The notes under the pieces are model-generated. The model saw nothing but the letters and a program-made list of their open reading frames with translations, did no database searches and was not told the origin of the DNA. A program made the position numbers and the translations under genes. A stretch of 64,000 nucleotides of DNA from Proteobacteria bacterium UBA7415. Lineage in GTDB: Bacteria > Pseudomonadota > Gammaproteobacteria > Arenicellales > Arenicellaceae. The stretch is taken from assembly GCA_002470515.1 (NCBI GenBank), contig DKML01000016.1, positions 132,115-196,114 on the forward strand. Reading direction: 5' to 3'. Positions 1 through 64,000 of the stretch are shown one piece after another (positions within the stretch are counted from its first letter, which is position 1; each line of letters opens with the position of its first letter).

Positions 1-1624
1 CAATACGAGCCGCTTGAGCCCAGAAGTATGCAACAGTTACGTAGCCCGCCATCATCAAATAATCGACCGCCGCTGCGTTTACTTCGTCTGTGTTCTTCAT
101 TGCTGACCAACCCACTGAACGCGTCAACGACTGCCACATTTTTACATAAGGCTTCAGCGCCCGGCCGTGCTTGTTCCAACGGTTGGCTTTAATGAAGTCG
201 TTCATTTCATCCATAAGCGGCTTAAGAGCGGCACCGCGAGTACCCAGTATTTTACGCCCGAGTAGGTCTAAACCTTGAATGCCTGTAGTACCCTCATAAA
301 GCTGAGAGATTCGAGCATCGCGTACTTCTTGCTCCATACCCCACTCCTTAATGAAACCATGTCCACCGAACACCTGAATACCTAAATTTGTTGTTTCTAA
401 ACTTGTCTCTGAAAGAAAGCCCTTTGCGATGGGCGTTAGAATCGCTAATAGCGTCTCGGCTTCTTCGCGTTCTTCACTCGGCAATTCTTGGGCCAAGCTG
501 ACATCAACCAGTTTGCCACAATACATATTCAACATGCGGCCGCCTTCAGCGAAGACTTTCTGCGTTAACAACATTCTGCGAACATCTGGATGTGAAATGA
601 TAGGATCAGCAGGTTTGTCTGCGTTTACACGTGGCTTAGTTCTAAATTGCACTCGGTCACGGGCATAAGCCAGCGACTTTTGGAAAGCAACTTCAGAGTG
701 TGCTTGTCCGTGCATGGCCACACCAAGACGTGATTCATTGATAAAGGTAAACATAGCGCTCATGCCTTTATTTGGTGCACTGATTAAGTAGCCCTGCGCG
801 TCATCAAAATTCATCACACACGTTGAGTTACCGTGGATGCCCATTTTTTCTTCGATCGAGCCACATCGAACGCCGTTTCGGTCGCCAAGGCTGCCGTCAG
901 TATTTACATTAAATTTTGGAACTAAAAATAGAGAGATACCTTTAATGCCTCTTGGAGCATCAGGTAGGCGCGCCAAAACAATATGGATAATATTGTCGGC
1001 AAAATCGTGCTCACCAGAGGAAATAAATATCTTGCTACCGCTGATTTTGTAAGTGCCATCTTCCACTGCTTCTGCATCAGGAACGGCTTTAGTTTTCAAC
1101 ATTCCCAAATCCGATCCCGCATGAGGTTCGGTCAGACACATAGTACCTGTCCATTTTCCTTCTACCATCGGCGGCATGAAACGCTGCTTTAGATGATCAG
1201 GAGCATGAGTGTGGATCGTTTTCATCGCGCCCGAACTCAAGCCCGGATACATACTCCAGCTATGGTTGGTAGCGATCATCATTTCCATAAACACTAATGC
1301 CATAGATTCAGGCATATTCTGACCACCGTATTCTTCAGGGCATGCTAGTAACGGCCAGCCATTGGCTACGTAGTTGTCATAGGCTTCTTTAAAGCCAGTG
1401 GGCGTTGTTACTTCGCCATCGTTCCATGTACAACCTTCCTCGTCACCAATGCGATTAAGAGGTGCTAGTTCGTTTTCACAAAACTTTGCGGCTTCTTCCC
1501 AGATGGCAGCAACCATGTCAGGCTCCGCAGCGTGCCCTCTCGCGAAGCGAGCATAGTGTGTTGGCATATCAAGCACGTCGTTGGCTACGAAGTGCATATC
1601 TTTTAGGGGGACTTTATAGTTCAT
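1..1624 (-). CDS. acyl-CoA dehydrogenase, DmdC-like group (3' end beyond window)
   Basis: About 541 residues are visible; the C-terminal end lies off the left edge (the family is usually near 590-600 aa). The protein starts MNYKVPLKDMHFV at the ATG at 1624. It shows the classic flavoprotein signature around CLTEPHAGSDLG and a later segment QVFGGHGFIKEWGMEQ with the nearby YEGTTGIQGLDLLGRK typical of the long acyl-CoA dehydrogenases that carry an extra C-terminal domain. That group includes 3-methylmercaptopropionyl-CoA dehydrogenase (DmdC) and several FadE-type enzymes; I cannot separate them by eye. Reaction: alpha,beta-dehydrogenation of an acyl-CoA, electrons going to ETF. The TetR gene immediately upstream on the same strand is the likely regulator. 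Confidence 0.88.
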   Translation of the reverse strand, partial: MNYKVPLKDMHFVANDVLDMPTHYARFARGHAAEPDMVAAIWEEAAKFCENELAPLNRIGDEEGCTWNDGEVTTPTGFKEAYDNYVANGWPLLACPEEYGGQNMPESMALVFMEMMIATNHSWSMYPGLSSGAMKTIHTHAPDHLKQRFMPPMVEGKWTGTMCLTEPHAGSDLGMLKTKAVPDAEAVEDGTYKISGSKIFISSGEHDFADNIIHIVLARLPDAPRGIKGISLFLVPKFNVNTDGSLGDRNGVRCGSIEEKMGIHGNSTCVMNFDDAQGYLISAPNKGMSAMFTFINESRLGVAMHGQAHSEVAFQKSLAYARDRVQFRTKPRVNADKPADPIISHPDVRRMLLTQKVFAEGGRMLNMYCGKLVDVSLAQELPSEEREEAETLLAILTPIAKGFLSETSLETTNLGIQVFGGHGFIKEWGMEQEVRDARISQLYEGTTGIQGLDLLGRKILGTRGAALKPLMDEMNDFIKANRWNKHGRALKPYVKMWQSLTRSVGWSAMKNTDEVNAAAVDYLMMAGYVTVAYFWAQAARI

Positions 1625-1666
1625 GATGTTCCTCAGTTTGGAAAGTTGAGTGCCGAAACACTCGGT

Positions 1667-1708
1667 GCTTGTTCAATGGTTCTTGTTCAATGCTTCTAGT
1701 TCAGTAAT
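1667..1708. repeat. three imperfect 14-bp tandem units upstream of the acyl-CoA dehydrogenase
   Basis: Units at 1667-1680, 1681-1694 and 1695-1708 share the core TTGTTCAATG (third copy degenerate); a further TTGTTCAAA follows. They lie in the 126-bp gap between the TetR gene and the dehydrogenase start, so they may be regulator half-sites or simple slippage repeats. Confidence 0.5.
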
Positions 1709-1750
1709 TGTTCAAATTGCGTCGGTTAAGTTACTAAAGTTGAAGTGACT

Positions 1751-2578
1751 TTATTCAGTAATGCCTAACAACGATTTGGTCATGGTAATGAGATCCAAAT
1801 AATAGGCGTCGATAAATTCTTCACGTTGTTGATTGGTCTGTAGTTCTCTGCTTTGCAGCTGCGTTTTCCAAGGCTTCAAATACCAGTCCTCAAGTAGCAC
1901 AACAATACTGTTCGCTATGGCTCTTGGGTTGTTGGCTGTAAACTGGCCAGACTCAATCCCTGCTTCTATTTGACCTTGAAAGCTGTCAATCGCGTCTAAC
2001 TCAATACGAGTCGAGGCTTGCTGTTGGTCCACGGGCAAACTGCGGGTTTCAAAGTAGAGAAAGAAGTACCACGGCTGCAATAGTGTACTTGCGTATAGGT
2101 GGTACCTAAGACTCTGTTCGATCTGCGTCCACAACGAATCTGATGCTTTAGCGTGGTCTCGGGTCATTTGACTACTTAACCGGACAATGTCCGCTACCAT
2201 TAACACGATGTCTTCTTTGCGCCCTATGCATGAATAGATTGCTCCCATGCTCATCTCAGTCTTCTTAGACAAATCGCGTAGCGACATGCGACTAAAACCT
2301 GAATTAGCCGAAATCTCAAATGTCGCTGTGAGAATCTTCTCCAAATTTGCAACCGCAAATTTAGCCTTCTGGGTCTGAATAACATCACCATGCCGCTCAA
2401 AAAGCCCTGTGTACAAAGCCTCTTCCTGTAAGGGAAACGTCTCTAGGAAGCGCGTGTACGAGCTGGTGTCCACTCTTAATAGCTCAGCGCTATCTGAGGT
2501 AGTCCTCGTCAAGGCGCTGGTAGAAACTGAATGTCGTTCCAAAGCCCCACCGTTTTTAACACCGCTCAATTCATGCAT
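1751..2578 (-). CDS. TetR/AcrR-family transcriptional regulator
   Basis: 275 aa. A TetR-type helix-turn-helix spans roughly residues 78-125 (FSRMSLRDLSKKTEMSMGAI followed by YSCIGRKEDIVL), followed by an all-helical ligand-binding region with WYLKPWK near the C-terminus. About 70 residues precede the HTH, a longer N-terminal arm than most TetR proteins. The start at 2578 is supported by an inverted repeat 21 bp upstream that fits an autoregulatory operator, although a later start inside the long arm cannot be excluded. The gene precedes the acyl-CoA dehydrogenase in the same direction, 126 bp apart, suggesting control of fatty-acyl or organosulfur-acid catabolism. The effector is unknown. Confidence 0.85.
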   Translation of the reverse strand: MHELSGVKNGGALERHSVSTSALTRTTSDSAELLRVDTSSYTRFLETFPLQEEALYTGLFERHGDVIQTQKAKFAVANLEKILTATFEISANSGFSRMSLRDLSKKTEMSMGAIYSCIGRKEDIVLMVADIVRLSSQMTRDHAKASDSLWTQIEQSLRYHLYASTLLQPWYFFLYFETRSLPVDQQQASTRIELDAIDSFQGQIEAGIESGQFTANNPRAIANSIVVLLEDWYLKPWKTQLQSRELQTNQQREEFIDAYYLDLITMTKSLLGITE

Positions 2579-2599
2579 TTGCGAATCCTATCACGAAAA

Positions 2600-2613
2600 C
2601 GAACGAGCGTTCG
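2600..2613. promoter_or_regulatory. probable TetR operator (CGAACG AG CGTTCG)
   Basis: Perfect 6-bp arms around a 2-bp centre, of the GAACG/CGTTC kind common for TetR/AcrR regulators. It lies 21 bp upstream of the TetR start codon, in the gap shared with the divergent transporter gene, so it could control both. Inferred from position and symmetry only. Confidence 0.5.
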
Positions 2614-2770
2614 CTTTATTTTCACATTTGAGGTTTAACCCGACAATCATTTGCTCGAAGAATTTGGGTCACTAAACCTCGAAACGCGTCCATATGGATT
2701 AAACTATCCGACAAGCCAAAACAATGTAGCAAGAACAACTCTCTAGTTCCGACCACCTCAAGACGTACCG

Positions 2771-4096
2771 ATGAAACTGATCTCGCTTAAGAAAAATGAA
2801 GTAGCGCCATTATTGATGGCCTGCCTGCACTTTTATTTGATCTTGTGCACTTATTACATTATCCGTCCGATACGCGCTGAAATGGCCGTGGCAAATGGTG
2901 TCGACAACATTCAATGGTTGTTTCTACTTACCATGTTAGTGCTGCTTGCCATAGCCCCAATCTTTGGCTGGATTACATCGCGCTATCGAACCCGCCAGTT
3001 CTTGTCGTACATCACCCTATTCTTCGCCTTTAATCTTGTCGTGTTCTACTTTTTGTTTCTGGATCCGCAAAGACCCGCCTGGGTTACTAGAGCATTTTAC
3101 GTTTGGGTAAATGCGTTCAGCATGTTTATCGTGTCGTTGTTCTGGAGCTTCATGAATGACATTTTCGAGACGAAGCAAGCTCGCAGACTCTTTGCGTTTA
3201 TTACTGCTGGGGGTACGGCAGGCGCAATCTCAGGCCCATTGATAACATCTTCTTTAGTTGAAGGAATGGGACTAGCCCCTTTGCTACTCATTTCTGCAAC
3301 CACACTCACCACGTCTACATTGACCATCCGATGGCTCGTTAACTGGCGCAAATCTCAAAGTGTTTTGAGTGCTAAAGCAAATGAAGCAAGCGCGTCCATC
3401 GCCACTGACCGTAAACTAGACACTGATGAAATAGGCAAACCTAAAGATAGCAAATTTGGTGACTCCCTTGGTGGCGGCGCACTGAGTGGTTTAAAGCTAA
3501 TCCTTAACTCACCTTACTTACTGGCGATTTGCGTATTCATCACTCTTTACGCTGTGAGTATTACTTTCGTAGTCATCCAACAAGCTGAACTTATAGAACA
3601 GACATACTCTGATCCAACACAAAGAACCAAACTATTTGCTCAGATCGATCTTGGAGTAAACGTATTAACGCTCCTAATACAGATCTTTGTGACCAGTAAA
3701 TTGCTTGAGTGGCTAGGCTTTAGAACGACCTTATTGATTATCCCATTGGGTATCACGATAGGCTTCGGTTTGATCGCCGTTATGCCTATGCTGCCCATCT
3801 TGATTGCTGTTGAAGTATTTCGCCGCGCTGGTGACTACGCCATTATGAAACCTGCGCGAGAACTGTTGTTTTCGGTTGTCAGCCGTGAGGAAAAATATAA
3901 GTCAAAGAACTTTATCGACACTGCGATATTACGCACTGGCGACACCATCTCGTCTTGGCTCTATAACGGCGTAAAAATTCTAGGCGCTGGAGGCACGGCA
4001 ATCCCGGCCATTAGCATGGCTATTGGTTGTGCATGGTGCGTGGTTGCGTTCTGGTTAGGCAACCAATATAAACAACGTCAAAAAGATCAATCGTAA
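2771..4096 (+). CDS. ATP/ADP-translocase-like (Npt/Tlc family) MFS-type carrier
   Basis: 441 aa, inner membrane, about 11-12 hydrophobic segments. The segment NDIFETKQARRLFAFITAGG and the early YYIIRPIRAEMAV match the bacterial proteins annotated as Npt1/Npt2-family nucleotide transporters or COG3202 ATP/ADP translocases. A hydrophilic loop of about 40 residues (SVLSAKANEASASIATD and on) splits the two halves. Free-living proteobacteria carry such homologues with unproven substrates, so nucleotide exchange should not be assumed. The gene is divergent from the TetR gene, and its 3' end overlaps the convergent quinol oxidase subunit II gene by 10 bp. Confidence 0.7.
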   Translation: MKLISLKKNEVAPLLMACLHFYLILCTYYIIRPIRAEMAVANGVDNIQWLFLLTMLVLLAIAPIFGWITSRYRTRQFLSYITLFFAFNLVVFYFLFLDPQRPAWVTRAFYVWVNAFSMFIVSLFWSFMNDIFETKQARRLFAFITAGGTAGAISGPLITSSLVEGMGLAPLLLISATTLTTSTLTIRWLVNWRKSQSVLSAKANEASASIATDRKLDTDEIGKPKDSKFGDSLGGGALSGLKLILNSPYLLAICVFITLYAVSITFVVIQQAELIEQTYSDPTQRTKLFAQIDLGVNVLTLLIQIFVTSKLLEWLGFRTTLLIIPLGITIGFGLIAVMPMLPILIAVEVFRRAGDYAIMKPARELLFSVVSREEKYKSKNFIDTAILRTGDTISSWLYNGVKILGAGGTAIPAISMAIGCAWCVVAFWLGNQYKQRQKDQS

Positions 4097-5082
4097 GTAA
4101 GCTCAGAAGCCTTGCCCGAAAAAACTCGGTAGACAAAAATCGTATAAACGAAAATGCAAGGCAGTGCGATTACTACGCCGACAAACGTAAACTTCAGTGA
4201 GCTGGTATGCGCTGCGGCCTCCCAAATCGTCAGTTGTCCAATAATAATGTCTGGAAAAATACTGTAGGCCAGCCCCAAAGCGGCCATCACACAAATAATC
4301 ACGGGGCACATAAATATCATCCATGGATTTGTCATTAGAAGCTGTTCTGGGGTTCGGCTGAGTAGAACATAAAGTAGGCTTAACGCTATAACCGAAGCGA
4401 TAGGAATAGGTAAAAGGCCAATAAACTGCGGCAGCTGAAACCAACGATCTGCAATGACTTGACTAACCAACGGCGTCGCGATTGATACGAGCAACAAGCC
4501 AACCGCCATCGGTGAAAGGCTTTTCTTCGCCCATACAGCTGCTTTTAGAAACAGTTCGTCTTCTGTCTTTATCATCAGCCAGCTGGCGCCCAATACGCAA
4601 TACAAAGCCGGTAGACAAAGCGCTATAAGGATAGAGAACACCATGTTCAGCTGAGTGTGTTCGAGACCGGTAATGTAAGAACCTAACATCCAACCTTGCG
4701 CAGTTGAAGCCAGCAGCGAACCAACAAAGAAAAGTTGATTCCACATAGCTTTACGATGAGATCCGGCCTTTACCCGGAAATCGAACGCCACGCCACGCAG
4801 TATAAGACCCAATAACATAACGGTAGCCGGCACATATAGGGACGTTAAGATAATGCCGTGCGCCGCAGGGAACGCGATTAGCAATACCCCTACTCCGAGC
4901 ACAATCCATGTTTCGTTGGCATCCCAGAAAGGACCGATCGAGGCAATCATGACATCTTTCTCTTTGTCGCTCGCTAACGGCAACAACAGACCTACACCTA
5001 AGTCGTAGCCATCTAGAATCACATAAAGCAGTAAAGCCAAGCCCATTATTGCGACAAAAATTATCGGTAATAGAGCTTCCAT
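4087..5082 (-). CDS. cydB: cytochrome bd-type (CIO) quinol oxidase subunit II
   Basis: 331 aa, multi-pass inner-membrane protein. The N-terminus LLYVILDGYDLGVGLLLPL and the following SIGPFWDANETWIVLG are hallmark CydB sequences. It partners CydA to form the two-subunit oxidase that reduces O2 with quinol. Its ATG overlaps the subunit I stop by one base (TAATG), indicating translational coupling. No cydX-like small ORF fits downstream because the convergent carrier gene begins there. The last 10 bp overlap the carrier gene's 3' end. Confidence 0.95.
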   Translation of the reverse strand: MEALLPIIFVAIMGLALLLYVILDGYDLGVGLLLPLASDKEKDVMIASIGPFWDANETWIVLGVGVLLIAFPAAHGIILTSLYVPATVMLLGLILRGVAFDFRVKAGSHRKAMWNQLFFVGSLLASTAQGWMLGSYITGLEHTQLNMVFSILIALCLPALYCVLGASWLMIKTEDELFLKAAVWAKKSLSPMAVGLLLVSIATPLVSQVIADRWFQLPQFIGLLPIPIASVIALSLLYVLLSRTPEQLLMTNPWMIFMCPVIICVMAALGLAYSIFPDIIIGQLTIWEAAAHTSSLKFTFVGVVIALPCIFVYTIFVYRVFSGKASELTYD

Positions 5083-6437
5083 TAGATGCGCCCTCCTGAT
5101 TGAAGATCGTATTCGTGCACGGGTGTACCTTTTAATGACAACGCAGGCTTGCTCGACATATAGAACAATGTGCTTATGTAACTGACTAACAAGAATGCAT
5201 AGATAAGAACGTAGGCTGTGAGACTGGCGATCAATACCTGAGGTTCGTGGTCAGCAACAACATCCGCAGTGCGAATGAGCCCATTCACCACCCAAGGTTG
5301 ACGACCAATCTCTGTAACATACCAACCCGCTAACACAGCAACCCAACCGGCAAAGGTCATTCCGACCAGAACTCTTAAACCCGTTGTCTCCAATTCACGA
5401 CCACGTAACAGCTTAATCGAGGACAACCAACTGACCAGTATCATAAGTAGGCCCATGCCTACCATGACACGAAACGCAAAGAATACCGGCGCGACGGGAG
5501 GATGCTCTCCAACAAAGTCGTTGAGTCCCTTCACTTCGCCATCTAAATCATGCGTCAATATCAAGCTCGCCATTTTTGGCACCTTTAATGCGTAATGCGT
5601 TGTGCGCTGTTCTTCGTCAGGGATGCCGAACAACGTTAGCGCTGCGCCTGATTGTGTATCCCAAATACCCTCCATAGCCGCCACCTTAGCGGGCTGATGC
5701 TCAAGGGTGTTTAGGCCATGTAAGTCGCCAATAAATACTTGGGTTGGCGTTAGTACGGCCGCGCACAGTATTGCCACCTTCAACACACTACGCGTACCTG
5801 GACCACCAACCCCTTTAAGTAACCGCCACGCACTGACTCCGGCCACCAAAAAAACCGCTGTGATTAGGCAGGCTACAAACATATGTGCAAGTCGATAACC
5901 GAACGAGGGGTTGAAAATAACGGCAAGCCAATTTTCGGCGATTAGCACTCCGTTCTCAAAGGTATAACCCGCCGGTGTCTGCATCCAAGAATTAAGACTC
6001 AGTATCCAAAACGCAGAAAGCGAGGTGCCTAATGCAACCATAGAGGTTGCGAGTAAATGAACACGGTTGGAAACGCGGCGACGACCGAACAGCATTATTC
6101 CAAGAAATGAGGCTTCGAGGAAAAATGCGGTGAGGACTTCGTAACCTAAAAGAGGCCCCGCTATATTGCCAGCCTGTTCCATAAAGCCTGGCCAATTGGT
6201 ACCAAACTGAAAGCTCATCACAATGCCTGTCACCACGCCCAATGCAAAAGTGAGGGCAAATACCTTTACCCAAAAGGCGTAGATGTAGTCCCAGTGATCA
6301 TCACCAGTTTGTGTGTATCGAATACGAAAGAAAAGCAGAAAATAGGCTAAGCCTATAGTGATGGTAGGAAAAAGAATATGAAAACTAATATTGAGCGCAA
6401 ACTGGATTCGCGCTAACAAGAATGGATCAAGCTCCAT
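5082..6437 (-). CDS. cydA: cytochrome bd-type (CIO-like) quinol oxidase subunit I
   Basis: 451 aa, shorter than the roughly 520-aa E. coli CydA because the Q-loop is short, as in the cyanide-insensitive oxidase (CioA) subgroup. Visible features are the early haem-ligand region NISFHILFPTITIGLAY (His about 20) and the quinol-oxidase signature GRQPWVV at about residue 378. The start codon is preceded by a strong GGAGG ribosome-binding site. It forms the terminal oxidase with cydB. Short Q-loop bd oxidases are often used under low oxygen or with sulfide or cyanide present, which suits the sulfur genes further along, though that link is inference. Confidence 0.95.
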   Translation of the reverse strand: MELDPFLLARIQFALNISFHILFPTITIGLAYFLLFFRIRYTQTGDDHWDYIYAFWVKVFALTFALGVVTGIVMSFQFGTNWPGFMEQAGNIAGPLLGYEVLTAFFLEASFLGIMLFGRRRVSNRVHLLATSMVALGTSLSAFWILSLNSWMQTPAGYTFENGVLIAENWLAVIFNPSFGYRLAHMFVACLITAVFLVAGVSAWRLLKGVGGPGTRSVLKVAILCAAVLTPTQVFIGDLHGLNTLEHQPAKVAAMEGIWDTQSGAALTLFGIPDEEQRTTHYALKVPKMASLILTHDLDGEVKGLNDFVGEHPPVAPVFFAFRVMVGMGLLMILVSWLSSIKLLRGRELETTGLRVLVGMTFAGWVAVLAGWYVTEIGRQPWVVNGLIRTADVVADHEPQVLIASLTAYVLIYAFLLVSYISTLFYMSSKPALSLKGTPVHEYDLQSGGRI

Positions 6438-6540
6438 TACAACCTCCGCGATGTTAGCTGTTGAGCTGAGTATACCGAGCGTTTAGAAAACAACACATGA
6501 CATCGGGCGATGATGCCCATAGCGTCAGGCAATATCTAAG

Positions 6541-6554
6541 TTGCCTGTGATCAA
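6541..6554. promoter_or_regulatory. possible FNR/ANR-like half-matching site
   Basis: TTGCCTGTGATCAA, about 104 bp upstream of cydA, matches 8 of 10 defined positions of TTGAT-N4-ATCAA. One half-site is good and the other poor. Oxygen control of cydAB would make sense, but this may be chance. Confidence 0.22.
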
Positions 6555-6697
6555 ACGAATGAACCAAGGTGCCTGTTTCCAGACACGCATTCACGTTCGT
6601 TGAGCAACTGCTTAATACGGCAAAGTGCAGCGAACAAGGGACACCCATTTTTCGTAAAGGCGACCTTTAGCCATAATCTATATTTGGAAATTGTTGG

Positions 6698-7765
6698 CTA
6701 TAGCAATAATAGAGAATGGATCGGTGCCATAACCGGAACACACTGCTTTGGTTGTGGTGGCCGTTCATCCAGAAAGCTTGGAGTCGTCTGCGAGTTAGCG
6801 GTAAAAGTAGCGTCTAACACGGCGGACAAGTCTCCACATTGCTCAGAGCCAGTGCCGCTCCCCGTTATAGAGTTTCCGTTAACATTGCCTAACACGTTGA
6901 TCGTCACGTTGCATGCCTCTCCAAACAATTGTTTCTGCAATGTAAAGCTACCGGTAAAATTGCCGTTCGCGTTAACTTGCGACTGCATTTGTTCCTCATC
7001 GACTAACATAACGAGTGAACGATCGTCTTTTACGCTTACACTAAGTGGCTCATCGACAAAAAATGGCCATATTTCGTCAGTCGGTGTAACAACCGTAACA
7101 GTCCCGCCAACCACACCATTGTATATGTGCGTATTATTTTCCGGTTCTGGCTCAACGCACTCTTCTTCAGGTTCAGGTTCCGGTTCAGGTTCCGGTTCAG
7201 GTGGATCGACAATAATTCCATCATCATCAATCTCGGTAACAGGTCCAACCCCCCATTTATAGAGATACACGTTAGACCGTTCTCGAACGTTAACGTCATT
7301 AAGGTTTCGACGAGCCATACCACTCACCATGAAAGCAATTACCTCGCCTTGATTGGGAGTCCAAACGTAACTGCCCGATTTAAATGGAGCCAAACCCACT
7401 TGCGTCCCGTTAACGGTATAAGGCCCCTTAATAATCTGGTCGAACCGCATGTATTCAAAGGTTGCTGCATTCCAGACACCGTTGAAGCGTGCGAAAACCC
7501 ATGCAGAGGCATTGCAACAATCGCTCTGTAAAATACTGTGCAATTTTTTATCCCAGACAGCACGTTTGCTATTTATGATGCGAAGGGCTGATGAGTTGTG
7601 GCTAACGGATAATGTCGCCGTTTCCGCCCATGTTGCTACTACCGCCGGATCGCGCCAAACCACACCTTCAAAATCATCCGGAAAAGCAGCTTGAGCGACA
7701 CTATGAAGGAAAGCGTAAGTTACTAAAACGCCTATAGAAAGACTTAAAAGTCTAGTCTTGTACAT
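6698..7765 (-). CDS. secreted protein with Pro-Glu repeat linker, function unknown
   Basis: About 355 aa. I take the ATG at 7765 (MYKTRLLSLSIGVLVTYAF), which has GAGG 9 bases upstream and gives a clean signal peptide ending near VAQA; an upstream in-frame ATG at 7792 would add 9 residues. The first half has a Trp-rich domain (WRDPAVVATWAET and so on). A low-complexity linker of alternating Pro and Glu at about residues 190-212 follows. The second half is Thr/Gly/Asn-rich beta-type sequence (NGNFTGSFTLQKQLFGEACN) resembling in style the lipoprotein at 12853. I recognise no family. Probably exported, perhaps surface-associated. Confidence 0.7.
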   Translation of the reverse strand: MYKTRLLSLSIGVLVTYAFLHSVAQAAFPDDFEGVVWRDPAVVATWAETATLSVSHNSSALRIINSKRAVWDKKLHSILQSDCCNASAWVFARFNGVWNAATFEYMRFDQIIKGPYTVNGTQVGLAPFKSGSYVWTPNQGEVIAFMVSGMARRNLNDVNVRERSNVYLYKWGVGPVTEIDDDGIIVDPPEPEPEPEPEPEEECVEPEPENNTHIYNGVVGGTVTVVTPTDEIWPFFVDEPLSVSVKDDRSLVMLVDEEQMQSQVNANGNFTGSFTLQKQLFGEACNVTINVLGNVNGNSITGSGTGSEQCGDLSAVLDATFTANSQTTPSFLDERPPQPKQCVPVMAPIHSLLLL

Positions 7766-8306
7766 GATCAAAATCCTCGATTGGGCAAACATTGGAGCTT
7801 TTCATTATACCAAGTGTTGTCACTAATAATTTGAAACGACCTTGATCATTAATACTAAAGGGGGTTTTACCGAGAAATTCGGGAAAAAAAGTGGTTTTCG
7901 AGACTTTCGGTCAAGAATTTTCGCGTGTGCTGAGCCTCTTTGATAATGAGAGTGAGTATAGAAATCGCTCGAAGCTTCTATACAACCTGACTCGAGATTC
8001 ACATAAGTTCGCCTGTCGCGCTTAAAACAATTATGCCAATCGCGCAAAACTTAAATGCGAACACAAGAAAGCGAGAAGTAGGATACAAACATTAAGACCC
8101 ACTCTACAGGACTGCAGTCAAGGGTTTGACATCCATAGGTCTTGATCTTAGCTCTCAAACATTAACCAAGGTTTACCAGGGTAACTTTACCCCGGCATCC
8201 CCACCCCGACCACAAGTTGGTTGTCCACCCTCTAGTCTATGGCCGGGTCTTTGATACTCAAACCTTACTGAGCTTTCTTAGTGAACTGAAAGAAAGGACA
8301 CTAGGT
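7766..8306. other. 541-bp intergenic region, no gene recognised
   Basis: This lies between the secreted protein start and the acnB stop. It holds A/T-rich stretches near 7800-7920 and pyrimidine-rich sequence near 8190-8240. A 74-codon open frame on the minus strand (7823-8047) has no ribosome-binding site or recognisable protein character. No clear terminator for acnB is seen. Confidence 0.5.
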
Positions 8307-10901
8307 TTATGCGGCGCCTTCTAGAACCACTTCATTCGCGATGTTTTGATAATGAGGCAGCTCGTTAAAGTTGAGGTACTTATAAATATCATCTGCAACT
8401 GTATCTATGTTCTTAGCAATATCTAAATACTCAGTAACGCTCGGCAAGCGACCTAGCACAGCCGCAACAGCAGCCAATTCGGCAGACGCCAGATAGACAT
8501 CGGCACCATCCCCTAAGCGGTTGGGGAAATTTCGAGTTGAGGTCGACACTACTGTAGAGTTTGCAGCGACCCGCGCTTGATTACCCATACACAGCGAACA
8601 TCCCGGCATTTCAGTACGAGCACCGGAACGTCCGAATGTGGCGTAGTGTCCTTCAGCAATCAACTGCGCCTCGTCCATTTTAGTCGGTGGCACGATCCAA
8701 GTACGGGTTGGTACTGGTTCGCCCATCTCTTCAAACAGCATTGCCGCTGCTCGAAAGTGACCAATATTAGTCATACAAGAACCGATGAACACTTCGTCAA
8801 CCTTAACTTCGCCACCCGCCAAAATCTCGGAAAGCTCTTTAGCGTCATCTGGGTCATTGGGGCAACATAAAATCGGATCCTTAACTTGATCAAGATCGAT
8901 CTCAATGATTTCTGCATACTCAGCATCTTCATCAGCTTCCAATAACTCTGGATTTGCCAACCATTTTTCCATTTCGTAGATGCGTCGAGTAATCGTGCGA
9001 ACGTCACCATAGCCTTCTGCAATCATCCACTTGAGCATGGTGATGTTAGAAGTGATGTATTCAATAATCGGTTCTTTGTTTAACTTAATCGTACAGCCAC
9101 CTGCAGAGCGCTCTGCAGAGGCATCGGCTAACTCAAATGCTTGCTCTACTTTTAGATCTGGCAATCCTTCGATCTCTAGCACACGTCCGGAAAATATATT
9201 CTTCTTGCCTTCTTTCTCTACAGTGAGCAGGCCTTGCTTAATTGCAAACAAAGGAATGGCATGTACTAAGTCGCGTAATGTAATGCCTGGCTGCATCTTG
9301 CCTTTAAATCGAACCAATACAGATTCAGGCATATCCAACGGCATTACTCCTGTTGCCGCTGCGAAAGCTACAAGCCCAGATCCCGCTGGAAAAGAAATAC
9401 CAATTGGAAAACGCGTATGCGAATCACCACCTGTACCAACCGTATCCGGTAATAACATGCGGTTTAACCAAGAATGGATAATGCCATCACCGGGCTTCAG
9501 TGAAACCCCACCTCGATTCATAATAAAGTCAGGTAGGTTAGCGTGCGTCGTCACGTCAACCGGCTTAGGATAGGCTGCTGTGTGACAAAATGACTGCATC
9601 ACTAGATCAGCTGTAAATCCGATACACGCTAAATCTTTTAGCTCGTCTCGAGTCATAGGACCAGTTGTATCTTGCGAACCTACTGTTGTCATTTTTGGCT
9701 CGCAATACTGCTCAGGGCGTACACCTTCTAAGCCACATGCACGACCAACCATTTTTTGTGCCAGTGTAAAGCCTTTGCCCGTATCTTTTACTGGGTCAGC
9801 TTGACGGAACAGCTCAGAGACACCGAGTCCCAAAGAGTCGCGTGCACGACCGGTAAGACCCCGCCCAATAATCAATGGAATACGACCACCTGCGCGAACC
9901 TCGTCTAGCAAAACCTCAGTCTTAAGCTCAAACGTGGATATAACTTCGTCAGTACCGTGTCGTTTAACCACTCCCTCATACGGGAACACATCAATCACAT
10001 CACCCATCTCCATTTTGGAAACATCCATTTCGATCGGCAATGCGCCCGAATCTTCCATGGTGTTATAAAAAATAGGCGCTATCTTGGCGCCAAAACAATA
10101 CCCGCCATCGCGCTTATTGGGGATAAACGGAATGTCATCCCCCATAGTCCAAAGCACAGAGTTAGTGGCTGACTTGCGCGAAGAACCGGTACCCACCACG
10201 TCACCTACATAAGCGACTGGAAAACCTTTTTGCTTTAGTTCTTCAATTTTACCTAAAGCGTCGCCATTTACATCAAAGCCATCGCGAGGCATTTTGAGCA
10301 TCGCAAGGGCATGCAATGGAATGTCAGGACGCGACCACGCGTCTGGCGCTGGAGACAGATCATCTGTATTCGTTTCACCGGGAACCATAAATACGGTCAC
10401 TGTGATTTTTTCTTCTACAACTGGACGACTCGTAAACCACTCGGCATCAGCCCATGACTGAATAACTTCTTTAGCCCATTTGTTACCCCCATCTGCTTTT
10501 TCCTTTACGTCATAAAACGCTTCGAACATGAGCAATGTGTGTTTAAGACTCTCTGCTGCTTCGTCAGCCAATTTAGGAATATCCAGCGCTTGGATAAGTG
10601 GTTGAATATTATAACCACCCAACATGCTACCAAGAATGGTCGTTGCGCGTTCATCAGAAATCAGTTCGCAACTTACTTCGCCTTTAACAACGGCGGCTAA
10701 AAAGCTGGCTTTAACGTAAGCGGCCTCGTCTACCCCAGCCGGAACGCGTTGCGTGAATAGCTCCATCAAGAAGTCTTCTTCTCCTGCAGGAGGATTCTTC
10801 AACAGTTCAATTAATGCAGCGACTTGTTCTGCGTTGAGGGGCGCGGGGACAATGCCCATTTCTGCGCGTTCTGCTACATGTGCTCGATATTCTGCTAACA
10901 C
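8307..10901 (-). CDS. acnB: aconitate hydratase B
   Basis: 864 aa, the full length of gammaproteobacterial AcnB. The N-terminus [16 protein letters not shown] and [16 protein letters not shown] closely follow E. coli AcnB, including the HEAT-like domain. The swivel domain comes before the catalytic domains, as in the B-type. [4Fe-4S] ligand cysteines are visible in [11 protein letters not shown] near the C-terminus. It interconverts citrate and isocitrate in the TCA cycle and is a cytosolic Fe-S enzyme. It is transcribed alone; a hairpin lies in its upstream region. Confidence 0.98.
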
Positions 10902-10960
10902 GACAACTCCTTTACCATGATGGTTTAGTTTGAGGATTATTTAATTACTTTCTTTTACGA

Positions 10961-10990
10961 CAAGGCTACGCTTTAGCGTATCTAGCCTTG
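10961..10990 (-). repeat. inverted repeat upstream of acnB
   Basis: CAAGGCTA and TAGCCTTG arms enclose an inner CGC/GCG stem, 60-89 bp upstream of the acnB start codon. No T-run follows on the minus strand, so it looks more like a 5'UTR hairpin or protein site than a terminator. Confidence 0.35.
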
Positions 10991-11318
10991 GCCACTAATA
11001 TGGGGCTACTAGCTTAGCAAACTTTACCTTCTAAAATTAAATTAAGGTCAAATTCAGGCGGCACTCACCACTTTTATTGAAATCTAGCAAATACTCAAAA
11101 ACCACTACGGTGTGGAAAGTGGGTATTTAAATACAGGCTCAATGCGTTTGTTCAATATAGTCATTAATATACTGATTCTTGAATGCTCTCGATTAGATGA
11201 GTACGCCAAGCCATTGTACATAACCATTTTACTATACGCTCCAACATGTTTGTAGTGATACAATGACGAGCTAAGATCGATTTAGGTCGATGGTCACTAT
11301 CTAATGCGTGAATAGAGA
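10991..11318. other. 328-bp divergent intergenic region
   Basis: A/T-rich sequence between the acnB leader and the CorB-type gene. It must hold promoters for both directions, but I cannot place confident -35/-10 pairs. A 63-codon open frame on the minus strand (11164-11355) overlaps the start of the CorB-type gene and is rejected. Confidence 0.4.
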
Positions 11319-12596
11319 TTGAACGAAATTCCCATAGAAGCGTTGGGCATAGCACTTTTTGTGTTGGTGCTTCTTTCTGCTTTCTTTTCTTCCTCCGAAA
11401 CGGCCTTAATGGCGGTTAATCGGTATCGCATACGTAACCAAGCTGATTCAGGCAACCGCAGCGCCGCGCTGGTGCTCAAGCTACTAGAAAGCCCGGACAA
11501 GCTTCTCGGTACGATTCTGTTTGGAAATAACGTTGCAAACATAGCGGCCTCTACACTAGCAACAGTAATTGGTTTACGTTTGTTCGGAGATGCAGGCTTA
11601 GCCTATGCCCCTCTAGCGCTTGTGTTTATTGTACTTATATTCGCCGAAGTCGCACCCAAAACCCTAGCCGCGATCAACCCAGAGCGAATTGCCTTTCCTG
11701 CAAGTTGGGTGTTGGCGGTCCTTCAGGTCGCCCTAACCCCATTTATCTGGTTGGTTAAGTTTTTCTCAAACGGCTTTCTTAGCCTCTTTGGAGTCAGAGT
11801 ATTAACGCAAGACAATGCCCTGTCGAGCGAAGAACTACGCGCTGCAGTGCGAGAGTCTTCAAATCTAATAAACTCGTCTCACCAGGAAATGCTGTTGCGC
11901 ATACTAGAGATGGAACAAGTTAAAGTAGAAGATGTGATGGTTACCCGAGCCGATATGGAGGCGATAGACATTGAAGATGATTGGGATGAAATCGTCGAAC
12001 AGTTAGCGACTTCGCATCACACACGAGTGCCTGTTTTTAGAGGCAACATGGATAACTTTGTTGGGATCGCACATGTTCGAAAGATGTTTTACCTGTCGCA
12101 AATGGGTGATTTTAATAAAGAATCAATGATCGCAATGATCCGCGAGCCTTATTTTGTACCCGAAAACAGCTCCATCACCCACGCACTAACCCATTTACAA
12201 GACCAAAGACGACGCTTTGGTATTGTGGTTGATGAATATGGCGACATAAAAGGATTGGTGACTCTTGAACAGATTCTTGAAGAAGTAGTAGGTAAATTCA
12301 CGTCTCTGACTCCTCATAACACTCTGGATATAGTTGCTGAAATAGACGGCAGCTATATGGCGCGTGGCAGCACCTACTTACGCGACATTAATCGGCAGCT
12401 AGATTGGCAACTGCCTCTGCAAGAAGCAAAAACCCTTAATGGACTAATTACAGAGGTGCTCGAAGCGATTCCGCAGCCTAACACCTGCTTTAAAATTGAT
12501 GATTACGTTATCGAAATCATTCAAACACGGGGTACATCAGTGCACGTTGCGCGGCTGAAGAAGCTGGAAAGTTTGAATTCTGCTGAACTTTCTTAA
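11319..12596 (+). CDS. CNNM/CBS-domain membrane protein (CorB/YfjD type)
   Basis: 425 aa. The N-terminal CNNM (DUF21) domain covers residues 1-190 with about four membrane segments (ALFVLVLLSAFFSSSETALM, LVFIVLIFAEVAPKTLAAIN). A CBS pair follows (about 200-330, with HTRVPVFRGNMDNFVGIAHV), then a C-terminal CorC_HlyC domain. The order and length match E. coli YfjD/CorB. I accept the TTG start at 11319 because it gives the N-terminus expected for the family and an in-frame upstream alternative is absent. Such proteins are implicated in Mg/Co transport or resistance; the true substrate is inferred. Confidence 0.88.
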   Translation: MNEIPIEALGIALFVLVLLSAFFSSSETALMAVNRYRIRNQADSGNRSAALVLKLLESPDKLLGTILFGNNVANIAASTLATVIGLRLFGDAGLAYAPLALVFIVLIFAEVAPKTLAAINPERIAFPASWVLAVLQVALTPFIWLVKFFSNGFLSLFGVRVLTQDNALSSEELRAAVRESSNLINSSHQEMLLRILEMEQVKVEDVMVTRADMEAIDIEDDWDEIVEQLATSHHTRVPVFRGNMDNFVGIAHVRKMFYLSQMGDFNKESMIAMIREPYFVPENSSITHALTHLQDQRRRFGIVVDEYGDIKGLVTLEQILEEVVGKFTSLTPHNTLDIVAEIDGSYMARGSTYLRDINRQLDWQLPLQEAKTLNGLITEVLEAIPQPNTCFKIDDYVIEIIQTRGTSVHVARLKKLESLNSAELS

Positions 12597-12852
12597 AAGT
12601 CTTTGTCAGACTTATCTTCGCACTCAGACTCGAACAACTCGCCCTGAATCAAATTTTTAATAGTTGCTCAAAACGGCGTAGCCACCTATCCTTTCATTAC
12701 AAATTAGATAAAAATATCTATTTACTACAACAACTTAAGTGAATTAGTTAAACTTACGCTTTAAAAAATCGTCAGAATAAGTTAATTTAGCGTACATAAA
12801 GTCTCGAAATGTACTTGCTCAACCACTATTGCCATTGAAATTGATCACTATT

Positions 12853-13320
12853 ATGAAAAAATCTAACTCAGTTCTTCTCGCTCTCGTTATCGCTTTCACC
12901 ATGACTGCCTGCAGCAGTGGCACTACGGTTTCGCCCGAGCCAATTAATCTCACGGGGTTATACAAAGGTACCTTTACTAATACGGATGAGAATTCCACAG
13001 GAACCATCACACTCAATATTGCAGAAAGCATTGATGGGACTACGGTCAGCGGCAACATCATATTCGAATCTGATGACACCAACTGTCTGTCTAATGGCCC
13101 AATCACCGGCACGATCAGCGGCTTTTCACTTGCATTGACCGCAGATCAAATCAACAGTAACGAGTCAGGCAGCACCGTGAGCACAGGAACGTTGAGCGCC
13201 CAACTCACGCAGTCAAACAACGGTAACAATCTTGACGGTACTTATGTAACAGCGAACACCGTTGGACTGGTCTGCAGTAACCAAAGCGGAAGCGGCACGA
13301 TGAATTTGGTGCGGAGCTAA
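12853..13320 (+). CDS. small predicted lipoprotein, Thr/Ser/Asn-rich
   Basis: About 155 aa from the ATG at 12853; a TTG at 12829 would add 8 residues ahead of the signal sequence and is less likely. The signal MKKSNSVLLALVIAFTMTAC ends in a lipobox-like MTAC, so the mature protein would start at a lipidated Cys. The rest is repetitive beta-type sequence with motifs such as GLYKGTFT, TGTITLNIAE and GPITGTISG, and two cysteines (SDDTNCLSN, GLVCSNQ) that could form a disulfide. No named family recognised. It is followed 57 bp later by another exported-protein gene on the same strand. Confidence 0.7.
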   Translation: MKKSNSVLLALVIAFTMTACSSGTTVSPEPINLTGLYKGTFTNTDENSTGTITLNIAESIDGTTVSGNIIFESDDTNCLSNGPITGTISGFSLALTADQINSNESGSTVSTGTLSAQLTQSNNGNNLDGTYVTANTVGLVCSNQSGSGTMNLVRS

Positions 13321-13327
13321 ATAATAA

Positions 13328-13353
13328 TGCTTAAGAATTGCGAAGCTTAAGCA
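13328..13353. repeat. 8-bp inverted repeat with 10-bp spacer
   Basis: TGCTTAAG and CTTAAGCA lie between the lipoprotein gene and the next exported-protein gene. There is no T-run, so it is more likely an RNA stem or protein-binding site than a terminator. Confidence 0.35.
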
Positions 13354-13377
13354 ACTAACGAAAGGGCGGTCAAAATC

Positions 13378-13875
13378 ATGAATAAGAAAAGTACACTAAA
13401 ATTTGGGGTAGCGATTCTTACTCTTATTTGCGCTTTCTGCGCTATGAATTTCGCACTGGCAAAACCAAGCAACGTTCCGCTCGATGCGGATAGCGCGGTT
13501 ATCCGTACTTATTTTGCACCACTCGGCCCAAACCATCAGCCGAGCAAGACCAAGCAAAAAAACTTTCAATGTTCCGAACAGATTTTTACGGTTCTAGAAT
13601 TAAGCGAATACCCTGCGGGCAAACACGACCTTGCTGTTAAATGGATTGATCCTTCACGCAATGTCCGTGAACACACGCAGTACTCATTTGGGGTGAGCGA
13701 CTCAGGTCAGACTAAGCTGTGGGCTTGGCTAGAACTTGCGCCCGCTGCTGGTTCAAGCTTGATAGCTTGGATGAACCCTGCTGCTGGACTAGAAGAATTT
13801 ATTGGGACTTGGGACGTTGAAGTGAAAATAAATAACCGAATGGTTTCTAAACGACAGTTTGAAGTAATCTGCTAA
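13378..13875 (+). CDS. exported hypothetical protein
   Basis: 165 aa. MNKKSTLKFGVAILTLICAF begins a signal peptide with predicted cleavage after NFALA. The mature part contains two cysteines (NFQCSEQ and the C-terminal VIC) that may pair, and sequence such as EYPAGKHDLAVKWIDPSRNV and GTWDVEVKINNRMVSKRQFE suggesting a compact beta-sandwich periplasmic domain. I do not recognise the family. It lies downstream of the lipoprotein gene and is convergent with tsaB. Confidence 0.65.
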   Translation: MNKKSTLKFGVAILTLICAFCAMNFALAKPSNVPLDADSAVIRTYFAPLGPNHQPSKTKQKNFQCSEQIFTVLELSEYPAGKHDLAVKWIDPSRNVREHTQYSFGVSDSGQTKLWAWLELAPAAGSSLIAWMNPAAGLEEFIGTWDVEVKINNRMVSKRQFEVIC

Positions 13876-14002
13876 CAGAAGATTCAGTTGGTCGTTTCGA
13901 CCCTAAGTTAACTTTCGGCGTTGCTGTTGCCTGCCACGCCTCTATCGTTCCTTGCTTTGCCCACATCCCCTGCTTCTATCCCGATAAGATTGAATATCTG
14001 CA

Positions 14003-14800
14003 TTAAACGACAGCAGAACCCGATTTGATTGAAGGCTTAGGCTTTGCCGCTACGTTGTTGCGAACATAGAACGGTGCAAAATTAGCGGCCGATTCCAACA
14101 CCGTTGATTGATCTTCCGAGCGAGCGAATAGATTCAATAGCCCGGAAGCCAATGGAAACAACGTGTTGGGACTCTTGCTGGGACTCTCCGAAGGCATTAA
14201 CTCTTGGGGCAGAGAAAGCTTAGTGAGCAGTTCTGGATAGGCCGACCACCCACTGCCTAACAAAGTAATTTGGTCGTTGACCAGAAAATCAGCAACATTC
14301 AAATCAATCGGCAGCTCAATGTCTGAGGGCCGATTAACATTAATCTCTCCTGACTTAAAACCTCTTTGGCAATCGTCAGAGTTGTTGTCGATCAGATACG
14401 GAGCCCAGTACACCTCCTGCATGCGCGCATCTAGTGCTGCTATGACCAAATGCTTGCCGCTTTTTTGCTTGAAAACGCCTGCGCATTGATTAACAAGCAC
14501 ATCTAAGCTAGTGAAACCAAACATTGGTATACGCGCACCATAAGCTAGCCCTTGAGCAACTCCAATACCAATGCGTAAACCAGTGAAGGAGCCTGGTCCG
14601 CGACAGACACCGATCGCAGCCAAATCAGCTAACTTCAAGTTCGAGCCTTCGAGTAGCTCTTTAACGAGCGGTAAGACTACTTGTGAATGGATATTATTGC
14701 CAGAACGGGTTATTTGATGCATTTGGCCATCCGCCGTCTGTAGAGCCACAGAACATTCAGATGTCGATGTCTCAATAGCTAATACGTTTTCGTTATTCAT
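14003..14800 (-). CDS. tsaB: tRNA N6-threonylcarbamoyladenosine biosynthesis protein TsaB
   Basis: About 265 aa from the ATG at 14800, which overlaps the helicase stop (ATGAATAA) and has GAGG 9 bases upstream; the longer frame starting at 14815 is less likely. The ASKHA-fold N-terminus NVLAIETSTSECSVAL and the segment AIGVCRGPGSFTGLRIGIGV are diagnostic. It acts with TsaC, TsaD and TsaE in making t6A37 in ANN-decoding tRNAs. Translational coupling to the DinG/YoaA-type helicase is a familiar gammaproteobacterial arrangement. Confidence 0.95.
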   Translation of the reverse strand: MNNENVLAIETSTSECSVALQTADGQMHQITRSGNNIHSQVVLPLVKELLEGSNLKLADLAAIGVCRGPGSFTGLRIGIGVAQGLAYGARIPMFGFTSLDVLVNQCAGVFKQKSGKHLVIAALDARMQEVYWAPYLIDNNSDDCQRGFKSGEINVNRPSDIELPIDLNVADFLVNDQITLLGSGWSAYPELLTKLSLPQELMPSESPSKSPNTLFPLASGLLNLFARSEDQSTVLESAANFAPFYVRNNVAAKPKPSIKSGSAVV

Positions 14801-16772
14801 TCTCAACAACCTCACTGTCTTGTTCAGAACTAATTCGCAATGAGTTTAAAAAACCACATACTTTTTCTTCGCTCGCCGTGCGGCGCATCCGAGGCAGACT
14901 ATCTAAAAACACGCGTCCGTAATGTGTACGCCTTAAGCGCGCGTCGCACACCATAAGAACACCCTTATCGCTAGTGCTGCGTATCAAGCGTCCAGCGCCT
15001 TGACGCAGAGTGATCACGGCACGCGGCACTTGATGTCCCATAAATGGATTTTCGCCTGCGTCCTCCATTGATTTCAATCGCGCCTTAATAACGGGGTCAA
15101 ATGGTGATTCAAACGGAAGCTTATCAATGATTACGCAGCGCAAATCATCACCAGGCACATCAACACCTTCCCAAAAACTCATTGTGCCCAGCAAAACTGC
15201 ATTGCGATGACTGGTAAATGACTCAAGTAATTCGCGTTTGGTCGTTTGCCCCTGCATCAAGATCACAAACTCATCTTCCTCAGTGGCTTCAATCAGAGAT
15301 TCCTGAAATGACTCCATATGCCTGAAACTAGTAAACAACACAAACACTGCACCGCCAGATGCCTTAATAATCGGTAGCGTCGCCGCGAAAAAGTGCTCAG
15401 AGAAGTCAGGGCTCTTTGGCTCTGGCAAACCTTCGGGCACATAAAGAACGGCTTGCTCGTAGAAATCAAACGGACTGTCCCACGTTATGGTTTCTGCAGT
15501 GTCAGCGATACCCGTATTTTTTGCAAAATGGTCAAACTCACCATTAACCGACAGCGTTGCGGACGTAAATATTCTAGCTTGTTGTTGGTTGCCAAAATAT
15601 TGACTAAGCTCTCCACCAATATCTAAAGGGGTATCATGAATACGAAAGTTCTTACGGCTGATTTCGATCCAACGCACATGTTTACCAGATTCATCTTCAT
15701 CGGCAATCGAGCGACAGTTAGCCGCCAACTCTAAGGAACGTTCGTAACAACGCTCTAATGCTTCGCCTTTAACCGAGGCTTTTTCTAGTACTTGAGAATA
15801 GTCTTCAAGCAGCTCCGCCAAGTGTTCAATTTTTTTATGTAGAGCTGGCACCTCATCACAAGCGTCGATCCACGCCATTCGGCGCTCTTGTAGACCAAAG
15901 CTCAATCGATAATCAGCGACGGTCTTCTCTAGAGCGGCTGACTGTGGAATTAAGTCACCAATAGAGCTTTTTTCCTTTAGCTCAGCGGCGCGAACGTCCG
16001 CGGCAAGTTCTAGGATCTGCCAAGAACTAAAACTTGATCCTAGAAAATTGCTGGCGACATCCGGCAATTGATGAGCTTCGTCAAAAACAACCGTTTTTGC
16101 TTCAGGCAACAATGCACCAAAACCATCGTTCTTAAGCGCTTTGTCAGCAAAATAGAGATGATGATTGATAACGATTAAGTCACTAGTTGCCGCTTTTTTG
16201 CGTGCCTTATTCACGTAACAGTCTTCGTAAAAACTACAGCTCTGACCAACGCAGTTGTCAACGGTTGACGTAACCTGCGGCCATAACATAGACGCTTCGC
16301 TAACACCGGTTATCTCGGCAATATCTCCACGTTTTGTGCGCGGTAACCACATGACGATTGCTTCAAGCTCTCCTCGCTGCTTAATGTCTAAACGACGTCC
16401 GCTTCCTCTAATCTGTTGCAATCGATGCAAGCAAAGGTAGTTACTCCGACCCTTCAAGAGTGCGACTTTTGCCGATAGCGCTAGCGCATCAAGAACGCGC
16501 GGAATGTCACGCAGGAACAGCTGTTCTTGTAAATGTTTGGTGCCGGTTGAGATTATCGTGCGTTGTTCCGAGAGCAATACAGGCACCAAATAGGCGTAGG
16601 TTTTGCCTGTGCCTGTACCCGACTCCGCGATGAGCGTGCTGCCCTCTTTAATAACGGCCTCAATACGGGTCGCCATCTGTATTTGTGCTTCGCGTGGCAC
16701 GAACTGTTTAGACTGCTTGGCGAACGGGCCATCAGCATCCAAATAATCCCCTGCTACTTCCATCGGCTTCAT
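14793..16772 (-). CDS. ATP-dependent DNA helicase, DinG family (YoaA-like)
   Basis: 659 aa superfamily-2, XPD-like helicase. It has Walker A in LIAESGTGTGKTYAYLVPVL, DEAH in TVVFDEAHQLPD, and the Fe-S cluster cysteines in NYLCLHR and NCVGQSCSFYEDCYV. The C-terminal motif with RQGAGRLIRSTSDKGVL is typical. The length fits YoaA (about 636 aa) better than DinG proper (about 716). It is a 5'-3' helicase involved in repair and in resolving replication obstacles. The next gene, tsaB, overlaps its stop codon. Confidence 0.92.
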   Translation of the reverse strand: MKPMEVAGDYLDADGPFAKQSKQFVPREAQIQMATRIEAVIKEGSTLIAESGTGTGKTYAYLVPVLLSEQRTIISTGTKHLQEQLFLRDIPRVLDALALSAKVALLKGRSNYLCLHRLQQIRGSGRRLDIKQRGELEAIVMWLPRTKRGDIAEITGVSEASMLWPQVTSTVDNCVGQSCSFYEDCYVNKARKKAATSDLIVINHHLYFADKALKNDGFGALLPEAKTVVFDEAHQLPDVASNFLGSSFSSWQILELAADVRAAELKEKSSIGDLIPQSAALEKTVADYRLSFGLQERRMAWIDACDEVPALHKKIEHLAELLEDYSQVLEKASVKGEALERCYERSLELAANCRSIADEDESGKHVRWIEISRKNFRIHDTPLDIGGELSQYFGNQQQARIFTSATLSVNGEFDHFAKNTGIADTAETITWDSPFDFYEQAVLYVPEGLPEPKSPDFSEHFFAATLPIIKASGGAVFVLFTSFRHMESFQESLIEATEEDEFVILMQGQTTKRELLESFTSHRNAVLLGTMSFWEGVDVPGDDLRCVIIDKLPFESPFDPVIKARLKSMEDAGENPFMGHQVPRAVITLRQGAGRLIRSTSDKGVLMVCDARLRRTHYGRVFLDSLPRMRRTASEEKVCGFLNSLRISSEQDSEVVENE

Positions 16773-16857
16773 TTGGCTTTATGCTCGCACACTGTTTGCA
16801 ATACTGATGCAAGCGAATCAAAGATTGGTTTGAATGTCGGCATGGGGTTGGGCAACT

Positions 16858-17742
16858 CTACGCTACTTCCTCGCGAGCACAATCGAGCAACGCGTCTTTC
16901 CAGTTGGGCAGGGCTATACCAAATTGAGCGACTAACTTTCCACAGTTAAGAACCGAATACTCTGGTCGCTTGGCCGGCGTTGGGTACTCTGACGACGGGA
17001 TACCGTTAACCGTCATGTGGCCGATAGCATTGGCTTTAAACAACGCCTGTGCAAAGTCCGCCCAGTGAGTTTGTCCTTGGCAGGTTAAATGGTAAACGCC
17101 AAACTGATCGTCACGAATCCCCTGTTCTAAAAGCAATAGAGACAACTTAAGCGTTGCATCCGCAATGCTACCCGCATAGGTCGGGCTACCAACTTGATCA
17201 TTAACCACATTGAGTTCATTACGTGACGCTGACAGCCCCAACATTGTCTTATAAAAATTCTTGCCAATGTTTGAATACACCCATGCCGTGCGCAAAATGA
17301 TCGCTTGCGCGCCGGTTGCAAAAATAGCATTCTCGCCTTCAAGCTTGCTTTTGCCATAAATTCCCGTCGGACCAGTCGCATCTGTCTCGACGTATGGCTC
17401 TGTTGCGTCACCCGGAAAAACGTAGTCTGTTGAATAATGAATCATTGGCGTTTTACGCTTTGCACACACTAGCGCCAGTTGCGCTGCCGCATCACGATTA
17501 ATCGCAAAGCTTTGTTCGTGTTGCTCCTCGGCTAAATCAACCGCCGTAAACGCCGCAGGATTAATAAGCAGATCAAACTCTACGGCTTCGAGTGATTCGC
17601 AGACCGTATCAGGCCGACTTAAATCGAGCTGTTCGCGCCCTAAGACTAACAATCTGATATCTTTTTCATGCTTAAAAGCACGTTGCAGGTAGGTGCTTAC
17701 TTGGCCATGCTGACCTATTAATGCAACTGTATATTTCGACAT
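16858..17742 (-). CDS. rfbD: dTDP-4-dehydrorhamnose reductase
   Basis: 294 aa extended SDR enzyme. The NAD(P)-binding N-terminus VALIGQHGQVSTYLQRAF, the YSTDYVFPGD segment and the catalytic YGKSKLEGE (YxxxK) are present. It performs the last step of dTDP-L-rhamnose synthesis using NADPH, for surface polysaccharide. It sits 86 bp downstream of rfbC on the same strand. The partner genes rfbA and rfbB are not in this window, so the pathway is split on the chromosome. Confidence 0.95.
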   Translation of the reverse strand: MSKYTVALIGQHGQVSTYLQRAFKHEKDIRLLVLGREQLDLSRPDTVCESLEAVEFDLLINPAAFTAVDLAEEQHEQSFAINRDAAAQLALVCAKRKTPMIHYSTDYVFPGDATEPYVETDATGPTGIYGKSKLEGENAIFATGAQAIILRTAWVYSNIGKNFYKTMLGLSASRNELNVVNDQVGSPTYAGSIADATLKLSLLLLEQGIRDDQFGVYHLTCQGQTHWADFAQALFKANAIGHMTVNGIPSSEYPTPAKRPEYSVLNCGKLVAQFGIALPNWKDALLDCAREEVA

Positions 17743-17828
17743 GCTTAGCTCGTTTATTGATGTTTATGTATCTGAGTGATCTATGGACTAGACTTACAAT
17801 CGCTTGAGCCTCAAAAAAATTAGCTTAA

Positions 17829-18371
17829 TTAAAGCGAAAGCGCGGGTAAGTCCGCCAACAGCGTGCCCACTTTATCTTTGGCTGACAACAATGGCTCATC
17901 AATCGGCCAGTTAATGCCAATAGCAGGGTCGTTCCATAAAACACTGCCTTCTTGCTCAGGCGCATACATGGCAGTGCACTTATACACTACTTCAGCCGTG
18001 TCGCTCGTAACAACGAATCCGTGCGCGAAGCCTTCTGGAACATACAGTTGTTGCTTGTTTTCGTCGTTAAGCGAATAACCAACCCATTCACCATAAGTTG
18101 ATGAACCAGCACGAATGTCTACAGCAACATCGAAAATCTCTCCTTGAACAACCCTAACCAATTTACCCTGCCATTGAGGGTACTGGTAATGAAGTCCGCG
18201 TAGTACGCCTTTTGACGACTTGGAATGATTGTCTTGCACAAAACTGGTTGGCAGGCCCAATTCCGCCGCTTTGTCTTGGTTATAGGTTTCCATGAAAAAT
18301 CCTCTATCGTCACCAAACACTTTTGGTGTAACGAGCAGGACGCCTTCTAGTTTAGTACGTTCAACTTGCAT
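17829..18371 (-). CDS. rfbC: dTDP-4-dehydrorhamnose 3,5-epimerase
   Basis: 180 aa, the usual length for a cupin-fold RmlC. Visible motifs are DDRGFFMETYNQ, FVQDNHSKSSKGVLRGLHYQ (with the catalytic His) and YVPEGFAHGFVV. It epimerises C3 and C5 of dTDP-4-keto-6-deoxyglucose, feeding RfbD encoded just downstream. It likely begins a two-gene unit. The upstream gap of 166 bp to the beta-galactosidase stop holds no recognisable gene. Confidence 0.96.
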   Translation of the reverse strand: MQVERTKLEGVLLVTPKVFGDDRGFFMETYNQDKAAELGLPTSFVQDNHSKSSKGVLRGLHYQYPQWQGKLVRVVQGEIFDVAVDIRAGSSTYGEWVGYSLNDENKQQLYVPEGFAHGFVVTSDTAEVVYKCTAMYAPEQEGSVLWNDPAIGINWPIDEPLLSAKDKVGTLLADLPALSL

Positions 18372-18537
18372 GTTATTTCTTCGGAGTTGTATTAAATGTT
18401 AAATTATTTTGGATGAATGCTAGTGCTGCCAAACGTTCACACAGCGCCAGCAATAGAATTATCTAGATTTTACCTTGCCCAAGCTTGAATAGGGACATTT
18501 TAAAGTTAAAACCACTCCAGCATACGGCTGCGTTTGC

Positions 18538-20475
18538 TTAGCGCGACGTGATCTCGACACTTCCAGCCGCTAGAGTGCGTCCATCGACATCAACCGCGAA
18601 AGGGTTATAGTTAAACAATATCTGCTTTTCCTTTGAAACTCTTCGTCTAACACCTTCAGGCAATTCATAAACCTCGATGTTAAGCTCGGCTAATTGGCTC
18701 TTTAGCAATCGTTGTAAAACAACTGCGTCAGGCCACGCAGCTAAGTAATGTAATTCGTTCTGTTTGAACAACGTGGGCGTCCCATCTTCCAGAGTCTCTA
18801 ACACTTCAACACCTGCACCTAACTCACAGTGTTCAAGCCAAAACTGAGCCGTCCCTCCACCATGCCAATCACGTTCATGACCTTTTGCAAACGTTTCGAC
18901 ATGAGTCACTTTGCATTCTATTTTCGTCAGCGCGGGAGGCAGGCTTGCAGGAATCTGAAAATCAGCAGTCTTCGAGCCAGAACGTGGGCCTAGTACGAAA
19001 CGACTCTTATTGTTATTTATCGCAGCCAGAAGTCTATCGTTCCAACTGAACAGGCCAGGTGCTAGCACTAATTTATAGCCGTCTAGATCCGCATTAGGCG
19101 AGACAACATCAATGTTAACGCCCAATCGACGCAGCGCACGATAGAACTCCAAGGCTAAACTAAAGCCATCAAAGTTGTCGCCTTGAGGCTGTACTTCCCA
19201 AGCCCAACACGATTCGTAATCGAACACCAATGCAACATCGGCCTGATCAAACTCTAAGGGGCCTGTTTCTGTAATACGCGTTGATGCGTCACTCACTTCT
19301 TGGTAAGCGGTTGCTGGTTGATCATCGGGCCGCATTAACCCAGCGTGCATTTGTTCCTGAGCGAATGGAGCCTGCCGCCAGCGGAAATAACAAACCGCCT
19401 CAGCTTGATGCGCAATGGCTTCCCACGTCCAAAACTCCACCATTCCTGGTAACGGGGCTGGATTATTAGGCGCCCAATTTACTGGCCCTGGTTGTTGCTC
19501 CATAATCCACCAACGCCCTCGCCCCACTGCTCGATATAAGTCATGGTGCATGGCTTGTAGATCAGGATCTCCTTGTCGCTCAAAACGCTTTTGCCACTCG
19601 GGATCTGCACCTGAACGGTCAACCAGAAAGCCCAGCGGGTAACTGTCCCAGCTGGCGATGTCTAGGTCCTCGCCCACTTTATAATGGTCGAATTCGACAA
19701 TGCGCCCCATGTAATTATGAATGAGCGGTTTGTCTGAAAACTCCTTAATTGCATCAACTTGTGTTTTGTTATAAACAACAACTTGATCAGAACTGAATCG
19801 TAAAAAGTCCAACCAATGGCTTGGGTTTGCCTCGGTAACAGTAAGGTTCGGCAGATCCACATCATCAAAACTGGCGTATTCCATAGACCAAAATACATTA
19901 CCCCAAGCTTTATTCAGCTCAGCAATATCTTTATAGCGGTCGCTTAGATAGAGACGAAAGCCATTCCGTGCTGCTTGGCTGTACGAGCGAATCGTATCGT
20001 GACATCCGTATTCATTATCAATCTGCCAACCCAATAGAGCGGGATGTTGCGCGTAGCGCTCTGCCATCAAACCTGCGATGCGTTTCGACTCATCGCGGTA
20101 GGCTCCATGACTAAAGCAATAGTGCCGTCTGGATCCGAATCTTCGAAGGTTACCGGCTTTATCTACAGCCAGCATGTCTGGGTGCTTGTCTAACATCCAT
20201 TTAGGTGGTGTTGCTGTTGGTGTACCCAGCACAACGCCTAGCCCTGCATCCCCTAGAGTATCCATTGCCTCGTCTAACCATTGCCAATCAAGCGAATCGG
20301 GCATTGGCTCAATACGCGACCAAGCAAACTCACCAATGCGGACTATAGAAAGACCCAACTCAACCATGCGCTTAGCATCGTTTTTCCACATATTCTGGGG
20401 CCACTGCTCTGGGTAGTAGCAGCAACCAAGTTGAGCAAGTGCATTCTTATTCGCCATACGCATCGTTTTAGTCAT
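18538..20475 (-). CDS. beta-galactosidase, glycoside hydrolase family 42
   Basis: About 645 aa from the ATG at 20475; an upstream TTG at 20484 is possible. The N-terminus LGCCYYPEQWPQNMWKNDAK is typical of GH42. The acid/base Glu is in WQIDNEYGCHD and the nucleophile Glu in WWIMEQQPGPVNWA. No signal peptide, so it should cleave imported beta-galactosides in the cytoplasm. It is divergent from the dgoK-aldolase-lactonase genes, making a galactoside-use locus. No transporter is encoded alongside. Confidence 0.93.
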   Translation of the reverse strand: MTKTMRMANKNALAQLGCCYYPEQWPQNMWKNDAKRMVELGLSIVRIGEFAWSRIEPMPDSLDWQWLDEAMDTLGDAGLGVVLGTPTATPPKWMLDKHPDMLAVDKAGNLRRFGSRRHYCFSHGAYRDESKRIAGLMAERYAQHPALLGWQIDNEYGCHDTIRSYSQAARNGFRLYLSDRYKDIAELNKAWGNVFWSMEYASFDDVDLPNLTVTEANPSHWLDFLRFSSDQVVVYNKTQVDAIKEFSDKPLIHNYMGRIVEFDHYKVGEDLDIASWDSYPLGFLVDRSGADPEWQKRFERQGDPDLQAMHHDLYRAVGRGRWWIMEQQPGPVNWAPNNPAPLPGMVEFWTWEAIAHQAEAVCYFRWRQAPFAQEQMHAGLMRPDDQPATAYQEVSDASTRITETGPLEFDQADVALVFDYESCWAWEVQPQGDNFDGFSLALEFYRALRRLGVNIDVVSPNADLDGYKLVLAPGLFSWNDRLLAAINNNKSRFVLGPRSGSKTADFQIPASLPPALTKIECKVTHVETFAKGHERDWHGGGTAQFWLEHCELGAGVEVLETLEDGTPTLFKQNELHYLAAWPDAVVLQRLLKSQLAELNIEVYELPEGVRRRVSKEKQILFNYNPFAVDVDGRTLAAGSVEITSR

Positions 20476-20557
20476 AAGGTCCAAGTTCGAATCAATTATA
20501 TGATAAATTATTAAGCCTACAAGAAACGCAGTTTATCAGCTTAAGCAGAAGCAATTT

Positions 20558-21550
20558 ATGGCCGTCGAGCATTACATTGCAGGAGACTGGGGTACCAGTA
20601 ATTTACGCGTATATTTATGCGAATTCAAAACTGAATCGCAAACCTCACGGGTGCTAGAAGTTAAGTCTGGTTTAGGCGTAGGTGCTATATCAAGGTCGGC
20701 TCATGCCGACTTTGAAAGTGAATTTTTTACTCTGGCTGACGATTGGCTCAAACGTTTTAGCATTCAAAAAATTATTTTGTCAGGAATGGTCGGCTCCAAC
20801 ATTGGTTGGCACATGGCGCAGTATTCCAAATGCCCAGCAAATGCAACAACGATTAGCCAAAGCATTGTTCAGTTTCGATCGCGCGAACAAGAAATCCATA
20901 TCGTGAGTGGACTAAGTTGTAACAACCCGTTAGGGCAGTTCGACGTCATGCGCGGCGAAGAACTGCAGCTTCTGGGCTGGCTGCTCAAACATGATGCAGT
21001 AAAGGGGTCGCGCCTATTTGCCCTACCTGGCACACACAACAAGTGGGTTCTAGTAAGGGACGACCAAATTTTGAACTTCACAACCTCTTTTACAGGTGAG
21101 CTATTCCAGTTACTTTGCGAACACAGCGTATTGCTCACTAAAGGCGAAACAAGCCATTCAGTCGACCAACACATTTTTGATGAGGGCGTTGAGCTTAGTT
21201 TTCATGACGCCAATGCCGATGTCATGCAAACTCTTTTTTCCACCCGGTCGCGCCAAATATCGGGTGAACTAAACGCCAATAACGCCCAAGACTATCTTTC
21301 GGGGCTCATAATAGGTTGCGATGTTCGCGGCGCATTGGCTAGTTTTGAATCAATGGCCAAGCAAACTGGAGAGCCTATTTCTGAAATAGTTTTAATCGGC
21401 GAAGCAAGTCTCTGCAATCAGTACTCAAGAGTTTTGCAAGCTCGTACTAGTACACCCTGTAGCCATAGTTTACCCACAGAAATCGCATCGCATGGATTTC
21501 GGGCTATCTATCAGGAACTTATAGCGCGTAAAAAAGTCAAACAAACTTAG
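20558..21550 (+). CDS. dgoK: 2-dehydro-3-deoxygalactonokinase
   Basis: 330 aa. AGDWGTSNLRVYLCE is the ASKHA phosphate-binding start, and MRGEELQLLGWL and ALPGTHNKWVLVRD are DgoK signatures. It phosphorylates 2-keto-3-deoxygalactonate with ATP, giving KDPGal for the aldolase encoded 45 bp downstream. This belongs to the De Ley-Doudoroff route of galactose breakdown. The start at 20558 is the first ATG after a 73-82 bp divergent promoter region shared with the beta-galactosidase gene. Confidence 0.93.
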   Translation: MAVEHYIAGDWGTSNLRVYLCEFKTESQTSRVLEVKSGLGVGAISRSAHADFESEFFTLADDWLKRFSIQKIILSGMVGSNIGWHMAQYSKCPANATTISQSIVQFRSREQEIHIVSGLSCNNPLGQFDVMRGEELQLLGWLLKHDAVKGSRLFALPGTHNKWVLVRDDQILNFTTSFTGELFQLLCEHSVLLTKGETSHSVDQHIFDEGVELSFHDANADVMQTLFSTRSRQISGELNANNAQDYLSGLIIGCDVRGALASFESMAKQTGEPISEIVLIGEASLCNQYSRVLQARTSTPCSHSLPTEIASHGFRAIYQELIARKKVKQT

Positions 21551-21595
21551 ATCACTATAACCTCAGCGAGCAAACACCCGTGACGAGAAAACACC

Positions 21596-22234
21596 ATGAG
21601 TAACGCCCTACAAGAACATTTAGCTTCAATGCCAGTAATCGCCATACTGCGTGGTGTAACCCCAGACAGCGTAATTGACATTGCTCAGGCGATAATCGAG
21701 GCAGGAATCACCGTGATCGAAGTGCCTCTGAACTCACCAGATGCACTACAAAGCATTGGCTTATTGGACAAACACTTACACGGTAAAGGCATCTTTGGTT
21801 GTGGCACGTGTGTTGATCTTGACAGTGCCACGGCGGTTGCCAGTGCGGGCGCTAAAATCATGGTAACGCCCAATACTAATCCCGAGATTATCGCTCATGC
21901 GATTACCTTAGGTATGACACCTATCCCAGGTTGGGCAACTGTCAGTGAGGCGTTTGCTGCGTATCATGCTGGCGCCAGACATCTAAAGCTTTTTCCTGCA
22001 TCAACCTATGGCGAAGATCACATTAAGGCAGCGCGAGCAGTCCTTCCGCCAGACGCTCAGATTCTGGCTGTAGGTGGAGTGGGCGCAAGTAATGCAGCCG
22101 CTTGGTTTGCCGCCGGCGTGTCAGGCTTAGGCATTGGTAGTGACATTTACAAAGCGGGATTTAGCGCTGATGAAGTGTCATCCAGAGCATCATCAATAGC
22201 CTCTGCAATTGGTGAAATTTCAGTCGATGGGTAA
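21596..22234 (+). CDS. dgoA: 2-dehydro-3-deoxy-6-phosphogalactonate aldolase
   Basis: 212 aa, class I KDPG/KDPGal aldolase. AILRGVTPDSVIDIAQAII, the active-site region VIEVPLNSPDAL, and the Schiff-base Lys in HLKLFPASTYGEDHIKA are visible. PLNSP and the APST-like downstream context favour the galacto-form over Eda. It cleaves KDPGal into pyruvate and glyceraldehyde 3-phosphate. It sits between the kinase and lactonase genes on one strand with short gaps. Confidence 0.92.
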   Translation: MSNALQEHLASMPVIAILRGVTPDSVIDIAQAIIEAGITVIEVPLNSPDALQSIGLLDKHLHGKGIFGCGTCVDLDSATAVASAGAKIMVTPNTNPEIIAHAITLGMTPIPGWATVSEAFAAYHAGARHLKLFPASTYGEDHIKAARAVLPPDAQILAVGGVGASNAAAWFAAGVSGLGIGSDIYKAGFSADEVSSRASSIASAIGEISVDG

Positions 22235-22285
22235 CAAGCATCTACGCGTATCCAAACTCAAATAGATAACATTTTAAGGAAACAA

Positions 22286-23179
22286 ATGGCAATGAGCAGT
22301 GATATCAGTCTAATCAAAACGTTGGGAGTAGGTAACGAACTTGGCGAGGGCGTTCTCTGGGATGAAAGCCGCAGTTGTATTTGGTGGACCGACATTCTTC
22401 AGCTGACTCTCTACCGGTATGAGTTGGAGTCTGAAAAACTTGTGAGCTATCCAACGCCCGAGCGCTTGTGCTGCTTTACACCGATAGAAGGCGACCATCG
22501 CTTACTGGCGGCATTTGCGTCTGGATTTGCTTTTTTTGATCCTGAAACAGGTGTTACAGAGTGGATAAAAAAGATTGAAGAAGATAATCCTGGAACCCGT
22601 TTAAATGACGGCAAGACAGATCGCAATGGGCGCTTTTGGGTAGGTACGATGGTCGAAGACATAAAGACTGCAATCTATAAAGGTAAGCTCTATTGTGTTG
22701 ACCACGATCTTTCGATTAGCGAACACCTTAGCGACCTAGTCATCACCAACAGCTTATGTTGGTCCCCCGACGGACACATTGCGTATCACACCGATACGCC
22801 CACAAGACGAATATACCGCTATAAAAGCAGTGAACACCCCAAACTGTCCGAACCTACGCTACTCGTTAAAACGGAAAAAGGCGCCTTCCCCGATGGCTCG
22901 TGTGTGGATTCGCAGGGGTATCTATGGAACGCTCAATGGGGCGGCAGTCAGGTGGTTCGGTATGCGCCGGACGGGAGTCAAGACGTCGTTGTGCCTATTC
23001 CGGCGTCGCAAGCGACTTGTGTTGCTTTTGCAGGGCCTAAACTAGATAAGTTAGTGGTTACCAGTGCTCACTCGGATCTTGGCGTAGAGCGGCGCGCCCA
23101 AGACCCTGAAGCAGGTAATGTGTTTATTTTTCAAACCCCATTTACGGGGATTGCGGATCGATCGTTTCGATTGAGCTAG
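22286..23179 (+). CDS. SMP-30/gluconolactonase-family lactonase
   Basis: 297 aa six-bladed propeller. The metal-binding residues fall in LGEGVLWDESRSCIWWTDI (Glu), RLNDGKTDRNGRFWVGTM (Asn/Asp) and FPDGSCVDSQGYLWNAQWGG (Asp). In this context it most likely hydrolyses D-galactono-1,4-lactone, the step after galactose dehydrogenase. It is the third gene of the dgoK-dgoA unit and is convergent with the GlpD-like gene, 37 bp apart. Galactose dehydrogenase and galactonate dehydratase are not in the window. Confidence 0.88.
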   Translation: MAMSSDISLIKTLGVGNELGEGVLWDESRSCIWWTDILQLTLYRYELESEKLVSYPTPERLCCFTPIEGDHRLLAAFASGFAFFDPETGVTEWIKKIEEDNPGTRLNDGKTDRNGRFWVGTMVEDIKTAIYKGKLYCVDHDLSISEHLSDLVITNSLCWSPDGHIAYHTDTPTRRIYRYKSSEHPKLSEPTLLVKTEKGAFPDGSCVDSQGYLWNAQWGGSQVVRYAPDGSQDVVVPIPASQATCVAFAGPKLDKLVVTSAHSDLGVERRAQDPEAGNVFIFQTPFTGIADRSFRLS

Positions 23180-23216
23180 TAAAAACTCTCAATTCTAGAC
23201 GGTCAAACCGAATGGT

Positions 23217-24842
23217 TTAGTTTTTCAAACCGCCTAAAAACTCATCCTTGTACTCTTGCCGCTTGGCTTCAGCCTCATCACCAAAAAATATGATGCAGGC
23301 TTCTTTCAGCCCTGGTGCATCAATAATGTCTTCGGCTCTAATAACTTGAGTAATTTTTGATCTACGTCTTAAGAAGTCATCAAGCTTAGTGACCATCTCG
23401 TGCCGCGCTGTGTGTTCGACTTCACAACGGAGGTACTCAGCATCCTTCATTAACCTTTCAGCCTGTCGCGGGTTTTGGCGTATATCTTCAAGCAACTCGA
23501 GTGCGCCTCCACCATAGCGGCGCCACAAACGTTGGGTCAATGGCTCGCTGGAGCCTTCGACCGTGTAACGATCCAACTCCATCAACTTAGCTTGGTGCAG
23601 AAACTCCTCTTTTACCGCATCTCCATCTTCCCCAAACCACTTAAAGTGGGGGAATGGAAGATCAATGCCCATTTCTCGAACTAAGCCAGTAATTTCGTTA
23701 CCAACGTTAATACAATCAGTGGTTTTACCTCCAAAAATGCTAATGTGTTTTTCTTCAAAATTGCTATCAACCGCATGCTTACGCGACAACTTGACCCAAT
23801 CAGCCACGCCATCACCGCCCTCTTGCGCGAGCGGTCTAACGCCACAACGCTCAGCAATAATGTCTTTGTCAGTAATGGGCTCATCAAAGCTTAGGAGCGC
23901 ATTAATATTATCCAAAACAAACTGACGATCTTCTTGCGTCACTTCTACGTTTGGATCGTCAACTTGAGTATCAGTCGTTCCTATAGAGGTTTTGTTACCC
24001 ATCGGTATAACAAAGAACAATCGCCCATCACTGGCAAAGAACGCCAAGATACGGTTACCCTTAGTCACACGATTAATAATCAAGTGAATGCCTTTGGAAA
24101 ATAAATGGCGATGCTCTGTTGTTTGTTCCGCTTTGGCATTGTGCGTGTCTACGTAAGGACCACACGCATTGATAAGCGCTTTTGCACGAATTTGAAATTC
24201 TTCGCCGCTAATGACATCGCGAGCCGAAATACACCAACGCTCGCCATCCCATTTAGCATCGGTTGACTCTACATAGTTGGCTGCAACACAGCCGTAATTC
24301 ATAGCCGAACGAACAAAATTAAATACGAACCTTGCGTCGTTATCGTAAAGGTAGGCATCGCTGTATTCGAATCCGCCCGCAGCGTTTTCTGTATTAATAA
24401 TAGGTTCGCGTTGCTTAATCGCGCTAACGGGCATCCAGTCAGGTGCCATCGTATAAAAGCGGCCAATCAACCAATAGAAAATAGTCCCTAAGTAAACAAA
24501 AAATGGTGGGAAACGAAAGCCCTTAGCAATGGTCGTAAGAAAGCGTATTTCCTTTACCGTTGACGGGTAATTACGCATCAATTGATTGCGGCTTTTACAC
24601 AAATTATTAACTAGAAAGTACTCGTGTGTCTCTAGGTACTTAATGCCGCCCCAGGCCAAATTAGACGAATTTGAGCTTGTTAGCCCAGCAAAATCTCCGC
24701 GATCGATAAGAGCAACACGAGCGCCCTTTGCACTCAATGCGGCTGCAGAAACCGCACCATTTATGCCTCCACCTATTACCAAAGTATCGAACTCTCTCTT
24801 GGAGTTTTTGAGACGTGCAATGTTGCTATTTCGAAGTTCCAT
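23217..24842 (-). CDS. glpD: FAD-dependent glycerol-3-phosphate dehydrogenase (GlpD-like)
   Basis: 541 aa. The FAD-binding motif VIGGGINGAVSAAALSAKG and DRGDFAGLTSSNSSNLAWGG identify the GlpD/GlpO family. A C-terminal helical domain follows (RYGGGALELLEDIRQN). It oxidises glycerol 3-phosphate to dihydroxyacetone phosphate, passing electrons to quinone. It is somewhat longer than E. coli GlpD (501 aa), with a hydrophobic insertion FPPFFVYLGTIFYWLIGRFY that may strengthen membrane association. There is no glpK or glpF nearby. Substrate assignment is by family. Confidence 0.85.
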   Translation of the reverse strand: MELRNSNIARLKNSKREFDTLVIGGGINGAVSAAALSAKGARVALIDRGDFAGLTSSNSSNLAWGGIKYLETHEYFLVNNLCKSRNQLMRNYPSTVKEIRFLTTIAKGFRFPPFFVYLGTIFYWLIGRFYTMAPDWMPVSAIKQREPIINTENAAGGFEYSDAYLYDNDARFVFNFVRSAMNYGCVAANYVESTDAKWDGERWCISARDVISGEEFQIRAKALINACGPYVDTHNAKAEQTTEHRHLFSKGIHLIINRVTKGNRILAFFASDGRLFFVIPMGNKTSIGTTDTQVDDPNVEVTQEDRQFVLDNINALLSFDEPITDKDIIAERCGVRPLAQEGGDGVADWVKLSRKHAVDSNFEEKHISIFGGKTTDCINVGNEITGLVREMGIDLPFPHFKWFGEDGDAVKEEFLHQAKLMELDRYTVEGSSEPLTQRLWRRYGGGALELLEDIRQNPRQAERLMKDAEYLRCEVEHTARHEMVTKLDDFLRRRSKITQVIRAEDIIDAPGLKEACIIFFGDEAEAKRQEYKDEFLGGLKN

Positions 24843-25429
24843 ATTTCTCTAAAGAAGTTCCACGCTTTTTCTAAAAATGGGTTTGTTAATCGACAGATAA
24901 AATGAATTTGGATCTGCGTCCTAATATTTAGCGGGCGGCGAAGGAGTTCAGCTTTACTGAAATGGATGTCGCACAAAACACCAAATAAACGAGACACACT
25001 ATTTGCGTCGCGTAATTATATGGCAAATGAGAATTTTAGGTTATCTAGATATTGTGACATCTAGATATTGTGACATCTAGATATTGTGTCTTTTGCTCAG
25101 AGCCCTAGTACTTTCTTGCAGAGTGCAGGTCTGCTCATGAAAAGATTAGTACCTATTTTCTACTCAAGTTTGAGCGCTCTGTAGAATAACGCCGATTGTC
25201 TGATTAATTAACGGTCGGCTGCCTTGCAAAAAAGGAGATCTATCGCAACATGACAAAAACGCATTAAGTCGATCAGTATTGAGTTTTAATTGGAGTCCGC
25301 ACACTGAGCATTAACCAAACGGAAAACCCGCTTCACCAAGTACCCTAAAGTAACCTTTGCCCGAAATAGCACTGCCCCGTGAAGACTCTTGGTTTACAAG
25401 CTAACTCTGTAAAACTATTGGGCCAGTGG
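24843..25429. other. 587-bp intergenic region
   Basis: Between the GlpD-like gene start and the MauG-like gene stop. It contains a three-copy 16-bp tandem repeat (listed separately) and otherwise A/T-rich sequence with no convincing ORF or terminator. Confidence 0.5.
25043..25090. repeat. 16-bp tandem repeat, three copies
   Basis: ATCTAGATATTGTGAC at 25043-25058 and 25059-25074, and a third copy at 25075-25090 with one change (GTC at the end). Each unit contains the palindrome ATCTAGAT. It lies about 200 bp upstream of the GlpD-like start codon. Confidence 0.9.
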
Positions 25430-26734
25430 CTAACGACTAGTGCTACTCGTATCCCCAATGGGTGCAGCAAAGGCATCGGCAACTAATTCGCCTACATTAC
25501 TACCAGTAAGCGTGCGCATAAACGCGACTAAGGCCGCCTGCTCATCTGCGCTCAACCCTAATGGCCTAATGAGCGCACTCTGCCCATCGTGCGGTACACC
25601 ACCAGCGTTATAAAACCTAACGACGCTTTCTAAGCTGGCGAACGTTCCGTTGTGCATATAGGGCGCAGTAAGGGCAATATTTCGTAAGCTCGCGGTTCGA
25701 TACTTCCACCGATCCGCTGGATCCAGAGTCACCTCATATCGGCCAACGTCATTGGGTTTATCTTCGCCTACGCTATCCACAACAGACTTATCTAGCTGCC
25801 CTACCACACCAGGAGCTAACTGAACGCTAATAGTCGTTGTCTCTGGCCGCATTGATACCTGATAACCGACCCCTGTGTCGTGTAGCGCTTGATCCGTAAA
25901 CAGCGCGTACTCATCGCCTACTATATGACAGCTAGAGCACTGGGCTTTACCGGCAAAAAGCGCAAAACCCTCTTTCTCCTCTGCGTTGAGAACGTCTTGC
26001 TGGCGCCCATAACGCCATTGATCGAATCGCGAGTTGCCCGCCAATAAGGCTTGTTGGTATTGGGCTAACGCCTGCCCCACGTTAAGCATATTAGGCATTT
26101 CGCCAAAAGCGTCTTCGAATAACTTAGGGTATTCAGGTAGCTGGGCAAGTGTATCAATCACTTGCCCCACTGAGGGATTATTCATTTCGTTGCTTGCCAA
26201 CAAAGGCCCCCACACTTGTTGCTCTAAGCGATTTTCACGTGCGTCTGCAAACAAGCGTTGATAGTAAACCACATTGAGAATTGTGGGTGCATTGCGTTTA
26301 ATTGCGCGACCTTCAAAACCTATGGGGCGCTGTAATTCATTGTTGGTAAATCCTTGCTCTGGGATATGACACATTGCACAAGACATTGTCTTATTACGTG
26401 ATAAACGACGATCGAAGAATAGTTTACGACCGAGTTTGATCGCAGGCTCGCTCGGCTCAAGAAAACGACCTTCTGCTTTTTTAGGAAGGCCAAATTGCGC
26501 TGTGTTGACAATAGCGAAAAGGTTAGCCTCGACCCCACTCCGTACTTCTAAACTCAGAGAATCCGTCTGGTATTGCGGGGACTCATATCCTTCTTTATGG
26601 TCACCAGAGGCTAGCCTGATAGCCGCTTGCTTAGCCTGTTGTGCATGCGTAATGGTGACAAAGCCATCTATAACAATTTCTGTAGACACAAGTAGCAAGG
26701 TCGAAACTAAAACACTAATCGGCAGACGCAGCAT
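25430..26734 (-). CDS. dihaem cytochrome c peroxidase / MauG-like protein
   Basis: 434 aa, exported. It begins with a hydrophobic signal (MLRLPISVLVSTLLLVS). Two haem-c motifs are visible: CAMCH at about residue 119 and CSSCH at about 266. LRNIALTAPYMHNGTFASLE near the C-terminus is the standard CCP/MauG signature. The start overlaps the SCO-like gene by 20 bp, so the pair is coupled. A MauG-like gene with a SCO-like gene beside mtoX is the arrangement described for methanethiol oxidase clusters, where a role in cofactor maturation has been proposed. Peroxide removal is an alternative. Confidence 0.88.
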   Translation of the reverse strand: MLRLPISVLVSTLLLVSTEIVIDGFVTITHAQQAKQAAIRLASGDHKEGYESPQYQTDSLSLEVRSGVEANLFAIVNTAQFGLPKKAEGRFLEPSEPAIKLGRKLFFDRRLSRNKTMSCAMCHIPEQGFTNNELQRPIGFEGRAIKRNAPTILNVVYYQRLFADARENRLEQQVWGPLLASNEMNNPSVGQVIDTLAQLPEYPKLFEDAFGEMPNMLNVGQALAQYQQALLAGNSRFDQWRYGRQQDVLNAEEKEGFALFAGKAQCSSCHIVGDEYALFTDQALHDTGVGYQVSMRPETTTISVQLAPGVVGQLDKSVVDSVGEDKPNDVGRYEVTLDPADRWKYRTASLRNIALTAPYMHNGTFASLESVVRFYNAGGVPHDGQSALIRPLGLSADEQAALVAFMRTLTGSNVGELVADAFAAPIGDTSSTSR

Positions 26735-27452
26735 CGGCTTCCATTACTAAAGTCTTAACGTCGTTTACTAGAATGTCTGGGTGTAAAAAAGACAGACTAT
26801 AGATATTGCGGATCTGCTTTTGCTCGTCAATCAAATACACTCGTAAAATATGCGAGAAGCGATTTCGTTCTTTTTCAACCGACTCCTCCTGCCGGCGATC
26901 CTTCACGACGCTCTGTTGATAGTCTTTTAAGATCGGCGCTAATTCTGTTTCTGAGTTAGTCGTTAAGAACTCCCAATCAATATCAGCGTCACCAAGAATA
27001 GACTCACCATACTCTGCCATTACATCAGGAGTATCAAACTCAGGATCAAAGCTAACCGTGAGCATCCGCATGCGGTCTTTTAACGCTGGGTCCTCTGCAA
27101 TTCGGTTACCTAGGGTGTACAACACCATCGTAGATAATGGACAACCATTAACGTCGTCACACGTGCGATATACAAAACTTAGAACTGTAACCTTACCGTC
27201 CATCAGCTTGTGTAGTCGAGCTGGATCGCCGTTACTTTTTAAAACCGCACCATCTTCAGCCTGGCCTATTGCGGGTAAATTATAGCTACCGGCTAGGGGT
27301 GCATCGAAACTGAGTTTGCCCCATCCTGGGGCTAGATAAGCTTCGGGAGTTGGACTGCTTTCGCTGCTCGCATCAACATTATGAATCAACGAACTCATAA
27401 GGAGTACGAGCGCCAATAGCACCCGTTTTCTTTGCTCAGATAGTTTAGACAT
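26715..27452 (-). CDS. SCO1/SenC-family copper protein
   Basis: About 245 aa from the ATG at 27452; a GTG at 27464 would add four residues but lies almost on top of the ribosome-binding site. An N-terminal signal or anchor (VLLALVLLMSSLIHNVDA) precedes a thioredoxin fold: VTVLSFVYRTCDDVNGCPLS, RMLTVSFDPEFDTPDVM, and the ligand His in RFSHILRVYLID. The cysteines are spaced CX5C, not the canonical CX3C. SCO proteins deliver Cu; here the target is presumably MtoX, encoded just upstream, since MtoX is reported to be copper-dependent. Confidence 0.85.
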   Translation of the reverse strand: MSKLSEQRKRVLLALVLLMSSLIHNVDASSESSPTPEAYLAPGWGKLSFDAPLAGSYNLPAIGQAEDGAVLKSNGDPARLHKLMDGKVTVLSFVYRTCDDVNGCPLSTMVLYTLGNRIAEDPALKDRMRMLTVSFDPEFDTPDVMAEYGESILGDADIDWEFLTTNSETELAPILKDYQQSVVKDRRQEESVEKERNRFSHILRVYLIDEQKQIRNIYSLSFLHPDILVNDVKTLVMEADAASAD

Positions 27453-27508
27453 ACTTGAAGCCACTCTCCCACACTAAATGCTAACCACAACCCAATTGAG
27501 AAAAATAA

Positions 27509-27536
27509 AGCCCAAGCAGGAAATCCTACTTGGGCT
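27509..27536 (-). terminator. rho-independent-type hairpin after mtoX
   Basis: AGCCCAAGCAGGA pairs with TCCTACTTGGGCT (13 bp, one mismatch). On the minus strand it is followed by a T-rich tail (TTTATTTTT). It lies between mtoX and the SCO-like gene, so it would end or attenuate mtoX transcripts. Confidence 0.75.
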
Positions 27537-27573
27537 CAATCATATTTCAATACGCTATTGCGGTATCAATGAA

Positions 27574-28953
27574 CTATTGCGCCGCTAAGTCTGACGACTT
27601 ATCGCTCTTGTTTACAGCCGCCGCAGCCGCTTCCCATGGGCGTTCCATGCCGTAAAGACCATAGGCGCCAAAGCGCATTTGATGCGCACTACCGAGCTTC
27701 TCAGCTTTAAAATCAATCTCAAACTCTAAGTTCAGTTCTTCGCCATTCCAAGTGTACGACTTAAAGAACTGTTCATCGGCTTCTCCCTTCTTATCCCAAT
27801 TGTCCAACAAAGAAGACGTAAAGTACGCGCGCTTGCCATCCCAGCTTTGCGAAATCATATTGAGCTGCGACCCAATCACTTTTTCGTAGGTCTGTTTAGG
27901 TGCAAATGGATCAGACACATCAAAGTACCGCGCCTTGCCATCCATAAACGTTTGTACCCACAGACCGTTGTCATCAGCTGTGATCGAAATATCAACCGGT
28001 AGCGGAATCTTTGATGGATCGCCAATATCGCCTACGGCCTGCGCTTGCCACTCACCTTCTTCATCCTCGTACATCAACCAAATTTGTGACGTGAGTGCGG
28101 TCGTTGTGAAACAGTAATTGTTTTCAGGTTTCCAAGCACAGCGAATTTCCAAAGGTGCACCTGGCATATCAAAAACTTTCTTAGGTTTGCGCGTGTGCAA
28201 ATCCCAAACAACCGCCGTGTTACCAAAGCGTTTCATGGCCTCTGGGTCTTGTAGCATCGTGCCAAAATCCATCATGTAGTTGTTCCAACCCGTAAACGAG
28301 CTAGTAAACATGGCGTTTCGACGCGGCATTGCACGAAGGTCATACCCGTATCCATCTGCAAACTGACCAGACTTAATCGCGCCCTGGAGATTGTCGTCAG
28401 TAGGCATCCAGTGGGTTGCAATGTAGTCACCGGTATTGGTGTACTCAACCAACGCTGTACGACCGCCATGATCTGCATTATTAGATAGGCCGGTAATCAT
28501 GATTCGGCCCGCCAAAGCATAGAACGTGTGAGGTCCAACCACTCCGCCGCTTTTAGCCACAAAGTCATCTATGGTTTTAAACAATGTAGGCTTTGCCGGA
28601 TCGCTATGGACGTCAAATATAAATATCTTGTTGCTGTCCAAACCACCGGCCCACAAATAGTGCCGGTCATCTGTTAAGCCTGAATGATGCGCTTCATTAC
28701 GACCGCCTACCGAGAGTGTCTCAATAACTGTGCCGTAGTCTGGGGCAGATGGGTTAACACTAATCGTAACCAGCTTGTCTTGTTCGTCACCAAGGCCCTC
28801 TTCGCCTAAAGTCCAGACGTACACAAAGTCTTCTTGACCTACGATTTTCGCCATATAAGGCGACATGCAAGTTTCGTCAGCTTGAGTCGCACTCACGCCG
28901 AGAGCTAGTGCCAGGACACTAGCGTATGCCATTGATTTTAAATTGAATTTCAT
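27574..28953 (-). CDS. mtoX: methanethiol oxidase (selenium-binding protein SBP56 family)
   Basis: About 459 aa from the ATG at 28953, which has GGAGG 7 bases upstream; a longer open frame to 29136 has no such support. The signal peptide MKFNLKSMAYASVLALALGV sends it to the periplasm. SBP56 motifs include ETLSVGGRNEAHHSGLTDD, HYLWAGGLDSNKIFIFDV and GSAHQMRFGAYGLYGMERPW. Bacterial SBP56 was shown to be a Cu-dependent methanethiol oxidase giving formaldehyde, H2S and H2O2. SCO-like and MauG-like genes follow, and SQR and persulfide-dioxygenase-like genes precede it, matching removal of sulfide. Confidence 0.92.
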   Translation of the reverse strand: MKFNLKSMAYASVLALALGVSATQADETCMSPYMAKIVGQEDFVYVWTLGEEGLGDEQDKLVTISVNPSAPDYGTVIETLSVGGRNEAHHSGLTDDRHYLWAGGLDSNKIFIFDVHSDPAKPTLFKTIDDFVAKSGGVVGPHTFYALAGRIMITGLSNNADHGGRTALVEYTNTGDYIATHWMPTDDNLQGAIKSGQFADGYGYDLRAMPRRNAMFTSSFTGWNNYMMDFGTMLQDPEAMKRFGNTAVVWDLHTRKPKKVFDMPGAPLEIRCAWKPENNYCFTTTALTSQIWLMYEDEEGEWQAQAVGDIGDPSKIPLPVDISITADDNGLWVQTFMDGKARYFDVSDPFAPKQTYEKVIGSQLNMISQSWDGKRAYFTSSLLDNWDKKGEADEQFFKSYTWNGEELNLEFEIDFKAEKLGSAHQMRFGAYGLYGMERPWEAAAAAVNKSDKSSDLAAQ

Positions 28954-29074
28954 TTCGTTCCTCCGTTGATCTTTAAAAATATGGATCTGCCTTTTGGTAT
29001 TTCTGACCACCTGTGAATCTGTATAAACGTAATTGGGCGTTTTTGAGTGTCTAAGTGAATTAAACAAACGCCTC

Positions 29075-30310
29075 TTAGAGAGACTTAGGACCCGCGAATA
29101 TTTCACGACCTTTGAGCATAGCGTGCCAATAAACACTCGGTAATATAGCGGTCTTGAGAAACCATGCTTGAGATGAAGGCCTTGTGCCGTCGTTCAGCCA
29201 ATTGGCGAATGTGGGCAATAACTTGCCTCCGTAACCAAATTCTGCCAAAACGATCTTACCATTCTCGACAGTAAGAGGACAAGACCCGTAACCGTCGTAC
29301 TGCACCGATGGTGCGTGACCTTGCAAGGCGTTCACTATGTTTTGTGCAACAACTGGCGCTTGTTTTCGAGCCGCCGCCATTGTCTTAGCATTGGTTGTGT
29401 TAATGATGTCACCAGCCCCCCAAACATTTTGGTATTTTGTATGCATGAGAGTCGCGGGGTCTACATCTAGCCAGCCACTAGCGTCTGCAAGCGCACTGTC
29501 TTTTATAAAATCGGGGGCGCGCTGAGGCGGGCACACATGCAAGAAATCAAAATCGGTCTCAACAGTTTCTACGCCATCTTCCTTAGTATGTACAAACCAA
29601 GCCTTTTTTGCGGCTCCGTCAACTTTAACAAGCTTGTGTAAAAAATTAAGGCTAGCCTGATACTTCTCCATGTACTCCATGAGCGCAGGAACGTAATCAG
29701 CCACCCCAAAAAGCACACCAACGGCGTTGTAGAACTGAATATCGATATCCGCCAAGCGATTTTCTGACAACCAATGAGACGCCGACAGATACAAGGCTTT
29801 TTGTGGTGCACCCGCACATTTAATCGGCATAGGAGGCTGGGTGAATACGGCGCGACCTTGCTTCATGTCCTGCACCAGCTCCCATGTATAGGGAGCCAGG
29901 TCGTAGCGATAATTTGAGGTTACGCCATTATTGCCAAGCGCGCTTTCAAGCCCTTCGACACCAGCCCAATCTAAAACAAGGCCCGGCGCGACTATCAGCT
30001 GACGGTATTCAATCTCTGCGCCATCGTGCAATACCACACAATTGTCGTCCGGCTTAAAGCTTGCTACTGACGCTTTGAGCCAAACAGCCGAATTGGGTAT
30101 TAATGTTTGAGTCAGGCGATGGGTTGATTCTACGTTAAAAATACCTCCACCCACCATGGTCCAACCTGGTTGGTAGTAGTGATCATCAGAAGGGTCTATC
30201 AAAGCAATTTTAACAGCGCCATCTCGCTTAAGAATACTACTCGCCGCGGCGATACCCGCAGAGCCAGCCCCTACTATAACTACATCGAACTGCTGATTGC
30301 TTGTGCTCAT
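29075..30310 (-). CDS. sqr: sulfide:quinone oxidoreductase-like flavoprotein
   Basis: 411 aa. The FAD-binding DVVIVGAGSAGIAAASSIL, HYYQPGWTMVGGGI and NVWGAGDIINTTNAKTMAAA match the SQR family, closest in flavour to the mitochondrial-type (SQOR-like) group. Candidate redox cysteines lie at about 165 (PIKCAGAPQ), 260 (HVCPPQ) and 344 (YGSCPLT). It oxidises sulfide to sulfane sulfur and reduces quinone at the membrane. It sits between the persulfide-dioxygenase-like gene and mtoX on the same strand, consistent with consuming the H2S made by MtoX. Confidence 0.9.
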   Translation of the reverse strand: MSTSNQQFDVVIVGAGSAGIAAASSILKRDGAVKIALIDPSDDHYYQPGWTMVGGGIFNVESTHRLTQTLIPNSAVWLKASVASFKPDDNCVVLHDGAEIEYRQLIVAPGLVLDWAGVEGLESALGNNGVTSNYRYDLAPYTWELVQDMKQGRAVFTQPPMPIKCAGAPQKALYLSASHWLSENRLADIDIQFYNAVGVLFGVADYVPALMEYMEKYQASLNFLHKLVKVDGAAKKAWFVHTKEDGVETVETDFDFLHVCPPQRAPDFIKDSALADASGWLDVDPATLMHTKYQNVWGAGDIINTTNAKTMAAARKQAPVVAQNIVNALQGHAPSVQYDGYGSCPLTVENGKIVLAEFGYGGKLLPTFANWLNDGTRPSSQAWFLKTAILPSVYWHAMLKGREIFAGPKSL

Positions 30311-30442
30311 ATGTTTCCTTTAATTATTCAAATTGACTGTTCTCAATCGCTTTTCTCAGGACGCTTCAAATTTTCTATTATTTAATCCAATCGCGTTTTA
30401 ACCGCTCCTGATAGAATCTCTTACATTAACCTTAACGGCTGA

Positions 30443-31351
30443 TCAAGAATCCTCGGTAATTAAGGCGGGCTTAAGTCCATTGATCGGGATCTTCAAGTAC
30501 ACCGTACCATTATCTTGAGAAACAGGGAAATGCCCCGCCCGCATATTGACTTGCAAGGCCGGTAGAATTAGTCGCGGCATTCCTAGGGTTTTATCTCGGG
30601 CCAGACGCATCTGCACATAGTCTTGTTGACTTATGCCATGTCCTACATGAACATTATTAGCGCGCTGATCTGCAACGGTGGTTCGACACTCTAACTCGCG
30701 ACCATTGGGCTGATAATCGTGGCACATATACAGCGCTGTATCGTCTGAAAGCTCTAAAACACGCTGTATCGACTGATACAGCTGCTGTGCGCAACCTCCA
30801 GGAAAGTCCGCCCGAGCAGTTCCCCCATCAGGCATAAACAGAGTATCTCCAACGAACGCTGAATTGCCCAAAACATGGGTCATGCATGCAGGAGTGTGCC
30901 CAGGCGTGTAAAGTGCAATACACGGTAACTCACCTAAGTAGTAGTGTTCATCGTCTTTGAGCAGCTTATCAAATTGACTTCCGTCTCGCTGAAACCGCGT
31001 TCCCTCATTAAACACGCGACCAAATTCTTCTTGCACCTGCGCTATATGCTGGCTGATCATAATCTGACCACCAAGCTTTTCCTGAATATAGGGTGCGGCC
31101 GATAAGTGGTCTGCATGAACGTGAGTTTCGATTAACCACTGTAGGTCTAATCCACGTCGCTTAATAATATCAATGATCCCATCTGCACTTTCGTACCCGA
31201 TCGATCCCGACGGATAGTCAAAGTCGAGCACTGAATCAATCACAGCACAGCTAAGGCTGTTTGGATCTTGGACTAAATAGGAGAAAGTATTGCTGTCAGA
31301 GTCAAAAAATGGCTCGATATGCGGCTGAATTTCACAATCCCAATCAATCAT
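30443..31351 (-). CDS. MBL-fold persulfide dioxygenase-like hydrolase (ETHE1/Blh type)
   Basis: 302 aa. The metal-binding motif ETHVHADHLSAAPYIQ (HxHxDH), TPGHTPACMTHVLG, GDTLFMPDGGTARADFPGG and YMCHDYQPNGRE are those of ETHE1/Blh proteins. The expected reaction is glutathione persulfide + O2 to sulfite + GSH. The gene order with sqr and mtoX supports a sulfide-detoxification role. Family glyoxalase II proteins share the motif, but the GTARADF segment favours the persulfide-dioxygenase group. It begins the minus-strand sulfur run. Confidence 0.87.
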   Translation of the reverse strand: MIDWDCEIQPHIEPFFDSDSNTFSYLVQDPNSLSCAVIDSVLDFDYPSGSIGYESADGIIDIIKRRGLDLQWLIETHVHADHLSAAPYIQEKLGGQIMISQHIAQVQEEFGRVFNEGTRFQRDGSQFDKLLKDDEHYYLGELPCIALYTPGHTPACMTHVLGNSAFVGDTLFMPDGGTARADFPGGCAQQLYQSIQRVLELSDDTALYMCHDYQPNGRELECRTTVADQRANNVHVGHGISQQDYVQMRLARDKTLGMPRLILPALQVNMRAGHFPVSQDNGTVYLKIPINGLKPALITEDS

Positions 31352-31582
31352 GTGCTCACTCTCATTGGACTCTGGCTTTTCTGATTATTGTGTTCCAAAT
31401 ACAGACGCATATTCAAAAAATTGTCGCCGAGCACTCTCAGCACACAATCAATCAAAGCCATCTATCTTGGTTAGTCCAATCAAAATACCGAAAATAGGCC
31501 GGCATGTAAACGTGGTATCTCTATGTGCGTTCTTTATGAGCCTGTAAATTAACTAATAATTTATACACAGTGAGCACTAAAA

Positions 31583-31610
31583 GGCCGAATCGAGTCCTTC
31601 CGATTCGGCC
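31583..31610 (-). terminator. hairpin terminator after the small exported protein
   Basis: GGCCGAATCG and CGATTCGGCC arms with an 8-nt loop. The minus-strand side ends in TTTTAG. It separates the small exported-protein gene from the persulfide-dioxygenase-like gene start. Confidence 0.65.
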
Positions 31611-31693
31611 CTAAATGCCAGTCAAACACTCCGGCTAAATGCCCATGCGATACCTGATGCAAAACCCGATATTACAGCCCGTAACAAGTAGGT

Positions 31694-31963
31694 CTAGGTT
31701 GCATCGCTCACAGAAGAACTTGCATTGATCTGTGTAAAGTCATCGCTTGAGCTTGCCTTGATTTGATCGTGCACTAGAGCTTGCACTTGGTCGATCGACT
31801 GACGTGCCTTGGCAAGACTATAAATCTCGAAGTTGGCTACAGCCGGTTGAGATTTCACTCTAATAACGTCGGGATGCGGCGCATAGAATTTAATTTTTGC
31901 CTGAGCAACATTTGCTGCAAAAATTGAAGTGCACAATAAAGCCAGTATTGTTAATGTTTTCAT
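31694..31963 (-). CDS. small exported protein, unknown function
   Basis: 89 aa. MKTLTILALLCTSIFAANVA is a clear signal peptide (cleavage after AQA), giving a mature protein of about 67 residues rich in Ser, Ala and Asp at the C-terminus. AGGA lies 9 bases upstream of the ATG, and a terminator follows about 85 bp downstream, so the gene is very likely real. It shows no cysteine in the mature part. No family recognised. It lies inside the sulfur block but has its own transcription signals. Confidence 0.65.
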   Translation of the reverse strand: MKTLTILALLCTSIFAANVAQAKIKFYAPHPDVIRVKSQPAVANFEIYSLAKARQSIDQVQALVHDQIKASSSDDFTQINASSSVSDAT

Positions 31964-32055
31964 GTCTAAGTGTCCTAGTGTAATTCGTTAAGGGCTTTGT
32001 GTAGCGCCTATATAGATTTAGACGTGGCTTACTCTTGTTTGGATTCAAAATAGTT

Positions 32056-32075
32056 TGTCTAATTAATATTAGACA
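32056..32075. promoter_or_regulatory. palindrome TGTCTAAT-N4-ATTAGACA
   Basis: Perfect 8-bp arms around TAAT in the 334-bp divergent gap between the small exported-protein gene and the SDR gene. The symmetry and position fit a repressor or activator operator; no particular regulator is encoded nearby. The rest of this gap holds no recognisable gene. Confidence 0.45.
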
Positions 32076-32297
32076 TTAAATCAAACACTTAGCTCCCTTT
32101 ATATTATTGCCGACCTTATTCAGAACGGCTTTGGGCTTTGATACCTGCCGCGTTTTAATGTGTGACGCTCACAATTGAAAGTCGGACACTGATTATTTGA
32201 CTAAGACATCAAACCCCATGTTTAGTTCTTAAGTCGCTAGAATTCCGATAAACTAAGTCAATAGATTGGTCCTTCTAAATCACCCTACAGAGCCGTC

Positions 32298-33065
32298 ATG
32301 CCACAACACAAATCTCCAGACGCCCATTCCAGCCAATTAAATAAGGCTGCTCTCATTGTCGGTGCAGGCGATGACACCGGTGCTGCGATCGCTGAGGCAT
32401 TTGCAGCAGAGGGCTATACGGCTTGCATCGTAAGGCGCGAGCGACATGCCGACAAACTAGAATTACTCGCTGCATCAATCAGAGCAAAAGGACACAAGGC
32501 GATTGCTTACCCTGGCGATGCCCGCGACGAACAAGCCATCATCGCGTTGGTTGAATCAATTGAACGCGATGTAGGTCCAATCGAAGTCACCGTTTTCAAT
32601 ATCGGGGCTAACGTAATGTTTTCGGTTATAGACACTAGTGCACGCGTCTTTAGTAAAGTGTGGGAGATGGCTTGCTTTGCGGGTTTTTTAACCGGCAGAG
32701 AGGTTGCTAAACGGATGCTCCAAAGAAAACGCGGTACCATTATTTTTACTGGCGCTACAGCAAGCGTACGCGGCGCCGGGGGATTCTCAGCATTTGCTAG
32801 CGCTAAGCATGGGTTGCGCGCATTGGCCGAATCTATGGCCAGGGAGCTTGGACCCAACAACATTCATGTCGCTCATACGATCATTGACGGCATGATCGAT
32901 TCTAACTTTATTCGCGAGAATTTTGATAAAGCTGACGAAATGCGCGAACAGGACGCCATTTTGAACCCTGAACACATTGCAGCCAACTATGTGATGTTGC
33001 ACAAACAACCTAGAACCGCATGGACTTTTGAACTTGATTTAAGACCATGGAAAGAAAAATGGTAA
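32298..33065 (+). CDS. short-chain dehydrogenase/reductase
   Basis: 255 aa classical SDR. The cofactor motif ALIVGAGDDTGAAIAEAFAA is a variant (GAGDDTG instead of TGxxxGxG). NIGAN replaces the usual NNAG. The catalytic tetrad Ser is in FTGATASVRGAGG, but the next motif reads FSAFASAKHGLRAL, where the usual Tyr of YxxxK is replaced by Phe or Ala, so activity on standard substrates is doubtful. Some SDRs annotated as oxidoreductases of this group share such a degenerate site. It is followed 30 bp later by the HCCA-isomerase-like gene, forming a pair. Confidence 0.8.
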   Translation: MPQHKSPDAHSSQLNKAALIVGAGDDTGAAIAEAFAAEGYTACIVRRERHADKLELLAASIRAKGHKAIAYPGDARDEQAIIALVESIERDVGPIEVTVFNIGANVMFSVIDTSARVFSKVWEMACFAGFLTGREVAKRMLQRKRGTIIFTGATASVRGAGGFSAFASAKHGLRALAESMARELGPNNIHVAHTIIDGMIDSNFIRENFDKADEMREQDAILNPEHIAANYVMLHKQPRTAWTFELDLRPWKEKW

Positions 33066-33095
33066 TCAACCACCAATTTTGACGAAAACCAGATA

Positions 33096-33701
33096 ATGAC
33101 TGACACTAAGACGATTGAATTTGTATTCGATTTCGCTAGCCCCAATGCTTACTTTGTACACAAGGCTTTACCGACCTACCTGGCTGACCATGATGTGGAG
33201 GTTCGTTATGTCCCTGCACTTTTGGGCGGGATATTTAAACTAACAGGCAATAGCGCACCTATGGTTGCCTTTGCTGATATTAAGGGCAAAATGGAATACG
33301 AGCACTTGGAAATAAGCCGGTTTATAAAGAAGCACCGTCTTTCCAACTTTCGAATGAACACGCATTTTCCCGTTAACACTATTACCATGATGCGCGGCGC
33401 CACCTTTGCACAAGATAAGGGTTGGTATATGGACTATGTATCAGTATGCTTTGAAGCCATGTGGGAAGGCAGCCTCCTTATGAGCGACCCTGAAGTGATG
33501 ACTAAAGCACTAGAGGCACGTAACCTAGATGCTGGCGCAATCCTAGCAGCCTGCCAAGAGCAGACGATTAAGGACCGGCTCATGCAAACCACTCATGCCG
33601 TTGTGCAACGCGGAGTCTTCGGTATTCCAACCGTGTTTATTGGCGAAGAAATGTTTTTTGGCAAAGAGCGGTTGGCTCAAATCGCTGAGGCTCTTGCGTA
33701 A
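33096..33701 (+). CDS. 2-hydroxychromene-2-carboxylate isomerase-like (DsbA/kappa-GST fold) protein
   Basis: 201 aa thioredoxin-fold protein without a CxxC. The N-terminal FVFDFASPNAYFVHKALP carries the Ser that binds glutathione in HCCA isomerases and kappa GSTs. RGVFGIPTVFIGEEMFFGKE is the conserved C-terminal cis-Pro/substrate region. The substrate is unknown; glutathione use would suit a region where persulfides are made. The last codons and stop lie in the first copy of a 21-bp tandem repeat. Confidence 0.85.
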   Translation: MTDTKTIEFVFDFASPNAYFVHKALPTYLADHDVEVRYVPALLGGIFKLTGNSAPMVAFADIKGKMEYEHLEISRFIKKHRLSNFRMNTHFPVNTITMMRGATFAQDKGWYMDYVSVCFEAMWEGSLLMSDPEVMTKALEARNLDAGAILAACQEQTIKDRLMQTTHAVVQRGVFGIPTVFIGEEMFFGKERLAQIAEALA

Positions 33702-33741
33702 CTAGCTGAGGCTCTTGCGTAACTAGCTGAGGCTCTTTTTT
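33684..33741. repeat. 21-bp tandem repeat overlapping the stop of the HCCA-isomerase-like gene
   Basis: GCTGAGGCTCTTGCGTAACT plus A at 33684-33704 and 33705-33725 are identical; a third partial copy (GCTGAGGCTCTT) starts at 33726. The in-frame TAA at 33699-33701 falls in copy one, so duplication would not lengthen the protein. Confidence 0.9.
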
Positions 33742-33770
33742 AATTCGAACCTGATTGACGGAACATAATT

Positions 33771-34187
33771 ATGACTTTACCCATCTGGCCGATTATCGGC
33801 GGCATACTAATTGGCAGCTCAGCCGTGTTGCTTATGTGGCTGATCGGACGAACGGCGGGCATTAGCTCAATCGTATGGAACGCTATCTCAACTCCCAACT
33901 CAGACAGAATCTGGCAAGTATTGTTTGTCTTTGGATTGGCTATTGGAGCCTTTCTCTTTCATGAGCTGAGTGGCCGCCCGTTCCCCCAAATAAACAATGA
34001 CCCTAAGCTGGCTATCGCGGCGGGTCTACTGGTTGGCTTCGGAGTACGGCTCGGCAGTGGTTGCACGAGTGGTCATGGAGTCTGTGGCATTGGCCGACTC
34101 GCACCTCGTTCCTTGGTTGCAACGAGCGTATTCATGGTGGTTGCAATACTGACCGTCAAAATAGTTAGAAACACAATGGGGGCGTAA
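33771..34187 (+). CDS. YeeE/YedE-family sulfur-compound transporter half (PmpA-like)
   Basis: 138 aa, four membrane segments. The signature GVRLGSGCTSGHGVCGIGRL has the conserved Cys of the YeeE/YedE family, proteins that move thiosulfate or sulfane sulfur. This is the two-subunit type rather than the fused long YeeE. Its stop codon is directly followed by the ATG of the second half (TAAATG). Position beside SQR and persulfide-dioxygenase genes fits sulfur-compound exchange; PmpAB-type pairs are often found beside such genes. Confidence 0.9.
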   Translation: MTLPIWPIIGGILIGSSAVLLMWLIGRTAGISSIVWNAISTPNSDRIWQVLFVFGLAIGAFLFHELSGRPFPQINNDPKLAIAAGLLVGFGVRLGSGCTSGHGVCGIGRLAPRSLVATSVFMVVAILTVKIVRNTMGA

Positions 34188-34604
34188 ATGAAAGCACTTA
34201 CAGGACTATGCGCTGGCATCCTTTTTGGAATTGGCTTGGCCGCGTCAGGAATGACCGATACGGCTAAAGTGATCGGCTTTTTAGATATTACAGGCCACTG
34301 GGATCCAGACCTTATATGGGTAATGGGAAGCGCTGTATTGGTAACTCTTGTAGGTTACCGAATTGTTTTCAAACGCAGTAAACCAGTGTTTGCTGAGTCG
34401 TTTTCAATACCTAGCAAAATCACAATTGATACTCGTTTAATACTAGGTGCTGGACTTTTTGGTCTTGGCTGGGGTCTCTACGGATATTGCCCAGGGCCAG
34501 CGATAGCAGCCCTAGTTTATCAGTCGCCGACCACCCTTTTATTTGTCTTAACCATGCTTTTTGGAATGTGGTTAAGTGGCTGGGTATCAGGCCAGTTTAA
34601 ATGA
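34188..34604 (+). CDS. YeeE/YedE-family sulfur-compound transporter half (PmpB-like)
   Basis: 138 aa, four membrane segments, partner of the preceding gene. It begins MKALTGLCAGILFGIGLAAS with the SGMTDTAKVIGFLDI motif. Its conserved Cys is in GLYGYCPGPAIAAL. Together the two halves reproduce the pseudo-symmetric fold of a full-length YeeE channel. A strong inverted repeat follows immediately as terminator. Confidence 0.9.
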   Translation: MKALTGLCAGILFGIGLAASGMTDTAKVIGFLDITGHWDPDLIWVMGSAVLVTLVGYRIVFKRSKPVFAESFSIPSKITIDTRLILGAGLFGLGWGLYGYCPGPAIAALVYQSPTTLLFVLTMLFGMWLSGWVSGQFK

Positions 34605-34607
34605 TAT

Positions 34608-34654
34608 TGTGCTTTTAAAGCCCTAGCGGTATGCGCTAAGGCTTTAAAAGCACA
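34608..34654. terminator. bidirectional terminator hairpin, member of a repeated family
   Basis: Long inverted repeat with the core AAAGCCCTAGCG and CGCTAAGGCTTT, extended outward by TGTGCTTTT and AAAAGCACA. It separates the convergent transporter and acyltransferase genes. The same core recurs at 36895 and 37101. Confidence 0.75.
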
Positions 34655-34744
34655 GACCTTATTTTATTTAGACGCCTTAATAGGATTGTCCTTTCTTGCT
34701 TGCGAATTATTTGGTTCACACCCTTAGACCAACCGTTCAATCTA

Positions 34745-36775
34745 TCACTGACTCTCGGTTAAAGCCTTCTCAATCGTTGGCACCAAAAACTTCCCAACAT
34801 ATTTTGAACCTTCGTACCCAAGATGAGAGGTATCGTGATAAAGCAATTTATTATCGACAACGGCGTGGCAGTACTCGCTGTCACACAGAGTTGTAGCAAC
34901 GTCAAATACTCTAATTGTGGGAAATTCTGACAACACCTTTTTTGCTATTCGAAAGTATTGAACTCGTTGATTGTCGTAAACTTCACGCTTCATCTTACAG
35001 GTAGCTTGGCTTGAATTAATTCGAAATGGGCGAGTCAAGCATGACTTTGGATCAAAATTCAAGAGAGGGTTATCAAGCACATAAATCACTTGCTTACCGC
35101 TTTGCGTCAGTTTTTCAAATGTTTCGCGCATTTTGTTTTCTACAATTCGAGCGGGGTTCTTAGCCTCAAGATTTTTAATATCTACAATATTATTCCAGCA
35201 AGCGCTAGTCGTAAGAACTATTACTTTAACGGCTGGCTCGTTAATAGAAAAATCAAGAGCTTTATTAATTTGCTTTGCCCTAGGGTATAAATAATCAGGG
35301 GTTCGCTGCCTTGCGGGGATTGAGACGGAAATATCGTAGAAAGGCATAGCACATCCGTGAGGAAACAATCCCGTGTTGTGCTCCTGTCCCACATAGTAAG
35401 AAATGCCATAATGAATTCGGCGGGCATGTGAATCACCAATAACGACTATTTTAGGTTTGCCTTTGTCTAAAAACAGACACTTGAACGTATCTCTTGTCTT
35501 ATTCCACTCGGGAAATATCTCTCCACAATTATCTTCATATGACGGATGAAGTCGTTCCCATTCCTTTACTTCCTCTACACCAGCTCCCAATCTCGAAGTC
35601 AACTCCCGCTGATGTGCCAGCAAACCAGTAGCAGCAATAAAAGTCATTATGACCAATAACGCAATCGTCCAACGTTTTTGAACACCACTCCCCCCTGTGC
35701 GTACCGGTTTCTCCGCAAAATAATACGTAAGTGTCGCTAAAACAACGGCAACAACCAAAAGAGTGAATCGCAGCGACACGCTGAGAGGTTCAGACTCAAT
35801 TATCCGAACAAAAGATAATAATGGCCAATGCCATAAATAAAGTGGGTAACTTATTAATCCAATAAAGACGGCAGGTTTGCTGCTCAGAATATGCTTATTC
35901 ACCCAAGCTTGCTGTCCGGAATAAATTATAATCACGGCACCCAATACGGGAATCATCGCACGCCAACCCGGGAAGTTATCGGTCTTGTCTATAAAAATCA
36001 CAGACAAAAGAATTAAACCTAGCCCAGCGAAAGAAAGCATTGATTTTCTTAACGACGAGTCACCAGACATTTCACTCGATAACGCATTGCCCACATTATC
36101 GGTTTTCGACAAATAAGTCTGCTTATTAAAAGCAACAGCGGCTAATATCGCGCCAGCCATAAGCTCCCAGACTCGTGTGTACGGAAAATAAAATGTGCCG
36201 TTAGGGTCTGAGCGCACCCAATACAAATTAGAAGCTAACGAGACTGCTGCGATCACAATAACGAGAGTCAACACAGTAAAACCTTTGCGCCACGCAAGCC
36301 AAACAATCAGAGGGAACAGCAGGTAAAATTGCTCCTCAATCGCCAGAGACCAAAGATGCAGTAACGGCTTTAACTCACTACTGATATCAAAATAACCTAC
36401 CTCATCCCAGAGAATAAAATTTTGAATAAAACCAGCACTAGCCGCAACATGCTTACCCAACATTTTAAATTCATCTGCGTCGAGTGCAAACCAACCAAAA
36501 GTAAGAGTTGCTGTCAGTACTAGCGTTAAAGCAGGGAACAGTCTTCGAACGCGTCGCGAATAAAACTCTACAAATGAAAAACTTTCTTGTTTGAGTTCAC
36601 GAAAAATAATCGTGGAAATCAAGAACCCAGAGATAACAAAAAATATATCAACACCGACAAAGCCACCGGGCAAAAAACCTGGAAACGCATGAAAGAATAT
36701 GACGGGCAAAATCGCCATCGCCCTTAAACCATCAATATCGGCTCTGTACTTAGTATGTTGATTAGAACTATTCAT
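34745..36775 (-). CDS. OafA/YrhL-type membrane acyltransferase with SGNH domain
   Basis: 676 aa. The N-terminal acyltransferase-3 domain (about 1-350, ten or more membrane segments) shows YRADIDGLRAMAILPVIFFH and FVGVDIFFVISGFLISTIIF. The C-terminal SGNH hydrolase-like domain has GDSHARRIHYG and the DTSHLGYEG (DxxH) motif. It probably acetylates a surface polysaccharide such as LPS O-antigen or exopolysaccharide. It is a single gene. Its distance from the rhamnose genes (over 16 kb) gives no direct substrate clue. Confidence 0.92.
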   Translation of the reverse strand: MNSSNQHTKYRADIDGLRAMAILPVIFFHAFPGFLPGGFVGVDIFFVISGFLISTIIFRELKQESFSFVEFYSRRVRRLFPALTLVLTATLTFGWFALDADEFKMLGKHVAASAGFIQNFILWDEVGYFDISSELKPLLHLWSLAIEEQFYLLFPLIVWLAWRKGFTVLTLVIVIAAVSLASNLYWVRSDPNGTFYFPYTRVWELMAGAILAAVAFNKQTYLSKTDNVGNALSSEMSGDSSLRKSMLSFAGLGLILLSVIFIDKTDNFPGWRAMIPVLGAVIIIYSGQQAWVNKHILSSKPAVFIGLISYPLYLWHWPLLSFVRIIESEPLSVSLRFTLLVVAVVLATLTYYFAEKPVRTGGSGVQKRWTIALLVIMTFIAATGLLAHQRELTSRLGAGVEEVKEWERLHPSYEDNCGEIFPEWNKTRDTFKCLFLDKGKPKIVVIGDSHARRIHYGISYYVGQEHNTGLFPHGCAMPFYDISVSIPARQRTPDYLYPRAKQINKALDFSINEPAVKVIVLTTSACWNNIVDIKNLEAKNPARIVENKMRETFEKLTQSGKQVIYVLDNPLLNFDPKSCLTRPFRINSSQATCKMKREVYDNQRVQYFRIAKKVLSEFPTIRVFDVATTLCDSEYCHAVVDNKLLYHDTSHLGYEGSKYVGKFLVPTIEKALTESQ

Positions 36776-36894
36776 TGCCCTGGCCTGAAGAAACTATTTA
36801 TATTTAGGGGGCGGCAGTATAACGCGGCAAAATCACTAATGGTACTAGCACACCAGTTTATGCCATCAGTTTTTGCCCTCTTCGAAACAACAAT

Positions 36895-36927
36895 AAAAAA
36901 AGCCCTAGCGCAATGCGCTAAGGCTTT
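36895..36927. repeat. terminator-like hairpin core, second copy
   Basis: AAAAAAGCCCTAGCG, loop, CGCTAAGGCTTT, identical in core to the hairpin at 37101. No gene transcribes into it from the plus side. It may end tRNA-operon readthrough on the minus strand (tail AAAGCCTTAGCG reading out into TTTTTT). Confidence 0.7.
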
Positions 36928-36981
36928 AAGAAAGTAGATCTTCTATTATCGGTCACCTGAGTTGAATTGTGGTTTCGTGGC

Positions 36982-37088
36982 AGGGATTATTCGGCCCGTC
37001 CTTGGGCCTCACCCTGCGGGCTGCCTTTGGCAGTTTATATTCGCTCCCGGCGAATTTATCGAACCCGTGGGGTTCTCTTCTAATCCCT
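36982..37088. repeat. 107-bp element of five hairpins closed by an 8-bp stem
   Basis: AGGGATTA (36982-36989) pairs with TAATCCCT (37081-37088). Inside are successive hairpins: GGCCC/GGGCC (36993-37008), CCC/GGG (37012-37020), CTGCC/GGCAG (37021-37033), ATTCGC/GCGAAT (37039-37055) and GAACCC/GGGTTC (37061-37075). It lies downstream of tRNA-Glu in the direction of transcription, between two copies of the same terminator hairpin. It is not a cloverleaf of tRNA length and has no CCA. Function unknown. Confidence 0.8.
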
Positions 37089-37094
37089 TAGGCA

Positions 37095-37141
37095 CCAACT
37101 AAAAAAGCCCTAGCGCAATGCGCTAAGGCTTTTTTAGTTGG
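37095..37141. terminator. tRNA operon terminator, 22-bp-stem inverted repeat
   Basis: The arms at 37095-37116 and 37120-37141 pair over 22 bp with one G-T wobble and a 3-nt loop. The right arm includes the CCA end of tRNA-Glu. T-rich flanks on both strands allow termination in either direction; the minus-strand tRNA transcript is the likely client. Confidence 0.8.
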
Positions 37142-37214
37142 CGTCCCCAAGGGGATTCGAACCCCTGTTACCGCCGTGAAAGGGCGGTGTCCTAGGCCTC
37201 TAGACGATGGGGAC
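37139..37214 (-). tRNA. tRNA-Glu (anticodon TTC)
   Basis: 76 nt including encoded CCA. The 5' end GTCCCCATCGTCTAGAGGCC, anticodon loop CTTTCAC, and T-arm GGTTCGAATCC with acceptor GGGGAC match gammaproteobacterial tRNA-Glu closely. It is the second gene of a two-tRNA operon, 140 bp after tRNA-Ala. Confidence 0.98.
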
Positions 37215-37354
37215 GTCTAGTTCCTTTGAAGCGATGCACACCATTGGCCAATGGTATTCCAGTACTTTTAACCTCATCCAAAAAGACTTAGTCATTACTA
37301 AAGTACTGCTGCTTGACAGTTTTCCGTCAATTTCGGAGCAATATCAACAAAACT

Positions 37355-37430
37355 TGGTGGAGCTAGGCGGGATCGAACCGCCGACCTCTACACTGCCAGT
37401 GTAGCGCTCTCCCAGCTGAGCTATAGCCCC
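37355..37430 (-). tRNA. tRNA-Ala (anticodon GGC)
   Basis: 76 nt including CCA. The 5' part GGGGCTATAGCTCAGCTGGG, anticodon stem CTACA/TGTAG with loop CTGGCAG, and GGTTCGATCCC T-arm match tRNA-Ala(GGC). It leads the operon; a stable-RNA-type promoter lies just upstream. Confidence 0.98.
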
Positions 37431-37450
37431 GTGCCTCGAAAGGAGCGCGT

Positions 37451-37479
37451 AATGTACTCGGAGTGTCAAATGAGGTCAA
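37451..37479 (-). promoter_or_regulatory. promoter of the tRNA-Ala/tRNA-Glu operon
   Basis: On the minus strand TTGACC (37479-37474) and TACATT (37456-37451) are spaced by 17 bp. A GC-rich discriminator (ACGCGC) follows, as in stringently controlled stable-RNA promoters. Confidence 0.65.
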
Positions 37480-37743
37480 GCCCTAATTCGGGGTTTTTTT
37501 AGGCTCACACTCAATCCTATATTGATTCCTCAATTTTGGCATTGTTCCGGCTTATGATTACTCTATATATTACGTATTTAGCCGTGTTTATCTGAGGGTT
37601 CTCCTATGGGCTTAGCAATATTGGAGCGTGTTTCGAAGGCATCTTAAAATAATTTGTTAGCTTTTCTCTGCATTGCTATAATGATTGGTCAAAGTCGTAG
37701 CGGACTCAACATGCGCATTACAACAATCTAGGAGCGGTATAAA
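37480..37743. other. nhaB upstream region
   Basis: 264 bp of A/T-rich sequence between the tRNA promoter and nhaB. TATAAT-like sequence (GCTATAATG) at about 37674-37682 is a candidate -10 for nhaB, and AGGAG at 37730-37734 is its ribosome-binding site. No gene seen. Confidence 0.45.
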
Positions 37744-39237
37744 ATGGTCTTCAGTTCATTTAGAGACAATTTTTTAGGTTCAACAGCGAGCTGGTACAAG
37801 ACAACGATAATCGCTTTCTTGATCATCAACCCCATTGTTTGGTTCGCCGGATTGCACTTTTTGGCCGGCTGGTTACTCATTGGTGAGTTTATTTTCACTC
37901 TTGCTATGGCTCTTAAGTGTTATCCGTTGCAACCTGGGGGTCTTCTAGCCCTACAAGCCGTCATACTTGGGATGGCGACACCTGAGACGGTGTATCACGA
38001 AGTTGAAGCTAATCTGCAAGTCATTCTATTGCTTGTATTTATGGTCGCGGGGATCCACTTTATGCGCGACTTGCTTCTCTACACGTTTACAAAAATATTA
38101 ATCAGAGTTACGAATAAGCAATTACTCAGCTTATTGTTTTGTTTTTCTGCGGCGTTCCTATCTGCGTTTCTTGATGCTTTAACGGTGACTGCAGTGCTTA
38201 TCAGCGTTGGTGTGGGCTTCTACGGCGTTTATCATCGAGTCGCATCCGGTAAAAAGTTTGATGACGATCATGATCATTCTGGTGACGATGGCGTTCATGA
38301 ATATTCTCGAGCAGACTTAGACCAGTTCCGAAGCTTTCTACGTAGCCTAATTATGCATGGCGCCGTTGGTACAGCGCTGGGCGGTGTATGTACGTTAGTT
38401 GGGGAGCCTCAAAACCTACTGATCGCCGAAAAAGCGGGTTGGGACTTCATGGAGTTCTTCTGGCGAATGGCGCCTGTCACTATGCCCGTGCTCGCGGCAG
38501 GTTTAGTGACGTGTGTGCTACTTGAGCTAACCGGTTGGTTTGGTTATGGAGCGAAGCTACCCCCAGAAGTGCGTTCTGTGCTTAGCGAGTTTGATGCTGA
38601 ACAAGAGCAAAAACGTACGGGGCGCAGCAATGCTGCTCTTGTAGTCCAAGCCTTGATCGGAATAGTCTTGATTCTATCACTTGCCCTGCATGTCGCTGAG
38701 GTGGGTTTAATCGGATTGATGGTAATTGTTTTGCTCACCGCATTTAACGGAGTCATAGAAGAACATCAAATCGGTCATGCTTTTGAGGAAGCACTGCCCT
38801 TTACGGCGTTATTGGTCGTGTTTTTTGCGGTAGTTGCGGTCATTCATGAACAACACCTATTTCAACCCGTCACAGACTTCGTGCTTGGTATTCCACTAGA
38901 TTCTCAGCCAATCATGATGTTTGTCGCAAACGGTGTTTTGTCTATGATTAGTGACAACGTGTTTGTTGCCACTGTGTACATCAACGAGATGGTAACGGCG
39001 CTCAATACTGGCGCGATTACGCGTGAACACTTTGACGTGATGGCCATTGCCATTAACACAGGCACCAACCTTCCGAGTGTGGCAACACCGAATGGCCAAG
39101 CAGCCTTTCTATTCTTGCTAACCTCGGCACTCGCGCCAATCATCAGGTTGTCGTATATGAAGATGGTTGCGATGGCATTGCCTTATACAATTGTGCTGAG
39201 CTTGGTTGGCGGTGCCGCCATTCTGTATCACTTTTAG
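37744..39237 (+). CDS. nhaB: Na+/H+ antiporter NhaB
   Basis: 497 aa, about 12 membrane segments. The N-terminus [20 protein letters not shown] and internal [20 protein letters not shown] and [20 protein letters not shown] are characteristic of NhaB. It exchanges internal Na+ for H+ across the inner membrane, helping pH and sodium balance, and is common in marine and Vibrio-like bacteria. An AGGAG motif precedes the ATG at 37744. A strong terminator follows. Confidence 0.97.
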
Positions 39238-39290
39238 ATCTCCTTATTGCTCGCCTAAATTTCAGGCGCATCAGGAAGGTATCAATAAAT

Positions 39291-39321
39291 AAAAACGCCC
39301 GAACATTGTTCGGGCGTTTTT
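39291..39321. terminator. bidirectional terminator between nhaB and the pentapeptide gene
   Basis: Perfect 14-bp stem: AAAAACGCCCGAAC and GTTCGGGCGTTTTT with loop ATT. It serves both convergent genes. Confidence 0.92.
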
Positions 39322-39351
39322 GTTTATCTATCGAGTGCTCAGCGGAGATAG

Positions 39352-40362
39352 TTATTTTGAGAATTTGAAAAGACGCGAGAAAAAACTGTGACGCATTACC
39401 TGTTCTTCAATACTCTTGTTCTGTGCTGCCGATATTGTGTTACGCCTTACTTCCTGGTTGTCCCATTTTGTAGAACGAGAAAAAGTCACTGATGGGAATT
39501 CGCTTAAGGTATATTTTTTATTCAGCCCTGTAGCTAACAAATTGGTGGCTTTTAGATTGGTCTCTTCAAAATTAGATGCTGATACTTTTGCAAACCACAG
39601 ATCACTTGCTTCTAATGAAGACCCTGAGAAGTCACTGCGGCTCAATCGTCCACTCGCCAAATTAGCGCCATCGAAATTGCTCGACCTGACTTGCGTGCCT
39701 GAAAAAACAGCGGATCGTAAATTAGCTTCTTCAAAGTTAGTGTTATTCGCGATGGCGTTAGTGAAGTCTGCGCTGCTTAAGCGGGCCTTAACTAAGTCTG
39801 AGTCCGTTAGGTCGCTGTCGCGAAAATGTGCGGCGCTGAGATCCGCGCCACGCAAAATAGCATTGCGTAAGTTTGAACTTTGCAACCTCGCCCCAAACAG
39901 CTTGGCACCTTCAAAAATAGCGCGATGTAAAACGGCCTTATAGAAGGTTGCGCCGGATAGCTTGGCATTTTTTAAATCAGCTTCGGACAGATCTGCGAAT
40001 GAAAAGTCTGCGCTATTGAGAACAGCATTTCTGAAAATAGCTTGAGGTAGCTTCGCGCCATTGAAATTTGCTGCGACTAAACTAGCATCCAAAAAACTGG
40101 CAGACGTGCAATCGGTGTTGCTTAGGTCAGCCCCGTTCATTTTAGCTCCGCAAAACTTGGCTTGGTACAGATCGGCACCGGAGAGATTTGTGCCCGTTAA
40201 ATCAGCTTGAGAAAGATCGGCAGCTGAAAGGTCGGCGCCGGATAAATTAGCCCCACTTAGCTTAGCCTCCTTTAGATTAGCCTTGGAAAGGTCGCTTCCC
40301 ACTAAGCTAAAACCCGACAAGTCATAGCCGGACAGCTTTTTCAATTTGGCTAAATCGTTCAT
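39352..40362 (-). CDS. pentapeptide-repeat protein
   Basis: 336 aa. Residues about 15-290 are nearly continuous A(D/N)LXX repeats, such as ANLSGADLSAADLSQADLTG, predicting a long right-handed quadrilateral beta-helix. The C-terminal 45 residues are non-repetitive and basic (NTISAAQNKSIEEQVMRHSF). No signal peptide or membrane segment. Some such proteins mimic DNA and protect gyrase (Qnr/MfpA type), but others have unrelated roles and this one lacks the usual Qnr loops. Role unknown. Single gene. Confidence 0.88.
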   Translation of the reverse strand: MNDLAKLKKLSGYDLSGFSLVGSDLSKANLKEAKLSGANLSGADLSAADLSQADLTGTNLSGADLYQAKFCGAKMNGADLSNTDCTSASFLDASLVAANFNGAKLPQAIFRNAVLNSADFSFADLSEADLKNAKLSGATFYKAVLHRAIFEGAKLFGARLQSSNLRNAILRGADLSAAHFRDSDLTDSDLVKARLSSADFTNAIANNTNFEEANLRSAVFSGTQVRSSNFDGANLASGRLSRSDFSGSSLEASDLWFAKVSASNFEETNLKATNLLATGLNKKYTLSEFPSVTFSRSTKWDNQEVRRNTISAAQNKSIEEQVMRHSFFSRLFKFSK

Positions 40363-40474
40363 CTTAGGGACTAGTTAATAACTACCTTTGAAGTGCTTTA
40401 TCCAAAACCGCTTCTTCGCAAACAAGCAGACTTCGAACTTTGTTGGAGAAATATCTTATCAGACAAACAAGATA

Positions 40475-41227
40475 TTAATGCAGTTTCTCACCAATGTCTA
40501 ACTTAGCAAAAATCGATTCGCCCTCTACCTGCTCATTAAGCTTTTCGACCCACGCGGCATGTAACTCCAGCTCATCTTGGTCGGCACTTTGTACAAGCAA
40601 ATCCAGTTTTGCAAAGTCAACTTCTGCATTACCTAATTCATCTAGGCCCTGTTTTTGTGCAGCATCCAAAGTCAGCATGGTCTGCCCACCCGTCATGAAT
40701 AAAAACACATCAGCTAGAATTTCAGCATCGAGCAGCGCTCCATGCAACTCACGCTGATCATTGTTGACTTCGTAACGTTTGCACAAACTATCTAGGTCAT
40801 TACGCTGGCCGGGAAACATCTTGCGTGCTCGAACTAAGGTGTCATGTACTGAGCAAATTTCATCAATTTTAGGCGTCGCATAGTCTAGCTTCTCTAACTC
40901 TGCGTTCAGAAAGCCTACATCAAATGGAGCGTTATGTATGACGAGTTCGGCCCCGCTTACATACGACAAAAACTTTTCGGCTATGTCTGAGAAATCGGGT
41001 TTATCTATCAAAAATTCGTTAGTGATCCCGTGCACAGCTATCGCACCATCATCGATCTTTCGGTGAGGGTTGAGGTAAATATGAAAGTTATTACCCGTCA
41101 GCCGACGATTGACTAACTCAACACAACCGATCTCAATTATTCGATGACCTTGGCGTGCCTCTAGCCCAGTGGTTTCGGTATCTAGAACAATTTGTCGGCT
41201 TGGTGCTTCGGGTGCGGTGCTTTGCAT
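40475..41227 (-). CDS. dnaQ: DNA polymerase III epsilon subunit (3'-5' exonuclease)
   Basis: 250 aa. The DEDDh exonuclease motifs are VLDTETTGLE (Exo I), HNAPFDVGFLNAEL (Exo II) and HGALLDAEILADVF (Exo III, with catalytic His). The C-terminal tail contacts the alpha subunit; here it lacks an obvious QxxLxLF beta-binding motif beyond the TSIVF-like region and is divergent. Proofreading subunit of the replicase. It lies next to rnhA as usual in gammaproteobacteria, but on the same strand 151 bp downstream rather than divergent. Confidence 0.95.
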   Translation of the reverse strand: MQSTAPEAPSRQIVLDTETTGLEARQGHRIIEIGCVELVNRRLTGNNFHIYLNPHRKIDDGAIAVHGITNEFLIDKPDFSDIAEKFLSYVSGAELVIHNAPFDVGFLNAELEKLDYATPKIDEICSVHDTLVRARKMFPGQRNDLDSLCKRYEVNNDQRELHGALLDAEILADVFLFMTGGQTMLTLDAAQKQGLDELGNAEVDFAKLDLLVQSADQDELELHAAWVEKLNEQVEGESIFAKLDIGEKLH

Positions 41228-41378
41228 TTTAGATGTGTGCCTCTTGTTCGGGTCTTAGGTTATTTACGAATAAAGCAGATCGAAGTAGAAGGTCTAGTGA
41301 TCTGGTCTGCGTCAAAGCAGTAGACTTTGCGTGTAGACGAGTTTATCCCTTCGCCCACAGCATGTCAGCCTCCTTAGC

Positions 41379-41831
41379 TTAAACTAACTCATCAACGCCT
41401 CGATTCGCGAGTTGGTCCGCCATCTCATTACCTTCGTTACCACTATGGCCTTTAACCCACTTCCAAATAACTTTATGACGGTCAACTTGCTCGTCAAGTG
41501 CTCGCCATAAATCGGCATTTTTTACAGGCTTTTTTGCTGCCGTCTTCCATCCACGTTTTTTCCAATTATCGATCCATTCGGTAATTCCCTTTCGCACGTA
41601 TTGCGAGTCTGTATAAAGCGTTACTTGGCAATCACGCTTGAGCGCCTCCAGAGCTTTAATCGCCGCCATCAGTTCCATGCGGTTATTAGTGGTATCGGCT
41701 TCACCACCCCATAACTCCTTACGTTGGAGTTCTTGCTCACTATTTGAATATAACAGTAGTGCTCCCCAACCACCCGCTCCAGGATTTCCACGGCATGCGC
41801 CGTCAGTATAGATTTCTAATTTGTTAATCAT
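41379..41831 (-). CDS. rnhA: ribonuclease HI
   Basis: 150 aa, standard length. The catalytic acidic residues lie in [45 protein letters not shown] and [13 protein letters not shown]. It cuts RNA in RNA-DNA hybrids in a metal-dependent way. It lies 21 bp downstream of the methyltransferase gene, forming a unit with it. Confidence 0.97.
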
Positions 41832-41851
41832 GGCTAAATCTAAGTAAATTT

Positions 41852-42574
41852 CTATTTTAAGGATGATTTAATGGGCAATGCTTGGCGTGCCTTTTGAGGC
41901 AGAGTGCGTCTTTTTAAGCCAATCAAGTTCGGGCGAATCTCTCGTTTTCTAGCCACCAGCATGTACGCGCCACCCAACAAAGGAAACCAACGGTCGCCCA
42001 CACTTTCTAAAAAAGCGAAATAACGTCGCAGGCGAGCATGGCGCGACAAAGGCCCGTATTGGAACATAGAACTCCCGACCACTTCAAAGTCCAGCAAGTT
42101 CAGCCAATCCAGCACTCTCCTTAGCCCGTATATCTGCCCTTTGGGCAAAGCCGGTGTTCTAACTAACCTCTGTAAGCCTAACAAACTGAACGGGTTGAAT
42201 CCCGCGAGCACTAGATGACCATCTGCCTGCAAAACACGGTGCGCCTCTCTTAAAGTTTGGTGTGGTAAGTCTGAGGTTTCTAACCCGTGTAATAAAACGA
42301 CCGTGGCAAAACTCTTTTCCGGGAAAGGTAAAAACGCGTTGCTGGCGACCACATCGACTCTCCCTGCAGCCAATTGCTCAGAGTCTATCGTTACCCGGCA
42401 AAGAAAGGGTAAATCAAGTTTGTCGATAATCGCATGATCACCAATTCGACCAATAACAAGCGTAGTAGGCGACGCAGCGGTGCGCACAGCTCGGTTTAAA
42501 TGCTCGCCTTGGGCGCGCAAATATTGATCCGCATAAGCAGAACTCAACCAAGTTTGAATGTCTTGTTGTGCCAC
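41852..42574 (-). CDS. class I SAM-dependent methyltransferase (YafS-like)
   Basis: 240 aa. The N-terminus [20 protein letters not shown] is followed by a Methyltransf_11 domain with [13 protein letters not shown] standing where the SAM-binding glycine motif is usually found, then [20 protein letters not shown] and [20 protein letters not shown]. The position ahead of rnhA and dnaQ, divergent from mltD, is the same as for E. coli yafS. The substrate is unknown. The glycine motif is degenerate, so activity is uncertain. Confidence 0.85.
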
Positions 42575-42654
42575 GTTTAGTATGAAATATTAAGGCTAAT
42601 CTAACGAAATAGAGAGAGACATAAAAAATAGCACAACCTTGAAAGATTAGCGCT

Positions 42655-42795
42655 GTGTCTGACCTTAATGATACCTTAAATTTTGGTCACAGCGTTGACG
42701 CTTGTCGACGGTGTGATTACTATGCGGCGCAAGGATATCAAGTCTCTAAAATGGTTATTGATGAAACGTCCATTCTAATTAATATTACGTCTTAG
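42655..42795 (+). CDS. possible 46-aa protein with CxxC, GTG start
   Basis: An open frame from GTG at 42655 to TAG at 42795 in the divergent gap between the methyltransferase and mltD genes. The product contains ACRRCDYYAAQGYQVSKMVI and ends LINITS. The CxxC and a sensible beta-type tail give it some protein character, but there is no ribosome-binding site and I recognise no family. It may be chance. Confidence 0.28.
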   Translation: MSDLNDTLNFGHSVDACRRCDYYAAQGYQVSKMVIDETSILINITS

Positions 42796-42824
42796 AATTT
42801 TACTCAGTCAGACTAATCGAAATA

Positions 42825-44324
42825 ATGCGCACATTGTTAGGTTTACACTTTAGATCAACGCAGCCACCTGAATCAGTAAGTCTCCCGGGGTCGGCAACAA
42901 AATATCACTTAACATGCATCGTATGCTTATGCATCTTACTCAGCGCGTGCGGTTCACTTCCTCGCATTGGCAATTCTGAGCCACAGGTTGGCAGTGTACC
43001 TGCGAGTAAACCAGTGGCAGATCAGCCTAATCTGCCAGCAGTCCTTCCTAGAAATAATTTGCTGGCGCGCATTGCAGACGGTTTCTCGCTGCCCGAACTC
43101 AACTCAGTACACGTTGATGAATACGCGCAATGGAGCGCGAATCACCCGACCTATCTCAGCAACTTGTTCAAACGATCAGAGCCCTTTTTATTCCATTTCG
43201 TAGAGAGAATAGAAGAGCGCGGCCTTCCAATGGAGATCGCCCTACTGCCTGCAGTGGAAAGCGCTTACAGAGTCGACGCGGTCTCGCGCTCAAAAGCGGT
43301 TGGGCTATGGCAATTTCTAGCGTCCAGCGGTAAAGACTACGGCTTAGAGCAAGACTGGTGGTACGACGGAAGACGTGACGTGATCGCCTCTACTGAGGCG
43401 GCTTTAGACTACTTGACCGTATTGCACGCTCGATTCGACAACGATTGGTTCCTAGCACTTGCTGCCTATAACGGAGGCCAAGGCAATCTAGCGCGCAGTA
43501 TACGGTCGAATCAAAGCCGAGCCTTAAAAACCAACTATCTCGCACTCGATTTGCGTCTAGAGACGCGTCGCTACGTGCCAAAGCTAATTGCACTGCGTAA
43601 CATTCTGCGTGATCCAGCCAAATACGGCGTTACCTTACCCGAAATCGCAAATAAACCATCCTTTACTGCACTAAAACTGACTCAGCAGGTTGATATGAGT
43701 GCTTTTGCGGCACAGGCCAATTTAGATTCCGACGCATTAATGAAACTCAATAGTGGGTTTTTACGCTGGGCGACTCCGCCCCGTGACTCGCGCGCCGCCA
43801 ATATTCGCACTGCCCAAATCCTGATCCCGAGCACAGACCCTGTTGTAATTGCCACAACTAAGGCGGCACTCAGCAACAGCCCTAACCTAAGCTATAAGTC
43901 ACATCGCATTGTGAAAGGCGATACGCTGGGGCGAATCGCAGGCAAATATGGTGTTAGCATCTCCGCTTTAAAACAAGCTAACAATCTACGATCTAATAAC
44001 ATTCGGCTCGGCAAGAACTTGCTGGTGCCAATTAGAACGGCTGAATACGCCAGAGTGGCGTCGGTTGGTCAGAAAGCGGATGTTGATGGTTCGACAACTC
44101 CTCGTTCGAGCCAATCAATTTTAGTTACGTCAGGTAAGCCAACCTCAAGCAATAATAGTCTTAGCCAAGCTGGTCAGTGGATTAATCATCAAGTCCTAAG
44201 GGGAGAAACACTTTGGTCCATCTCGCGCCGCTATAGCGTTTCGGTGAACGATTTATTGTCTTGGAACCAGTTGAGTTTAGATCGGCCACTTCAACTTGAC
44301 CAAGTCCTACGCTTGCTCCACTAA
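42825..44324 (+). CDS. mltD: membrane-bound lytic murein transglycosylase D
   Basis: 499 aa. Lipoprotein signal ending LLSACGSLP. The SLT domain (about 105-260) has the catalytic Glu in ALLPAVESAYRVDAVSRSKA, then GLWQFLASSGKDYGL and LALAAYNGGQGNL. Two LysM domains follow: VKGDTLGRIAGKYGVSISAL (about 360-405) and LRGETLWSISRRYSVSVNDL at the C-terminus. It cleaves peptidoglycan glycan strands from the outer membrane. A gene next to rnhA/dnaQ in this orientation is typical. Confidence 0.96.
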   Translation: MRTLLGLHFRSTQPPESVSLPGSATKYHLTCIVCLCILLSACGSLPRIGNSEPQVGSVPASKPVADQPNLPAVLPRNNLLARIADGFSLPELNSVHVDEYAQWSANHPTYLSNLFKRSEPFLFHFVERIEERGLPMEIALLPAVESAYRVDAVSRSKAVGLWQFLASSGKDYGLEQDWWYDGRRDVIASTEAALDYLTVLHARFDNDWFLALAAYNGGQGNLARSIRSNQSRALKTNYLALDLRLETRRYVPKLIALRNILRDPAKYGVTLPEIANKPSFTALKLTQQVDMSAFAAQANLDSDALMKLNSGFLRWATPPRDSRAANIRTAQILIPSTDPVVIATTKAALSNSPNLSYKSHRIVKGDTLGRIAGKYGVSISALKQANNLRSNNIRLGKNLLVPIRTAEYARVASVGQKADVDGSTTPRSSQSILVTSGKPTSSNNSLSQAGQWINHQVLRGETLWSISRRYSVSVNDLLSWNQLSLDRPLQLDQVLRLLH

Positions 44325-44383
44325 ACAACGGCTGATCCATCAGTATGCGTTAAGTAAGTGAGCGGTAGACTTTTAGCGTTAGC

Positions 44384-44845
44384 TTAAAGAGTCCGCATAA
44401 ACACTAGAGCATTTTCGCGCTCGTTGGCCACCGGCGCCCTGTAGTATTGCTTGCGTACAGCCAATAATCCGAATCCCCATTTTTTATACAGAGACTGCGC
44501 TTTGGTGTTGCTTTCTCGCACATCTAAAAAAACGGTTTTCACTCGATCGTTCTGCGCGACAGTAAAAATGTCATTCATCAAAACGTGTGCCCAACCTTGA
44601 CCCTGCTCTGATGGAGTGACCACTACGTTCAATATATGCAATTCATCTTCTATGCGTTGCACAACGCTATAGGCGAGCAAGGCCTGATGTTGCCAAATAC
44701 ATCGACAAATATGGCCTTGATTAAGTGACTCCTCAAACGATATTCGCCCCCAAGGGCTAATATGCGCATTACGTTCAATGGCGACGACCGTTGCTAGATC
44801 ACCGGACCGCATATCTCTAATTAGGTGTTGAGGAGCGGGTTGCAT
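44384..44845 (-). CDS. rimI: ribosomal protein S18-alanine N-acetyltransferase
   Basis: 153 aa GNAT. The acetyl-CoA loop is EQGQGWAHVLMNDIF (QGxGxA form), with VFLDVRESNTKAQSLYKKWG and the C-terminal REKYY-like VRKQYYRAP expected of RimI. It acetylates the N-terminal Ala of S18. Lying just downstream of the HolD-like gene, it mirrors the E. coli holD-rimI pair and supports the assignment of that neighbour. Confidence 0.92.
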   Translation of the reverse strand: MQPAPQHLIRDMRSGDLATVVAIERNAHISPWGRISFEESLNQGHICRCIWQHQALLAYSVVQRIEDELHILNVVVTPSEQGQGWAHVLMNDIFTVAQNDRVKTVFLDVRESNTKAQSLYKKWGFGLLAVRKQYYRAPVANERENALVFMRTL

Positions 44846-44971
44846 TTAGTGTTTGTCCAAAATCTCTATTCGTTTTAAGCGCATGCAAAAACCCCAAAAG
44901 AACATTACCAACTCAGTTCCTTGAATGCGGGCAACTTAGCACACAAAGCTCAAAGCGTTATCACAAGAAGT

Positions 44972-46030
44972 TTATCGAGTTAATAAGAGACCCGCGGCGG
45001 CCTTAAGGTCTTGCCAACTGTCATGCTTTAACTCCGGTTTGGCTAATAACTCTTCCAATGAATGAGTCACGACACACTGAACGGGCAGGAAAGGATGAGG
45101 CCGTGGGGCTTGACGTAAAACGTCCATGCGTGAGTTAGTTTTTAGCACTGCTCGTGCTGCAGATTCGCCGAACACTATACATACCCTTGCTGGCAACAAC
45201 GCAAGCTCAGAGTGAACCCATTCAGCGCAAGGTTCTTCGTTTAACGCGCTGCCCACACACTTAATAGCATTAGTTTGATAGGTGTCCGCTTGATCGATAC
45301 CTACCGCTCTTAAAATCTCGCCAAGCAATCGCTGTGACGACTCACTATGCGCTTTTTGATGTTCAACGTCATGCACAGAGGGTGCCGAAAAAATGATCGC
45401 ACAGATCGCATCTCTTTGGGTTGCTGACGGCAATGAACGTAAACCTCCACTTTCCCCACAATGAGTTCGCTGCTCGTAATCTAACTCTAGTCTGCTCCAC
45501 GTCGGAACATCGTGTGTATCCACCTTGCGCTGAGAATCTAGTTGTAAATTTCTTGACGACGAACTGGCTGGCCCTCCAGCCTGCTTGGGAGCATCATTTA
45601 GCTGAGCTGTCTCGACAGCTTCGTGTGACGCCGGCTCACTTGATTTCGGCCCCTTTGTCATCGGCTGTTGGCTAACTAGGTCAGCGTTGGTAGTGTTTAC
45701 GCTCTTTGATTCCGACGGCTCTCGCGAATTATACTCTATAGGACCATCTACCTGACTCGTCACTTGTTCTTGATGAACGCCTAACTCTTCCCCGAAAGGT
45801 TCAGCACTCGGTTCGATAGCGGACTGAAAGCTAGGTGTTTTGAGTACCTGTTGATCAAAAGCTGATTCGTCTGCAATTGTTGGAGCTTTTTCGACTGCAA
45901 TGCTTACTGGCGCGTGAGCCAATGGCCTGCGCAACCGCCACTGAGTAATCCCTAGGCTTTGCAATACGTTGATGGGCTGTTTAATTTGGCTCATATCAAT
46001 AAGTAAACGGGGTAGCTGATTCATCGCCAT
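44972..46030 (-). CDS. HolD-like protein (Pol III psi) with uracil-DNA-glycosylase-like C-terminal domain
   Basis: 352 aa. Residues about 22-38, VLQSLGITQWRLRRPLA, closely resemble the N-terminus of E. coli HolD (psi), the segment that binds chi. A low-complexity Ser/Glu/Gln-rich linker (about 40-205) follows. The C-terminal 150 residues resemble family-4 UDGs: RLLGEILRAVGIDQADTYQT then NAIKC, ARVCIVFGESAARAVL, and THSLEELLAKPELKHDSWQD. The usual GEAPG motif reads FSAPS and HP is THS, so glycosylase activity is unlikely. The next gene is rimI, as with holD. ATG at 46030 or 45994 may be the start. Confidence 0.7.
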   Translation of the reverse strand: MAMNQLPRLLIDMSQIKQPINVLQSLGITQWRLRRPLAHAPVSIAVEKAPTIADESAFDQQVLKTPSFQSAIEPSAEPFGEELGVHQEQVTSQVDGPIEYNSREPSESKSVNTTNADLVSQQPMTKGPKSSEPASHEAVETAQLNDAPKQAGGPASSSSRNLQLDSQRKVDTHDVPTWSRLELDYEQRTHCGESGGLRSLPSATQRDAICAIIFSAPSVHDVEHQKAHSESSQRLLGEILRAVGIDQADTYQTNAIKCVGSALNEEPCAEWVHSELALLPARVCIVFGESAARAVLKTNSRMDVLRQAPRPHPFLPVQCVVTHSLEELLAKPELKHDSWQDLKAAAGLLLTR

Positions 46031-46068
46031 AACTAACTAGTTCGGCGCATAACGAGGTTTTTAACAAT

Positions 46069-46719
46069 CTAAAACACTAACCAAATAATCGGAGCAAGTA
46101 ACATTAGACCGATGCTGGCTAATAGAGACACTACCACCGCTAGTGCGAAAACGGGATTGGCCAAAAGCGCTATTCCACTCACGGTGTCGAAGACCATCTC
46201 AAGCCCATCGGTTTTGCGTAGCTGTCGCACGCTGCTTAGTAAACTAAAAACGCCTTTAGGTTCTTTAAAAGAGACTTCGCGCATTTGCACAAGCGCCGAG
46301 CCTATAGCGTTATCGTCATCCGTGGCAATTTCTGCCATTTCTTGGGGAGCGTCAACTAACTGCCGAATAACGGTCCAGAAAACAAACCAAACCAGCAAAG
46401 GTAATACGAAAACGCCAATCTTCACGATGTTCCACCAAAGCAATCCATCTGGCGTATACAGTTTAAAACCAATAGCGGCTACCGAGCAAGCAGCTATAAG
46501 CAACACCGTGGTGACCATAAACTCTAACTTGGTCGCCACTACCGCAACTTGCTGTACCCATTCACTTAGCAAGTCCAGCAGGTCTTCATCCTCGGGCGCC
46601 GACACAGCCTGTTGATTAGTTTGGGCCTCCAGTGTATTGATTTGGGGAGCCTGATTATTCTCTGCGGCTTCCTGTTTGTTGCCTTCGGTTTGCAGTTTTT
46701 TAGAAGGTGTCGTTTCCAC
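46069..46719 (-). CDS. membrane protein of unknown function
   Basis: 216 aa. The first 55 residues are polar, rich in Gln, Asn and Glu and probably disordered. Three or four membrane segments follow: FMVTTVLLIAACSVAAIGF, IVKIGVFVLPLLVWFVFWTV, and a C-terminal pair around FALAVVVSLLASIGLMLLAP. No catalytic motif or known family recognised. It sits between the DHH phosphoesterase and HolD-like genes with 11- and 38-bp gaps, so it belongs to the same transcript. Confidence 0.75.
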   Translation of the reverse strand: METTPSKKLQTEGNKQEAAENNQAPQINTLEAQTNQQAVSAPEDEDLLDLLSEWVQQVAVVATKLEFMVTTVLLIAACSVAAIGFKLYTPDGLLWWNIVKIGVFVLPLLVWFVFWTVIRQLVDAPQEMAEIATDDDNAIGSALVQMREVSFKEPKGVFSLLSSVRQLRKTDGLEMVFDTVSGIALLANPVFALAVVVSLLASIGLMLLAPIIWLVF

Positions 46720-46730
46720 GCCTTAGGGTC

Positions 46731-47696
46731 TCACGCGTAGTACGATGACAGCACGTCGATAAAGTGTGCTAATTGTTGCTTAGGTAACTCGTTGATACCC
46801 GCTGCCGCTGCGCGACCGCCGCCACTTGCAAACTGCCGACACACTTCGTCAGCACCCTGTTTATTATTCAGCGGCGCACGAACACTAATCAGATAATGAT
46901 CTGCATCTTTTTCGGTTACCACAGCATGGGCACGGTCTGGCGCTCGGTTAGCGAGTTCATTTCCGAACACGCCACTGACGCGTCGCGCCCATGTTGTATC
47001 CGGAAGAATGTAGACGGCCGCTGAATCACTAATCGACTCTGCAGGCGTTTCAACCGCTTGACGCATATCAGCATGGTAACCCGCCTCTAGAATCTTATAC
47101 GTTCGCTCATCTTCACGCATAAATTCATCGGGACTCTTATACAAAGACGTTCGCCGAAAAAGATCTGCTGGGTCAAAAAACAAGTCGTCTATACTGGCGC
47201 CGTATCCGTTGTAATTTAGATATACACCAAGCTTCTGTAACACTTTAAGATGCGCTGGAGTGAGTTCCGACTTCTTTGCAAGTTCTATCGCACTCTTTGC
47301 CAAATTATCGCCATAGGTGCCAACCACAGCCCACCTTAAATAGGCGCTGTTTAGATGCTGGTTAATGAGCAAGCTAGTACAAACGTTAGGCGCAATATTA
47401 ACTAAGCTAACGAGATTTGGGTGATTAGGAAGATCACCTGTGTAGTGATGGTCACAATAAAAAACGTGAGCTCCCTGACCAAGAATAGTCAATAGCTCCT
47501 GCTTATTCTTATCCATCGAGACATCTAACACTGTAACGACATCGCCAGATTCAACGCGATCGACGATCTTAGATAAAAGGTTAATGTCTCTCTTAACCCC
47601 TGTCACGAGCACGCTATCAACCTTGTGATTGAGACGCAATTGAGTTAAGGCGCAGATGCCATCGGCATCGCCATTAAAACAGTCAAAATAGGTCAT
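46731..47696 (-). CDS. DHH-family phosphoesterase
   Basis: 321 aa. Motif I is YFDCFNGDADGICALTQL, motif II VLDVSMDKN, the DHH motif is FYCDHHYTGDLP (about residue 84), and motif IV is VVGTYGDN. The DHHA1 region reads SGGGRAAAAGI where GGGHxxAAG is usual, so the glycine loop has Arg in place of His. The substrate could be an oligonucleotide or a cyclic-dinucleotide product. It overlaps the ArsC/Spx-like gene by 4 bp (ATGA). Confidence 0.85.
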   Translation of the reverse strand: MTYFDCFNGDADGICALTQLRLNHKVDSVLVTGVKRDINLLSKIVDRVESGDVVTVLDVSMDKNKQELLTILGQGAHVFYCDHHYTGDLPNHPNLVSLVNIAPNVCTSLLINQHLNSAYLRWAVVGTYGDNLAKSAIELAKKSELTPAHLKVLQKLGVYLNYNGYGASIDDLFFDPADLFRRTSLYKSPDEFMREDERTYKILEAGYHADMRQAVETPAESISDSAAVYILPDTTWARRVSGVFGNELANRAPDRAHAVVTEKDADHYLISVRAPLNNKQGADEVCRQFASGGGRAAAAGINELPKQQLAHFIDVLSSYYA

Positions 47697-48064
47697 ACTA
47701 ACAACTCACTCCATTCCTCGGGTTTAAACCCTACTGCACCCTTCACTTGACTATTGCCCCCAAGTAGCAAGAAAGGTCGTTTTATTAGCATACCGTTGTT
47801 GACGAGTAACTCAATGGCTTGCTGTGTAGAAAGTGCCGGCAAACGATCTTTAATAGCCAACTCGCGATACTGTATCCCTGACGTATTAAACAGCTTTTTA
47901 ATATTACCGTTATAAATTGCAAGCATCTGTTCGAGTTCCTGCGCACTAGGCGTTTGCTCAACGATGTTAATCAATTGTGCGTCTGCGCCTCGTTCGCGCA
48001 AGAATTTAATAGCCTGTTTGCAAGTACTGCATTTCGGATAATGGTAGAGTTTCATGGGCTTCAA
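47693..48064 (-). CDS. ArsC/Spx-family thiol protein (arsenate reductase-like)
   Basis: 123 aa. YHYPKCSTCKQAIKFLRERG has a CxxC at the N-terminus as in Spx, and GIQYRELAIKDRLPALS and KRPFLLLGGNSQVKGAVGFK (with the RP motif) are family hallmarks. It resembles YffB/YusI-type proteins; true arsenate reduction is not implied, and no ars genes are near. It heads the minus-strand run that ends in rimI, overlapping the DHH gene. Confidence 0.87.
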   Translation of the reverse strand: MKPMKLYHYPKCSTCKQAIKFLRERGADAQLINIVEQTPSAQELEQMLAIYNGNIKKLFNTSGIQYRELAIKDRLPALSTQQAIELLVNNGMLIKRPFLLLGGNSQVKGAVGFKPEEWSELLV

Positions 48065-48232
48065 TTGAAATTATTAATAGGCTGAGATAACCCGAGCGAT
48101 GTGTTCGCCTCACACAACGTCTGATTATAAACCCGCTAGGGAAATTTGGCATCTGTAACGTTACATGATTACATGAATACCGAATAAATGATCTTGCCTG
48201 ACTAATATTAAAGACAACGATTTTAAAACGCA

Positions 48233-48258
48233 AAAACGCCTTCAATCGAAGGCGTTTT
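48233..48258 (-). terminator. terminator after sat
   Basis: AAAACGCCTTC and GAAGGCGTTTT (11 bp) with loop AATC. It lies downstream of the sulfate adenylyltransferase gene on the minus strand and upstream of the ArsC/Spx-like gene, separating the two units. Confidence 0.85.
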
Positions 48259-48343
48259 GCTAATAGTAGTCCGGTTAACGCTCGACTTAAGAAGTAAGTA
48301 CGTAGATACCTCCTAAGCTGTTCGAGAACGAGCCCCGGGTGGA

Positions 48344-49552
48344 CTAACTATCTAGGCCTTGATAGTAGTCCATTAGGATTTGAGCCACTTCTGGACGTGA
48401 AAACTCAGGTGGTGGTGCAATACCATTACCCAACAACTCACGGACCTTAGTGCCCGAAAGCAATACGAAGTCTTCGGGTGAGTGGTCTGGTGCATCACGC
48501 ATCATCACTACCTTATCCAACTTTTTAGAGTACGCAGTATGATCTGCATTGTATATCTTGATCTCTAATGCGTCCGCAGGGACTTGCTCAGTGAAAATGG
48601 TCTGAGCGTCGAAAGCGCCATAATAGTCGCCAACCCCCGCATGGTCACGGCCAACGATAAGGTGTGTCGCACCCATATTTTGTCTAAATAGTGCGTGCAA
48701 TACCGCTTCGCGCGGTCCTGCGTACAACATATCGAAACCGTAACCGGTAACCATTACAGAATTGCTAGGGAAGTAATGTTTAACCATAGTACGAATAGAT
48801 GCGTCTCGAACATCAGCTGGAATGTCACCCGCTTTCAATTTGCCTAATAGCATGTGCACTACACAACCCGTGCTGCCTGGCTCGCCAGTTTCTGCGTCGA
48901 TATCGTTCATTGCCATGCGGCATAGTTCTTCGTGTGCGCGGTGCATAGGATTACGTGTTTGGAACGCAACCACGTTTGACCAACCGCGCTCTGAGATTTC
49001 ATCTCGTATTTCTACCGCGGTTCTAAATGTATCGCCGAACTCTCCAGCGAAGTAACTAAAGTTTAAAACCTGGATAGGCCCTGCAACCACATATTTACCT
49101 TGCGACAAAAAGGCACCAACACCCGGATGATTGGTGTCGGTGGTTCCGAATACTTGCTGCGCTATCAATTGGACTTCGTCATCAGTAAGAGTGTCAATCG
49201 CTGTTACCGTTTGCACAGCAATCACCGGATTGCCCGCGACATTGGGATCGGTTAAAGCAATTTTTTGACCTATTTCAAAATCAACACTTGGCAATAAGTT
49301 CAATACAGGGACAGGAAAGAAAGTTCCATCCGTTGTGTGCATTGAAGTTGCAACTTCCAAGGCATCCGCCTTAGTCATGTAACCGGATAGCGGAGTAAAG
49401 TAACCACCACCCATCATTACAGCATTGGCCGCCGTAGCAGAACTCACCAGCACATTGGTCAAAGCTGCACTTTCTTCAAGCACTCTGGCGCGTTCGCCAG
49501 AATCAGAAAGATACAAAGGTAGTAGTGCGTCGGCACCATGGGGTTTAATCAC
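48344..49552 (-). CDS. sat: sulfate adenylyltransferase (ATP sulfurylase, Sat type)
   Basis: 402 aa, homo-oligomeric type, not CysD/CysN. FQTRNPMHRAHEELCRMAM holds the QxRNPxHxxH motif, and LIVGRDHAGVGDYYG is the second signature. I accept a GTG start at 49552, with AGGAG 9 bases upstream. It makes APS from ATP and sulfate, or the reverse in sulfur oxidisers. The APS kinase gene precedes it in the same direction, 106 bp apart, so PAPS formation is the simplest role. No AprAB is encoded in the window. Confidence 0.96.
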   Translation of the reverse strand: MIKPHGADALLPLYLSDSGERARVLEESAALTNVLVSSATAANAVMMGGGYFTPLSGYMTKADALEVATSMHTTDGTFFPVPVLNLLPSVDFEIGQKIALTDPNVAGNPVIAVQTVTAIDTLTDDEVQLIAQQVFGTTDTNHPGVGAFLSQGKYVVAGPIQVLNFSYFAGEFGDTFRTAVEIRDEISERGWSNVVAFQTRNPMHRAHEELCRMAMNDIDAETGEPGSTGCVVHMLLGKLKAGDIPADVRDASIRTMVKHYFPSNSVMVTGYGFDMLYAGPREAVLHALFRQNMGATHLIVGRDHAGVGDYYGAFDAQTIFTEQVPADALEIKIYNADHTAYSKKLDKVVMMRDAPDHSPEDFVLLSGTKVRELLGNGIAPPPEFSRPEVAQILMDYYQGLDS

Positions 49553-49658
49553 AACAAGCTCCTGAAAATTGTAGGGTTAACGTTTAGTTAAATATGTTTT
49601 TAAATAGCGCGTACTCACTCAGCTACAGCGCTATTGCTGCTTCTATTGCTTACCGGTT

Positions 49659-50282
49659 CTAGCGATAAAGAATTAGGTAACGGTGCTCTTGAAGATAGTT
49701 AAGAATGATCTCAACTTCGTCTTCCAAGGTCATTTCGTCTGTGTGCAGGACAATCTCGGGATCGATTGGTGCTTCATATGGGTCATCAATACCAGTGAAG
49801 TTTTTAATCTCGCCTGCTCGTGCTTTTTTATAAAGGCCTTTTGGGTCACGTTCTTCGGCACACGCTAGTGCGCAGTCAACATGGACCTCAATAAAGTTAT
49901 ATCCGCTGTCTTCATGCAATTGGCGCACAGTATCTCGGTCAGCACGGTATGGGCTAATAAAACTGTTAAGCGTGATTATGCCGGTATCGCAATAGAGCTT
50001 TGATATCTCGCCAATACGCCGAATGTTCTCAGTACGATCTTCTTGAGAAAACCCGAGGTTTTTGTTGATGCCTAACCGGATGTTGTCGCCATCGAGTCGA
50101 TAGCTCAACTTACCAAGCTTGTGCAACGCTTTTTCTACGGCTACCGCAATAGTACTCTTGCCACTGCCTGACAAACCAGTGAACCACAATGTGGCGCCAC
50201 GCTGGCCAAGACGATTAAAACGATCTGCACGAGTTACTTCACCATCATGCCAAACTACGTTATTTGCTACTTGCTGTGTCAT
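49659..50282 (-). CDS. cysC: adenylylsulfate (APS) kinase
   Basis: 207 aa. P-loop [20 protein letters not shown], then [20 protein letters not shown], and [20 protein letters not shown] are diagnostic CysC sequences. It phosphorylates APS to PAPS, completing activation of sulfate with Sat encoded downstream. It is the first gene of a two-gene unit; three degenerate tandem repeats lie 33 bp upstream of its start. Confidence 0.96.
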
Positions 50283-50314
50283 TGCTAATTACCTTTTTAA
50301 AAATTAATTTTGCT

Positions 50315-50381
50315 TGTCTGTTAGTTATTCAATTACTGGTCTGTTAGTTATTCAATTACAGCCTGTTATTTGTTCAATTAC
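50315..50381. repeat. three imperfect 22-23-bp tandem units upstream of cysC
   Basis: Units at 50315-50336, 50337-50359 and 50360-50381 share CTGTTAGTTATTCAATTAC, with the third more divergent (CTGTTATTTGTTCAATTAC). They lie between cysC and the TetR gene stop. Slippage repeats or regulator sites; no further evidence. Confidence 0.7.
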
Positions 50382-50407
50382 TGTTCTAAGGCTCATTTAA
50401 AAAAGTC

Positions 50408-51073
50408 CTAATATTCGGTTCCAATTTGCTGTGCAGAAAGTACACCGCGTAAAATAAGATTAGCGCACGATTCGGTCGTATCGAACAAATCAATACTCTC
50501 GTCCCGAATCAAATTACCCCCCCACGCGTTACACAAACCAATTATCGAATACGCCGTAAAGTGCAAATCAATATCGGCGCGTAAAACACCTTGCTCTACG
50601 CCCTCGCCTAAGGTCGTTTCTAACAACTGACGGTAGGCTGTTCCTAACTCTTTAAGACGACCACGCTTATCTTTAGATAAATACAATCGCTGGTCGTTAT
50701 GTACTTTCAGTGCATTGCTCTTCTGGCGGTAACGGCTCAAATGCGAAGACACAATCGAGTACATCTTGGCTTCAAAAGGTTGAGAGCGAGAGAATATTTT
50801 TTGCATCTGCGCAACATAATTCTCAAAACCGTACTCGCACACCTGACGAAGCGCTTCTTCTTTGGAACTAAAGTAGTAATACAAACTACCCTGCTTTATG
50901 CCTAACTCACTGGCAATGTCTTCGGTAGTCGCACCATGAAAACCCTTATTCGCAAAAACAATTGCAGCCGCTTCAATTGCCAACACCTTCTTTTTGGCAT
51001 AACGCGTTTCACCCACTACAGAAGAATGGGCGGCGTTACTCTCAATCGAATGCTGTTGGGGTGACTGCGACAT
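50408..51073 (-). CDS. TetR/AcrR-family transcriptional regulator
   Basis: About 221 aa from the ATG at 51073, which lies 26 bp from a perfect palindrome; an upstream codon at 51097 would start inside the promoter. HTH at about 45-90: FANKGFHGATTEDIASELGI, then KQGSLYYYFSSKEEAL. The C-terminal half resembles TetR_C domains of acyl-CoA or stress-type regulators. The gene runs towards cysC, but the repeat array and an own promoter suggest a separate unit. Ligand and targets unknown. Confidence 0.9.
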   Translation of the reverse strand: MSQSPQQHSIESNAAHSSVVGETRYAKKKVLAIEAAAIVFANKGFHGATTEDIASELGIKQGSLYYYFSSKEEALRQVCEYGFENYVAQMQKIFSRSQPFEAKMYSIVSSHLSRYRQKSNALKVHNDQRLYLSKDKRGRLKELGTAYRQLLETTLGEGVEQGVLRADIDLHFTAYSIIGLCNAWGGNLIRDESIDLFDTTESCANLILRGVLSAQQIGTEY

Positions 51074-51098
51074 GCGCGCATTATAGACAAAAAACAAT

Positions 51099-51124
51099 AT
51101 TTTTCTATAGATCTATAGAAAAAT
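51099..51124. promoter_or_regulatory. perfect 26-bp palindrome at the TetR promoter
   Basis: The left half is ATTTTTCTATAGA and the right half is its exact complement, TCTATAGAAAAAT. It lies 26 bp upstream of the TetR start codon. A related TTTCTATATA occurs at 51163-51172. This is the expected form of an autoregulatory TetR operator, though A/T-rich palindromes can also arise as cruciform or terminator sequences. Confidence 0.7.
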
Positions 51125-51408
51125 TGTTGAAAATTTTATTTATCTTTATAAAACAATAGCTTATTTCTATATATCAATTGTTATTGGCTTGCAAGACATG
51201 GTTTTTACGTCATAGAAATGGATGGATTGATGGAAGAGAGCCTACAAACATAAGGGCATCGTAACTTTTACGTGGCAAAGGGTGCTCAGCTTTTAAGGCA
51301 AAGGAGCAGCAAAAGCTAAGACTCAATCCAGTTCCATTGGATCAAGCCTTGAGTATTATTGAAATGCTTAGTAGCTAGTTATTGAAAGGCCTAGCGGCTA
51401 AACAGCCA
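51125..51408. other. intergenic region upstream of TetR and downstream of tal
   Basis: 284 bp of A/T-rich sequence with TetR promoter elements at the left. ATCCA and TGGAT with a 7-nt loop at about 51327-51343 make a weak hairpin 70 bp past the tal stop codon. No gene seen. Confidence 0.4.
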
Positions 51409-52347
51409 TTAGATGCGTGCAGAAATGAGCTCTTCGAGCTTAACTTGATCAGCCGCAAACGCTCTAATGCCTTGCGCAAGTTTTTCGGTCGCCATGGCGT
51501 CTTCGTTCTGCATCCAGCGAAACGCAGATTCATTTAGATCCAGCTTAGTCTGCGCTTCACTAGTTTGATCTGGATGTAACTGCCTCTCAAGAGCACCCTC
51601 ATCCCCGCGCAACTCTTCTAAATAATTCGGGCCGATCGTTAAGTAATCGCAACCCGCAAGCGCCTCAATCTCTTGCATATTTCGAAAGCTTGCGCCCATT
51701 ACGATGGTCGAATAACCATGCTGTTTATAGTAGTTGTAGATCTTAGTTACCGACACAACGCCGGGATCTTCTAACGGTGCGTATTCTTGTTGGCCGCCAT
51801 TCGCTTTGTGCCAATCCAATATACGACCTACAAACGGTGAGATCAAAAACACACCTGCTTGAGCACACGCAACAGCTTGAGCAAAGCTAAATAGCAGTGT
51901 TAAGTTACAGTTGATACCTTCTGACTGTAATTGCTCAGCCGCGCGAATGCCTTCCCATGTCGAAGCAATCTTAATAAGGATTCGTTCCTTGGCAACGCCC
52001 CGTTCAGCATATAGGGCTATCAATTTACGTGCTTTTTCGATAGTTGCTTGAGTGTCAAACGACAAACGCGCATCGACCTCTGTAGACACTCGCCCAGGAA
52101 TGATCTTTAAGATTTCACAACCAACATCGACACCAAAATTATCAACGGCTTGCGACAGATCACCCTTGGACGCGTCAATTGCTCGCTGGACTAATTCTTG
52201 AAACGAGTCATCTTGCGCAACTTTCAATAACAATGATGGATTGGTCGTTGCGTCTTGTGGCTTATATTCGGCGATCGCATTAATGTCACCTGTATCGGCC
52301 ACAACCACTGTCATTTCGCTCAATTGTTGAAGTTTGTTCATCGTCAT
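51409..52347 (-). CDS. tal: transaldolase
   Basis: 312 aa, the classical TalB-type length. [24 protein letters not shown] and the Schiff-base Lys in [18 protein letters not shown] are visible, and [20 protein letters not shown] is the second signature. It transfers dihydroxyacetone units in the non-oxidative pentose phosphate pathway. Single gene, 72 bp upstream of which parC ends. Confidence 0.97.
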
Positions 52348-52419
52348 TTCCTTTATTTAGCTAAGCCTATAAATTCTATTAAATTGTTATCCTAGTTAAT
52401 GGTCGTTGAGCTAATAGTA

Positions 52420-54693
52420 TTAGTCGTCAAGCATTATGTCTTCTTGCGTAGCGGAGGCGGCTTCAGTGGTAATTGCTTTAACAGTCTGATAACCCTTCGG
52501 CAATTTTTTGCCGCGTTTTCCGCGTTCGCCTTTATACGCATCAATGTCCTGACCTTTTAAGCGCAAGTAACGCTTACCCGAATGAATCAAGACATGTTGG
52601 CCCTTCTTAAAGATCGTTGCGCCCAATACGTACTCGTCGCGAGCCTTTAATAATTTGGACGGAATATTAATGAGCTTAACGCCCTTACCCTTACCAAGCT
52701 CAGGCAACTCACTCACCGCATATATTGCCAAATAGCCCGCCGTCGTGACAACCGCAACAAAGTCATTTTCTAAATCGTTTACTTTACTTGGCCGCAGTGC
52801 TTGCGCGCCTTTAGGAACACTCAGAGTTGCCTTACCCTTTTTATTCTTGGTGACCATGTCCTCGAGTCGGCATATAAAGCCATAACCGGCGTCACTAAGA
52901 ATCATGTATTGGTCTGCGTCTACTCCCATCATAACGGCAGTAAACGTTGCACCAGAAGGTGGTGCCACAGAGCTGGTCAGTGGTTCTCCCTGCCCGCGCG
53001 CAGAAGGCAGCTTATGCGCCGGTATACTGTAGGTTCGGCCGGTTGAGTCTAAAGCAATCAGAGCCTGGCTAGTTCGCCCTTGTGCGGAAGACAGATAGCT
53101 GTCGCCGGATTTGTAGTTTAATTCCTTTGGATCAATGTCATGGCCCTTAGCCGCTCTTACCCAACCTTGCGCCGATAACACGGCGGTAATAGGCTCGCTT
53201 GGAATAAGTTCACTCTGGTCAATTGCTTTGGCAGCCTCGCGGATGCGTAAGGGTGATCGGCGAGCATCGCCAAATTCAGCGGCATCGGCTTGTAATTCGT
53301 TCTTAACCAACGTTTTTAAACGTGCATCCGAACTCAACAAGAGCTCTAAGCGCTGGCGCTCTTTCTCCAACTCATCAAGCTCACCTCGAATCTTGATCTC
53401 TTCGAGTTTGGCTAATTGGCGTAATCGGATTTCAAGAATGGCTTCGGCTTGGCGTTCAGATATACCAAAACTGTCCATCAATGCTAACTTGGGCTTATCT
53501 TCGGTTCGAATAATCGCGATGACTTCGTCGATATTCAAATACGCTACCAATAAGCCTTCTAAAATATGCAGCCGATCAACGACTTTGTCGTAGCGAAATT
53601 GCAAACGTTTACGAACTGTTTCAACTCGAAAGCTTAACCACTCCTTCAAGCACTTGCGTAGGTCATAGACATGAGGTCGGCCGTCAAGACCAATCATATT
53701 CATATTGACCCGATAGCTCTTTTCTAAATCTGTAGTCGCAAATAAATGGCTCATTAAGGCGTCGACATCAACTCGGTTCGAACGCGGTACAACCACTAAT
53801 CGCATTGGATTGTCTTGGTCAGACTCATCGCGCAGGTCGCTCACCATGGGCAATTTTTTTGCCTGCATCTGCGCTGCAATTTGTTCTAACACCTTAGAAC
53901 CCGATGCTTGATAGGGAAGCGCGTGAATAACTATGTCTCCGTCCTCTTTGGTATATAAAGCACGCTGACGAATCGAGCCATTGCCCGTTTCGTACATTTC
54001 TAAGATTTGCGCCCGAGGGGTAATGATCTCAGCATCACTGGCAAAGTCAGGGCCTTGAATAAAATCCGCTAGTTCACTCACCGTCGCACGAGGATTCTCC
54101 AACAAATGAACACATGCAGCCACAACCTCTCGCACGTTATGCGACGGAATATCAGTCGCCATACCAACGGCAATACCAGAGCCTCCGTTAAGTAGAATAT
54201 TGGGAAGCCGCGCAGGCAAATTAACCGGCTCGTCCATGGTCCCATCAAAATTAGGCTGCCAGTCTGTAGTGCCTTGACCTAACTCAGACAATAAACTCTG
54301 AGCGTAGGGTGCCAAACGCGATTCGGTATATCGCATTGCAGCAAAACTCTTAGGATCATCAGTGGACCCCCAGTTGCCTTGGCCGTCGACTAAAGGGTAG
54401 CGGTAACTAAAAGGCTGAGCCATAAGCACCATCGCTTCATAGCAAGCGCTATCGCCGTGCGGATGATACTTACCTAAGACGTCACCTACGGTACGCGCTG
54501 ACTTCTTATACTTGGCTGCGTTGTGCAACCCAAGCTCAGACATGGCGAAAACTATTCGCCGCTGCACTGGCTTAAGTCCGTCACCAATGAACGGTAGTGC
54601 GCGATCTAAGATCACGTACATGGAGTAGTTTAAGTACGCCTTTTCCGCAAAGTCGGCTAAAGGCTGTTGTTCGATTACGTTGAGATCACTCAT
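52420..54693 (-). CDS. parC: DNA topoisomerase IV subunit A
   Basis: 757 aa. The quinolone-resistance region reads [20 protein letters not shown], with Ser and Glu at the positions equivalent to E. coli S80 and E84. The catalytic Tyr is in [15 protein letters not shown]. The C-terminal half is the GyrA-type beta-pinwheel, without a GyrA box, as expected for ParC. It decatenates replicated chromosomes with ParE, which is not in the window. Length matches gammaproteobacterial ParC (about 750). Confidence 0.97.
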
Positions 54694-54827
54694 GATGGGT
54701 CGTCAAAATAGTGGTAAAAAAGACCTACCTAAGAAGTAGACCATTTGCATAGGGGTAGTTTACTCCGTCTGCTAAACTTCGTGGTAAGCAATCTTAAACT
54801 TCTTCGCCTAAATTGGCGGTATTTCGC

Positions 54828-55346
54828 ATGAGCCTATCGCCATCTGCCCGTTTTGACCTAGAAACTCTCATCTCGGTCGCACAACCAAAAAGTTTACTAT
54901 TCATTGGAGAGGTCCCTACAGACCTTGCGAGCGACTACGTCTTGCAACAATCGGTTCTCGGCGTTGACGTTATAATAGATAGAGCAAATCTTAGTGATGT
55001 AAACGCGATTCAAAAAAATGCACACACTCTATATGACCTTGCGATAGTGAGTGGCGTGCTCGAAAATCTAGAAAAGCCACAGGGGCGCCAATTATTGGCA
55101 AGCCTACGCGATAGACTTAGCCGGCAATATTGCGTACATGTTGCTATTGATAACCGAGATACCGTTAGCCAGTGGTCGCTAACCGACTTTCTAAGCATGG
55201 CACTGGTACGAGTAAACACCTACTCGCTTAGAGACTCCTCATTTGTTCTTTTTAAGTACAGCATTGGTAGCTACAAGAGAACACCTGATTGGCTAAATGC
55301 TAACAACTGGGCCAACCCAGAATTATGGGGAAAGTACTGGTGGTGA
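54828..55346 (+). CDS. small conserved protein with methyltransferase-like fold (DUF6231-like)
   Basis: About 172 aa from the ATG at 54828, preceded by GGCGG; a TTG at 54813 would add five residues. LISVAQPKSLLFIGEVPTDL resembles a SAM-type first strand, and YDLAIVSGVLENLEKPQGRQ a post-II motif, but glycine motifs are absent. The C-terminus, DWLNANNWANPELWGKYWW, is Trp-rich and typical of a gammaproteobacterial DUF. Divergent from parC. Function unknown. Confidence 0.7.
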   Translation: MSLSPSARFDLETLISVAQPKSLLFIGEVPTDLASDYVLQQSVLGVDVIIDRANLSDVNAIQKNAHTLYDLAIVSGVLENLEKPQGRQLLASLRDRLSRQYCVHVAIDNRDTVSQWSLTDFLSMALVRVNTYSLRDSSFVLFKYSIGSYKRTPDWLNANNWANPELWGKYWW

Positions 55347-55602
55347 TCCAACTAGATCACAATTCTCGCTTACCGTGTTCAGCCATTATTTCGTCCAAGT
55401 TTTCGCATAGCTTTCGACTGAATTCTGTTCACAATTTAAGCTCAAGTCACAAAACAATGTACGACCCAAAAAGCACATGCTAATATCGCCAAAACGACCT
55501 CTAGCCGTTTCGATATAGGAACGAGTTATGCCGTGACAACGAACGCCAAAACGCTTTAGTGTTGTCTACCAGCTAAAGCCTGGCGCAGTAGAAGACTTAT
55601 AT

Positions 55603-57450
55603 ATGAAACCCACCAATATTGCTGATCCAGAATACTTCCATAAAGTAGTCGACTGTCAGCTTGCTTGCCCCGCCCACACCCCTGTTCCCGAATACATTCG
55701 CTTGATTGCACAGCGCCGTTATAGCGATGCGTATTTAGTAAACTGGGAGTCCAATGTTTTTCCAGGAGTACTTGGCCGTACCTGTGATCGCCCTTGCGAA
55801 CCAGCCTGTAGGCGTGGTCGTGTTGACGAAGAGCCTGTGGCAATTTGTCGTTTAAAGCGAGTTGCAGCGGATCACAAAAATGACGACGAAATTGATGCGC
55901 AAATGCCACAAATACCCACAAAGAAAAACGGCAAAAAAATTGCGTTGATCGGCGCTGGGCCCGCGTCGTTAACGGTGGCAAGAGATCTTATGCCGCTGGG
56001 TTACAGCATTGATTTGTACGACGAAAACCCTAAAGCGGGTGGGTTTATGCGTACTCAGATACCGTCGTTTCGCTTACCCGAAACCGTGCTGGACCAAGAA
56101 ATTGATTACGTATTGAAGATGGGTGTAATGACGCATTTCAGTCAGCGCGTTGAGAGCTTAAAGTCTATTCTTGAACTGGACTACGACGCAATTTTTGTCG
56201 GTACAGGCGCACCTAAGGGCAAGGATCTTTTTATTGAGGGGCGCGAAGAAGCCGATGCGAATATTCATATTGGTATCAACTGGCTCGAAAGCGTAGCCTT
56301 TGAACACATCAAAGAGATCGGCCGTAAAGTAGTGATCGTTGGCGGTGGTAATACCGCCATGGACTGTTGCCGAACGGCTAAGCGTATTGGCGGCGAAGAC
56401 GTTGCCGTTACGGTGCGATCTACGTTTGAGACAATGAAGGCATCGCCTTGGGAAAAAGACGACACGCTAGCTGAAGGCATTCCCATTTTGGCCAACCATA
56501 GTCCGAGTCGCTTTATTCTCAAAGACGGCAAGTTGGCCGCTATGGAATTTAAAGTTGTTGAATCGCATTACGACGAAAACGGTAAGCGATCAATCACCGA
56601 AACTGGCGAAATCGTTACTATCGAATGCACCGATGCGATTATGGCGATTGGGCAGGATAATGCCTTCCCTTGGATCGAGAAAGACGCTGGTATTGAGTTT
56701 GATAAATGGGAAGTACCCGTTATAGACAAAACCACGTTTCAGTCAACACTCGACAAAGTATTCTTCGGCGGTGACGCTGCGTTTGGTCCAGAGAACATTA
56801 TTACCGCCGTTGCCCACGGGCATCAGGCGGCTATCTCCATTGATCTTTATGTTAACGGCGAAACATTAACTGATCGCCCGGCTCCTGGTACAAACTTAGT
56901 CAGCAGCAAAATGGGCATTCATCAATGGGCGTACGACAGTGCCGTAATTGACGATGATCGACAACATTCGGCGCACCGACCTGTTGAGCAATCACTAAAA
57001 GATCGCAAGATCGAGTCAGAGCTTGGTTTCGATGAGGCCAAAGCATTTGTCGAAGCTGAACGCTGCCTAAACTGCGACGTACAGACAGTATTTACCGAAT
57101 CAACTTGTATTGAGTGCGATGGCTGTACTGATATCTGCCCTACTAACTGTATCTCATTTGTAAACAATGGCGACGAAGCCGATCTGCGAACTCGCTTGAA
57201 CGCACCTGCTGAAAACCTTGAACAAGATCTTTATGTTTCTGACATTCTGCCAACAGGCCGAGTGATGGTTAAGGACGAAGACGTGTGTTTGCATTGCGGT
57301 TTATGCGCAGAACGCTGTCCAACGTCAGCGTGGGACATGCAGAAATTCTTATACACCGTAACGAAAGCGGGAGACACTCCTGCGCCGGTTCTTATTAAGG
57401 AGCGGGCTAAGACGTCAACCGATCAAAAAGTGGCGGGCAAAGCAGCATGA
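55603..57450 (+). CDS. GltD-like NAD(P)H:ferredoxin oxidoreductase fused to a dicluster ferredoxin
   Basis: 615 aa. The N-terminal Fe-S segment has CQLACPAHTPVPEYIRLIAQ and CDRPCEPACRRG. Two Rossmann folds bind FAD (IALIGAGPASLTVARDLMPL, about residue 113) and NAD(P)H (KVVIVGGGNTAMDCCRTAKR, about 245), and FFGGDAAFGPENIITAVAHG is the GltD-type FAD loop. The C-terminus adds two [4Fe-4S] motifs, CIECDGCTDICPTNC and CLHCGLCAERCPTSA. Its stop overlaps the next gene (ATGA). It probably links the 2-oxoacid oxidoreductase encoded next to NAD(P)H. Confidence 0.88.
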   Translation: MKPTNIADPEYFHKVVDCQLACPAHTPVPEYIRLIAQRRYSDAYLVNWESNVFPGVLGRTCDRPCEPACRRGRVDEEPVAICRLKRVAADHKNDDEIDAQMPQIPTKKNGKKIALIGAGPASLTVARDLMPLGYSIDLYDENPKAGGFMRTQIPSFRLPETVLDQEIDYVLKMGVMTHFSQRVESLKSILELDYDAIFVGTGAPKGKDLFIEGREEADANIHIGINWLESVAFEHIKEIGRKVVIVGGGNTAMDCCRTAKRIGGEDVAVTVRSTFETMKASPWEKDDTLAEGIPILANHSPSRFILKDGKLAAMEFKVVESHYDENGKRSITETGEIVTIECTDAIMAIGQDNAFPWIEKDAGIEFDKWEVPVIDKTTFQSTLDKVFFGGDAAFGPENIITAVAHGHQAAISIDLYVNGETLTDRPAPGTNLVSSKMGIHQWAYDSAVIDDDRQHSAHRPVEQSLKDRKIESELGFDEAKAFVEAERCLNCDVQTVFTESTCIECDGCTDICPTNCISFVNNGDEADLRTRLNAPAENLEQDLYVSDILPTGRVMVKDEDVCLHCGLCAERCPTSAWDMQKFLYTVTKAGDTPAPVLIKERAKTSTDQKVAGKAA

Positions 57451-59327
57451 GCACTAACACACCTTCTAAAGCCAGCAACGTCCCCCAGTTGCAGCCGGTT
57501 ATTAATGACTTTGTCGTAAAGTTTGCAAACGTTAATGGCTCAGGCTCTGCCAGCGCCAACAACATGTTCGCTAAGGCCATATTCAGAATGGGCATTCCGG
57601 TTAGCCCCAGAAATATTTTTCCATCCAATATTCAGGGCTCTCCCACATGGTTTGAAGTACGAGTCAGCGACGACGGTTATTTAGGTCGCCGTGGCGGCCA
57701 AGTTGAACTAGTGGTCTCGGTTAACCCGCAGAGCATGGCGCAAGATGTAGCCGATGTTTGCCCTGGTGGGTATTTTTTCTACGACAATACCTACCCTCTG
57801 GACTTCAAGCTTATACGTGATGACATTCATTACATTGGCTTGCCGTTGACAGAAATAACCAACAAGCAATACAACGATCCACGTCGCCGCCAACTGTTTA
57901 AGAACATTATCTATGTAGGCTCACTGGCGTACCTAATAGGCATTGAGTTTTCGGCTTTGGAGAGTGTTGTAAACGATACCTTTGCCAGAAAAGAAAAACT
58001 CATTCCACCAAACATCCAAGCTCTTCAAATGGGTTTTGATGCGGCCGAAGAAGCCTATAAAAGCCCATTACCTTTGCAACTTAAAAGACGCGCATTGAAT
58101 GAAGGCAAGGTTCTAATGGAAGGCAATGCAGCGTGTGGGTTAGGCGCTGTTTATGGCGGCGCAACCGTCGCCGCATGGTATCCAATTACACCGTCGACGT
58201 CAGTAGCCGAAGCCTTTGAGCAATATGCAAAACGCTTTCGCATTGACAAAGAGACTGGCGAACAGAAATTTGCTGTGATTCAAGCTGAGGACGAATTATC
58301 CGCTATTGGCATGGTCATTGGCGCTAATTGGAACGGCGCTAGATCGTTTACTGCAACCAGCGGTCCTGGTGTGTCATTAATGAACGAATTTTTAGGACTA
58401 GCCTACTTTGCCGAAGTTCCTGCTGTACTGATTGATGTGCAAAGAGTTGGACCTTCTACCGGTATGCCAACGCGTACTCAGCAATCTGATCTTTTGATCA
58501 GCGCTTACGCATCGCACGGTGACACCAAACACATCCTATTGTTTCCATCTACGCCTAAGGAATGCTTTGAAATGACCGCCGATGCATTTGATATTGCCGA
58601 TCGCATGCAAACACCAGTAATTATGTTGACCGATCTAGACTTGGGAATGAATCAACATATATCAGATGACTTAGAATGGGACGATTCTCGCCAATACGAT
58701 TTAGGCAAGGTGGTCAGCACGCAGGACCTCGAGAACATGGAGCGTTTTGGTCGCTACCTAGATGTGGACGGCGATGGCGTTACTTTTAGGTCTCTTGCTG
58801 GAGCACATGAAGACAAAGGTGCTTTCTTCACTCGTGGCACATCACGCACAGAATATGCGGTTTACACCGAAAGCAGTGATGAATACGAAAAGAACATGCA
58901 GCGACTGTTAGTTAAGTGGAACACGGCCAAACAATACATTCCTGCGCCAGAGATCGACATCATCGACAGTAGCCACGATATAGGCGTTATTCACTACGGT
59001 ACGTCTATGGCTGCCACTGAAGAAGCAATTGATCTGATCGCAAAAAAACATGGGCTAAAAATGAACAGCCTACGTGTCAGGGCCTTTCCTTTTCAGGACG
59101 AGGTTCATGAGTTTATAGCTCAACACAAGCAGGTTTTTGTGGTTGAGCAAAATCGCGATGCTCAGCTCAAGATTTTATTAGTTAATGAGCTAGAACTCGA
59201 TTCAGCAAAATTAACGCCAATCCTGCATTACAACGGCGAGCCTATTAGTGCGCTTGCCATCGTTACGCAACTTGAACACGCTCTAGACCTTAAGCAGGCC
59301 GCTAGCGTTTCTGAACAAGCCAGCTAA
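57447..59327 (+). CDS. 2-oxoacid:ferredoxin oxidoreductase, fused gamma-alpha subunit
   Basis: 626 aa. The first 190 residues form a gamma-type domain (FAKAIFRMGIPVSPRNIFPS, DDGYLGRRGGQVELV). The alpha/pyrimidine domain follows: AWYPITPSTSVAEAFEQYAK, VIQAEDELSAIGMVIGANWN and TATSGPGVSLMNEFLGLAYF. It pairs with the TPP subunit encoded 50 bp downstream. The order gamma-alpha then beta is that of 2-oxoglutarate-type (KorA/KorB) enzymes. Substrate is inferred; 2-oxoglutarate is likelier than pyruvate by arrangement. Translationally coupled to the preceding gene. Confidence 0.92.
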   Translation: MSTNTPSKASNVPQLQPVINDFVVKFANVNGSGSASANNMFAKAIFRMGIPVSPRNIFPSNIQGSPTWFEVRVSDDGYLGRRGGQVELVVSVNPQSMAQDVADVCPGGYFFYDNTYPLDFKLIRDDIHYIGLPLTEITNKQYNDPRRRQLFKNIIYVGSLAYLIGIEFSALESVVNDTFARKEKLIPPNIQALQMGFDAAEEAYKSPLPLQLKRRALNEGKVLMEGNAACGLGAVYGGATVAAWYPITPSTSVAEAFEQYAKRFRIDKETGEQKFAVIQAEDELSAIGMVIGANWNGARSFTATSGPGVSLMNEFLGLAYFAEVPAVLIDVQRVGPSTGMPTRTQQSDLLISAYASHGDTKHILLFPSTPKECFEMTADAFDIADRMQTPVIMLTDLDLGMNQHISDDLEWDDSRQYDLGKVVSTQDLENMERFGRYLDVDGDGVTFRSLAGAHEDKGAFFTRGTSRTEYAVYTESSDEYEKNMQRLLVKWNTAKQYIPAPEIDIIDSSHDIGVIHYGTSMAATEEAIDLIAKKHGLKMNSLRVRAFPFQDEVHEFIAQHKQVFVVEQNRDAQLKILLVNELELDSAKLTPILHYNGEPISALAIVTQLEHALDLKQAASVSEQAS

Positions 59328-59377
59328 GTTGGATAAATAACTTAAATAGACAACTTAGATAAACAGGTTAAAAGAAT

Positions 59378-60430
59378 ATGAGCTTTTTAAAACCATCATT
59401 TAGACACCCTAGCGCTCCGCTTAACACATTAGGGTTGACCACAAAGGCCTACGAAGGCGGCGTTTCTACGCTGTGCGCAGGTTGTGGCCACGACTCCATC
59501 AGCGCGGCTATCATTCAGGCCGTTTGGGGGCTCAATATTGCGCCGCACAGAGTTGCGAAGATTTCGGGCATTGGCTGTTCGTCTAAATCTCCGAATTACT
59601 TTTTGAATAAAGCGCACGGGTTTAACTCTGTACACGGACGCATGCCGTCGGTAATGACCGGCGCCAATGTAGGCAACCGAGACCTTTTATATTTGGGTAT
59701 CTCTGGTGACGGTGATACAGCATCTATTGGTATGGGCCAGTTTGCACACGTTATTCGCCGTAATTTAGACATGACCTATATCGTTGAAAACAACGGCTGC
59801 TACGGATTAACCAAAGGTCAAGATTCAGCCACTGCTGACGAAGGCTCTATCAGCAAGAAAGGCACACCAAACCCTTACGAGGGAATCGACTTGGTGGCGC
59901 TCGCGTTAGAGCTCGGCGCAACCTTTGTCGCGCGCAGTTTTTCAGGTGATAAGGATCAATTGGTGCCTCTCTTAAAGGCAGCCATGTCGCATAAAGGCTT
60001 CGCGCTAATAGATATTATTTCTCCCTGTGTGACATTCAACAACCACGCCGGGTCGACCAAGAGCTACGACTACACTCGCGACCATGTAGAGGCAGGCGCG
60101 GTGATGGATTTCGTGCCTATGGAGCAAGAAATCACTATTGATCAAATCAAGGGCTCAACCAAAACGGTTTCGTTGCACAATGGTGGATCAGTAAGACTTA
60201 GCAAGCTAGACGACGGTTACGACCCTACTGACCGCCGCAACGCAATCATGACTCTGCACGATCACAAGGCACAAGAAAAATTACTCACTGGCCTAATATT
60301 CTTGGACGCGGATGCTACCGACTTTCACAACACGTTAAAGTTGCCTAAACAACCTTTAAACCAGTTGAATAAGGATCAGCTTTGCCCAGGTAACTCAGCA
60401 CTTGCTAGCGTGAACAAAGGTATGAAATAA
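59378..60430 (+). CDS. 2-oxoacid:ferredoxin oxidoreductase beta (TPP) subunit
   Basis: 350 aa. CAGCGHDSISAAIIQAVWGL contributes Fe-S cysteines, and LGISGDGDTASIGMGQFAHV with NNGCYGLTKGQDSAT is the TPP-Mg motif. HNAGSTK-like NNHAGSTKSYDYTRDH follows. Together with the fused gamma-alpha subunit it oxidatively decarboxylates a 2-oxoacid to acyl-CoA. End of the three-gene operon; an inverted repeat lies about 80 bp downstream. Confidence 0.93.
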   Translation: MSFLKPSFRHPSAPLNTLGLTTKAYEGGVSTLCAGCGHDSISAAIIQAVWGLNIAPHRVAKISGIGCSSKSPNYFLNKAHGFNSVHGRMPSVMTGANVGNRDLLYLGISGDGDTASIGMGQFAHVIRRNLDMTYIVENNGCYGLTKGQDSATADEGSISKKGTPNPYEGIDLVALALELGATFVARSFSGDKDQLVPLLKAAMSHKGFALIDIISPCVTFNNHAGSTKSYDYTRDHVEAGAVMDFVPMEQEITIDQIKGSTKTVSLHNGGSVRLSKLDDGYDPTDRRNAIMTLHDHKAQEKLLTGLIFLDADATDFHNTLKLPKQPLNQLNKDQLCPGNSALASVNKGMK

Positions 60431-60508
60431 GACTCAGTTGTTCTTTGATGAATGACTAGCCTCGCTTAAACAATGTCTCGACTTTACTTTCGAGCAAACG
60501 TTTTTATG

Positions 60509-60534
60509 CGCTTACATCGCCAATGATGTAAGCG
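60509..60534. terminator. inverted repeat after the 2-oxoacid oxidoreductase operon
   Basis: CGCTTACATC and GATGTAAGCG (10 bp) with a 6-nt loop. There is no T-run on the plus strand (TCTCCTCAC follows), so termination by this hairpin is plausible but unproven. Confidence 0.45.
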
Positions 60535-60640
60535 TCTCCTCACTAAGAAGTAAACTCCTTACTGATCACTACCCTTTGCAGCGCTACGCGTTGCGCAGAA
60601 TCATCGGCATTTCTGTGCTCAAAAGAATTGAAATGCGCAG

Positions 60641-60665
60641 AAAATGTTATATTATTACATTACTT
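60641..60665. promoter_or_regulatory. Zur-like box upstream of the MerC-family gene
   Basis: The core GTTATATTATTACAT matches GTTATANTATAACAT at 14 of 15 positions, allowing the N, and extends to AATG and CATT arms. It lies 25-49 bp upstream of the MerC start at 60691. The consensus is that known for gammaproteobacterial Zur; zinc control is inferred. Confidence 0.6.
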
Positions 60666-60690
60666 ATTCGTAGCCGCGCTAGTTCTTTTC

Positions 60691-61113
60691 ATGACCACAT
60701 ACTCTGAACGTTTAGACAAACTTGCAATGTCACTGTCCGCAGTCTGTCTTTTGCATTGCTTGCTAGCGCCTGTGTTATTGACTCTAGTCCCCCTAATTAG
60801 CCTCTCTGCTTACGCTGAAGAACTTATATTTCACCAACTTTTATTGTGGGTCATAATTCCAACAAGTCTAGTTGCCCTCTTCTTAGGCTGTAAAAAACAC
60901 CGAAGTGCATTGATTGTTATCACCGGCTTATTAGGTATGGGAATACTATTGGCCGTAGCAACACTTGGGCACGATATTGTTCGCCCAAATGAAGAAAAAT
61001 GGCTTACTTCCTTAGGTGGGGTTGTCCTTGCGATATCGCACTATATGAACTACCGAACGTGCCAAAACATTCGCTGTAGATCGAGCCATTGTGAATCAGA
61101 GCATCACCACTGA
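60691..61113 (+). CDS. MerC-family membrane protein, probably zinc-regulated
   Basis: About 140 aa from the ATG at 60691; a TTG at 60628 would add 21 residues over the Zur-like box and is rejected. Four membrane segments are visible. The MerC motif is CLLHCLLAP (Cys-xxx-Cys). The C-terminus, IRCRSSHCESEHHH, is a metal-binding tail of Cys and His. MerC is a mercury carrier in mer operons, but free-standing homologues behind Zur boxes point to zinc or other divalent metals. No mer genes are here. Confidence 0.82.
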   Translation: MTTYSERLDKLAMSLSAVCLLHCLLAPVLLTLVPLISLSAYAEELIFHQLLLWVIIPTSLVALFLGCKKHRSALIVITGLLGMGILLAVATLGHDIVRPNEEKWLTSLGGVVLAISHYMNYRTCQNIRCRSSHCESEHHH

Positions 61114-61281
61114 TTGGCGCTAGTTTTTCGCCATTGCCATCCGCCACGCATTCCAAAAGTTAAGCATCTGTTTTTTTTACCCGCCAAGAATTCTCCTGGC
61201 GCGGTGCGTTCTTGGTCATTCACAGTCAGGCGAAAATTATGGTATCTTGAGCCTTCGATTAACACTATTTATTTGAATGCT

Positions 61282-62970
61282 ATGAAAGTACTCTCACACT
61301 CTCGCCTAGTTCTTGGCTCATTTTTAAGCGCAGTCCTGTTAGCCGTTTCGGTTATATCTGGCCCATTGTTGGCTGATACAAAAGACGTCAACATAGTTAT
61401 AGCAAAACAGGTCTACACAGTTAATCCTGAGCAAACTACCGTTGAGGCTTTCGCAGTATCCGGCGGCATGATTGTCGCTACCGGTTCGGCCCAAGACTTA
61501 AAAGCAAAGTACCCCACAGCGTTAATCACTGATCACTCTGAGCACACAATTGTGCCAGGACTGATAGATGCTCATGGTCATTTCATCAGCTTAGGCCAAG
61601 GCGAAATGCGTGCTGAGCTAATGGGCACGGTATCTAAAGAGGATATTCTTAGTCGTCTAATAGCATTTGAGGCCACCCTTCCCAAAGGACAGTGGTTATT
61701 GGGACGTGGTTGGGACCAAAATGATTGGCCAACAATCGAGTTACCCACTAAAGCAGATTTAGATGCAGCATTCCCTGATCGTCCAGTATTTTTAAGACGT
61801 GTTGATGGACATGCTGCATGGGCTAATAGTGCCGCTATGACCGTTGCTGATCGAGATCTAAACGGCGACTGGCAAGTTGATGGCGGCGATATTGTTCGCG
61901 ACGATAAAGGTGAAGCGACGGGCGTATTTGTCGACAATGCTATTGGCCTTGTCGAGAATAAAATTCCCGCACCTAGTGTTGCTGAAGATCGTGAGGCGTT
62001 AAGCCGATCACAGAACTTTATGGCACGTGTTGGCCTTACAGGCACTCATGATGCAGGCACTTCTTTGAAAGTATTCAAAGCCTTGCAGGACATGAAAGCT
62101 AAAGGAGAGTTAAACGTACGGATATACGCCATGGCCGATGGTAACGCCGACATGTTCAATTACCTCTGTGAAAATGGTGCCGTTATTGATCCTGACGCAA
62201 TGTTAACCGCACGTTCAGTTAAGCTGTATAGCGATGGAGCACTGGGTTCACGCGGAGCGGCTTTACTCGCTCCATACTCAGACGATCCTGGCAACGTCGG
62301 TCTACTTATCGAGACTGAAGAAGTCCTAACTCAGCATGCGGTGCGCGCGGCAGGCTGCGGCTTGCAAGTAAACATTCACGCTATTGGCGATCGAGGGAAC
62401 CGTAATACGATTAACGCGATTGCAGCAGCAAGCAAGGTCGAAAATGATTTGGGACGCCATCGTAACGAACACTCACAAGTTATTGATAAGAGCGATTTCG
62501 CCCGATTTAAAGCCTTAGGCATCATTGCTTCGGTTCAGCCTACACACGCCACTAGCGATATGTATTGGGCCGAAGACCGTGTCGGTGCCGAACGAATTAA
62601 GGGCGCATACGCATGGCAAACCATGGCTAAGATGGGCATTCCTCTCGCCTTAGGTTCAGATTTTCCTGTTGAACGTCCTCATCCCATCGAAGGTTTTTAC
62701 GCTGCTGTTACTCGTCAAGACTCAAAAGCGTGGCCAGAGAATGGCTGGTATCCAGCTGAGGCATTAAGTCGAGAACAAGCTCTTCATGGTTTTACTTTAG
62801 GCGCTGCCTATGCCGCGTTTCAGGAAGATCAATTAGGCAGTATCGAAGTTGGCAAAGCCGCCGATTTCACTGTTTTCGACCAAGACATTATGCAGGTACC
62901 CCATAATAAAATTCTCGACACCCAGATTAAAGCAACTTATGTAGCTGGAAAAGCAATCTTCCAACAATAA
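61282..62970 (+). CDS. exported metal-dependent amidohydrolase (YtcJ-like)
   Basis: About 562 aa from the ATG at 61282, where MKVLSHSRLVLGSFLSAVLL begins a signal peptide ending near LLADT; an upstream frame from TTG 61114 lacks support. The motif HTIVPGLIDAHGHFISLGQG holds the HxH metal ligands. QVNIHAIGDRGNRNTINAIA, HRNEHSQVIDKSDFARFKAL and ALGSDFPVERPHPIEGFYAA are typical of amidohydrolase family 3 (YtcJ). Periplasmic; substrate unknown. It is followed 10 bp after its stop by a perfect inverted repeat and the UmuD-like gene. Confidence 0.88.
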   Translation: MKVLSHSRLVLGSFLSAVLLAVSVISGPLLADTKDVNIVIAKQVYTVNPEQTTVEAFAVSGGMIVATGSAQDLKAKYPTALITDHSEHTIVPGLIDAHGHFISLGQGEMRAELMGTVSKEDILSRLIAFEATLPKGQWLLGRGWDQNDWPTIELPTKADLDAAFPDRPVFLRRVDGHAAWANSAAMTVADRDLNGDWQVDGGDIVRDDKGEATGVFVDNAIGLVENKIPAPSVAEDREALSRSQNFMARVGLTGTHDAGTSLKVFKALQDMKAKGELNVRIYAMADGNADMFNYLCENGAVIDPDAMLTARSVKLYSDGALGSRGAALLAPYSDDPGNVGLLIETEEVLTQHAVRAAGCGLQVNIHAIGDRGNRNTINAIAAASKVENDLGRHRNEHSQVIDKSDFARFKALGIIASVQPTHATSDMYWAEDRVGAERIKGAYAWQTMAKMGIPLALGSDFPVERPHPIEGFYAAVTRQDSKAWPENGWYPAEALSREQALHGFTLGAAYAAFQEDQLGSIEVGKAADFTVFDQDIMQVPHNKILDTQIKATYVAGKAIFQQ

Positions 62971-62980
62971 ACCGCTGGAC

Positions 62981-63018
62981 GTGCTCATTTGATATTCGTA
63001 CAATTATCAAATGAGCAC
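62981..63018. repeat. perfect 14-bp inverted repeat spanning the UmuD-like start codon
   Basis: GTGCTCATTTGATA (62981-62994) and TATCAAATGAGCAC (63005-63018) are exact complements around a 10-bp spacer. The ATG of the UmuD-like gene (63011-63013) lies inside the right arm. As RNA this would bury the start codon; as DNA it could be an operator. No SOS-type CTGT-N8-ACAG box is seen here. Confidence 0.85.
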
Positions 63019-63715
63019 AAAGCCTAAACAAGCAAGCAAATCAGGTAGGGCCGCGACTGAAGAGATCACTAAACCTCTTCGCGGTGGAGCAAGACCTGGT
63101 TCAGGTCGCCCTAAAGGAAGTGGGCAATTTAAAGAACCTACCAAGCCCATCCGAGTACCGCTTGGTAGCTTACCCGTCATTAAGCAGTATTTGGCGAGTT
63201 ATACCACCGACCATCCGGCATACAAGCTAGTCCAACTTAAGAGCATTGGTGCTGTTTCTAATAGTCAAATAGAGGGCGCTAGCATTGTCGATATAACACC
63301 GTTTAATAGTGCCTATACCGAGCAGCCCATTCCTCTCTATTCGTCCAAGGTCGCAGCGGGTATACCTACACCTGCCGAGGATCATATTGAAGATACGTTG
63401 GATCTTAACCAATACTTAGTAGAACACCCTGATTCAACCTACATGCTCAAAGTTGAGGGTGAATCCATGCTTGATATAGGAATATTTCCGAATGACATTT
63501 TGGTGGTCGATCGAGCGATTGAAGCCAGCCACAACAAAATTGTGATCGCGGCCGTTAATGGCCAATTGACAGTTAAGCGTTTGTATAACCGGGGTGGACT
63601 GATAAAACTCGTACCAGAAAACAAAAACTATCCGACGATCCAGTTAGACAAAGAAAGTGAATTACACATTTGGGGGGTCGTGGTTGGGAGCATCCGCAAG
63701 TTTCATTCTTTCTAA
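63011..63715 (+). CDS. UmuD/LexA-like autoprotease with basic N-terminal extension
   Basis: 234 aa. The C-terminal 130 residues match UmuD: a cleavage site SKVAAGIPTPAEDH (Ala-Gly), LDLNQYLVEHPDSTYMLKVE, the catalytic Ser in GESMLDIGIFPND and Lys in GQLTVKRLYNRG. The N-terminal 105 residues are not UmuD: they contain GGARPGSGRPKGSGQFKEPT, a Gly/Arg-rich motif seen in some small DNA-binding plasmid or repressor proteins. No umuC follows within the window. It could be a self-cleaving repressor rather than a polymerase subunit. ATG at 63011 has no Shine-Dalgarno sequence. Confidence 0.8.
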   Translation: MSTKPKQASKSGRAATEEITKPLRGGARPGSGRPKGSGQFKEPTKPIRVPLGSLPVIKQYLASYTTDHPAYKLVQLKSIGAVSNSQIEGASIVDITPFNSAYTEQPIPLYSSKVAAGIPTPAEDHIEDTLDLNQYLVEHPDSTYMLKVEGESMLDIGIFPNDILVVDRAIEASHNKIVIAAVNGQLTVKRLYNRGGLIKLVPENKNYPTIQLDKESELHIWGVVVGSIRKFHSF

Positions 63716-63815
63716 TACGGATTATAAGATAATTGGCTAATACGGATTAGAAGACAGTTGGCTAAGACGGATTAGAAGACAGTTGGCTAAGACGAATTTT
63801 AAGACATTTTGGTGA
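63716..63815. repeat. 25-bp tandem repeat, four copies, starting at the UmuD-like stop codon
   Basis: Units at 63716, 63741, 63766 and 63791. Copies 2 and 3 differ only at their first base (TACGGATTAGAAGACAGTTG, then GGCTAA); copies 1 and 4 are degenerate. It follows directly after the TAA of the UmuD-like gene. Confidence 0.9.
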
Positions 63816-63850
63816 AGCATTTCAGAGGAAAAAGGGGTAACAATTTAGCC

Positions 63851-64000
63851 CGCCAGCTCCTCAAGAGCCTTTAGCGTACTAGTTCCTCAAGAGCCTTTAG
63901 CGTACTAGTTCCTCAAGAGCCCTTAGCCTACTAGTTCCTCAAGAGCCCTTAGCCTACTAGTTCCTCAAGAGCCCTCAGCCTACTAGTTCCTCAAGAGCCC
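63851..64000. repeat. 26-bp tandem repeat, at least 5.8 copies, continuing off the window
   Basis: Units begin at 63851, 63877, 63903, 63929, 63955 and 63981. The consensus starts TACTAGTTCCTCAAGAGCC and ends TTAGCG or TTAGCC. No spacers of unrelated sequence separate the copies, so it is a direct tandem array, not CRISPR. The first copy is degenerate at its left end; neighbouring copies are most alike, as expected of slippage or unequal exchange. Confidence 0.92.

Follow-up and report, generated by a model that had tools for sequence, protein, structure and literature searches.

A candidate methanethiol-to-sulfite gene block in Arenicellaceae, with SQR and persulfide dioxygenase genes beside mtoX

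The 64,000-nucleotide window (the whole stretch of DNA that was analysed) carries a real five-gene block, rightly read in the preliminary description, in which the genes of a persulfide dioxygenase (PDO), a sulfide:quinone oxidoreductase (SQR), the methanethiol oxidase MtoX, an SCO-like protein and a MauG-like protein follow one another in this transcription order on the minus strand, from position 31351 to 25430. These genes probably form a methanethiol disposal block, leading from methanethiol to sulfite, that looks joined from two modules in one clade. The sequences show which genes are present and in what order, which enzyme families they encode, which residues are conserved and that the block recurs; from these we infer activities, co-expression and step order. 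An ORF check placed all nine genes of the region at the coordinates and on the strands first given for them, with Pfam matches to CCP_MauG, SCO1-SenC, SBP56, Pyr_redox_2, Lactamase_B, adh_short, DSBA, Sulf_transp and DUF6691. The features are:

25430..26734, minus strand: MauG/MbnH-like di-heme enzyme, two CXXCH motifs (PF03150, 170 bits)
26715..27464, minus strand: SCO-like copper chaperone, CX5CP motif CDDVNGCP (PF02630, 52.5 bits)
27508..27537, minus strand: terminator-like hairpin 3' of mtoX, 13-pair stem then TATTTTTC (scan and fold)
27574..28953, minus strand: mtoX, predicted methanethiol oxidase, 459-aa precursor (NF052453, start with ribosome-binding site, conserved residues)
29075..30310, minus strand: 411-aa SQR, mitochondrial SQOR type (PDB match to human SQOR)
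30443..31351, minus strand: 302-aa PDO, bacterial type as in Pseudomonas PpPDO/PaPDO (PDB matches)
31581..31612, minus strand: terminator-like hairpin 5' of PDO, where it closes the small ORF that comes before (fold z -3.78; absent from the terminator-scan list)
32298..33065, plus strand: SDR, judged outside the conserved unit (PF00106, 114 bits)
33096..33701, plus strand: HCCA-isomerase/GST-kappa-like DSBA-fold protein, judged outside the unit (Pfam DSBA, PDB match)
33771..34604, plus strand: two YeeE/YedE half-transporters (PF04143 and PF20398)

Predicted products and layout of the block

With 753.1 bits against a cut-off of 650, MtoX passes the curated NCBIfam model for methanethiol oxidase (NF052453), which predicts this activity for it, and it is 68.7% identical to Ruegeria pomeroyi MtoX over residues 25-429. 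Its likely start is at 28953 rather than at the ORF start, 29136, giving 459 residues with GGAGG just 5' of the start. Judged by eye on the sequence, a Sec signal precedes a predicted mature N-terminus, DETC, in agreement with the sequenced N-terminus DETX of the Hyphomicrobium MTO (PMC5739008). All 101 sequences compared share the copper histidines H89, H142 and H424 and the N-terminal Cys29 (in DETCMSPYM), and 100 of the 101 share H90; the roles of these residues are taken from PMC5739008 and PMC10936201.

The best PDB match of SQR is human SQOR (6MP5, 320 bits, residues 7-407), as against 76 bits for FCSD (5N1T) and 25 bits for the Aquifex-type 3HYV. Both of its cysteine stretches align with SQOR (KCAGAPQK; GSCPL/TSCPL), whose active-site cysteines are named as Cys201 and Cys379 in PMC12510033. 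It is the sole full-length copy in the window's genome, and its 172.9 bits against 525 for the selenoprotein subtype of NCBIfam type III SQR keep it from being filed under that subtype. PDO matches 9G8T (348 bits) and 4YSK (342 bits) best over residues 8-292, and its THVHADH, GHTPA and GDT stretches align with these structures, so that the metal-site motifs, whose residues we take to be iron ligands, are kept. Both structures are named as PDOs in PMC12856154, and the protein is nearer to the Pseudomonas PDO (348 bits) than to human ETHE1 (75 bits). An assignment to Blh, a bifunctional sulfurtransferase/dioxygenase, was rejected, the match covering only model positions 139-422 of 423 with 352 against 625 bits and leaving out the N-terminal sulfurtransferase domain. 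Sulfide-to-sulfite oxidation is supported as the predicted role of SQR and PDO, whose enzyme types fit it.

The MauG-like protein matches 6E1C with 137 bits, its best match being an MbnH-type di-heme enzyme rather than MauG, and it stays below the curated cut-offs for both MauG (186 against 444 bits) and the MbnH type (TIGR04039; 225 against 363). Its Tyr375 aligns with a peroxidase Met (4AAL), and of 74 aligned rows all 63 that cover this position have Tyr there; Tyr375 and the axial Met are presumably haem ligands.

The spacers between PDO, SQR and mtoX, 132 and 121 nt long, could hold separate promoters, which counts against a single block. A promoter scan gave 8 sites, fewer than the shuffle mean of 15.2, and was left out of the argument. 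The 109-nt gap between mtoX and SCO folds at -37.9 kcal/mol (z -4.31), a value reached by none of 200 shuffles, and the reading as one unit is weaker because the terminator-like hairpin parts mtoX from SCO and MauG. At first count, terminators were found in 7 of 16 mtoX-to-SCO gaps versus 14 of 235 other gaps; a revised count, in which SCO/MauG fusions were added and three near-identical loci dropped, gave 11 of 42 versus 12 of 182 (p 7e-4, uncorrected for relatedness).

In the proposed pathway, MtoX would be exported to the periplasm and there cleave methanethiol to formaldehyde and reduced sulfur; SCO would provide copper and the MauG-like enzyme would aid MtoX maturation, the roles proposed for them in published work. 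Sulfide would then pass the membrane, the SQOR-type SQR would oxidise it to a low-molecular-weight persulfide and hand the electrons to quinone, and PDO would convert this persulfide to sulfite. Formaldehyde may be handled by a glutathione-dependent formaldehyde dehydrogenase encoded elsewhere in the genome (631 bits, cut-off 544). Since methanethiol reversibly inhibits human SQOR (PMC12510033), its removal would also protect SQR. A search for methionine gamma-lyase was uninformative, the best match, at 376.8 bits, falling short of the 549.7-bit cut-off and the family being matched in 14 of 14 control genomes.

Recurrence of the linkage among mtoX loci

The five-gene block is beyond chance, because the congener G143 keeps the identical gene set, order and strand at identities of 61% (PDO), 69% (SQR), 81% (MtoX), 61% (SCO) and 59% (MauG); the order is repeated in L038 as well. 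Of 105 mtoX loci, the window included, nine have SQR or PDO no more than 6 kb from mtoX, and all nine fall inside one 12-sequence mtoX clade. Dropped before this count were L001, L013, L014, L032-L035 and L037, which coincide with the window or with L112-L117, and the distant SBP56 loci L027-L031, while the near-duplicates L012/L066 and L002/L049 were retained. As the flanks of L002-L026, only about 1.5 kb, cannot show PDO, a subset of 45 full-flank loci was used, in which SQR is near mtoX in 4 and PDO in 2. In the nine loci the association of mtoX with SCO and MauG recurs together with SQR and/or PDO, a linkage confined to a single clade rather than general.

Within this clade the sulfur genes lie upstream or downstream of mtoX in several arrangements, on the same strand as mtoX in 9 of 9 loci; SQR adjoins mtoX in eight and PDO in five. 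PDO-SQR stands downstream of mtoX in L114, and so does PDO in L115, where no SQR is seen beside mtoX and the contig ends about 670 nt on. SQR alone is upstream of mtoX in L113, L040, L041 and L039 (at a contig edge), and in two further clade members, L117 and L036, mtoX has neither SQR nor PDO nearby. SQR-like genes about 8 kb from mtoX, beyond the 6-kb limit, are present in L054 (47%), L088 and L098 (22-23%).

Among 21 genomes of the family, mtoX is found in 7, an SQR orthologue in 8 and both in 6 (Fisher p 0.0032, relatedness not corrected). In G281 (78% complete), which carries mtoX, SQR has no match whatever; in G275 (99% complete), PDO has no orthologue, every match being at 36% or below. 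In the SQR and PDO trees linked and unlinked copies are not separated, and the number of joins is not settled by any tree.

Form of the released sulfur and probable assembly of the block

Whether MtoX yields H2S or sulfane sulfur is disputed (PMC10936201). If sulfane sulfur were the product, a possibility that we regard as doubtful here, PDO would be the true downstream enzyme and SQR would only clear sulfide from stray reduction or from outside. In its favour, three Rhodobacteraceae MTOs are reported to form sulfane sulfur without H2O2, the R. pomeroyi enzyme needing its Cys28 (PMC10936201); the invariant Cys29 of the window matches that residue, and L115 has PDO without a visible SQR. Against it, at least 75% of methanethiol sulfur was recovered as H2S with the Hyphomicrobium MTO (PMC5739008), SQR is beside mtoX in more of the linked loci than PDO, the four loci with SQR alone have no visible PDO beside mtoX even though L113 and L041 offer more than 6 kb of upstream sequence, and the nearly complete G275 lacks a PDO orthologue.

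Control of the sulfide genes also differs between settings. Three of four congener PDO-SQR pairs without mtoX lie opposite a FisR-like activator gene with a sigma-54-like site, whereas the mtoX-linked versions have neither; the C104 pair of G276 is without mtoX, FisR and a sigma-54 site. FisR orthologues (at least 60% identity) occur in 3 of the 21 family genomes, each divergent from PDO, and a sigma-54-like site stands 5' of PDO in 3 of 3 FisR loci versus 0 of 14 other upstream stretches. Among the eight SQR-bearing family genomes, FisR is present in 0 of 5 linked and 3 of 3 unlinked (p 0.018, uncorrected). The window's genome gave no FisR orthologue at E <= 1e-60, and the 64-kb window contains no strict sigma-54 site. 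The block looks as if two modules, PDO-SQR and mtoX-SCO-MauG, had been brought together within one clade; its linked versions are without the FisR/sigma-54 control found at three unlinked congener pairs.

We consider it unlikely that PDO-SQR is an ordinary sulfide defence pair standing beside mtoX by happenstance, with no functional tie. PDO-SQR pairs do occur without mtoX in G274, G256 and G276, most mtoX loci are unlinked, and strong hairpins flank the PDO side and the mtoX end; yet the linkage recurs on either side of mtoX and always on its strand, FisR is lost in every linked family genome, and Methylophaga provides an independent case (PMC6548844).

The isomerase-like gene encodes a DSBA fold closest to 2-hydroxychromene-2-carboxylate isomerase (2IMD) and has matches in 6 of 21 family genomes, none on an mtoX contig save the window's. 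Different SDRs adjoin mtoX in L116 and L036. Two other mtoX genomes of the family carry YeeE/YedE on a contig separate from mtoX, and G274, which lacks mtoX, has a YeeE/YedE pair beside an ArsR-family gene, a FisR-like gene and PDO-SQR. A link of YeeE/YedE to sulfur disposal is possible, and one to mtoX is not supported. The initial proposal that the entire 25.4-34.6 kb, with SDR, isomerase and YeeE/YedE, is a single pathway is rejected as very improbable on this neighbourhood and contig evidence, for despite the G274 arrangement and the yeeE-yedE-pdo2 operon known in Acinetobacter (PMC7315123), orthologues of SDR and isomerase are near mtoX in the window only (1 of 105 loci), YeeE/YedE is near one other mtoX only (L097, about 7 kb off), and these genes are on the opposite strand.

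What stands of the methanethiol-to-sulfite unit first described is its five-gene content, its enzyme types and its recurrence; its nine-gene extent falls away, the hairpin splits mtoX from SCO, and H2S as the product is contested (PMC10936201).

Relation to known systems and significance

The combination of mtoX, SCO/MauG, PDO and SQR is not new, being already described in 2019 for Methylophaga thiooxydans, whose mto-clusters 1 and 2 have the order mtoX, sco1/mauG, SCO, PDO, SQR, sulP (PMC6548844). Those clusters likewise hold these genes in one neighbourhood, with a periplasmic MTO and a cytoplasmic PDO; there, however, SCO and MauG are fused and a second SCO/TlpA and sulP are present (PMC6548844), whereas in the window SCO and MauG are separate and PDO-SQR lies upstream of mtoX. 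Unlike in Methylophaga, no sulP permease is found among the scanned ORFs between 23217 and 36775. With the mtoX-SCO-mauG operon of Hyphomicrobium and R. pomeroyi the window shares the three core genes, their order and the MtoX histidines (PMC5739008). The same PDO-SQR pair is found in the FisR-controlled genes of Acinetobacter and Cupriavidus (PMC7315123). Congeners carry it together with a sigma-54 site and a divergently oriented FisR-like gene; the window has neither. The BigR yeeE-yedE-pdo2 operon has no counterpart here, YeeE/YedE being on the opposite strand from PDO and no ArsR gene being among the block ORFs. Human SELENBP1, SQOR and ETHE1 follow the same order of chemistry, and the window's SQR is SQOR-like; bacterial MtoX is periplasmic and a distant relative of SELENBP1 (26% identity for the Hyphomicrobium MTO; PMC5739008). 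The R. pomeroyi operon (L132) has an IclR gene ahead of mtoX and, after MauG, the gene of a glutathione-dependent formaldehyde dehydrogenase; it is the carbon half of the pathway that is linked there, and the sulfur half in the window.

Methanethiol holds a central place among the intermediates of marine sulfur cycling. We tentatively propose that in this clade SQR, not PDO, may be the key partner of MtoX, whose sulfur would arrive as H2S, and that a sulfide module switched by persulfide through FisR and sigma-54 may have been rehoused beside mtoX under methanethiol-linked control; SQR would then be made alongside the enzyme that supplies it with substrate and clears its inhibitor. The clade, which joins SQR and PDO to mtoX in several arrangements, offers natural test cases for the dispute over the MTO product, on which the four loci with SQR and no visible PDO beside mtoX bear, and for the way in which the control of a sulfide defence module is altered on entering a new pathway.

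Genes of the block

All nine genes of the preliminary description lie where it placed them, and its family assignments agree with ours. The window MtoX scored 753 bits against a cut-off of 650 bits in a curated methanethiol-oxidase model; its gene likely starts at 28953, with GGAGG upstream, and in the precursor read from there a signal-like N-terminus precedes DETCMSP, the DETC start of which matches the DETX N-terminus sequenced from Hyphomicrobium methanethiol oxidase (MTO), as given in PMC5739008. In nearly all of 101 aligned sequences, the histidines of the copper site and the cysteine at the N-terminus are retained. Cys272 and Cys281 are likewise invariant (101/101 loci), in contrast to the single cysteine reported for R. 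pomeroyi MTO in a passage of PMC10936201. The nearest match of SQR (sulfide:quinone oxidoreductase) is human SQOR, those of PDO (persulfide dioxygenase) are the Pseudomonas PDO structures 9G8T and 4YSK, and that of the MauG-like protein is an MbnH-type enzyme.

The SCO at 26715-27464 and the other SCOs adjoining mtoX carry CX5CP (CxDxNGCP) in 84/84 sequences scoring at least 90 bits, and weaker SCO-like ORFs of the same loci carry CX3CP in 23 of 24. The motif reads CGDVNGCP in R. pomeroyi and CGDVCP in Skermanella, where the stretch examined holds no MauG gene; a literature search on CX5C found no paper on it among the matches listed. At least 17 kb from the block lie cytochrome bd oxidase genes (4087-6437) and genes for ATP sulfurylase and APS kinase (48344-50282).

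Distribution and arrangement of linked loci

In a set of 105 mtoX loci including the window, skewed toward close relatives of the window's mtoX, we found SCO near mtoX in 93, MauG in 91, SQR in 8 and PDO in 5; among the 45 loci whose sequence extends 3 kb or more upstream of mtoX and 5 kb or more downstream of it, the counts were 40, 40, 4 and 2. The nine linked loci, having SQR or PDO within 6 kb of mtoX, all fall in a single 12-sequence mtoX clade (support 100 in a tree built by a quick method), the remaining members of which are two unlinked loci (L117, L036) and one cut by a contig end (L116). The linked genes lie on the mtoX strand in every arrangement:

Arrangements of linked mtoX loci
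PDO-SQR-mtoX-SCO-MauG: window (minus strand, 31351-25430), G143 (L112), L038
SQR-mtoX-SCO-MauG: L113, L040, L041, and L039 at a contig edge
mtoX-SCO-MauG-PDO-SQR: L114
mtoX-SCO-MauG-PDO: L115, its contig ending shortly beyond

For the divergent genes (plus strand, 32298..34604) a link to mtoX is not supported: SDR and isomerase orthologues occur near mtoX in the window only among the 105 loci, other, non-orthologous SDRs adjoining mtoX in L116 and L036, and YeeE/YedE, found in 8/21 genomes of the window's family, is near only one other mtoX (L097).

Candidate transcriptional signals

A 13-pair hairpin with a T-run (27508-27537, z -4.31) occupies the mtoX/SCO gap and weakens the proposal of a single unit; the gaps between PDO, SQR and mtoX hold weak terminator-like sites, none of note. 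In other lineages, and within gaps of 40-200 nt, terminator-like hairpins follow mtoX in 11/42 cases versus 12/182 after other same-strand genes; a further 32 mtoX pairs, often overlapping, fall outside that range. Hairpin sequences of different lineages are unrelated, and a hairpin fold is predicted for the mtoX-SCO gap of R. pomeroyi too (z -2.0). We infer that the mtoX-SCO hairpin causes partial termination, so that more MtoX than maturation factors would be made. Separately, an 89-aa ORF (31694-31963, minus strand) with a signal-like N-terminus is followed by a strong hairpin; it has no Pfam match and no relative in the compared mtoX loci.

Across the 21 family genomes, mtoX occurs in seven, an SQR orthologue (at least 60% identity) in eight (nine at the E-value limit), a PDO orthologue (at least 57%) in ten (20 at the E-value limit), and mtoX together with SQR in six. 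At L123 (G284:C132) an in-frame stop splits one SQR copy into two ORFs, a second copy lying on another contig. Four PDO-SQR pairs lack mtoX: one each in G274 and G256 and two in G276, one of the latter with its SQR cut by a contig end. Of the four, three face a FisR-like gene, and their genomes are the only three of the 21 with FisR orthologues (at least 60%); G291 has a 42% match. A strict sigma-54-like site, its pattern settled post hoc on data already viewed, lies upstream of PDO in 3/3 FisR-opposed pairs versus 0/14 other upstream stretches, which do not include the lone PDOs of G277, G286 and G287; the background is five matches in 429,336 nt, the three PDO sites included. A scan with this pattern found no site at the second G276 pair (C104).

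Sulfur product and precedent

Classical MTO chemistry, as described in PMC5739008, yields formaldehyde, H2S and H2O2, and an account of three Rhodobacteraceae MTOs in PMC10936201 gives sulfane sulfur and no H2O2, by a route that, as outlined there, omits SQR. Since SQR adjoins mtoX in eight of the nine linked loci, four of them with no visible PDO beside it, H2S fits better as the MtoX product in this clade, albeit indirectly; sulfane sulfur subsequently reduced to H2S would fit too. A reason for mtoX and SQR staying together is offered by human SQOR, which, according to PMC12510033, is reversibly inhibited by methanethiol and can also use it as acceptor. The gene for glutathione-dependent formaldehyde dehydrogenase directly follows MauG in R. 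pomeroyi, whereas in the window's genome it lies on another contig.

The gene combination is already known in kind: PMC6548844 describes two Methylophaga mto-clusters with mtoX, SCO/MauG, SCO, PDO, SQR and sulP. Our literature search, most of its matches inspected as list entries, found no further paper describing the combination, and none on methanethiol oxidase in Arenicella. The block is real, sensible and of a published kind, and its distribution, arrangements and control are new detail.
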